Source of the DNA: Phycisphaerales bacterium
Lineage (GTDB): Bacteria; Planctomycetota; Phycisphaerae; Phycisphaerales; SM1A02
Assembly: GCA_020427695.1 (NCBI GenBank)
Contig: JAGQOG010000461.1
Coordinates: 1-32,214 of the forward strand
Length of the DNA: 32,214 nt
Direction of reading: 5' to 3'
A program made the position numbers and the translations under genes. Below are positions 1 through 32,214 of the stretch, one piece after another; positions within the stretch are counted from its first letter, which is position 1, and every line of letters begins with the position of its first letter. Under the pieces are notes generated by a model. The model ran no database searches. It worked only from the letters and a program-made list of their open reading frames with translations, and was not told the origin of the DNA.

Positions 1-177
1 GGGTTCCCTCCTATCCTCACCGCGCTTCGCCCTGTGGGGAGTAGCCGACCGCGCGGACGCGGGCGGCGGGAATCGTCAAGACGGCTTCGGCCCGGTTCCC
101 GCCCGGAGGCATGGCCTCCGCCGGCAAGACCACGGGATCGCCGTCGCCGATCGCGGCGCGGATCTCGTGGTGCGCCC
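1..177. other. window edge without a clear gene; weak minus-strand ORF end
   Basis: No gene can be called with confidence. On the minus strand an open frame ends with TGA at 17. Its last ~54 codons (back to about 175) have GC-rich third positions like the real genes here, while the same frame further upstream, inside the TerC gene, does not. No ATG, GTG or TTG with a ribosome binding site opens it near 175. I do not recognise the peptide. It may be a small gene with an unusual start, the remnant of one, or chance. Confidence 0.2.
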
Positions 178-1404
178 ATGCCGATTCCCAATGTCCTGGT
201 CCAGCTTGCGCCCGTCCTCGATTCCGTCGCCGCGACCGCGGGAGCGGCGACCGGCCAGCCGGCCGATCTGCGCGTCTGGGCCTACGCCGGATTCGTGACG
301 ATCGTTCTCGCGCTGTTGGCACTCGACCTCGGCGTCTTCCACCGGCAGGCGCACGAGGTGTCGCTTCGCGAGGCCGCGGGCTGGTCCGTGGTGTGGGTGT
401 CGCTAGGCCTGCTCTTCTCGCTGTTCGTCTGGGCCGCCTACGACCGGCACTGGCTGGGTCTCGGCATCGAGACCGCGGCGTACAACCCCGCCGCGTTCGC
501 CGATCCCAGCGCTCCCCTCGTCATCCAGACGACGGTCGCGGGCTGGGAGGCGGCCAAGCAGTACCTCACCGGCTTCGTGGTCGAGAAGTCGCTCGCGGTG
601 GACAACATCTTCGTCATCGCGATCGTCTTCTCGTTCTTCGCCGTGCCTCCCCGCTATCAGCATCGGGTGCTCTTCTGGGGCATCCTCGGGGCGCTGGCGA
701 TGCGCGGTGCGATGATCGCGGTCGGCGCCGAACTCGTCATGCGCGCGTCCTGGGTGCTGATCGCATTCGGAGTGTTCCTGGTGGCGACCGCGGTCAAGAT
801 GGCGGTCGTGCGCAGCGAGCCCGATCCGGCCCGCAACCCGATCGTGCGTGCCGCGCGCCGATTCCTTCCCGTTCACCCGGGGTTCGACGGACAGCGCTTC
901 TTCACCACCGTGGACGGCGTGCGCCACGTGACGCCGCTGTTCCTCGCCCTGGTCATGGTCGAGATCACCGATCTCGTGTTCGCGGTCGACTCGATCCCGG
1001 CGATCTTCGCCGTCACGCCCGATCCGTTCATCGTCTTCACCTCGAACATCTTCGCGATCCTCGGATTGCGGTCGCTCTACTTCTGCCTCGGGGCGATGCT
1101 CGGTCGCTTCCGCTACCTGAAGCCGGCGTTGATCCTGATCCTGCTCTTCGTCGGCGTGAAGCTGCTGCTGCTCTCGGTGCCGCCCTACCTCCAGCCCGCC
1201 GGTGCGCTACTCGGGCTCGACCTCGGCGATCATCGCCCGATCAAGATCGGCACCGCCGCGTCGCTTCTGGTGGTCGTCGGACTCCTCGCCTCGGCCGTGG
1301 TCGCCTCGGTGCTCTGGCCGGCGCGACCGGACGAGCCTGATCACCGCGTCAGGCGGCTTGGCCACGAAGGAGCTCCAGCACCCGCGCGTCGGGAACCTGA
1401 CTGA
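178..1404 (+). CDS. TerC family integral membrane protein
   Basis: Multi-pass membrane protein of 408 residues in the TerC/Alx family (known members are linked to tellurium resistance and to metal, especially manganese, homeostasis; the substrate here is unknown). The N-terminal membrane segment reads WAYAGFVTIVLALLALDLGV and is followed by HRQAHEVSLREA, a typical TerC opening. Acidic residues lie in two later membrane segments: EKSLAVDNIFVIAIVFSFF near residues 137-155, and EITDLVFAVDSIPAIFAV near 262-279, which is the family's most conserved stretch. I start it at the ATG at 178 because the in-frame sequence upstream is arginine-rich junk. No clear Shine-Dalgarno or close -10 box precedes it, unlike many genes here. 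Its last 56 bases overlap the convergent phosphoribosyltransferase gene. Family assignment is firm; function is inferred. Confidence 0.93.
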   Translation: MPIPNVLVQLAPVLDSVAATAGAATGQPADLRVWAYAGFVTIVLALLALDLGVFHRQAHEVSLREAAGWSVVWVSLGLLFSLFVWAAYDRHWLGLGIETAAYNPAAFADPSAPLVIQTTVAGWEAAKQYLTGFVVEKSLAVDNIFVIAIVFSFFAVPPRYQHRVLFWGILGALAMRGAMIAVGAELVMRASWVLIAFGVFLVATAVKMAVVRSEPDPARNPIVRAARRFLPVHPGFDGQRFFTTVDGVRHVTPLFLALVMVEITDLVFAVDSIPAIFAVTPDPFIVFTSNIFAILGLRSLYFCLGAMLGRFRYLKPALILILLFVGVKLLLLSVPPYLQPAGALLGLDLGDHRPIKIGTAASLLVVVGLLASAVVASVLWPARPDEPDHRVRRLGHEGAPAPARREPD

Positions 1405-1981
1405 AGTCCTCGTAGAACTGCCCGATCGCCATGAAGCGGCTCGGCGCCTCGAGACAGACGAGACGATCGCAGTGGCGCCGGATCTCCTCGAGCCGGTCGG
1501 GTGATCCCACCGGCACCGCCACGATCAGTTCGTACGGCCCCTTGGCCTTCGCCGCCTTGAGCGCAGCGATCATCGTCGAGCCGGTCGCGATGCCGTCGTC
1601 GGTGACGATCACGGTGCGGCCCTCCAACGGCGCCGCGGGACGCACCGCACGAATCATGGCGCCGCGCCGCTGGATCTCCTCGACCTGGGTGCGCCGCTCG
1701 GACTCGATCATCTCCGGCGTGGCGCCGATCGCGCGGGCGAGCTCGTGGTCCACGCTCACCGAACCGTCCTCGCCCACCGCTCCCATGGCGAGCTCGGGCT
1801 GCATCGGCGCCCGCAGCTTGCGGGCCAGCACCACGTCCAGTTCGGCGCCGATCGACCGGGCCAGCGCCGCACCGATCTCCACCCCGCCGCGCGGCACGCC
1901 CAGGACCAGCGGACGCACCATCTCGATTCCCCCCAACGCCGCCCCGAGCTGGCGGCCCGCCTCCTCTCGATTCCGGAACAT
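1349..1981 (-). CDS. predicted phosphoribosyltransferase (PRTase type I fold)
   Basis: Protein of 210 residues. The PRPP-binding loop is visible as VIVTDDGIATGST at about 124-136: two acidic residues followed by a small-residue loop, the signature of type I phosphoribosyltransferases. The N-terminal VLGVPRGGVEIGAALA and the LARKLRAP stretch resemble the stand-alone predicted PRTases grouped as COG1926, whose nucleobase substrate is not established. The start at 1981 is supported by GGGAGGC a few bases upstream. It is transcribed away from the zinc alcohol dehydrogenase across an 80-bp gap holding a palindromic promoter-like site, and it overlaps the 3' end of the TerC gene by 56 bp tail to tail. 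Alternative: a purine or xanthine salvage enzyme; the sequence does not decide. Confidence 0.88.
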   Translation of the reverse strand: MFRNREEAGRQLGAALGGIEMVRPLVLGVPRGGVEIGAALARSIGAELDVVLARKLRAPMQPELAMGAVGEDGSVSVDHELARAIGATPEMIESERRTQVEEIQRRGAMIRAVRPAAPLEGRTVIVTDDGIATGSTMIAALKAAKAKGPYELIVAVPVGSPDRLEEIRRHCDRLVCLEAPSRFMAIGQFYEDFSQVPDARVLELLRGQAA

Positions 1982-2043
1982 CGGCGCCTCCCGTGGTTGT
2001 GGCTCCGTGCCTCGCGCCTGATTCCGCCCCGCCCTCGACCGAC

Positions 2044-2055
2044 CACGATATCGTG
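2044..2055. promoter_or_regulatory. palindrome with a -10-like hexamer on each strand, divergent PRTase/ADH pair
   Basis: CACGATATCGTG is a perfect 12-bp palindrome. It contains TATCGT at 2049-2054 on the plus strand, six bases before the GTG at 2061, and the same hexamer at 2050-2045 on the minus strand, about 56 nt before the phosphoribosyltransferase start after allowing for a start site near 2037. It could be a bidirectional promoter core or an operator. This is inference from sequence pattern only. Confidence 0.4.
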
Positions 2056-2060
2056 AGAAC

Positions 2061-3122
2061 GTGTCCGATCTGCACGACATGCGGGCTCTGGTGCTCCACA
2101 CCCCCGCTCCCGCGGCAGCCCATCCGCTGCGGCTCGAGCACCGGCCCGTGCCCGTTCCGGGTCCGGGCGAGGTGCTCGTGCGGGTGGCGGCGTGCGGCGT
2201 GTGTCGCACCGATCTGCACGTCGTCGAGGGGGATCTTCCGCCACGGCGCCCGACGATCGTGCCGGGCCACCAGGTGGTCGGTGTCGTCGTCGCGGTCGGA
2301 CCAGAGGTCGAACCGGCACTCGTCGGACAGCGCGTCGGCATCGCATGGGTGCACCGCACCTGCGGGACGTGCCGGTTCTGCACCTCCGGTCGCGAGAACC
2401 TCTGCGACCGCCCCGACTTCACCGGCTGGACCGTGGACGGCGGGTATGCGGAGTTCGCGACCGCCCCCGCCACGTTCGTGCACCGGCTGCCCCGCGGGCT
2501 CTCCGACGAACAGGTGGCGCCGCTCCTGTGCGCCGGCATCATCGGCTACCGGGCCCTCGCCCTCACCGGTCTGGACCAACGCCCGCACGGCTGGCGCAAC
2601 GCCCGGCTCGGACTGTACGGCTTCGGCGCCGCCGGACATCTCGCCATCCAGCTCGCCCGTCGGCGCGGTGCCGATGTCTACGTCTGCACGCGGGACCGCG
2701 AACGGCACCAGGCCCTCGCCAAGGAACTCGGGGCGGTGTGGGTGGGCGATGCCGCGGAGCAGCCGCCGGAGCCGCTCGACGCCGCAGTGATCTTCGCCCC
2801 CGCGGGCGAGCTCGTGCCGCCGGCACTCGAGGCCCTGGACAAGGGCGGAACGCTCGTGCTCGGCGGCATTCACATGAGCGATGTGCCCCCGCTCGAGTAC
2901 CGCCTGCTCTACCAGGAGCGGGTTGTCCGGTCGGTCGCCAACAACACGCGAAACGATGCGCAGGCGTTCCTCGCCGAGGCCGCCGAAGCGCATGTGCGCA
3001 CGAGCGTGCAGACGTTCCCCTTCGATCGTGCGAACGAAGCGCTGGAGGCGCTCCGCAACGACGCGATCCGCGGCGCCGCGGTGCTTCGCGGATGGTCGCC
3101 TAGTGCGGAATCGACGCTGTGA
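2061..3122 (+). CDS. zinc-dependent alcohol dehydrogenase family protein
   Basis: Medium-chain dehydrogenase/reductase of 353 residues, presumably an NAD(P)-dependent alcohol/aldehyde oxidoreductase in the cytoplasm. The catalytic zinc region is CGVCRTDLH (Cys48) and PGHQVVG (His70); the usual GHE is GHQ here, as in some members of the family. The structural zinc site is complete: Cys101, Cys104, Cys107 and Cys115. The cofactor-binding motif LYGFGAAGHLAIQLA follows near 208. It resembles the 'zinc-binding alcohol dehydrogenase family' (adh_fam_2) more than classical class I ADH. I prefer GTG at 2061 because a TATCGT hexamer sits six bases upstream, matching the leaderless pattern elsewhere; ATG at 2079 (MRALVLHTP) is the alternative. 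Its 3' end overlaps the convergent M24 peptidase gene by 23 bp. Confidence 0.93.
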   Translation: MSDLHDMRALVLHTPAPAAAHPLRLEHRPVPVPGPGEVLVRVAACGVCRTDLHVVEGDLPPRRPTIVPGHQVVGVVVAVGPEVEPALVGQRVGIAWVHRTCGTCRFCTSGRENLCDRPDFTGWTVDGGYAEFATAPATFVHRLPRGLSDEQVAPLLCAGIIGYRALALTGLDQRPHGWRNARLGLYGFGAAGHLAIQLARRRGADVYVCTRDRERHQALAKELGAVWVGDAAEQPPEPLDAAVIFAPAGELVPPALEALDKGGTLVLGGIHMSDVPPLEYRLLYQERVVRSVANNTRNDAQAFLAEAAEAHVRTSVQTFPFDRANEALEALRNDAIRGAAVLRGWSPSAESTL

Positions 3123-4380
3123 GCACCTCCGGCGCGCCGTCGGTGACGAGGATGTTGTCCTCGATCCGCACGCCGCCGACGCCGAGGCTCGTCCAACGGT
3201 CCGCCTCCGACCAGTTCACGACGTCCGCATGCCGCTTGCGCCGCGCCGCGTCGCGCAGGAGCGCCGGCACGATGTAGGCGCCGGGCTCGACCGTCATCAC
3301 GTAGCCTGCCTCCAAGGGCAGGTCGACGCGCAACCGGACGCCGCAGCACGGGGCCAAGCCGTCGCGGCCGGGCAACGGCCCGCCGGCGTCGCGCACGCCC
3401 ATGCCAACCATGTGCCCGACGCCGTGGGGGAAGAACAGGGCGATGGCGCCGTCGTCGAGCCGATCCTCGCCTCGGCCCTTGAGGAGTCCCGCCTCGACCA
3501 GTCCCTCGGCGATGACCAGCGCGGCCGCCTGGTGCACGGCGCGCCACTCGGTTCCCGCGCGGCAGCACGCAATGGCCGCCTGCTGGGCCCGCTCCACGGT
3601 TTCCAGCAGCACCCGCTGCTCGGCGGAGGGCGTGCCGGCCGCGGTGAGCGTGCGCGTGACGTCGGCGCAATACCCGTCGATCGCGGCGCCGGCATCGATC
3701 AGCACGAGGTCGCGCTGACCGATCGTGCGGCCGGACGGCGTCGCGTGCAGCACGGCGGAGTTGGGGCCGCTGCCGACGATGGTCCCGTAGGCGGTCGTCT
3801 GGGCTCCGGCGTGGAACATGGCGGTCTCGATCTCGATCTGGACATGGCGCTCGGACACGCCCGGCTCCACCACGTCCAGCGCCCGGGCGAATCCCGCCGC
3901 CGTGGCGTCGGCGGCGCTGCGGATCGCGCGCACCTCGCGCTCGTCCTTGGGACGCCGGGCATGCAGCAAGAGCGTGGCCAACCGCCGCTCGAGTTCTGCG
4001 TCACCGGTGATCGGGCGTTCGCCCCAGGGTCCGGCGCCGAGGCAGGCAAGCGGCCGATCCGACCGGGCGTCGATCCACGCGTCGAGCTCTGCGAGCGGTC
4101 GGCCCGAGGGGACATCGGTGCGTCCTTCCCACAACCGCTCCGCCTCCGTCGCCTCGGGCTCGAAGAGCGTCCAACCGCTCCGAGGATCGAAGGCCAGGAC
4201 GCCGCCCTCCATCCGGCGCTCGGTGAGCCATCGGTAGTCCGGATGAACCTGGAATGGATGGACTCGGTCGGCGCCGCCTGGAACCGGAATCGGACGGCCG
4301 GATCCGACGAGCACGACCGCGCGGTCGAGGCTCCACGCGGTTTCGATCCGGGCACGGCGGCCGGCGAGGGGGTCCAGCAT
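3100..4380 (-). CDS. pepP: aminopeptidase P / Xaa-Pro peptidase family (M24B)
   Basis: Protein of 426 residues with the creatinase N-terminal domain followed by a pita-bread M24 catalytic domain. It would remove an N-terminal residue next to proline, using two metal ions. All five expected metal ligands are visible: both aspartates in DAGAAIDGYCADVTRT (near 225-240), His in FFPHGVGHMVGMGV (near 315-325), Glu in MTVEPGAYI (near 363) and Glu in GGVRIEDNILVT (near 405). I start it at the ATG at 4380: TAGCAT ends five bases upstream, the leaderless arrangement. The longer in-frame extension runs antisense into the neighbouring gene and looks unreal. The symbol is used in the broad family sense; Xaa-Pro dipeptidase is possible. 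Confidence 0.92.
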   Translation of the reverse strand: MLDPLAGRRARIETAWSLDRAVVLVGSGRPIPVPGGADRVHPFQVHPDYRWLTERRMEGGVLAFDPRSGWTLFEPEATEAERLWEGRTDVPSGRPLAELDAWIDARSDRPLACLGAGPWGERPITGDAELERRLATLLLHARRPKDEREVRAIRSAADATAAGFARALDVVEPGVSERHVQIEIETAMFHAGAQTTAYGTIVGSGPNSAVLHATPSGRTIGQRDLVLIDAGAAIDGYCADVTRTLTAAGTPSAEQRVLLETVERAQQAAIACCRAGTEWRAVHQAAALVIAEGLVEAGLLKGRGEDRLDDGAIALFFPHGVGHMVGMGVRDAGGPLPGRDGLAPCCGVRLRVDLPLEAGYVMTVEPGAYIVPALLRDAARRKRHADVVNWSEADRWTSLGVGGVRIEDNILVTDGAPEVLTASIPH

Positions 4381-4385
4381 CCACG

Positions 4386-4391
4386 ATGCTA
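4386..4391 (-). promoter_or_regulatory. -10 hexamer TAGCAT for a leaderless M24 peptidase mRNA
   Basis: On the minus strand TAGCAT stands five bases before the ATG at 4380. No Shine-Dalgarno lies at the right distance. Together with similar sites at other genes in this window it suggests that transcription starts at or next to the start codon. Confidence 0.4.
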
Positions 4392-4429
4392 CGCCGCACT
4401 CCCCCGCCGGCCACGCCGCGCGGACCGGG

Positions 4430-5812
4430 TCAGCTCCAGTTCCCCAGCAGGATGCCGAGATCGGCGCCGTCGGTGGTGCCGTCGTTGTTGAGATCGGTGT
4501 CGCCGGAGGTGCCCCAACCCGCGAGCAGGAGCCCGAGATCGGCGCCATCGACAATGCCGTCGCCGTTGATGTCGCCCACGAGGGCCTGTCCATACGGCAC
4601 GCCCACCACGGCCTCGAACTCGGTGCCGCCGATCGACACGTCCACCTCGACGTACACCACGCAGCAGTCGGCCAGGCGGAGCCCCGGACCGATGACCGGG
4701 GACGCGTTGAAGTCCGTCACCGGCGAATCGACGACGCCGTCGCCGTCGGTGTCGACCAGGTCGCCCACGGCAAGAAGCGTGTCGACGGAAACGCTGCCGC
4801 GAGCGTCGGCGACGGGCGAGGCGACGAAGAGGGTCTCGCCCAGATCGGTGTTCCACATGGCGCCGACCTTCCCGGCGTTGCTGATGGCGATCGCACGCGG
4901 ATTGGCCGCCAGCACGCGGCCGTTGACGTTGTCGCCCTCGCGCAGGAGGAACGAGCCGTTCAGCACCAGGAACCCGTCGCTGATGACCGCGGCATCCGTG
5001 TCGCCGGAGGCGATCCACGAGCCCGCGTCGTTCACGGCGCAGTCGTCGAAGCCCTGCCAGTTGCTTCCGTCCGGGGCGGATTCGCCCGCGACGGCAACGG
5101 CCGCGCCGTCGAGCACGATGAAGCTGGTCGAGGTGCCCTGGGTGCACTCGATCACCCAATGCTCCCCGCTGCCGGAGAAGTCGTAGGCGAAGCCGACGCC
5201 GGACGGACTCACGATCAGGCCGTCGATCGAGTCGCCCGACTTCACCACCACGGTCGAGCCGGAGTAGAGCACGCGTCCCTGGCTGCTGCCGCCCGGCGTG
5301 GCGGTGGTGCCGGAGATCCAGGTCGGCGTGCCGTCGTCGTTCATCTGCGGGCGGCTGGCAAAGGAGATGAAGAGACCGGCGAGTCCGGGAGCGTCGTCGC
5401 CCTCCTTGAGGAGCTTCGCCCCGTTGCTCCAGACGCTGTCGTCGCCGTCGTCGCTCGGGCTGTAGATCCACGCGCCCTCGTTCGACGTGCCCATCGTCCC
5501 TTCCCCGCCGGTGAGCACGATGGGGAGCGCATCGCTGTTGAGCCACACGATCGCTCCGTCCCACCACACGAACTGGTTGTTGCCCCCCGAACCGTTGTCC
5601 ACGGCCCCGACGAACCCGAGCTTGCCGTTGCTGCTCACGAACGGCGTGTTCACGAGCGTGACGAGAGCGCCATTGGCACCAGCGGTCGTTTGTCCTTCGA
5701 GCACCACGGCAGTGGGAACCGCGATCGCGCCGCCCAGCGCGGTGGCAGACATCGAAACAAGAGCCAAGACGGGCACCGCCGTCAAAGCGAGCGTTGATCG
5801 ATTCACCTTCAT
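4430..5812 (-). CDS. exported protein with two C-terminal dockerin-like calcium-loop repeats
   Basis: Protein of 460 residues. A signal peptide is evident (basic MKVNR, then a hydrophobic stretch ending near ATALGG). The body is an acidic, glycine-rich beta protein with recurring short motifs (GKLGFVGAVDNG, GAWIYSPSDDG, GSWIASGDTDA) that suggest a beta-propeller-like repeat fold; I do not recognise a catalytic motif. The C-terminus carries two calcium-loop repeats, GDINGDGIVDGADLGLLL and TDLNNDGTTDGADLGILL, each followed by a Trp, as in dockerin-like tails of Phycisphaerae exported proteins, where a sorting or anchoring role is plausible but unproven. GGAGG abuts the ATG at 5812, so the GTG two codons later (5806) has better spacing (6 nt) and may be the true start. 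An unusually good promoter lies at 5897-5925. Confidence 0.85.
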   Translation of the reverse strand: MKVNRSTLALTAVPVLALVSMSATALGGAIAVPTAVVLEGQTTAGANGALVTLVNTPFVSSNGKLGFVGAVDNGSGGNNQFVWWDGAIVWLNSDALPIVLTGGEGTMGTSNEGAWIYSPSDDGDDSVWSNGAKLLKEGDDAPGLAGLFISFASRPQMNDDGTPTWISGTTATPGGSSQGRVLYSGSTVVVKSGDSIDGLIVSPSGVGFAYDFSGSGEHWVIECTQGTSTSFIVLDGAAVAVAGESAPDGSNWQGFDDCAVNDAGSWIASGDTDAAVISDGFLVLNGSFLLREGDNVNGRVLAANPRAIAISNAGKVGAMWNTDLGETLFVASPVADARGSVSVDTLLAVGDLVDTDGDGVVDSPVTDFNASPVIGPGLRLADCCVVYVEVDVSIGGTEFEAVVGVPYGQALVGDINGDGIVDGADLGLLLAGWGTSGDTDLNNDGTTDGADLGILLGNWS

Positions 5813-5896
5813 CCTCCAGTCCGGGCCGGCGCCGATGCTCCCTCCCCGCCGCGCCCTGCGCGCCGCGAGCACACCGCCCCGCCGGCCATCGGGACC

Positions 5897-5925
5897 AGAC
5901 TACCGCTTTGACGCGGTCGATCCAA
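5897..5925 (-). promoter_or_regulatory. sigma70-like promoter for the exported protein gene
   Basis: Minus-strand TTGGAT (5925-5920), a 17-base spacer, then TAGTCT (5902-5897). The predicted start near 5890 leaves a leader of about 78 nt ending in GGAGG. Confidence 0.45.
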
Positions 5926-5986
5926 CCCCACGGCGCCGATCGCCGCGGAATTGCCCTTGGCTGCGCCGTCTGCGGCCCGCGTTCGA

Positions 5987-6616
5987 TCAACGGATGAGCA
6001 GCAGCTTCATCACGCCGTCCTCGGGAGCCACCTCGATCGTCGTGAACTTGAACTGCGACGAGACGAACGGGCTGAGCCGGGCCCGCAGCCCGCCCTGCCC
6101 GTTCCGCTCGAGCACGACGTCGCTGCCGTAGAAGCCGAAGCTCATCCGGTTGAGGGTGGTCATGATCTCGCGTCGGTTCTGCTGCATGAAGGCGGCGAAT
6201 CCCTCGTAGCCCAGACCCTGGGCCTCGTACGCCTGGCGGGTGGACCGGGCGAGGAGCTGCTCCCACATGAGCTGGTACTCCTCGTTCCTCAGGCAGGTCA
6301 TCGTGTTGCCCACCACGTGCTCGGGGAGGATCGATCGCAGTATCACCGAGCCGTCGGGATTCTCCTCGCGGATCTGAACCGTCTTGGCCGCCTCGCCGGT
6401 GGCCTCGGCAGCTCCCAATCCGTTGCGCAACGGGTTCTGCGTGGAATAGACGATCAGCGTGCCGTCGGGCATCTCGATCTCGTCCGGCAGCGGCGCCTGG
6501 GAGGCGGACTGGAAGAACGCGGGCCTCGTGTGGTGCTCGATCCGGTAGGGCTTGCAGCCGCCGGCGCCGACCGCGACGGCGATGGCGCCCAGCAGCGCTG
6601 CGGCGCGACCGCTCAT
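5987..6616 (-). CDS. small putative lipoprotein, translationally coupled to nadB
   Basis: Protein of 209 residues. The N-terminus MSGRAAALLGAIAVAVGAGGC looks like a lipoprotein signal with Cys21 as the modified residue; the lipobox (AGG-C) is weaker than consensus. The mature part is soluble, with a DGTLIVYSTQNPL stretch and a conserved-looking C-terminal half rich in Arg and Tyr (YEGFAAFMQQNRREIMTTLNR fragment near 145-165). I do not recognise the family. Its ATG overlaps the stop codon of nadB in an ATGA arrangement (6616-6613), so it is probably translated by coupling from the same mRNA. A shared role with NAD synthesis is not implied by anything in the protein itself. Confidence 0.8.
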   Translation of the reverse strand: MSGRAAALLGAIAVAVGAGGCKPYRIEHHTRPAFFQSASQAPLPDEIEMPDGTLIVYSTQNPLRNGLGAAEATGEAAKTVQIREENPDGSVILRSILPEHVVGNTMTCLRNEEYQLMWEQLLARSTRQAYEAQGLGYEGFAAFMQQNRREIMTTLNRMSFGFYGSDVVLERNGQGGLRARLSPFVSSQFKFTTIEVAPEDGVMKLLLIR

Positions 6617-8289
6617 GTGGGCACCTCGCCCCTCAGCGCCTCCGCCATCGCGCCGACCGGGATCGAGGTCGGCTCCTCGGCGCCGGCGCTCCAGGCCAGG
6701 TGGTGGTGCTGTGCCGCCACCGGTTCGGGGAAGTCGAGTCGGCAGTGCGTGCCTCGGCTCTCCTCGCGTGCCCGGGCGGCGCGGGCGACGATCGTCCCCA
6801 CCGTGAGGAGGTTCTGGGCCTCCCACCCGGCGGGATCGTCGAAGATCTTGTCGAGCGTGTATCGGCTCCAGAATCCGAACATGTCCAGGAGGTCGTCGAG
6901 CTTGGCCCCGGTCCGCTCGATGCCCGCGTTCCGCCACATCGCGCTGCGCAGGCTCGAGCGCACGTCGACCAGGTCGAGCTCGCCGTGCTCGGAGAGACGG
7001 ATGTCGCTGATGATCTGGGTCGGCCCCAGCGGGCGACTCGCGAGCTCGCCCGCGGCGATGCCCGCGCGGCGGCCGAACACCAGTCCCTCGAGCAGGCTGT
7101 TGCTCGCGAGACGATTCGCGCCGTGCAGTCCCGTGCAGGCGACCTCGCCGCAGGCGATCAGACCGGGCAGGCTCGAGCGCCCGTCGAGGTCGGTCCACAC
7201 GCCTCCCAGCGTGTAGTGCGCCGCGGGATGCACCGGGATGAGATCGGTCTCCGGATCGAGATCGAAGCTCCGCAGCACCTTCGTCAGCCCCGGGAAGCGG
7301 GCGGCGAATCGGCCCGGACCGAAGTGACGCATGTCGAGAAACACGTTGGGTTCGCGCGAGCGGGCGATGTGATCCACGATCGCCCGGCTGACCACGTCGC
7401 GCGGTGCGAGTTCGCCCAGCGGGTGGTACGGCGCCATGAAGCGATGCCCCTCGCGATCGATCAGATGCGCCCCCTCGCCGCGCACCGCCTCCGAGATCAG
7501 GGCCCGCGCGGCGCCGGCCACGTACAGCGTGGTGGGATGGAACTGAACGAACTCGAGATCCGCCACCATCGCTCCCGCCCGCCAGGCCATGGCCAGGCCG
7601 TCGCCCGTCGCCGTGCGGGGATTGGTGGTCTCGCGGAACAGCTGTCCCGCCCCGCCGCTGGCCAGCACCGTGGCCTTGGCCCAGATGATCTGGAGCCCGT
7701 AGCGCGGGTGATGCGTGATCGCCCCCAGCACCCGGTTGTCGCTCCGTGCTCCGTTTCCGCTCGTGGTGAGGAGGTCGAGGGAGAAGCACCGATCGAACAT
7801 CCGGATGTTGTCATGGGCCACGGCAACCGCGTGCAGGCATCGCGCCAGCTCGCGCCCGGTGGCGTCTCCGTCGGTATGCACGATCCGGTTGCGGAGGTGC
7901 CCTCCCTCCCGACCGAGGGACAGGCCGCCTCCCGGCTCGCGATCGAAGCGCATGCCCCAGTCGATCAGTTCGGCGATGCGATCGGGCCCCTCCCCGACGA
8001 GGGTGCGCACGGCCTCTTCCTCGCACAGTTCGGCGCCCGCCGCGAGCGTGTCGCGCACGTGCTCCTCGACCGAATCCTCCGCGGCCAGAACCGCCGCAAT
8101 GCCGCCCTGCGCCCACGCGGTCGAGGAGAGGTCCCACTGGTCCTTGGTGACGACGATCACGCTCCCGAAGCGCGACGCCTCGATCGCCGCTCGAAGACCG
8201 GCCACCCCGCTTCCGATCACCAGCGTATCGGTGAAGATGTGCGGCAGCAGCAGGCTGCGGAACGGGATGAGATAGCGCTGGCGGAGCAC
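6613..8289 (-). CDS. nadB: L-aspartate oxidase
   Basis: Flavoprotein of 558 residues that oxidises L-aspartate to iminoaspartate, the first step of de novo NAD synthesis. Visible family marks in order: FAD-binding VIGSGVAGLRAA near 24-35, SSTAWAQGGIAAV near 55-67, GDGLAMAWRAGA and EFVQFHPTTLY near 225-255, HPAAHYTLGGVWTD near 348-361 and TGLHGANRLASNSLLEGLV near 384-402. The C-terminal helical domain of the succinate dehydrogenase/fumarate reductase flavoprotein superfamily follows. Length is normal. I take the GTG at 8289 as start because TATACT stands six bases upstream (leaderless pattern) and the frame gives a complete N-terminus. nadA and nadC are not in the window. A lipoprotein gene overlaps its stop codon by four bases. 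Confidence 0.96.
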   Translation of the reverse strand: MLRQRYLIPFRSLLLPHIFTDTLVIGSGVAGLRAAIEASRFGSVIVVTKDQWDLSSTAWAQGGIAAVLAAEDSVEEHVRDTLAAGAELCEEEAVRTLVGEGPDRIAELIDWGMRFDREPGGGLSLGREGGHLRNRIVHTDGDATGRELARCLHAVAVAHDNIRMFDRCFSLDLLTTSGNGARSDNRVLGAITHHPRYGLQIIWAKATVLASGGAGQLFRETTNPRTATGDGLAMAWRAGAMVADLEFVQFHPTTLYVAGAARALISEAVRGEGAHLIDREGHRFMAPYHPLGELAPRDVVSRAIVDHIARSREPNVFLDMRHFGPGRFAARFPGLTKVLRSFDLDPETDLIPVHPAAHYTLGGVWTDLDGRSSLPGLIACGEVACTGLHGANRLASNSLLEGLVFGRRAGIAAGELASRPLGPTQIISDIRLSEHGELDLVDVRSSLRSAMWRNAGIERTGAKLDDLLDMFGFWSRYTLDKIFDDPAGWEAQNLLTVGTIVARAARAREESRGTHCRLDFPEPVAAQHHHLAWSAGAEEPTSIPVGAMAEALRGEVPT

Positions 8290-8295
8290 GCGGCG

Positions 8296-8331
8296 AGTAT
8301 AGGGTCCGGGACCGTTTCCGCGAAGAAACGG
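8296..8331 (-). promoter_or_regulatory. nadB promoter with overlapping inverted repeat
   Basis: Minus-strand TATACT (8301-8296) lies six bases from the GTG at 8289. Seventeen bases further upstream, where the -35 would be, sits an inverted repeat with 7-bp arms: CCGTTTC at 8312-8318 and GAAACGG at 8325-8331, spacer CGCGAA. A repressor bound there would block the promoter. NAD-synthesis genes are commonly repressed in other bacteria (NrtR, NiaR, NadQ), but no such regulator is seen here, so the operator role is inferred. Confidence 0.4.
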
Positions 8332-8357
8332 CGATTCCGCGAACGGATGCGACCCGA

Positions 8358-9617
8358 CTACTTCCGTGCGGGCTCCGATGCGGGCAGGAAGTCCGCCACC
8401 CAGAGCTGGCTGCTGCCGCCCTCACCGCGCTGGCTGGTCCAGATCATGGTGCGGCCATCGGCGCTGAACGCCGGCAGCACGTCGGCGCCGGACGCGGCGG
8501 TCACGCGACGGACGTTCGTGCCGTAGCGGATCGGTCCGTCGCTCCCGGGGAGGTTGCCGGGATCGGCGTCGAGCATGAACACCTCGTAGTTCCGGTGCCC
8601 CTCGCGGCTCGTGCCGAAGACCAGCGACCTGCCGTCCGGCGTCCAGAATGGACACCAGTTCACGTTCTGGTCGTTCGTGAGTTCGTGCTCGGGGCCGATG
8701 CCCACGACGCGCCCGGCGCTGTCGAAGACGAGATCGGCCACGAAGAGCTGGAGCAGGTTGTCGCCGCGGCGGTCCGAACGCCAGCAGATGCGCTTGCCGT
8801 CGGGCGAGAAGAACGGTCCTCCGTCGTAGCCGGGCTTGTCCACGATGCAAGTGGACTTCCCGCTCGCCACGTCCTTCACGTACAGGTCGCCCTGGTTGGT
8901 GTCGAGCGAGCAGTAGAGCAGCGTCTTGCCGTCCGGGCTCACGCTGCACTCCGCCTGGTACGCACCGTTGTGCTGCACGAGCCGCTTCAGCGTGGCGATG
9001 GTGCCGTCGGCGGTGCGCAGATCGCAGGAGACGATCTGCATCTCGGGCGGGAACATCCAACGGTAGCGACCCGTGCCGCGCTGGTAGCCCGGGGGCGCGC
9101 TCTCGGTCGGTGCCGAGATCGTCGAGGCGAAGATGACGGTGTCGGGTTCGGTCGGGTGGAACCACCCGCAGGTGTTCGCCGAGCCCTTCGGACTGAGCCT
9201 GCGGTGATTGGCAAGGCCCGTGATGCGCCCGTCGGCGCCGCGCACAACGTCGGCGACGTACATGCCGTAGTACTCCGCGGGCGTGCCGCCGTCCTCGGGC
9301 TTCTCCACCGCCTGGAACACGACCTTCGATCCGTCGGGCGAGAAGTACGACTCGCCGGCCTTGATGTACACGTCCGGGAAGGTGAGCTGCCGCTGGTTGG
9401 CCAACATGCCGGCCTCCTCCGCCGCCCAGTCCAACGGAGCCTCCGGCGCGGCGGCCCCGCCGTGCGTCGAGCCTTGGGCGTGCGGGTTCTGTTGGCCGTG
9501 CTGGCCCGCCGCGGCATCCCGACCGTGGACACCGCTCGCGCCGCCCGTTTGGGCGAGCGCGGGCACGGAGGCAACAAGGGTCAGGAGCGGGAACACGAAG
9601 ACGATGGGCTTGGTCAT
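8358..9617 (-). CDS. exported TolB-like / PD40 beta-propeller protein
   Basis: Protein of 419 residues with a clear signal peptide (MTKPIVFVFPLLTLVASVPALAQ). At least five WD40-like (PD40) blades are visible by their S-P-D-G turns: FSPDGSKVVFQA, VSPDGKTLLYCS, FSPDGKRICWRSDRRGDN, WTPDGRSLVFGTSREG and FSADGRTMIWTSQRGEG, the last ending in QLWVADF. This is the propeller type of TolB and of tricorn and prolyl-oligopeptidase N-domains, but no peptidase domain follows, so it probably acts as a binding or scaffold protein in the periplasm. A His-rich linker (HGRDAAAGQHGQQNPHAQG) follows the signal peptide. Start: ATG at 9617 fits the signal peptide; a GTG at 9629 adds four residues. Neither has a Shine-Dalgarno. 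Confidence 0.85.
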   Translation of the reverse strand: MTKPIVFVFPLLTLVASVPALAQTGGASGVHGRDAAAGQHGQQNPHAQGSTHGGAAAPEAPLDWAAEEAGMLANQRQLTFPDVYIKAGESYFSPDGSKVVFQAVEKPEDGGTPAEYYGMYVADVVRGADGRITGLANHRRLSPKGSANTCGWFHPTEPDTVIFASTISAPTESAPPGYQRGTGRYRWMFPPEMQIVSCDLRTADGTIATLKRLVQHNGAYQAECSVSPDGKTLLYCSLDTNQGDLYVKDVASGKSTCIVDKPGYDGGPFFSPDGKRICWRSDRRGDNLLQLFVADLVFDSAGRVVGIGPEHELTNDQNVNWCPFWTPDGRSLVFGTSREGHRNYEVFMLDADPGNLPGSDGPIRYGTNVRRVTAASGADVLPAFSADGRTMIWTSQRGEGGSSQLWVADFLPASEPARK

Positions 9618-9673
9618 GGGCTGGACCACTGTTTGATCAGGGGCGAGGAGGGTCGAGGCGGAGGCGAAGCGTC

Positions 9674-9680
9674 TAGTCTA
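9674..9680. promoter_or_regulatory. overlapping divergent -10 hexamers (rluA and PD40 gene)
   Basis: TAGTCT at 9674-9679 on the plus strand is nine bases before the GTG of rluA. TAGACT at 9680-9675 on the minus strand faces the PD40 gene, with a predicted leader of about 50 nt. The two hexamers share five base pairs, so only one polymerase could use the site at a time. This is inferred from pattern. Confidence 0.4.
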
Positions 9681-9688
9681 GGGCCCCT

Positions 9689-10327
9689 GTGGAACTCGTG
9701 GTGCTTCATTGCGACGAACGGCTGGCGGTCTTCGACAAGCCGTCCGGACTCCTGTCCGTACCCGGGAAGGGGCCGCGGAACGCGGATTGTCTTGCGGTCC
9801 GGGCGGCGGAAAGGTTCCCGGGGGCCCGGATCGTCCACCGGCTCGACCAGGCCACCTCCGGCGCCATCGTGATGGCACGTGATGCCGAGGCGCACCGCGA
9901 GCTGTCGCGGCAATTCGAGCGCCGCGCCGTGGAGAAGGTGTACCTCGCGGTGGTCGCGGGACGCCTGAGTCTCGACGAGGGCGAGATCGACCTTCCGATG
10001 CGTGCCGACATCGAGAACCGACCTTGGCAGATCATCGATCATGTCCATGGACGCCGGGCACAGACCCGTTGGCGCGTCCTCGCGCGAAGCGACGAACGGA
10101 CCCTCCTGGAACTCCGGCCGCTCACCGGGCGCTCCCACCAGCTCCGGTTGCATCTCCAATCGATCGGTCACCCGATCCTGGGAGACGACCTGTATGCCCC
10201 GCCCGACGTTCGCGCCGCGGCGCCGCGCCTGCTCCTGCACTCGACCGTTCTCGCGTTCACGCACCCGGGCCGGGGAGATCGGCTGCGCATCGAGGCGCCC
10301 TGTCCGTTCGGTTTGGATCGCGACTAG
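9689..10327 (+). CDS. rluA: RluA-type pseudouridine synthase (23S rRNA/tRNA)
   Basis: Protein of 212 residues, the short S4-less RluA type. E. coli RluA converts uridine 746 of 23S rRNA and uridine 32 of some tRNAs to pseudouridine; the same targets are likely but not shown. Family marks: DKPSGLLSVPGKG near 16-28, the catalytic motif VHRLDQATSG with Asp53, LTGRSHQLRLHLQSIGHPILGD near 149-170 and APRLLLHS near 183-190. All of these match E. coli RluA closely in order and spacing. The start is GTG at 9689, nine bases after TAGTCT, with no Shine-Dalgarno. It ends 45 bp before the convergent beta-helix gene. Confidence 0.93.
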   Translation: MELVVLHCDERLAVFDKPSGLLSVPGKGPRNADCLAVRAAERFPGARIVHRLDQATSGAIVMARDAEAHRELSRQFERRAVEKVYLAVVAGRLSLDEGEIDLPMRADIENRPWQIIDHVHGRRAQTRWRVLARSDERTLLELRPLTGRSHQLRLHLQSIGHPILGDDLYAPPDVRAAAPRLLLHSTVLAFTHPGRGDRLRIEAPCPFGLDRD

Positions 10328-10346
10328 CCAAGGGCGCGGGATCAGC

Positions 10347-10358
10347 GCGCTGCAGCGC
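10347..10358. other. 12-bp palindrome between convergent genes
   Basis: GCGCTGCAGCGC is a perfect palindrome in the 45-bp gap between the 3' ends of rluA and the beta-helix gene. It has no loop and no T-run, so it is a weak candidate for a shared transcription end. Confidence 0.2.
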
Positions 10359-10372
10359 TCGCGTCGCAGTCC

Positions 10373-12172
10373 TCAGCCCCAGTTGGCCAGCAGCATTCCC
10401 AGGTCCGCGCCGTCCACCGCGCCGTCGCCGTTGAGGTCGGCCGGGCATCCGCTGCACGGCCCCCACGCGCCAAGGAGCGCGCCGAGGTCGGCCCCGTCGA
10501 TGCCGCCGCTGCCGTCGAGATCGCCCAGGAGCTGCACAGCGATCGGCAGGCAGGCGGAGAACTCGGACGTACTGCCGACCGGAAGCAGCGTTGCGGTCGA
10601 GGTGACGAACGAGCCGGCGCTGGCGACGACCGGCAGCATCGCGGAGAAGGTCGCGTCGCCCGCGGCGTCGGTCGTGACCTCCATCGCGCCGAGGAAGACG
10701 GCGCCTTCGCCGAATCCCGACGGGTCGCACGCGGAACTGGCGAAGAACTCGAGGCTGAACGACTGGTTGGCCAATGCGTTCAGCGTGCCGGCGACGTTGG
10801 TGCCCGCAGGACTGGTGCTGGCGGCGAGCAGGACGGGATAGTTCTGCAGCCCGTTGGCGCCGACGTCCGGGTCCAGCGTGTCGTTGGGCGTCACGCCGGT
10901 CTGGAATCCGGCCGTGACCAGATCGATGCCGAGGTCGCCGTTGTCGTGGATCGAGTTGGCGGAGATCCTGACCCCGGAGAAGGTGTTGTCCACGCGCACG
11001 CCCGTCAGCAGGTGCCCGGCGATCTCGTTCGCTTCTCCGGGCCCGGTTCCTCCGACGACCACGTCCTGCACCGGACCCTCGAAATAGTTCGACATCGTGA
11101 TGCCGGTGACGCTGCCCAGCACCGGCTCGTCGTTGGCATTCAGGCCGATTGCGTTGCCGACGATCAGGACGCCGCTGCCCTTCCCGTAGACCGTGATCGC
11201 CGACCCCACGAGCCAGCCGACGCAGTGCGGGCCGGTGCCGTGCCCGAGGATCCCGGCGATTCGATTGTCCCGGACGACCGTGTCGTGGTTCTCGCCTTCA
11301 AGTCCGACGCCGGTGGTCGAGGCGAGGCTTCCTTGGGCCATTCCATCGGGAGTGGTGCCGATCCAGTTGTTCTCCACAACCGTGCCGATCGAGTCGAAGA
11401 TCTGCACCGTCGTGCCGCCTGGACAGCCCTCGCTCCACGTGCCGTAGCCGGTGATGAAGTTGCGCTCGGCCAGCGTGGGACCGCCGATGCGGTTGTTCGT
11501 CGCCGGTTGCCCGCCACCCACCCAGCCCAGCACGCGAACCCGCGTGGTGGTGTTTCCGATCACGACGCAGTCGTTCGTGCGGTCCAGCTTGATCGTGCCG
11601 GCGGTGTTGCCCTCGCCGGTGTTCGTGCCGCCGATCAGCGCTGAGGGCGAGTCGTACACCTCGATGTTGACGACGGTGTTTCCCTGGATGACGTTCCCCG
11701 AGCCGCCGCTGACCGAGATGCTGGTGTGGTCGAAGCCGCGCATCGCGCCGCCGACGTTGTCGATGAGGTACGACCCCGTGAAGATCACGACCTCGGCGCC
11801 GCCATCGGGGTTCGTTTCGCCGGTGAACGCGGTCTGGGTCGTGGCGTCGATGATCGCCGTCTCGAACACCCGGAACCCAAGGAACGGTTGAAGCACCGCA
11901 CGCCCGGGATAGAGCCACTGCATCTGCCAGTCGCTCTGCGGAATGTGGAAGCCGATGGTCTGCACGCCCGGCGTGTTGTCCGAGGCCAGCCCCGCCTCGG
12001 CCAGGGAGATCTTGCCGTCCGGTCCGGGCAGGTCCGCGACCTGCTGCGCGCCTCCGAAGTCCGTCACATCGGCCGAAGTGTCAACGTAGATGGTCTGGGC
12101 GCCGGCCGTGCCCGCAAGCAACAGCAGCGCGATCGAAGCGGCACCTTGCGGGAGCATCCGAGTGGTGTTCAT
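10373..12172 (-). CDS. exported parallel beta-helix protein with dockerin-like tail
   Basis: Protein of 599 residues. The signal peptide is MNTTRMLPQGAASIALLLLAGTAGAQ. After it comes a stretch resembling the CSLREA-type domain (DGKISLAEAGLASDN, then TIGFHIP). The body is a right-handed beta-helix: repeated rungs such as NVIQGNTVVNI, DCVVIGNTTTRV, TVVENNWIGTT, TVVRDNRIAGI, VLIVGNAIGLN and VRISANSIHDN, the I-x-x-N-x-I pattern of pectate-lyase-like and polysaccharide-binding folds. No catalytic residues can be assigned. Two calcium-loop repeats end the protein, the last being ADLNGDGAVDGADLGMLL followed by ANWG. The ATG at 12172 has GAAGGG nine bases upstream; the ATG at 12181 is too close to it. 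A glycan-binding or surface role is likely. Confidence 0.87.
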   Translation of the reverse strand: MNTTRMLPQGAASIALLLLAGTAGAQTIYVDTSADVTDFGGAQQVADLPGPDGKISLAEAGLASDNTPGVQTIGFHIPQSDWQMQWLYPGRAVLQPFLGFRVFETAIIDATTQTAFTGETNPDGGAEVVIFTGSYLIDNVGGAMRGFDHTSISVSGGSGNVIQGNTVVNIEVYDSPSALIGGTNTGEGNTAGTIKLDRTNDCVVIGNTTTRVRVLGWVGGGQPATNNRIGGPTLAERNFITGYGTWSEGCPGGTTVQIFDSIGTVVENNWIGTTPDGMAQGSLASTTGVGLEGENHDTVVRDNRIAGILGHGTGPHCVGWLVGSAITVYGKGSGVLIVGNAIGLNANDEPVLGSVTGITMSNYFEGPVQDVVVGGTGPGEANEIAGHLLTGVRVDNTFSGVRISANSIHDNGDLGIDLVTAGFQTGVTPNDTLDPDVGANGLQNYPVLLAASTSPAGTNVAGTLNALANQSFSLEFFASSACDPSGFGEGAVFLGAMEVTTDAAGDATFSAMLPVVASAGSFVTSTATLLPVGSTSEFSACLPIAVQLLGDLDGSGGIDGADLGALLGAWGPCSGCPADLNGDGAVDGADLGMLLANWG

Positions 12173-12722
12173 GGGGGGCATCCCTTCAGGAAGAGCGGAT
12201 CTCGCAGGATCGAGTCCGGTGGATTGGGGAAAGCACCGCCGGACAGGTCCCGGGGTGCCATGGCGTACGGCTGGGATGGAAGGACGCGACCGGCCGGGCG
12301 TCGGGGCGGACCCTTGGGAACCCGAACCAGCTCCTTCGTCTTCATGATTCCGCTCGAAGCGAGGGGGAACGGCCCTGCGAGGCGTGGCCGGCACGCGGCT
12401 CGGTCGCGCCGGAAGGGTGCATCCGATCGGGACGACGACCATTTCCACTCTGGCAGAGGACGGGGGATGGTGGCGAGATACTTCCAGCCAAAGAAATCGA
12501 ACTGACGCACAAGAACGGCGATGGGTCCGGCCCGCCGGACGGACGATCAACTCCAGTTGGCAAGCAGCAGCCCCAGGTCCGCCCCGTCCGCCGGACCCTC
12601 GCCGCGAGCGCGGCGCCCGATAAGCACGACTCCGCCCAGCCCCTTGGCGCCCTGCCCTCCGCGCGGATCAATCGAGCTCGCGCCCGACCGACCGGCTCCG
12701 TCGGCCCGCGCGCCCCCGCCGA
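12173..12722. other. 550-bp gap holding only a dockerin-tail remnant
   Basis: No convincing gene between the beta-helix protein and the hopene cyclase. A minus-strand frame beginning with ATG at about 12345 and ending in an ATGA overlap with the beta-helix start would give a ~58-residue peptide (MKTKELVRVPKG...), but its third positions are less GC-rich than the real genes and it resembles nothing I know. The only recognisable item is the dockerin-tail fragment at 12547-12600. No good promoter was found for the beta-helix gene. Confidence 0.4.
12547..12600 (-). pseudogene. orphan C-terminal dockerin-tail fragment
   Basis: The minus strand encodes GPADGADLGLLLANWS followed by TGA. This is the last half-repeat of the dockerin-like tail, almost identical to the ends of the proteins at 4430 (DGADLGILLGNWS) and 10373 (DGADLGMLLANWG). 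The first half of the loop (DLNGDG-like) and any protein body are missing; upstream the frame is arginine- and glycine-rich and non-coding in appearance. It is most simply the 3' remnant of a deleted exported-protein gene. Confidence 0.55.
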
Positions 12723-14759
12723 CTACCCGGCGTTCCTGGCTGCCCGGTGCCATCGCCCCAGCGCCATCAACGGGAAGTACAGCCGGTAGAGGTGATACCG
12801 CAGGTAGAACACCTTCGGGAAGCCCGTGCCCGTGAACTCGGTCTCCGCCCACGATCCCGCCGGGTCGCCGTCGGGATTGCGCTCCGGATCCGCGGCGTCG
12901 GCGGTGCTCAACTGCGTGCGCGACAACCAGAGCAGCGCACGCATGAGGTCGGGGTCGTTCGGTCCGTAGACCTCTTGGAGGATCATCGCCGCCCACGCGG
13001 TCTGCGAGGCGGTGGAGCTTCCTTGGCCCTTGAGCGACGGGTCCTCGTAGCTGTTGGCGCTCTCGCCGAAGGAGCCGTCCGGCTTCTGCACCGACTTGAT
13101 CCATGCCCCCGCGCGCTGGATCCACGGCTCGCTGCGGGGAACGCCGCAGCGGATCGGACCGATCACGGCCTGCCAGGTGCCGTAGATGTAGTTGACGCCC
13201 CAGCGTCCGAAGAAGCAGCCCTCGGGCTCCTGGTGGGACTTCACGTACTCCACGGCCCGCGCGACCACCGGATGGGCGATCGTGTACCCGTGCCACGACA
13301 GGCACTCCAGCACGCGCCCGGTGATGTCGGGGCACGACGGATCCTGCATCGCGTTGTGGTCGGCGAACGGCACGTACTCCAGGATCTGCCGGTGCGTCGT
13401 ACGATCGAACGCCGCCCAGCCGCCGTCGGCGTTCTGCATGGCCAGAATCCACGCCACCCCGCGCTCCGCGGCCGCGATGTTCCCGGCGCCGCCGACGCGG
13501 CGCAACGCCATGGCCACCATGGCGGTGTCGTCCACGTCGGGGTACCACGCGTTCCGGTATTCGAACCACCAGCCGCCCGTCGGCGCCTCCGCGTCGACGT
13601 TGCCGGCCCAGTCGCCGCGGAATCCGCACTCCTTGTCGCGCAACCAAGCCGACGCCGAGCGCGCCGACGGATCGGCTTGATCGATGCCGCTGTCGGCCAG
13701 GGCATAGAGGGCGATGCCGGTGTCCCAGACGGGCGAGAAGCAGGGCTGGATGCGGATGCGGTCTGCACCGTGCTTTCCGTCCTCGATGAAGAAGTCGTCC
13801 AGTTCGCGCTCGGCCCGCTTGATCACGGGATGCGAGCGCTCGTATCCCAGGGCCATGAAGGCGACCTGGAGGTACACCATGGGCGGGAAGATCGCCCCCA
13901 GGCCTTCCGTGGGAGCGGGTGCATCCTGTCCGGCGCGGGCGAGGATCCAGCGTTCGGCATGCCGGATCGCGGCGCGACGGAACGGAGTGCCTCCGATCGC
14001 GTGCAGTCGCTTGAGCGTCCAGTCGGCGAAGAGGAAGAACCTCGCCCATCCTCGTGGCACATCGGGCTTCGACTTCAGGCGATGTCGCAGCCGCTGGTCG
14101 ATGAAGAGTTCGTCGATGCCGCGATCGGACGGGAGGCGCCGCGTCGGTCGAAGCGTGACGACGAGCGAGAGCGGCAGGATCATCGTCCGCGTCCAGGCGC
14201 TGACCTTGTCCAGGTGGAAGTAGAACCACTTGGGGAGGTACACGAGTTCGGGCGGAATCGCCGGCACGGCGTTCCACGACACCTGGCCGAGGCAGGCGAG
14301 GTAGAACATCGTGAACGTGTTGCACCGCTCCGCCCCGCCCATCGCATGGATCACCGACCGGGCCCGCCGCATGTGCGGCGCCTCGGGGTCGTCACCCACC
14401 AGCTTGAGGCAGAAGTAGCCCTTCACCGTGGCGCTCAGGTCCACCCCCGAGCCGGGGTACTGGCCCCATCCGCCATCGGGACGCTGCTGGTCGCGGAGGT
14501 AGTTCGCGATCCACCGCAGCTTCTCGGACGACGAGCCGTCGGCGAGCGGCTGGTCCTCCTGCCCGAGGATGAACTTCATCAGCAGGTACTCGCTCTGGAG
14601 GATCGAGTCGCCTTCCAGTTCGGCGCACCAGTGGCCATCGGGACGCTGCAGCGTCCTCAGCGCTTCGATGGCGTGCTCGAGGGTGCGCTCGAGCGCCTGC
14701 CGCTGGGAGTGGTCAAGTGACGCCTCTGTCGGCGCCGCCGAGGGAGCTGCGGGGGTCAT
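12723..14759 (-). CDS. shc: squalene-hopene cyclase
   Basis: Class II triterpene cyclase of 678 residues, a normal length, which cyclises squalene to hopene, the base of hopanoid membrane lipids; it acts at the membrane surface. The catalytic motif DVDDTA is intact near 405-412. Other family marks: QRPDGGWGQYPG near 90-101, QPCFSPVWDTGIALYALADSG near 340-360, QNADGGWAAFD, HNAMQDPSCPDITGRVLE and GCFFGRWGVNYIYGTWQ, with several QW repeats. I start it at ATG 14759 (MTPAAPSAAPTEAS); TACAAT is nine bases upstream. A longer frame to 14954 would cross the divergent FIST gene. No other hopanoid genes (hpnC, hpnD, hpnE, hpnH) are in the window, so the gene stands alone. Confidence 0.96.
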   Translation of the reverse strand: MTPAAPSAAPTEASLDHSQRQALERTLEHAIEALRTLQRPDGHWCAELEGDSILQSEYLLMKFILGQEDQPLADGSSSEKLRWIANYLRDQQRPDGGWGQYPGSGVDLSATVKGYFCLKLVGDDPEAPHMRRARSVIHAMGGAERCNTFTMFYLACLGQVSWNAVPAIPPELVYLPKWFYFHLDKVSAWTRTMILPLSLVVTLRPTRRLPSDRGIDELFIDQRLRHRLKSKPDVPRGWARFFLFADWTLKRLHAIGGTPFRRAAIRHAERWILARAGQDAPAPTEGLGAIFPPMVYLQVAFMALGYERSHPVIKRAERELDDFFIEDGKHGADRIRIQPCFSPVWDTGIALYALADSGIDQADPSARSASAWLRDKECGFRGDWAGNVDAEAPTGGWWFEYRNAWYPDVDDTAMVAMALRRVGGAGNIAAAERGVAWILAMQNADGGWAAFDRTTHRQILEYVPFADHNAMQDPSCPDITGRVLECLSWHGYTIAHPVVARAVEYVKSHQEPEGCFFGRWGVNYIYGTWQAVIGPIRCGVPRSEPWIQRAGAWIKSVQKPDGSFGESANSYEDPSLKGQGSSTASQTAWAAMILQEVYGPNDPDLMRALLWLSRTQLSTADAADPERNPDGDPAGSWAETEFTGTGFPKVFYLRYHLYRLYFPLMALGRWHRAARNAG

Positions 14760-14768
14760 GAGGCGGCG

Positions 14769-14774
14769 ATTGTA
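14769..14774 (-). promoter_or_regulatory. -10 hexamer TACAAT of shc
   Basis: Minus-strand TACAAT is nine bases before the ATG at 14759. There is no Shine-Dalgarno between them and no good -35 at 17 bases. It predicts a leaderless or near-leaderless shc mRNA. Confidence 0.45.
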
Positions 14775-14833
14775 GGACACGTTGCCGTCGGTGCCGTGGA
14801 ACCGCCTGCCGACACCGTCGGCTCGGCCGCTCC

Positions 14834-14839
14834 TACACT
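14834..14839 (+). promoter_or_regulatory. -10 hexamer TACACT of the FIST gene
   Basis: TACACT stands five bases before the ATG at 14845; no Shine-Dalgarno is present. This is the same leaderless arrangement as at shc, in the opposite direction, 60 bp away. Confidence 0.4.
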
Positions 14840-14844
14840 GGTCC

Positions 14845-16059
14845 ATGCCCACCACCAAGGCCCAACCGGCGGCCGCGGCAGCCCTGAACGCCCACTTCGA
14901 TACGCGCACGGCGGCGTACGAGCTGGCTGCGCATTTGCGCGAGGGACTCGCCAAGGCGGGAGGCGATGGGGGAAGCGCCCGCTGCGACGCCGTGGCCCTG
15001 TTCGGCAGCTATCACCATCGCGCGGCGTTCGAGGACGCCGCGGAGATTCTCCGGCACGAGCTCGAGCCGGGCGTGCTGGTTGGCACGACCGCCGATTCCG
15101 TGGTGGGCGGCGACACCGAGCTCGAGGGACGGGCCGGTCTGAGCGCCCTCGCCTTGCGCGTGCCGGGCGCCTCGTTGCGCCCGTTCCGTCTCGGGATGCA
15201 CGAACTGCTTACGAGTACCGACGCGCCCGAGCTGTTCCGTCAGTACCTCGGCGTGGACGAACAGCGCCGAACGGCGATCGTGTTCGCCGATCCCTTCACC
15301 ACCCCCGCCGCACGTCTGCTCCCCCTCCTGCGCGGCACCGCCGATCTCCCTGCCGTCTCGGCCATCGGCGGCTTCGCCAGCGGGGCCAGCCAGCCTGGTC
15401 AAAACGTCCTGCTGCTCGATCGCGCCGCGTACATCGACGGGATGGTCGGCATCGCGATCGGCGGCGTCCGGGTCGATGCGTTGATCAGCCAAGGCTGCCG
15501 GCCGGTCGGACCTCCGCTGGTGGTGACGAAGGCCGCCGGCAACATGATCCTCGAGCTCGGCGGACGCCGCGCCGTCGAGGCGGCGCAAGGCGTGGTCTTC
15601 GCCATGAACGAGAGCGATCGCGCGCTCCTGTCGCGCGGGTTGCAGGTGGGCGTGGTGGTCAACGAGTACCAGGCGCGGTTCGGGCGCGGCGACTTCGTGG
15701 TGCGCGGGATCCTGGGCGTCAATGCCCGCAACGGCGGACTCGCCGTCAACGACATGCCCCGCGTCGGCCAGACGATCCAGTTCCACCTCCGCGATCCCGC
15801 GACCGCCGAGGAGGACCTCCAGCTCCTCCTCGACGCGGCCCAGCTCGAGGACCGTCCCTTCGCATCGCTCCTCTTCTCGTGCGCGGGGCGCGGCACGAGA
15901 CTGTTCAGCGAGCCGAACCGCGATGTCGGCGCCATCCAGCGCCGACTCGGTCCCCTGCCGCTGGCCGGGTTCTCCGCCACCGGCGAGATCGGGCCGTTGG
16001 GCGACCGCTGCCTCGTGCACGGCCATACGGTGTGCGCGGCGTTGTTGCGGGGCGCGTGA
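14845..16059 (+). CDS. FIST domain protein (N and C domains)
   Basis: Protein of 404 residues with the FIST N-terminal domain followed by FIST_C. FIST domains are thought to be small-ligand (possibly amino-acid) sensory domains, and are found alone or joined to signalling modules; here nothing else is attached. The C-terminal half shows the typical VVNEYQARFGRGDFVVRGILG stretch near 270-290, GQTIQFHLRDPATAEEDL near 312-329 and LFSCAGRGTRLFSEPNRD near 346-363, ending with LPLAGFSATGEIGPLG. No signal peptide or membrane segment. Start at ATG 14845; an in-frame ATG at 14782 would lie upstream of the TACACT hexamer and close to the shc promoter. Divergent from shc. Confidence 0.88.
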   Translation: MPTTKAQPAAAAALNAHFDTRTAAYELAAHLREGLAKAGGDGGSARCDAVALFGSYHHRAAFEDAAEILRHELEPGVLVGTTADSVVGGDTELEGRAGLSALALRVPGASLRPFRLGMHELLTSTDAPELFRQYLGVDEQRRTAIVFADPFTTPAARLLPLLRGTADLPAVSAIGGFASGASQPGQNVLLLDRAAYIDGMVGIAIGGVRVDALISQGCRPVGPPLVVTKAAGNMILELGGRRAVEAAQGVVFAMNESDRALLSRGLQVGVVVNEYQARFGRGDFVVRGILGVNARNGGLAVNDMPRVGQTIQFHLRDPATAEEDLQLLLDAAQLEDRPFASLLFSCAGRGTRLFSEPNRDVGAIQRRLGPLPLAGFSATGEIGPLGDRCLVHGHTVCAALLRGA

Positions 16060-16068
16060 CGGGCGAAG

Positions 16069-16325
16069 GCGCGTCCGGAGAGCGAGCGCGTGCGAACGAA
16101 GGGGTTATCAGGTGAGGGCCGCACACGCGTCCGGCATGGGAGCGCCGGCGAACGGAGGGGTGATCAGCAATTGGTTGCACGGAGGGCGCTCCCGGCGTGA
16201 ATGGACGCGCTCGGTCCTCACCCGCCGCGCGATCCGTGCAACCAATTGCTGATAACCCCTTCGTCCAATCGTCTCCTCCCGCCGCACACGCGCCCGCCCC
16301 TCACCTGATACCTTCGCCCGTAGTA
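16069..16325. repeat. modular palindromic repeat element, copy 1
   Basis: About 257 bp without a gene, built from four units ending in GG(T/G)TATCAG-like sequence: two on the plus strand (16101-16111 and 16157-16167) and two on the minus strand (16259-16249 and 16312-16302). The inner pair carries a 19-bp inverted repeat. An ACGCGTCCGGCAT-type module precedes the second unit. The whole element is present again in reverse orientation at 17722-17985, on the other side of one gene. No transposase is seen, so it resembles a REP/BIME-type or MITE-like element. Edges are approximate. Confidence 0.75.
16165..16251. repeat. 87-bp stem-loop core of repeat copy 1
   Basis: Arms CAGCAATTGGTTGCACGGA (16165-16183) and its exact complement (16233-16251), 19 bp each, around a 49-base loop. 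The loop matches the reverse complement of the loop at 17821-17869 at 41 of 49 positions. Confidence 0.85.
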
Positions 16326-16375
16326 CGCACGTGGCCGGTGCCCCATCGCCCCCGACCTCCCCACGCGTCCGTTGC

Positions 16376-16413
16376 AAAAAAAAGCGCCCGCCGCACCACG
16401 AGGTGCGGCGGGC
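16376..16413 (-). terminator. rho-independent terminator of the 16477 gene
   Basis: Perfect 12-bp stem GCCCGCCGCACC (16386-16397) and GGTGCGGCGGGC (16402-16413), loop of four, followed on the minus strand by eight T residues (16383-16376). It lies about 64 bp after the stop of the minus-strand gene at 16477. Confidence 0.9.
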
Positions 16414-16476
16414 CCAGACATGGTCGCGGCCGACGTTGACCGCGAGGCTCCGCGTTCATGCGCCCCGGACGGGAGT

Positions 16477-17523
16477 CTACTTGTTCACTTCGCTGTGATC
16501 CTTCTCGCTGGCACCGTTGGGCGGGGCGGCGTTCCCCTGGCCCGACGAGCTGCCCGAGCCGCCGACGGCCTTGGGCGGAGCGATCTTGTTGCCGCTCCGC
16601 GTCGTCGACTTGCCGCCTCGTGCGCCGGGCTTGCCCGAGGTGCCGGACGGCTCGATCACGATGCGCTTCGAGGAGGGCGGGGTCACGCCCTTGTTGCCGC
16701 TGACAAACGAGTTCTTGTTGCCGGGCTTGTCGCCGCCGCCCGACGACGGCGTGCCGGATCCGCTCTCCGCCTCCGCCGGGGGACCGGCGGGAGCACCCGT
16801 CTCCGGATCGGATCCGTCCGAGCCGGAGTCGCAGGGAACCAGGTTCGCGGGGTCGGCCATGATGTTGAGCATCGTGATGATGTTGGCCTTGTCGCCGCTG
16901 GTCATCTGGTACTTGTAGCGCAGCGTCGCGTCGCTGCCGATGGCGGGCGTCGCGACGGGCGAACCGAGGCCGAACGTCGAGTTCGTGCTCGCGGTGCTCG
17001 CGGCCGAACCGCTCATCTGGAACGGTCCGTAGAACTGCTGGACGGCGATCGCGTCGTCGGCCAGGACGCGGTAGACGGCATCGCCCTGCTCCGCCGTGAT
17101 CTTGCCGCCGTTGGCGTCCATCACGAGCGTGATGTTCACCATGCCGGACATGCTCGAGGCGTTGGCGATGACCGGACAAACCGGAAACTCCACGAGGATC
17201 TCGTAGTCGTTGGTCACCGAGCTCGAGTTCAGCATCGACATGCTGCCCGAGATGACCGCGTTGTTCTCGGGATTGAGGTCGGCGGAGTAGCTCCACGTGG
17301 CGGACCACAGGCCGGACGGGTCCGCGGTCGAACCGAGGAAGGTCATGTTGCCGTTGGCCGCGAGTTCGCCCAACGTGACCACGGATGGCGCTTCCACGCC
17401 GTTCACCTTGATGGTGACCTTCGCCTCCTGGGCCTCGGCGGAAGTCGCGAGAAGGCCCAGGGGCAGGAGTGCGAACGTTTGAAGGAGGAGGATTCGAGAG
17501 GACGTCGTTGGGGCGCTGCGCAT
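16477..17523 (-). CDS. secreted protein of unknown function with Gly/Ser/Lys-rich tail
   Basis: Protein of 348 residues. The signal peptide is MRSAPTTSSRILLLQTFALLPLGLLATSAEAQ. Residues about 33-215 form a beta-rich domain with polar, Ser/Thr/Asn-rich segments (KVTIKVNGVEAPSVVTLGEL, FGPFQMSG-like turns) and cysteines in PVCPVI and VPCDSG. From about 220 to the end it is low complexity: Gly, Ser, Pro, Lys, Arg and Asn with repeated GNK motifs (KPGNKNSFVSGNKG, RSGNKIAPPK). This basic disordered tail may bind a surface polymer; that is a guess. I recognise no family. AGGA eight bases upstream supports the ATG at 17523. It has its own strong terminator and is enclosed by the two inverted repeat elements, which makes it look like a stand-alone cassette. 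Confidence 0.75.
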   Translation of the reverse strand: MRSAPTTSSRILLLQTFALLPLGLLATSAEAQEAKVTIKVNGVEAPSVVTLGELAANGNMTFLGSTADPSGLWSATWSYSADLNPENNAVISGSMSMLNSSSVTNDYEILVEFPVCPVIANASSMSGMVNITLVMDANGGKITAEQGDAVYRVLADDAIAVQQFYGPFQMSGSAASTASTNSTFGLGSPVATPAIGSDATLRYKYQMTSGDKANIITMLNIMADPANLVPCDSGSDGSDPETGAPAGPPAEAESGSGTPSSGGGDKPGNKNSFVSGNKGVTPPSSKRIVIEPSGTSGKPGARGGKSTTRSGNKIAPPKAVGGSGSSSGQGNAAPPNGASEKDHSEVNK

Positions 17524-17690
17524 GTCGCTGTTCCTTTTGCTCGAGGTCAGCCAGGTCCGCCGTACGCCGAGGCGGGGCCGGGCCCCGGTCGAGCCGGGAC
17601 AGCCTGAATGTGCAATTGGAAAGCTGGGGCGGAAGCGATGCCCGCGGGAAGCCCGGGGTCCCGGGCGGGTTGGGGAGAGTCAGGAAAGCG

Positions 17691-17704
17691 TGCGGAATTC
17701 CGCA
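17691..17704. other. 14-bp palindrome upstream of the 16477 gene
   Basis: TGCGGAATTCCGCA is a perfect palindrome about 170 bp upstream of the minus-strand start at 17523. A second inverted repeat, GCCCGGG and CCCGGGC separated by GT, lies at 17651-17666. Either may be an operator; nothing else supports this. Confidence 0.25.
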
Positions 17705-17721
17705 GGGCCGTCCGATAGCCG

Positions 17722-17985
17722 GTGATCGGGAAACGGAGGGGGTATCAGCAGCGGGTCGGACGCGTGTGCGGTGAGAGGACGCGCGCGGACGGAGGGGGTA
17801 TCAGCAATTGGTTGCACGGATCGCGCGCTGGCTGGGGACGGACCGCGTCCCTTCACGGCGGGAGCGCCCTCCGTGCAACCAATTGCTGATAACCCCTTCG
17901 TTCCCTGGCGTCCCAATGCCGGACGCGGGCCCACCCTTCTGCTGATAACTCGTCCGTTCGCTCGCGCCCCAATGCCGGACGCGCC
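17722..17985. repeat. modular palindromic repeat element, copy 2 (inverted)
   Basis: About 264 bp, the reverse-oriented counterpart of 16069-16325. Units ending in TATCAG lie on the plus strand at 17738-17748 and 17794-17804, and on the minus strand at 17896-17886 and 17952-17942. The module GCCGGACGCG (complement of CGCGTCCGGC) occurs twice, at about 17918-17927 and 17974-17983. Aligning it with the reverse complement of copy 1 shows similarity along most of its length, strongest in the central 87 bp. It occupies most of the gap between the thiolase stop and the upstream region of the 16477 gene. Confidence 0.75.
17802..17888. repeat. 87-bp stem-loop core of repeat copy 2
   Basis: Exactly the same 19-bp arms as in copy 1 (17802-17820 and 17870-17888) around a 49-base loop that is the reverse complement of the copy 1 loop with eight substitutions. 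Equal size to the base and differences only in the loop point to a constrained structure. Confidence 0.85.
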
Positions 17986-17995
17986 TCCTCCATCC

Positions 17996-19168
17996 CTAAA
18001 CCTCAACAACCATCGCCACGGCGTTCCCGCCGCCCAGGCAGAGCGATGCCAGGCCGCGGCGGCCGCCGGTGCGCTGGAGGGCGTGCAGGAGCGTCACCAG
18101 GATTCGCGCGCCGCTGGCCCCGATCGGGTGACCGAGGGCGATGCCGCCGCCGTTGATGTTGAGCTTGTCCTCGGGAATGCCCAGGCGCGTGATGTTCGAG
18201 AGAAGCTGGGCGGCGAACGCCTCGTTGATCTCGAAGAGGTCGATGTCGGCCACCGACAGTCCGTTCCGCTTCATCAGGTTCCCGATGGCGAACTCGGGCG
18301 CGGTGAAGAGCTCCTTCGGCGGCACGCCGTAGGTGATGGAGTCCACGATGCGGGCCATCGGCTTCGCGCCCATTTCCTTCGCGGCCTCCTCGGAGGCGAC
18401 GATCAGGGCGGCGGCGCCGTCCGAGATCTGCGAGGCGTTGCCGGCCGTGACGGAGCCCGCCTTGTCGAAGGCGGGACGGAGCTTCGCCATGGCGTCGATC
18501 GAGGTGTCCGCACGGAAGCCCTCGTCGGTGTCGCAGCCCTGCTTCTGCTTGAGCTGTTCGGCGGAGAGGGGCACGATCTCGGGCTTGAAGAACCCTTCCG
18601 CGGTGGCCTTCGCCGTGCGCTGATGGGACTGCACGGAGATGCGGTCCATCTCCGCCCGGGTGACGCCGTGCTCCGTGGCGATCCACTCCGCCGCGCAACC
18701 CATCGGCCACTGCTCGAAGGCGCACGTGAGTCCGTCGGCCGCCATGTGGTCGATCAGTTCCGCCGAACCGTACTTGATGCCCGTTCGCGCATACACCATG
18801 TGCGGCGCAAGGCTCATGTTCTCGAATCCGCCGGCCACCACCACCTTGTTGTCGCCGGACCGGATCGACTGGGCGGCGAGCATGACCGCCTGCAGGCCCG
18901 AGCCGCAGACCTTGTTCACCGTCATCGCGTTGAGCGTCGGCGGCAGTCCCGCCTGAAGACCCGCCTGCCGCGCCGGGTTCTGCCCGAGTCCGGCCTGCAG
19001 GACACAGCCCATGATGCATTCGTCCACGCGGTCCTTCGCTGCCGGCACGTCCCCGAGTACCGCGCCGATGGCGTAGGCGCCGAGCTGCGGCGCGGGCGTG
19101 CGGCTGAGGGAACCGAGAAAGCGGCCGATCGGCGTGCGGCGGGCGGCGATGATGACAGGGGTCGACAT
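17996..19168 (-). CDS. acetyl-CoA C-acetyltransferase (thiolase)
   Basis: Thiolase of 390 residues, normal for the family, which condenses two acetyl-CoA to acetoacetyl-CoA or runs the reverse in beta-oxidation. The nucleophilic Cys88 is in VNKVCGSGLQAV, His347 in GGGIALGHPIGASGAR and the second catalytic Cys377 in LCLGGGNA. GGFENMSLAPH and NEAFAAQ are also intact. Length and motifs fit the biosynthetic/acetoacetyl-CoA type (AtoB, PhaA, ThlA) better than long-chain 3-ketoacyl-CoA thiolase, but the direction in vivo cannot be told. The ATG at 19168 gives the normal thiolase N-terminus (STPVIIAARRTPIGRF); no Shine-Dalgarno is visible. Divergent from the fructose bisphosphatase operon; the next downstream gene is separated by repeat copy 2. 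Confidence 0.95.
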   Translation of the reverse strand: MSTPVIIAARRTPIGRFLGSLSRTPAPQLGAYAIGAVLGDVPAAKDRVDECIMGCVLQAGLGQNPARQAGLQAGLPPTLNAMTVNKVCGSGLQAVMLAAQSIRSGDNKVVVAGGFENMSLAPHMVYARTGIKYGSAELIDHMAADGLTCAFEQWPMGCAAEWIATEHGVTRAEMDRISVQSHQRTAKATAEGFFKPEIVPLSAEQLKQKQGCDTDEGFRADTSIDAMAKLRPAFDKAGSVTAGNASQISDGAAALIVASEEAAKEMGAKPMARIVDSITYGVPPKELFTAPEFAIGNLMKRNGLSVADIDLFEINEAFAAQLLSNITRLGIPEDKLNINGGGIALGHPIGASGARILVTLLHALQRTGGRRGLASLCLGGGNAVAMVVEV

Positions 19169-19279
19169 GGGAAAGGACTCGCTCGGCTCGTCCCCGCGCT
19201 CGGTCGCGCGGAGCGTGGCGCAGGAACGGCGTGGATGTGGGGATGGTGGAGACTGAGACGGCACCGTCCGGCGGGCGGT

Positions 19280-19285
19280 TACAAT
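19280..19285 (+). promoter_or_regulatory. -10-like TACAAT upstream of fbp
   Basis: TACAAT in the 223-bp gap between thiolase and fbp would start a leader of about 100 nt that carries GAGG before the fbp ATG. On the minus strand TATCAT at 19320-19315 is a possible -10 for thiolase. Neither has a convincing -35. Confidence 0.35.
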
Positions 19286-19391
19286 CGCCGCCGCGTCCGG
19301 TCGAGCCGAATCGGATGATAGCGAATCGCACACGTCCGGTCGGCGCGGCGTGCGGCGCCCGGACGCACAGTCTTCGGCCCGAGGCGATCAC

Positions 19392-20435
19392 ATGAGCCCG
19401 AAGGACGCGACCGCCGCCACCCGCGCCACCACGACCGAGAACCTGGCGTCGCTCCAGGCGCACATCCTGGCCGAAGAGACGCGACATCCCGGCGCGAGCG
19501 GCGACTTCACCTGGATCGTTTCGGCCATCCAGTTCGCCGGCAAGGCGATCGCGCACATGGTCCGGCGCGCCCGGCTGGAGCAGGTGCTCGGCGACTACGG
19601 CGAGGAGAACGTCCAGGGCGAGCGACAGCAGCACATGGACGTGATCGCGAATCGGATCATCAACCGCTGCCTCGGCGAACGGGCCAGCATCGCCCTGGTC
19701 GCGTCCGAGGAGGACGAGACCCCCACGATCATCCGCACCGGGGCGGAGGGCGGAAAGTACTGCGTGCTCTTCGATCCCCTCGACGGTTCGAGCAACCTCG
19801 ACTTCGGGGTCGGCGTGGGCACGATCTTCAGCGTTCTCCGCAACGACGCCGAGGTTGCCGACGCCGAGCAGACGCTCTGCCAGCCCGGGAGCATGCAGGT
19901 CGCCGCCGGCTACATTCTCTACGGGTCCTCGACCGTCTTCGTCATCACCACGGGCAACGGCGTGGACATGTTCGAGCTCGATCCGCACATCGGCTCGTTC
20001 CTGTTGGTGAAGGGCGGCGTGCGGGTTCCGCGGGCGCACCGCGTGTACTCCATCAACGAGGCGTACCGCGACCAGTTCCCGCGCGGCTACCAGTCGTACC
20101 TCGACTGGGCGCACCGCAACGGATACTCCAGTCGCTACATCGGATCGATGGTGGCGGACGTGCACCGGACGCTCCTGCAAGGCGGCGTGTTCATGTATCC
20201 GCCAACCGCCAAGCACCGCGACGGCAAGCTGCGACTGCTCTACGAGGCGAACCCGATGGCCATGGTCATCGAGCAGGCGGGCGGCCTGGCGTACAGCGGA
20301 CTGGAGCGTACGCTGGCCCTGCAACCCCATCGGCTGCATCAGCGGACGTCCGTGCTGATGGGCAGCGCCGACGAAGTCGAACACGTGCGACGATTCATGC
20401 CAACGGCGGCCGACGCCGGATTCGAGGATGATTGA
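19392..20435 (+). CDS. fbp: class 1 fructose-1,6-bisphosphatase
   Basis: Enzyme of 347 residues that removes the 1-phosphate of fructose 1,6-bisphosphate in gluconeogenesis and the pentose phosphate cycle. The metal-binding signature LFDPLDGSSNLDFGVGVGTIF is near 127-147, with the acidic ASEEDE upstream. GYILYGSSTVFV, RYIGSMVADVHRTLLQGGVF near 250-270 and the C-terminal LRLLYEANPMAMVIEQAGG near 283-301 are as in class 1 enzymes. ATG 19392 has GAGGCG upstream at good spacing and is preferred over the GTG at 19350. The tricorn-like protease gene starts three bases after its stop, so the two are very probably on one mRNA. Confidence 0.96.
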   Translation: MSPKDATAATRATTTENLASLQAHILAEETRHPGASGDFTWIVSAIQFAGKAIAHMVRRARLEQVLGDYGEENVQGERQQHMDVIANRIINRCLGERASIALVASEEDETPTIIRTGAEGGKYCVLFDPLDGSSNLDFGVGVGTIFSVLRNDAEVADAEQTLCQPGSMQVAAGYILYGSSTVFVITTGNGVDMFELDPHIGSFLLVKGGVRVPRAHRVYSINEAYRDQFPRGYQSYLDWAHRNGYSSRYIGSMVADVHRTLLQGGVFMYPPTAKHRDGKLRLLYEANPMAMVIEQAGGLAYSGLERTLALQPHRLHQRTSVLMGSADEVEHVRRFMPTAADAGFEDD

Positions 20436-20438
20436 CCC

Positions 20439-23400
20439 ATGACCAGCCTCCCGCACCCGACCGCGCCGACCGATCGCCCCCTCCGTGTCGCCGTCTTGCC
20501 GCGGCTGGTCCGCGCGGGACTGGCATCGCTCTGTGTGGCCGCCGCCGCCGTCGCAGCCGATCCCGCGGCCCAAGGCTGGCAGGCGCAGCCGGCGCTGCAC
20601 GGCGATCACCTCGTGTTCGTCAGCGAAGGCGATCTCTGGACCACCACCGTCCCCTCGGACCCGGGGAACGCGGCCGTGGCCTACCGCCTGACCTCCACCC
20701 CCGGCGCCGAGAGCCGACCATGCTTCAGCGCCGACGGCGAGTGGCTCGCGTACGCGGCCGAGGCGGACGGAAACACCGATGTCTACATCATGCCTGCTGG
20801 CGGCGGGGCGTCCCGGCGTCTCACCTTCCATCCCGGCACCGATCTGCCCATCTGCTTCAGCCCCGACGGTCGTTCGGTCCTTTTCCGATCCGCCCGAAAC
20901 AGTCCGCTCCGCCGACCGGAGCTGTGGCGGATTTCGACCGGCGGCGGCATGCCGGTGCGCTACGAGCTCGGCGAGTGCTCCCTGGCGGCGCTGAGCGCGA
21001 CCGGTCGGCAAATCGTGTTCAACCGCTGGTCGAACGAGAATTGGAACTGGCGACGCTATCGCGGCGGCACGGCGCCGGACCTCTGGATCGGCGACTTCGA
21101 CACGGGCGAGTACCGCACGCTGGCCCCCGATCCCGCGAACGACCTGTTCCCCATGTGGATGCAGGGGCGGGTGTTCTTCCTTTCCGACCGGAGCGGCACG
21201 ACGAACATCATGTCGGTGCTCCCCTCGGGCGACGACCTCCGAACGCACACCGACTTCGTCGAGCGTGCGGATGACCCGACGGCGATCGAGAGCTACATCG
21301 TCCGCGATCCGAGCGCCGATGCGCGGCGTGGCGGGACCCGGATCGTCTTCACCCAGGGCGGGCGCCTCGCCCTGCTCGATGCGGCGACAAACGAGTTGTG
21401 GCGGATGGACGTCGCCCTCGCAAGCGACCGCAAGGAGAGCCGCACCGCGTGGATCGACCCCAAGCCCGTCCTGACGGAGTTCGCCGTGTCGCCCGACGGC
21501 AAGGCGCTCGTCGTCGGCGCCCGCGGCAATCTCGCCGTTCTTCCCCTGGAGGAGCCGGGACCGGGGCGGCAGCTCGCACCGATCCAGCTCACCCGGACCG
21601 ACGGCGTGCGGGAATGGGGCTCGACCTTCCTGCGGACGCCCGCGATGGGCCTGCGGGCGGTCTTCATCACCGACATGAACGGCGAGCAGCAGCTCGGAAC
21701 CGTGGCCGCGGACGGCTCCGATGCGCCGTCGCTCCTCACGGACGATCGCGACCGGTGGCTCTTTCCTCCTTCCGTTTCCCCCGACGGCCAGTGGATCGCG
21801 TTTGGCGACAAGTCCTTGCGGCTCTTCCTGCTGAACACGGTGACGCTCGAAAAGCGCCTGATCGACACCTCGGACACCGGCGAGATCACCGACTACCGCT
21901 TCTCCCCGGACAGCCAGTGGCTGGCGTATGTCAAGCCAACCGCCAGCGGCTACAACGCGGTGCATCTGCACGCGATCCGCACGGAACGGAACTTCCCCGT
22001 CAGCAACGGCATGTTCGACGATCGGTCGCCACGCTGGGATCCCGCGGGGAAGTACCTCTACCTCCTCTCGCGGCGGAACTTCAACCCCCTCCTGAGCGAG
22101 ATCGACTTCGAGCATGCCCTGGTGGACATGGCGGAGGTGTTCGCCCTGCCGCTCTCCGCGGCGACTCCCCCGCCGGTGCTCGCGGTGGCCAGCGCTGCGG
22201 GCTTCGACCTCGAGGCATGGGCCAAGGGACCGAAGGCGGACGACGATTCCGGCGCGGACGAGGACCAGAACAAGGACGAGGCGAAGGAAGCCAACGGGGC
22301 TGATGGGGCCGATCCCGCAGCGGAGGTCGAGGCCGACCGCGCCAGCCCCACGCTCCAGATCGACACCGATGGCATGGCCGACCGCCTGGTGCGGCTCGAC
22401 ATCGACCCGGGCGAGCTGTCGGATCTCGAGGCGGTGCCGGGGGGACTCCTCTACCTCCGGCGCCCGGCCGTCGGACTCAACGACGAGGTCTGGCCCGCCC
22501 CGCCGATCGGCATTCCCAACGCGACCCTGGAGCGCTTCGATGCCGTCAAGGCCAAGACGAAGGCGCTTGCCGAGGAGGTCGCCGCCGTGCGAACCAGCGC
22601 CGACGGCTCGCGGGTCGTGGTGGCGCGAGGCGACGGGCTGTTCGTGGTGGAGGGCGACGAACGCGAGCCGGTCGACTTCGGCGGTCTGCGGCTGCGCATC
22701 GATCCTCCCGCCGAGTGGGCGCAGATGCTCGCCGAGGCCTGGCGTCTCCAGCGCGACTTCTACTGGCATCCGGACATGCGCGGCGTGGACTGGCGCGCTA
22801 TGCGCACCCGATACGAGGCGCTGCTCCCGCGGATCGGCACGCGGAGCGAGCTCACGCTGCTGATCGGCGAGATGCTGGGCGAACTCGGCACCAGCCACGC
22901 CTACCTCTTCCCGCCGCCCCGGGAACCCTCCGGCCGTCCGGTTCGCACCGGTCTCCTCGGTGCGGACATCGAGTTCGACGGCGCCGGGTATCGGCTCGCT
23001 CGAATCCTGCCCAGCCGGCCGCACGCGGCGCCGGGCGACAGCGATCCGCTGGTGAGCCCGCTTGCCGCTCCGTGGCTGAACGTCAAGGAGGGCTCGTACC
23101 TGCTCGGCATCGACGGCGTACCCCTGCTGCCCCAGGGTCGGAACGTCTACGACCTGCTTCAGGACCGCGCCGGACGAACGGTGCGGGTGACGATCGCCGA
23201 CGATGCCCAAGGACGGAACGCACGGACAATCCAGGTCGAGGCGCTTGGCGACGAGACCGATCTGCGCTATGCCGCCTGGGTCGATGCCAATCGCAAGCGC
23301 GTGGAGGAGGCGTCCGGCGGCATGCTCGGCTACATGCACCTGCCCGACATGGACGGTCCCGGCCTCTCCGCGTTCAACATGATGTTCTATCCCCAGATCG

Positions 23401-23915
23401 AGAAGTCGGGCATGGTGGTGGACATTCGCGACAACGGCGGCGGATTCGTCAGCCAGATGATCGTCCAACGTCTCGCCCGCAAGCCGTGGGCGTTCCAAAA
23501 GCCGCGGCAGGGCAAGCCCGAGCGGTATCCGCAGCGCTCGCTCCTGGGCTACAGCGCGGTGATCATCGACGAGCACGCGGGGAGCGACGGCGACATCTTC
23601 CCCGAGAGCTTCCGCCTGCTCGGCCTCGGTCCGCTCATCGGCACCCGCACCTGGGGCGGCGTGGTCGGCATCCGTGCCGACAAGCCTTTCATGGACCTCG
23701 CCGTCTCGACCCAACCCGAGTACGCGTGGTGGGAGCCCAAACGCGGGTGGTCGCTCGAGAACTCGGGCGTGGCGCCGGACATCGAGGTGGACCTGACGCC
23801 GGCCGACCGCGCCGCCGGCCGCGACCCCCAGCTCGAGAAGGCGATCGAGTGGCTGATGCAGAAGCTCCGCGACGATCCGATCAACGTGCCGCAGCCTCCG
23901 GAGTGGAACCGCTGA
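20439..23915 (+). CDS. tricorn protease homologue (S41B serine peptidase), exported
   Basis: Protein of 1158 residues. Tricorn cuts oligopeptides into short fragments after larger proteases. Order of parts: an N-terminal hydrophobic segment that may be a signal peptide (RAGLASLCVAAAAVAADP); two beta-propellers up to about 590 with WD40-like turns (CFSADGEWLAYAA, CFSPDGRSVLFRSA, SVSPDGQWIAFGD, RFSPDSQWLAYV); an acidic linker near 600-635 (many Asp, Glu, Lys); then the C1, PDZ and C2 regions. Catalytic residues are intact: His in GTSHAYLFPP near 819, Ser in EHAGSDGDIFPESFR near 1047 and Glu in SLENSGVAPDIEV near 1106. The signal peptide implies a periplasmic enzyme, unlike the cytosolic archaeal one. 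It starts three bases after fbp. Confidence 0.94.
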   Translation: MTSLPHPTAPTDRPLRVAVLPRLVRAGLASLCVAAAAVAADPAAQGWQAQPALHGDHLVFVSEGDLWTTTVPSDPGNAAVAYRLTSTPGAESRPCFSADGEWLAYAAEADGNTDVYIMPAGGGASRRLTFHPGTDLPICFSPDGRSVLFRSARNSPLRRPELWRISTGGGMPVRYELGECSLAALSATGRQIVFNRWSNENWNWRRYRGGTAPDLWIGDFDTGEYRTLAPDPANDLFPMWMQGRVFFLSDRSGTTNIMSVLPSGDDLRTHTDFVERADDPTAIESYIVRDPSADARRGGTRIVFTQGGRLALLDAATNELWRMDVALASDRKESRTAWIDPKPVLTEFAVSPDGKALVVGARGNLAVLPLEEPGPGRQLAPIQLTRTDGVREWGSTFLRTPAMGLRAVFITDMNGEQQLGTVAADGSDAPSLLTDDRDRWLFPPSVSPDGQWIAFGDKSLRLFLLNTVTLEKRLIDTSDTGEITDYRFSPDSQWLAYVKPTASGYNAVHLHAIRTERNFPVSNGMFDDRSPRWDPAGKYLYLLSRRNFNPLLSEIDFEHALVDMAEVFALPLSAATPPPVLAVASAAGFDLEAWAKGPKADDDSGADEDQNKDEAKEANGADGADPAAEVEADRASPTLQIDTDGMADRLVRLDIDPGELSDLEAVPGGLLYLRRPAVGLNDEVWPAPPIGIPNATLERFDAVKAKTKALAEEVAAVRTSADGSRVVVARGDGLFVVEGDEREPVDFGGLRLRIDPPAEWAQMLAEAWRLQRDFYWHPDMRGVDWRAMRTRYEALLPRIGTRSELTLLIGEMLGELGTSHAYLFPPPREPSGRPVRTGLLGADIEFDGAGYRLARILPSRPHAAPGDSDPLVSPLAAPWLNVKEGSYLLGIDGVPLLPQGRNVYDLLQDRAGRTVRVTIADDAQGRNARTIQVEALGDETDLRYAAWVDANRKRVEEASGGMLGYMHLPDMDGPGLSAFNMMFYPQIEKSGMVVDIRDNGGGFVSQMIVQRLARKPWAFQKPRQGKPERYPQRSLLGYSAVIIDEHAGSDGDIFPESFRLLGLGPLIGTRTWGGVVGIRADKPFMDLAVSTQPEYAWWEPKRGWSLENSGVAPDIEVDLTPADRAAGRDPQLEKAIEWLMQKLRDDPINVPQPPEWNR

Positions 23916-23943
23916 CGCAGCGCACGGCACCCAGCGTGGATCG

Positions 23944-24315
23944 ATGCTCTACTTCCTTTCCTTTCTCGCCCTCGCGCTCCTGCTGTGCGCCATCTACGCG
24001 GTGATCGTCCTGCTCGAGGTGCCGGGCCTCGCCGAGGAGCGGCTGGGTCGCCTGGAGCCGCTGCCGCCGCTCAACGAGTGGATCGCCGACGAGGCGTCCG
24101 CCCAGGCCGAGTCCGCCCGGGCCGAGGGGCTCGTTCGGGAGGAGCGCGTGTTTCGCGACGCCGCGGGTCTTTTCGGACGGCGCCTGGTGCACCAGGTGCG
24201 CTACCGGGATCCGCGCACCGACGAGATCGCGCGGGTCGAACCCGACCGCCGATACCGTCGCCGGCGTACCGCCAGGGCCGCAGCGTCCGCTACTCGAACC
24301 GCCCGCGATCCTTGA
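23944..24315 (+). CDS. small single-pass membrane protein
   Basis: Protein of 123 residues. The N-terminus MLYFLSFLALALLLCAIYAVIVLLEVPG is one transmembrane segment or uncleaved signal anchor; the rest is charged, with an amphipathic Glu/Ala/Arg-rich region (LNEWIADEASAQAESARAEGLVREERVF) and a very basic C-terminal end (RRYRRRRTARAAASATRTARDP). I know no family. It follows the tricorn gene by 28 bp on the same strand and may be the last gene of the fbp-tricorn operon. Its last 26 bases overlap the 3' end of the MmgE/PrpD gene; the basic end is partly imposed by that overlap. No clear Shine-Dalgarno. Confidence 0.65.
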   Translation: MLYFLSFLALALLLCAIYAVIVLLEVPGLAEERLGRLEPLPPLNEWIADEASAQAESARAEGLVREERVFRDAAGLFGRRLVHQVRYRDPRTDEIARVEPDRRYRRRRTARAAASATRTARDP

Positions 24316-25873
24316 TCTCGAGGATCTCGAAGTCGTACAGCCCCGAGAGCTCCGTTGCGGATCGTGCCGCCAGGCCCGTGAAGCGCTCGAGCAGCGCCGC
24401 CGGATCCTTGGTCGCCAGCTCGCCCAGGCGTCGGAACTTGGTGTCGAGGATGTCGCGGACATCGGCCGTGGTGTTCCGCGCATGCCCGGCGGGATACATC
24501 ACGAGGCCGCTGTCGAAGGTCGCGCCGTCGGCCATCGCGATCACGAGCGACGTCGGGATGCCGTCGGGGTAGCGCCGATCGTACTCCGGCCCGCCGTGCT
24601 CGAAGGAGACCTTCTCCATCAGGGCACGGGTCTCGGTGTTGACGATCGCGGCGGCGCTGTAGTCGTGCGGCACGAGCATGAGCGCCTTCCACCAGCCGTC
24701 GTTGCCGTCGGCCACCCGCGGCGAGCCCGACGCCCGGGTCGCGTCGATCGCCTTCCGCAGGAGCGTGCTCACGATGTACACCATCGAGTGGTCGGCGCTC
24801 TGCCGCGTCTTCGGGTCGCGCTTGGCCGGGTCGCCGATGATGCCGAACGCCGGCTCGTACGCCACGATCGTGATCGACTTGATGTCCTGCGGGCGCTCGA
24901 GCACCTCCGGATGGCGCTCGAGCAGGTCGAGGAGCCCCTGGAGGGCGCCGGCGGACTGGTGCTCGTAGAGGCCGAGCTTGAAGTGCATGCCCATGACCGC
25001 GAAGTCGTCGCCGCTGTGGCTCAGGACGAGGTCGAACGGACTGTCGCCGGAGGTCTTGATGAACTGCCGGAACATCGACTCGGGATTGCGGAAGATGTCC
25101 TTCGGCCCGATGAAGCCGTTCATCGACCGCTGCATGCAGAGAATGGCGGCCTCGGTCGAGATCGCGGCCGATGCGCCCTTGCTGTCGGAGAGCTGTTTTC
25201 CGGCCCTGATCGCCCGCCACGGAATGTGATGGGCCACGAACATCCCGATCGCCGACTCGATCTGTTCCGGCGTGGCACCGAGCATGGCGCCATAGGTCGC
25301 CGCCGAGGCGATCGCACCGTGGACCACATGGTCGATCTTGTACGTCTTGAGGCTGAACACCTCGGCGAGGCGTCCCCGGATCTCGTCCAGGCACACCATG
25401 CCCCGGAGCGCCGCCGCCCCGTCGCGACCGGCAAGCTGCGCGGCGGCCACCGCCACGGGATAGAAGTCGTTGTGCCCGAACTCGCCCGCGGTGTGGCCGA
25501 GCGCGGGGTTGTAGCCGAAGTTCGTGCCGTTGCTGTCCCACTCCCGCACCGCCGCGGAGTTGGCGACGATCGCCTTTTCGGGATGGACCTTCGTTCGGGA
25601 GCCGAAGAACGCCACGCCGCCCGCGTCGGGATAGCGCAACGCCTCGGCGCGGAGCAGCGTGGGGGCGTTCGTTCCCAGGGCGATCGCACTCAGCCCGCAC
25701 AGGACGCTGTCGATGTGAAACAGCTCGGTGCGCTCGAGGACCGCGTCGGCGGGGTGTCCGATCCGTCCCGACATGAAGTCGACGGCGAAGCGGCCGATCC
25801 CGAGCGCCTGGTTGCTGTTGCGGGGAAGGGAGACGGTGGTTCCGGAGGCCGTGGTGGCAGGGGCGGGGGACAT
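24290..25873 (-). CDS. MmgE/PrpD family protein (2-methylcitrate dehydratase-like)
   Basis: Protein of 527 residues in the MmgE/PrpD superfamily, which includes 2-methylcitrate dehydratase of propionate breakdown and cis-aconitate decarboxylase. Marks: RFAVDFMSGRIG near 28-39, VREWDSNGTNFGY near 108-120, GHTAGEFGHNDFYPVAVAAAQ, HHIPWRAIRAGKQLSDSKGASAA, and SADHSMVYIVSTLLRKAI near 365-382. The substrate cannot be read from sequence, and no prpB or prpC lies nearby. I choose ATG 25873 (MSPAPATTASG) because TATGAT stands seven bases upstream in the leaderless pattern; the two upstream ATGs at 25885 and 25882 overlap that hexamer. Convergent 26-bp overlap with the small membrane protein gene. Confidence 0.9.
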   Translation of the reverse strand: MSPAPATTASGTTVSLPRNSNQALGIGRFAVDFMSGRIGHPADAVLERTELFHIDSVLCGLSAIALGTNAPTLLRAEALRYPDAGGVAFFGSRTKVHPEKAIVANSAAVREWDSNGTNFGYNPALGHTAGEFGHNDFYPVAVAAAQLAGRDGAAALRGMVCLDEIRGRLAEVFSLKTYKIDHVVHGAIASAATYGAMLGATPEQIESAIGMFVAHHIPWRAIRAGKQLSDSKGASAAISTEAAILCMQRSMNGFIGPKDIFRNPESMFRQFIKTSGDSPFDLVLSHSGDDFAVMGMHFKLGLYEHQSAGALQGLLDLLERHPEVLERPQDIKSITIVAYEPAFGIIGDPAKRDPKTRQSADHSMVYIVSTLLRKAIDATRASGSPRVADGNDGWWKALMLVPHDYSAAAIVNTETRALMEKVSFEHGGPEYDRRYPDGIPTSLVIAMADGATFDSGLVMYPAGHARNTTADVRDILDTKFRRLGELATKDPAALLERFTGLAARSATELSGLYDFEILEIKDRGRFE

Positions 25874-25880
25874 GGGGCAC

Positions 25881-25886
25881 ATCATA
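25881..25886 (-). promoter_or_regulatory. -10 hexamer TATGAT of the MmgE/PrpD gene
   Basis: Minus-strand TATGAT, seven bases before the ATG at 25873. It decides the start choice if the mRNA is leaderless. Confidence 0.45.
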
Positions 25887-25944
25887 CGGGAGGGGTGGCC
25901 ACCCGCCGGTGGAACGGGTCGACGCAGGGGTCGGCTGGCGACAG

Positions 25945-25950
25945 TAGACT
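25945..25950 (+). promoter_or_regulatory. -10 hexamer TAGACT of the histone-tail gene
   Basis: TAGACT, six bases before the ATG at 25957, no Shine-Dalgarno. It lies 59 bp from the divergent TATGAT. Confidence 0.45.
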
Positions 25951-25956
25951 TCGCGC

Positions 25957-26598
25957 ATGGCGAAGCGAACCACAACCACGAGCGGTCGAAAGGCCGGAGC
26001 AACGAAGAAGAAGACCGCCACGAGGAAGCCGGCTACTAAGGCGGCCAAGAAGGTCCGGAAGAAGGTGACCACGCGTGCCACCGGCAGTCGGACGGCGGCG
26101 AAGTCGAAGAACGCGACCAAGAGGAAGACCGCCAAGAAGGTCGCGAAGAAGGTCGCGAAGAAGGCCGGCACCAAGCGCAAGCCCGCCCGCACGAAGAGCT
26201 CCGACCCGACGAAGGGCCTGGTGGCGGCTCGACCCGTCACGACCGGGCGCGGCGCGGGGCCGCGGGCGAGCGGAGAGGACGTCGTCCTCCTCTGCAACAC
26301 CGGACGCGCCCACGAGGTGACGTCAAAGTGGCTGCATCCCCGCGTCGAATCGATCGAGGCGGACGGACAGCTTTGGAAGGGTGTGCGCGGCGTCGAGGCG
26401 AAGTCGGCGTGGTGGTACGCCAATCACGAGGTCCACGGCTTCTCCGCCGAGGGTCCGTACGTGGGGGCGACCGGCTTCGCCGTGCGCTTCCGACTGGCCG
26501 TCACGCCGAAGGGCGGCGAACGGATGGAGATGACCGAAGTCGGGGTCTACACCGTGCGCGACGGGAAGATCGTCCGCGAGGAGTTCATGTACGGCTGA
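25957..26598 (+). CDS. histone H1-like basic tail fused to a SnoaL-like (NTF2 fold) domain
   Basis: Protein of 213 residues. Residues 1 to about 85 are almost entirely Lys, Ala, Thr and Arg, with AKK(V/A) repeats (KKVAKKVAKKAG) and TKRK motifs, like the C-terminal tails of bacterial histone H1-like proteins that bind DNA without sequence choice. From about 107 the protein turns into a compact domain with LLCNTGRAHEVTSKWLHPRVESI, WKGVRGVEAKSAWWYANHEVHG, FAVRFRLAVTP and VYTVRDGKIVREEFMYG, the profile of SnoaL-like/nuclear-transport-factor-2-like proteins. The joined protein probably places an NTF2-type domain on DNA or RNA; this is inference. Start at ATG 25957 fits the TAGACT hexamer. Its last 14 bases overlap the convergent gene at 26585. 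Confidence 0.85.
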   Translation: MAKRTTTTSGRKAGATKKKTATRKPATKAAKKVRKKVTTRATGSRTAAKSKNATKRKTAKKVAKKVAKKAGTKRKPARTKSSDPTKGLVAARPVTTGRGAGPRASGEDVVLLCNTGRAHEVTSKWLHPRVESIEADGQLWKGVRGVEAKSAWWYANHEVHGFSAEGPYVGATGFAVRFRLAVTPKGGERMEMTEVGVYTVRDGKIVREEFMYG

Positions 26599-27229
26599 CC
26601 GGATGCTCGCGCACCCGCTTCGGATGGATCAGGTGGCGGAGGCGCATCACGCCGCCCTCGTCCAAGCGGTGCGTGGCCTCCAACTCCACCACCAGCATCC
26701 GCTGGACATCGACGGTGAGCTCGAAGACCGCGTCGCCCGACTCGAGACGAAGGCGCGCGAGGAGCACGCCGTCCTGCGCCGCCTGCTCGATCGATGCGAC
26801 CATGAACGTTCCGCACGCGGGCGCGTGGAGCGCGGCCAGCGGATCCGAGGCGCAACGCAGCGCGAGGTGCGGTGCCGTCCACAGCGTGCGTTCGAGCCTG
26901 GCACCCTTGGCCGGACACGGCAGTCGCACGAGCCCGAGGAGCTGCGATCCGGGCGTGACCACCTCGACGCGATCGCCGTCGAAGCTGCACAGCATCTTCG
27001 ACTGGTAGCGCGTCGATCCCTCGGCCAGCTCGACGATCTCCTCGACCTCGACCTCGTCCTCGTAGCGATCGATGGCGCGGTAGCGCGACACCAATCGCTC
27101 CCAAAAGGACTCCGCATCGGGCAGAACGCACTCGGCGCCGGCCGGCTGGGCCGAACCGCACGGCGGCGCGCTCCAGTGTGTCGCGAGCGCGGCCACCAGC
27201 ACCCCAACGCCCCACGTTCGACCCGCCAT
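26585..27229 (-). CDS. secreted protein of unknown function, LolA-like outline
   Basis: Protein of 214 residues. The signal peptide is MAGRTWGVGVLVAALATHWSAPPCGSAQ; its Cys24 might make it a lipoprotein, but the lipobox is poor. The mature part begins with an amphipathic helix (ESFWERLVSRYRAIDRYEDEVEV) and then alternating strands (SKMLCSFDGDRVEVVTPG, LARLRLESGDAVFELTVDVQRMLVVELEAT). This order recalls LolA/LppX-type lipid-binding proteins, but I cannot confirm it. Four cysteines outside the signal may pair. GGAG eight bases upstream supports ATG 27229. The CPBP protease gene ends 230 bp upstream on the same strand; the gap shows no clear terminator. Confidence 0.7.
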   Translation of the reverse strand: MAGRTWGVGVLVAALATHWSAPPCGSAQPAGAECVLPDAESFWERLVSRYRAIDRYEDEVEVEEIVELAEGSTRYQSKMLCSFDGDRVEVVTPGSQLLGLVRLPCPAKGARLERTLWTAPHLALRCASDPLAALHAPACGTFMVASIEQAAQDGVLLARLRLESGDAVFELTVDVQRMLVVELEATHRLDEGGVMRLRHLIHPKRVREHPVSRT

Positions 27230-27459
27230 GTTGATGCTCCGCTTCTCTGGTGGCCGCCGGATGGCGTGCGCCGCGTCCACCTCGAGCCGGATCTCGGACC
27301 CGCGCTACCCAAGATGCCACCGGGAACCTGATTGGGCAGGAAACAGGCGCTTTTGCGGGCAGATTTCCCTCCGACGAGGAGGAATCTTGCCGCGCGTGCG
27401 CTAACACGCCATCAACACGAGACTTGCGCGGATCGATCCGCAGTCCGCCTGGTGTCCGA

Positions 27460-28929
27460 TCAGCCCCCGAAGGCCACCAGCAGGGTGGTCATCACCAGCC
27501 CGTTGTTCAACGCGTGCGCCACCATGCTCGGGATCAGCGAGTCGCGCCACTCTCGGGTCAGGGCGAAGCCAACGGCCAGGGCGCCCAGCACCGGAACGGC
27601 AACGAGTCCCTGCGGATGCACCACCGCGAAGACGAAGGCCACGAGGAGCGCACTCAGCGCCACGCTGACGGCGACCCCAAGCCACGCCGTGCCCGCGCGA
27701 AGATTCCGGTAGAGCACGCCTCGGAACATCGTCTCTTCCACGATGGGTGCTGCGACGCTGGCAACAAGCAGGAGCATGACCGCGTCGAAGGCGCTGCCAC
27801 CGGCCAGCCCGAGGATGGGATGCGCCGCGCCGCCACCGCCGCCGAAGTCGTCGGGACCGCCGCCGAAGAGGCCTCCGTCCCCCTTGGTCAAGGCCACCAG
27901 GATCAGCATGATGCCGATCCCCACCGCGACCAGCGGCAAGGTCATCGCGTACGCCGCCACCCCCCATCCGATTTCGGCCAGCACACCGCGGCCGGCGTGC
28001 AGACCGATGTCGGCGCGAACCTCTTCCCACGATCGGCCGCGGACGACCGGCCAGGCCAAGGCGATCGTGCTTACGGCAAAGGTGGCCAGTGTTCCCGCCA
28101 GCAGATGCAGCCCGGCGAAGACCTGTGGCAGCAGGATGGCGCCCGCGAAAAAGAGGACGAACCAGATCGCGAACGTCTCCGCGTAGATGCCTGCGGGACC
28201 GCTCGCCGGTCGGAGCCCGAAACGCACGAAGCCCAAGGTGGCGAACACGATCAGGATGATCAACCCGCCCAGTCCGACGACGCCGGCGACGACGGCACCG
28301 CCAAGCAGCCCGATGAACGCCCAGAAGAGCCTGGTCGCGGAGGTCAGCACGCTGGCTCGTTCCGGCGCATCGGGATCGGCTGGAGGCGCCAGGGCCAACT
28401 GGCCGAACCACCCCAGCGATTCGACGAGCCGTGCCGACTCGGCGCCGGTGAGCACGGGTGATGACGCCGGTTCCAGCTGGTTCTGGAACAGGGCGCGGAG
28501 CATGCGCTCGCTGTCCTGCTGAGACTCGCTCGGGTCGACATCCTGCTCCGCCATCCGAGCGTCCAAGCGATCGAGGCGCCGAAGGCCCTCCTCGGGGCCC
28601 GCGAGCTCCGCGGCCACCACGGCGAAGCGCAGACGCTGGCCCACCGTTCCCGAGTCGAGCGGCTCGAGTTGGGCCAACAGGGCCGGCCCGCCAGCGGCCG
28701 TCTGCGCTGCGGCCGCGACGGAGTACTTCGCCTGGAGCTCGAGCACCCGGTACCCCAGCGGATCGTCCGCGGCGGGTTGCGTGGCGTCCTTCCGCTCCGA
28801 CTGGCCCACGGCCACCACCGCGGTGACGGTCACGATCACGACCCACGCCAGCACCGCAGGCCAGGTCGAGGCGCGTCCGGAGGCGAGGGGCTCGCTCGGG
28901 GCCGGGTCGGGTGGGGACAGGCTGGTCAT
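27460..28929 (-). CDS. CPBP family intramembrane glutamic endopeptidase
   Basis: Protein of 489 residues. A first membrane segment (WPAVLAWVVIVTVTAVVAVGQS) is followed by a ~120-residue soluble segment, then six or more membrane segments. The CPBP/Abi (Rce1-like) motifs are complete: motif 1 APIVEETMFRGVLYRNL near 393-409 with the paired glutamates and Arg, motif 2 FAVVHPQG near 437 and motif 3 MVAHALNNGLV near 471. Family members cleave or process membrane substrates, including prenylated proteins and bacteriocin-related peptides; the substrate here is unknown. The C-terminal protease domain is normal; the long N-terminal extension is additional. AGGAG nine bases before the ATG at 28929 marks the start, with TAGCAT further upstream. 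Confidence 0.9.
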   Translation of the reverse strand: MTSLSPPDPAPSEPLASGRASTWPAVLAWVVIVTVTAVVAVGQSERKDATQPAADDPLGYRVLELQAKYSVAAAAQTAAGGPALLAQLEPLDSGTVGQRLRFAVVAAELAGPEEGLRRLDRLDARMAEQDVDPSESQQDSERMLRALFQNQLEPASSPVLTGAESARLVESLGWFGQLALAPPADPDAPERASVLTSATRLFWAFIGLLGGAVVAGVVGLGGLIILIVFATLGFVRFGLRPASGPAGIYAETFAIWFVLFFAGAILLPQVFAGLHLLAGTLATFAVSTIALAWPVVRGRSWEEVRADIGLHAGRGVLAEIGWGVAAYAMTLPLVAVGIGIMLILVALTKGDGGLFGGGPDDFGGGGGAAHPILGLAGGSAFDAVMLLLVASVAAPIVEETMFRGVLYRNLRAGTAWLGVAVSVALSALLVAFVFAVVHPQGLVAVPVLGALAVGFALTREWRDSLIPSMVAHALNNGLVMTTLLVAFGG

Positions 28930-28972
28930 CGAGGTCGTCTCCTACGGGGACGCGAGGGTCGCGAGTGGGGGC

Positions 28973-28978
28973 ATGCTA
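28973..28978 (-). promoter_or_regulatory. -10-like TAGCAT of the CPBP gene
   Basis: Minus-strand TAGCAT, 43 bases before the ATG, leaves a leader of about 36 nt that contains AGGAG (28943-28939). This gene is therefore of the leadered type. Confidence 0.35.
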
Positions 28979-29100
28979 CGGTTTGGGAGCGGGCCTGGAT
29001 AAACCCTGGGATGAGCCCCCGGGACGAGCCCCGGGGACGAGCCGGTCCGGGCTTCGACCTCGGGTATCGGATGGCAGTCGCCGCGGAGGCGTCCGCAGCC

Positions 29101-29128
29101 TTGACAGGCCCCCTCCCCCAGCTATCCT
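29101..29128 (+). promoter_or_regulatory. sigma70-type promoter of the rplM-rpsI operon
   Basis: Consensus TTGACA at 29101-29106, a 16-base spacer, TATCCT at 29123-29128. It is the best sigma70-like promoter in the window and points at the ribosomal protein genes, with a predicted start near 29135 and a ~230-nt leader. Confidence 0.7.
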
Positions 29129-29134
29129 GTGCGA

Positions 29135-29367
29135 TTCGTTTGTGACGCCCGCGGTCCGCGCCGCGGGCGCTCGTTGTTGTCCCGCCGTTCGAACCCGTAC
29201 CGATCATCGACCGGACCCCATCTTCGTCCGACGAAATCCGTCGTTCGAATCGCACTGTCAAGTACGCCTGTGATGCCCGCGACGCGGGCCGTCGCACGAC
29301 CTGGTTCCACCGAACCGCTCCCGCGACGCCCCCCAGCCGGCACCGAGCGAGAAGAGGACGTCCTTTC
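29135..29367 (+). promoter_or_regulatory. structured 5' leader of rplM-rpsI
   Basis: About 230 nt without a gene. A perfect 9-bp hairpin comes first: CGCCCGCGG (29146-29154), loop TCCGCG, CCGCGGGCG (29161-29169), followed by a T/G-rich stretch. A second, shorter GCCCGC-gac-GCGGGC hairpin is near 29278. The sequence TGTGA(C/T)GCCCGCG occurs in front of both, so part of the leader looks duplicated. Ribosomal protein operons are commonly autoregulated through such leaders; L13 or S9 binding here is only a hypothesis. GAGGA lies nine bases before the rplM ATG. Confidence 0.5.
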
Positions 29368-29805
29368 ATGCCGCGCCAGACCACCCTCATGAAGGCCCAA
29401 GAGGTGACGACCACTTGGCGTTCGATCGATGCCGAAGGCAAGGTGCTTGGACGCCTCGCCACCGAGATCGCGACTGTTCTGATGGGCAAGCACCGCCCCG
29501 ACTACACGCCGCATGTCCTTTCAGGCGAAGCGGTCGTGGTCACCAACGCCGAGAAGGTGGAGTTGACCGGTCGCAAGCTCGACCAGAAGGTCCGCAAGAC
29601 CTACAGCCGCTACCCGAGCGGCCTGAAGCAGGTGCCCTACCGGCGCGTGCTGGCCACCCATCCGGAACGGCTCATCGAAGACGCCGTGCGCCGCATGCTT
29701 CCGAAGGGTCCGCTCGGGCGACGCATGATCGGCAACCTCAAGGTCTACGCGGGTCCCACCCATCCGCACCAGGCCCAGCAGCCGACCGAGCTGAAGCTCT
29801 CCTAG
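29368..29805 (+). CDS. rplM: large ribosomal subunit protein uL13
   Basis: Protein of 145 residues, the usual length, which binds 23S rRNA early in assembly of the 50S subunit. Family marks: [18 protein letters not shown] near 15-32, [12 protein letters not shown] near 38-49, [22 protein letters not shown] near 53-74, [40 protein letters not shown] near 79-118 and [19 protein letters not shown] at the end. Start at ATG 29368 with GAGGA upstream; a shorter form from Met8 is possible. It is followed by rpsI after 61 bp, the conserved rplM-rpsI order of most bacteria. Confidence 0.98.
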
Positions 29806-29866
29806 GCCGAAACCCGTCCCGACACGACCATCGCTCCGATTCCCCTCGCCTCCTGCGATACCCGCC

Positions 29867-30316
29867 ATGACCCAGATCAACGCCGATACCAGTTCCGATC
29901 CCGTCGCCACGAACACTGGACCCGACGCCCACGGCTGGTGGTGGGGTACGGGCCGTCGGAAGACCGCAATCGCGCGGGTCCGACTGAAGCCGGGATCCGG
30001 CGAGTTCAAGGTCAACAACAAGAACCACGACGAGTTCTTCACCGAGGATCGCGATCGGAACGACCTCATGAGCGTGCTCGAGAAGACGAGCCTCAAGGGG
30101 AAGGTGGACGTGCAGGTGAGCTGCTTGGGCGGCGGATTCACCGGTCAGGCGGGCGCCGTGGTGCTCGGCCTGGGTCGAGCGATCAAGAAGTACGACAGCT
30201 CGCTCGAGTCGATCCTCCGCGAGAACGGCTTCCTCACCCGCGATGCCCGGAAGGTCGAGCGGAAGAAGTACGGCCAGGCGGGCGCTCGTCGCCGCTTCCA
30301 GTTCTCGAAGCGCTAG
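29867..30316 (+). CDS. rpsI: small ribosomal subunit protein uS9
   Basis: Protein of 149 residues. Its C-terminal tail reaches the tRNA in the P site; the canonical end FQFSKR is present. Marks: GTGRRKTAIARVRLKPGSGEFKVNN near 27-51, GGGFTGQAGAVVLGLGRA near 98-115 and LTRDARKVERKKYGQAGARRRFQFSKR at the end. Compared with the ~130-residue E. coli protein it has about 20 extra N-terminal residues, acidic and polar (MTQINADTSSDPVATNTGPD), then three tryptophans. The start at 29867 has no clear Shine-Dalgarno; the second gene of the operon may rely on coupling. A strong terminator follows. Confidence 0.98.
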   Translation: MTQINADTSSDPVATNTGPDAHGWWWGTGRRKTAIARVRLKPGSGEFKVNNKNHDEFFTEDRDRNDLMSVLEKTSLKGKVDVQVSCLGGGFTGQAGAVVLGLGRAIKKYDSSLESILRENGFLTRDARKVERKKYGQAGARRRFQFSKR

Positions 30317-30348
30317 GTCTCGGCTTCGCGCCAGATCGAACGTCATCC

Positions 30349-30379
30349 CGCGGCCGCCTGTGCGGCCGCGTTTCTTTTT
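30349..30379 (+). terminator. rho-independent terminator of rplM-rpsI
   Basis: Perfect 9-bp stem CGCGGCCGC (30349-30357) and GCGGCCGCG (30362-30370), loop CTGT, then TTTCTTTTT (30371-30379). It lies 32 bp after the rpsI stop codon. Confidence 0.92.
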
Positions 30380-30684
30380 GGCATCCATCCATGTGCCTGG
30401 CCGCCCTGATTCTCCTCGTGTCATCGGCGATCCTGGTGAGGTTTGCCCCCTTCGGCGGACCCGTCCGGACGCATCGGATGGGGTCGCCCGCATCGGAGCG
30501 ATCGGCCTGGACTCGCCCTGGTGGTCGGAGCGGTGCTTCCGGCCCTGCTCTGGCCGGCCATTGCGGCACTCCGACCCCGCCCGTCGGCGGCCCTCCCCCC
30601 CCGAGGGGGGACCTTCGGAGCCGCACTCGGGGACGGAGCCGGTGGAGATCCTGTCGCGGGTTCGTCGCGTGCCGCTGGAGTCGT
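30380..30684. other. gap between rpsI and dnaN, no gene seen
   Basis: About 300 bp between the rpsI terminator and the dnaN promoter. Open frames here lack start signals and coding bias. The one structured item is a GC hairpin, TCCCCCC (30594-30600) and GGGGGGA (30605-30611) with a four-base loop, without a T-run. Confidence 0.5.
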
Positions 30685-30690
30685 TACACT
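30685..30690 (+). promoter_or_regulatory. -10-like TACACT upstream of dnaN
   Basis: TACACT, 40 bases before the dnaN ATG; a start near 30697 gives a leader of ~33 nt with GAGGA at 30716-30720, ten bases before the ATG. The -35 region is poor. Confidence 0.35.
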
Positions 30691-30730
30691 CCACATCATC
30701 CTGTAGTCGCCTGTCGAGGATCCACCACCC

Positions 30731-31846
30731 ATGAAGGTCGTCTGCGATCGCGCCGCCGTTCTCGACGCCTTGGGCATGGCCAGCAGCGTCGTCTCCGGCC
30801 GCACCCCGTCTCCCATCCTGCATTGCGTCAAGCTCGTTGCGAGCGACGGGCGATTGAGCATCGCCGCCACCGACTCGGAGATCGCCGTCCGGATCGGCGT
30901 GGCCCAAGTCGACGTGCAGGATGACGGCGACGCCCTCGTCCCGGCAGACAAGCTGGTCCAGATCGTGCGGGCCAGCGAGGACGCCACGCTGACGCTGCAC
31001 GCGCAAAAACAGGCGCTGCACATCAAGGGCGCCGACAGCCACTTCAAGGTGCTGGGCTTCGATCCCAAGGAATACCCGCCGATCAAGGACTTCCCCGAGA
31101 GCAAGGCGGACTGTATCGTGAACGCGGCGCAGTTCCGACGCTTGGTGACGCGATCGCTCTTCGCCACCGCGGTCGAGAACAGCCGCTACGCCATCAACGG
31201 CGTCCTCTTCGAACGTTCCGGGCGCAAGCTGCGCCTGGTTGCAACCGATGGGCGCCGTCTGGCGGTCGCGCGGGGCGAGTGCGATTCCGCCGCGGACGGC
31301 GATACCCGCTGCATCATCCCGACCAAGGCGCTCAACATCCTGAACCGCCTGATCGACGACCCCGATGCATCGGTCAAGGTCTCGGTCGACAGCCACCAGG
31401 TGCGCTTCCTGATCGGCGACGCCGACGATGCCGCCATGCTCACCAGCAACCTGGTCGAAGGCTCCTTCCCGCCCTTCGAGGATGTGATCCCGAAGGACCA
31501 GGACAAGCGGGTCACCATCGACGCCAGCGAACTCACCAGCGCCGTCCGACGTGCGGCCCTGCTCACGAACCAGGAGAGCAAGGGCGTGCGGCTGGCGTTC
31601 GGCGACCACCGACTGGTGCTCTCGAGCCGCGCCCCGGAGATGGGCGAGGCGGAGATCCAGGTGGAGATGCCGGAGTACCAGGGCGAGCCGATCGAGATCG
31701 GCTTCAATCCCTCGTTCATCGTCGATGCCCTCAAGGTGATCGACGGCGGCCCGGTCATGATCGAACTCAAGGCGCCCAACAAGCCGGGCGTTCTGAAGGT
31801 CGGTCAGGACTTCACGTACGTGGTGATGCCGGTGAGTTTGGCGTAG
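30731..31846 (+). CDS. dnaN: DNA polymerase III beta subunit (sliding clamp)
   Basis: Protein of 371 residues, the normal length, forming a ring that holds the replicative polymerase on DNA. The three clamp domains can be followed: N-terminal MKVVCDRAAVLDALGMASSVVSGRTPSPIL with LSIAATDSEIAVRI; middle domain with RRLVTRSLFATAVENSRYAINGVLFE and LRLVATDGRRLAVARGE; C-terminal domain with TSNLVEGSFPPFEDVIPKD, SNQESKGVRLAF-like sequence and the final YVVMPVSLA, the family's usual end (V-V-M-P-V/M). In many bacteria dnaN sits beside dnaA and recF; here rpsI is upstream and no gene follows within the window, so this is not a classical origin region as far as can be seen. Confidence 0.98.
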   Translation: MKVVCDRAAVLDALGMASSVVSGRTPSPILHCVKLVASDGRLSIAATDSEIAVRIGVAQVDVQDDGDALVPADKLVQIVRASEDATLTLHAQKQALHIKGADSHFKVLGFDPKEYPPIKDFPESKADCIVNAAQFRRLVTRSLFATAVENSRYAINGVLFERSGRKLRLVATDGRRLAVARGECDSAADGDTRCIIPTKALNILNRLIDDPDASVKVSVDSHQVRFLIGDADDAAMLTSNLVEGSFPPFEDVIPKDQDKRVTIDASELTSAVRRAALLTNQESKGVRLAFGDHRLVLSSRAPEMGEAEIQVEMPEYQGEPIEIGFNPSFIVDALKVIDGGPVMIELKAPNKPGVLKVGQDFTYVVMPVSLA

Positions 31847-31850
31847 CAAA

Positions 31851-31887
31851 GAGGCATCAAGGCATCGAGGCATCGAGGCATCAAGGC
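31851..31887. repeat. 8-bp tandem repeat (RAGGCATC)n after dnaN
   Basis: Four complete 8-bp units, GAGGCATC, AAGGCATC, GAGGCATC, GAGGCATC (31851-31882), then a partial AAGGC. It begins four bases after the dnaN stop codon. Units alternate only in the first base (G or A). No coding role is seen. Confidence 0.85.
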
Positions 31888-32090
31888 GGCCCGGGATCAC
31901 GGGTCTGCCCCGGGTTCGTGCCTGCTGCATCCGAATGGCTGCCCAACACCGCGGGATCCAAGGTCTTGTGACCCGGGGTGATTCACGCGCGAACCAACGG
32001 CGCCACCCGACGGTCCACCGGTTGGTTCCAGTCCCAGAGGCCCGACATGCGCCGATTCTCCGTCCGTCGAGCAACCCCTCGATGCCCTGG

Positions 32091-32122
32091 TGACACGATG
32101 CGGGTCGTTCCGCATCGTGTCA
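32091..32122. other. 13-bp perfect hairpin
   Basis: TGACACGATGCGG (32091-32103) and CCGCATCGTGTCA (32110-32122) with loop GTCGTT. No T-run follows on either strand, so it is not a standard terminator; it may be a protein-binding site, an RNA element or a processing site. Confidence 0.6.
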
Positions 32123-32173
32123 TCAAGAACCCCTCAGGTATCGGTATCACCGGCCACCCGCAACCGGATTGAC

Positions 32174-32203
32174 AACCGCCCGCGGCTTGCGCCGCGGGCG
32201 GTT
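32174..32203. other. 13-bp perfect hairpin next to a TTGACA
   Basis: AACCGCCCGCGGC (32174-32186) and GCCGCGGGCGGTT (32191-32203), loop TTGC. TTGACA (32169-32174) runs into its left arm, but no -10 stands at the right distance. Its inner nine base pairs are identical to the hairpin at 29146-29169 in the rplM leader. Confidence 0.6.
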
Positions 32204-32214
32204 CAATCATGAAC

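Follow-up and report, generated by a model that had tools for sequence, protein, structure and literature searches.

Repeats of the REP type are widespread, and their mode of spread and their benefit to the host are questions still debated; some REPs serve as protectors of mRNA 3′ ends or as brakes on translation. Among the arrangements that have been described, REPINs are inverted REP doublets with a spacer, which form hairpins and apparently move (PMC3116915), and BIMEs are mosaic clusters of REPs (PMC2817692). REPs with a tag (GTAG or CGTC beside the palindrome) have been reported from deep phyla including the Planctomycetes (PMC3733652), MITEs and small intergenic repeats have been reviewed (PMC10969869), RU elements are treated in PMC2229807 and the heptameric short tandem repeats of bacteria in PMC4692102.

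Here we analyse a stretch of 32,214 nucleotides, referred to as the window, from a Phycisphaerales bacterium (assembly GCA_020427695.1, a fragmented MAG that is 83% complete; contig JAGQOG010000461.1, positions 1–32,214, forward strand). It holds two facing copies of a composite palindromic repeat on either side of a single gene (Table 1). We consider it probable, at roughly two chances in three, that these copies are neighbours within one lineage-restricted family of about 90 composite palindromic intergenic repeats that is comparable to REPINs, BIMEs and MITEs, and whose ends and internal joints are marked by a heptamer. No description of this modular heptamer repeat family was found in the literature searched.

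Like REPINs, the elements are extragenic (341 of 345 heptamers lie outside genes) and present in many copies (78 in the 0.94 Mb sampled), with inverted conserved ends, a preferred spacer length (about 95–117 or 138–200 bp), a hairpin in single-stranded DNA or RNA that is long in the window copies but for the family only modestly beyond controls, and signs of copying. They differ in that their ends are a tandem heptamer, whereas those of REPINs are a tagged imperfect palindrome, in their size of 100–400 bp with modules added outwards, and in that no RAYT gene flanked by repeats of the family was found in a genome that is 83% complete. When the sequences were read by eye, no GTAG or CGTC tag was seen at the heptamer ends or by the hairpin of the long cores described below. 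With BIMEs they share an extragenic mosaic of modules in opposite orientations, but here the modules are joined by heptamers and extend symmetrically outward from one core, and the core and module sequences are different. Non-coding nature, dispersal, inverted ends and a long hairpin recall MITEs and RU elements, from both of which the family departs in an arm length that varies with module number; for MITEs in particular, no target-site duplication, empty site or parental insertion sequence was seen within this one assembly. Intergenic tandem 7-bp units in variable number also occur in heptameric short tandem repeats, but the heptamers here flank a conserved core in opposite orientations and form the joints of longer modules. 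The best reading is that the family works like REPINs and BIMEs but should not be filed as a member of either, as neither the tag nor a matching RAYT was found. Integron attC sites were rejected on inspection, as CTGATAAC/GTTATCAG fits neither RYYYAAC nor GTTRRRY and the genes ahead of the elements are ordinary ones, arranged convergently or in tandem, in contrast to the same-direction cassette arrays of integrons.

The two copies in the window and their neighbouring genes

Recomputation returned the 87-bp cores of a preliminary description of this DNA unchanged, with 19-bp arms identical in both (CAGCAATTGGTTGCACGGA / TCCGTGCAACCAATTGCTG) and 49-base loops that agree at 41 of 49 positions once one is reverse-complemented and at 24 of 49 directly. 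The two copies had also been called reverse complements over most of their length, and positions 16062–16312 are indeed identical to reverse-complemented 17741–17991 at 202 of 251 positions. In a search of the whole genome this inverted match (81%, E = 7.7e-62) stands against a next-best match of only E = 8e-11, so that copies 1 and 2 are each other's closest relatives by far. The word "inverted" is nevertheless incomplete, since the copies also align on the same strand with 71–73% identity, because each is a near-palindrome that forms one hairpin over most of its length. The palindromic core is thus present as described, but the hairpin spans most of each whole copy. Folding of both strands, as had been suggested, gave one long hairpin for each copy folded singly (−148 to −173 kcal/mol), and folding of the spacer that holds copy 1, which includes the neighbouring terminator too, is extreme (z −8 to −10).

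Table 1. Features of the two repeat copies and of the genes beside and between them (window positions).
Feature	Position	Strand	Remark
Copy 1, composite palindromic repeat	16060..16325	.	fills spacer from FIST gene stop codon
Copy 2	17732..17993	.	reaches thiolase gene stop codon
Copy 1 core, 87 bp	16165..16251	.	19-bp arms and 49-base loop
Copy 2 core, 87 bp	17802..17888	.	innermost heptamer pair 17797–17893; short-core profile E ~1e-10
Heptamer GTTATCAG, copy 1 left arm	16104..16111	-	
Heptamer variant GTGATCAG, copy 1 left arm	16160-16167		
Heptamer CTGATAAC, copy 1 right arm	16249..16256	+	
Outer heptamer CTGATACC, copy 1 right arm	16305..16312	+	56 bp farther out
Outer heptamer GGTATCAG, copy 2 left arm	17741..17748	-	
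Inner heptamer GGTATCAG, copy 2 left arm	17797..17804	-	
Inner heptamer CTGATAAC, copy 2 right arm	17886..17893	+	
Outer heptamer CTGATAAC, copy 2 right arm	17942..17949	+	
FIST-domain gene	14845..16059	+	Pfam FIST, FIST_C and gene call; copy 1 directly after stop
Enclosed secreted-type gene	16477..17523	-	no Pfam match; translation
Intrinsic-terminator-like hairpin and T-run of enclosed gene	16376..16413	-	inverted repeat and plus-strand A-run; outside copy 1
Thiolase gene	17996..19168	-	Pfam Thiolase_N, Thiolase_C and gene call; copy 2 directly after stop

The single gene between the copies has its own terminator-like hairpin and T-run, as previously described, and its translation begins like a signal peptide and is of low complexity in the C-terminal part. 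The homology between the copies begins 3 nt past the stop of the FIST gene (16059) and ends about 5 nt short of that of the thiolase gene (17996), and the two copies are oriented alike with respect to the stops of their own outer genes. The copies are therefore inverted because the FIST and thiolase genes face each other and each copy is anchored at a stop codon, and we judge the enclosed gene to be incidental to the pair. This anchoring, together with the heptamer joints, the outward tandem modules and the whole-element hairpin, was absent from the preliminary description, which had correctly stated that the window has no transposase or recombinase; none was found in Pfam scans of the 24 genes called. 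No Rfam covariance model matched in the window at its gathering score, and in 20 element-bearing contigs compared with Rfam only a tRNA matched.

Anatomy of the genome-wide family

A search of the genome for further copies had been recommended and, when run, uncovered a dispersed family. The box ACGAAGGGGTTATCAG recurs throughout the genome, where the motif CTGATAMC has 386 matches (194 + 192) against 14 (7 + 7) for the reversed control. Our sample consisted of 100 contigs (70 known to bear the motif and 30 others) and the window, 0.94 Mb together, with 20 more contigs added later, and genes in the sampled contigs were called with a codon-usage model. The 0.94 Mb contain 345 of the 386 matches in 91 clusters, of which the 78 with more than one heptamer are counted as elements, and scaling suggests a genome-wide total of about 90. 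About a third of the elements (27 of 78) are no more than 300 bp from the end of their contig, as expected if elements break the assembly.

The heptamers mark the inverted ends and the module joints of the elements and are the part common to all module types. In every element with both heptamer kinds, those on the left are on the minus strand (GGTATCAG) and those on the right on the plus strand (CTGATACC). The innermost heptamers enclose either a short, near-palindromic core of about 95–117 bp or a long core of about 138–200 bp, and outwards follow tandem modules of 55–83 bp, joined by heptamers, with periods mostly of 55–57, 72–75 and 79–83 bp. The number of units in exact heptamer arrays ranges from 1 to 9. 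When the short core was modelled as a profile, the two strands gave equal scores and both copies of the window were among the matches (E ~1e-8 to 1e-10), and element-bearing spacers are G-rich at the left end (skew +0.37) and C-rich at the right (−0.34), whereas control spacers are near 0. Module lengths of about half a core gave rise to the idea that elements were inserted into each other's centres, which was rejected as the numbers of modules on the two sides are often unequal; one element (C132) has none on one side and two near-identical tandem modules on the other.

Placement, spread and competing explanations

Although genes make up 85% of the sampled sequence, nearly all heptamers lie between them, and the occupied spacers are 15 of 73 convergent, 34 of 394 tandem and 2 of 100 divergent ones (Fisher p = 0.004; p = 1.2e-5 for spacers of 200–600 bp alone). 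This shows that the elements sit in spacers beside stop codons, whereas divergent spacers, which hold promoters, are avoided. For 76 gene 3′ ends the distance to an element is at most 130 bp, and for most of them at most 60 bp; the outermost module often extends right to the stop codon. TAG stops are commoner in these element-adjacent genes (33 of 76 against 165 of 590, p = 0.007), a difference that may be due to chance, as several comparisons were made.

Elements beside unrelated genes reach a similarity of about 90%, in some cases confined to the part between the heptamers, which implies copying. In one pair of elements on different contigs (C293 and C462) the homology runs from heptamer array to heptamer array and ends there, and similar limits are seen in the pair on C231. 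Sharing a contig goes with greater similarity: the median is 67.6 bits for elements on the same contig, a figure based on ten pairs, and 35.6 bits for those on separate contigs (p = 2e-4). The contig ends of C8 (L154) and C265 (L189) apparently represent one locus in two strains. They are identical in the shared gene start and in most of the core, whereas one heptamer array has a 7-bp unit more than the other, and there is a further difference in a short stretch near the start codon.

The relatives were also searched, as had been proposed, with the joined motif and with one short core, and both are absent from 60 relatives (family and order). Among 400 genomes from the order the matches were isolated ones only, most clearly a single CTGATAC tandem array in each of G098, G129 and G176 (L255, L256 and L257), which are three species of a single genus belonging to a different family. 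Across some 85,000 species of GTDB, a scan gave 70 scattered single exact hits, against a rough chance estimate of about 60, and none was shown to have several elements; the presence of the family in other GTDB genomes was rejected accordingly, as was a phage or plasmid origin, for which the matches are likewise chance-like only.

The preliminary description had offered three readings of the pair, of which the one that fits is that of REP/BIME-like elements that happen to face each other, within a family found at gene 3′ ends. That the copies are the borders of a non-autonomous mobile cassette with the enclosed secreted-protein gene as its cargo is highly improbable, even if they are mutually closest relatives facing each other around one gene. 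Some 78 relatives lie at unrelated genes, singly at many of them, the anchor points of the homology are the stop codons of the outer genes, and the pair on C231, around a gene of 987 residues, is directly oriented. Moreover, pairs around one gene, with both neighbouring spacers occupied, number 4 against a random expectation of 3.0 (P = 0.36); many 3′-end copies with no link to the enclosed gene had been named as the outcome that would tell against a cassette, and about 90, if not the hundreds then envisaged, is what the genome suggests. The same relatives and chance-rate pairs speak against a segment that is inverted by site-specific or homologous recombination. The copies do offer 251 bp of inverted homology, but at about 80% identity the exact stretches are short and the window lacks a recombinase, so we give this reading very little credence. 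A further suggestion, that the heptamer is a putative site at which a regulatory or chromosome-organising protein binds, which would make the repeats arrays of binding sites, would suit a heptamer that is common to every module type and repeated up to 9 times in an array; it is very unlikely, as heptamers almost never occur alone in genes, the conservation of cores and modules exceeds the heptamer and no such protein is known here.

There is more to be said for resident, selected and non-mobile structures of gene 3′ ends, acting as bidirectional terminators, protectors of mRNA 3′ ends or translation brakes. Positions after stop codons, avoidance of divergent spacers, the very stable folding of the window copies and the absence of an orientation bias, as for a two-way structure, are all consistent with it, although neutral insertions would be expected to avoid promoters equally. 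On the other hand, the elements fold only somewhat more strongly than other 3′ spacers (median z of −2.7, the others having −1.6; p = 0.03), no U-tract is evident in the elements, and intrinsic terminators follow 1 of 74 genes with an element and 15 of 391 others, which is not significant (p = 0.49), and the idea of elements as substitute terminators was rejected on that account. With the absence from 60 relatives and the evident copying between unrelated sites also against it, we think the resident-structure explanation unlikely, while a bidirectional 3′-end role for the elements is possible.

We prefer a dispersed repeat family. Its members would be non-autonomous and would reach the 3′ ends of further genes by copying, with DNA folded as a single strand or hairpin as the intermediate on which an enzyme supplied elsewhere may act. 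Template switching and slippage at the heptamers would afterwards lengthen or shorten the arms. The pair in the window may have come about by local copying from the 3′ end of one gene to that of its neighbour, or by conversion between the two, and any host function, such as bidirectional termination or 3′-end protection, would be secondary. Against this, gene conversion between old copies could also yield similar neighbours. A striking inverted pair around a gene can thus be two separate repeats, each tied to the stop codon of its own neighbour, and a modular family with clear joints, 3′-end placement and apparent strain-level heptamer variation makes copying, slippage and a role in termination testable.

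The hairpin of the long cores and the question of a mobiliser

Alignment of the long cores gave a hairpin, GCGGGTCGAC...GTCGGCCCGC, in 29 sequences. One internal pair is never Watson–Crick (U·G in 27 and G·A in 2), and most other one-sided changes are G·U pairs on the analysed strand. This pattern gives a hint, tempered by the relatedness of the copies, that one single strand may be recognised, as RNA or ssDNA. Searched with a model of the hairpin, the genome yields 70 copies, 40 relatives yield none, and none was found in the window. The orientation of the long core relative to the adjacent gene has no clear bias (about 7 against 10). Some of the hairpin copies are found away from heptamer elements, where they often form inverted doublets, with a distance of about 90 bp in many cases, and the hairpin looks like a separate REP/REPIN-like family that serves as the centre of long elements.

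No transposase was linked to the heptamer family in a Y1_Tnp search of the genome and a Pfam scan of the window genes. The one Y1_Tnp (RAYT-like) match of the genome, on C332 (L253:1465–1989), is at the borderline of the Pfam cut-off, and the gene is flanked by REP/REPIN-type repeats of its own (GTGCCACTGAC type), which are unrelated to the heptamer family; no convincing long-core hairpin was found at its flanks. A RAYT-driven REP was rejected because the sole Y1_Tnp gene is flanked by other repeats, though with the genome 83% complete the absence of a matching RAYT is not final. It is doubtful, though conceivable, that the family represents a new kind of mobile repeat, palindromic, with slippage-prone heptamer ends, stop-codon targeting, outward modules and, in its long form, a REP-like mismatch hairpin, that would depend on a type of transposase not yet linked to such repeats. 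Inverted doublets of the long-core hairpin outside heptamer elements are found on six contigs, namely C24 (L288:138–293 and 1291–1443), C33, C295, C466, C501 and C230.
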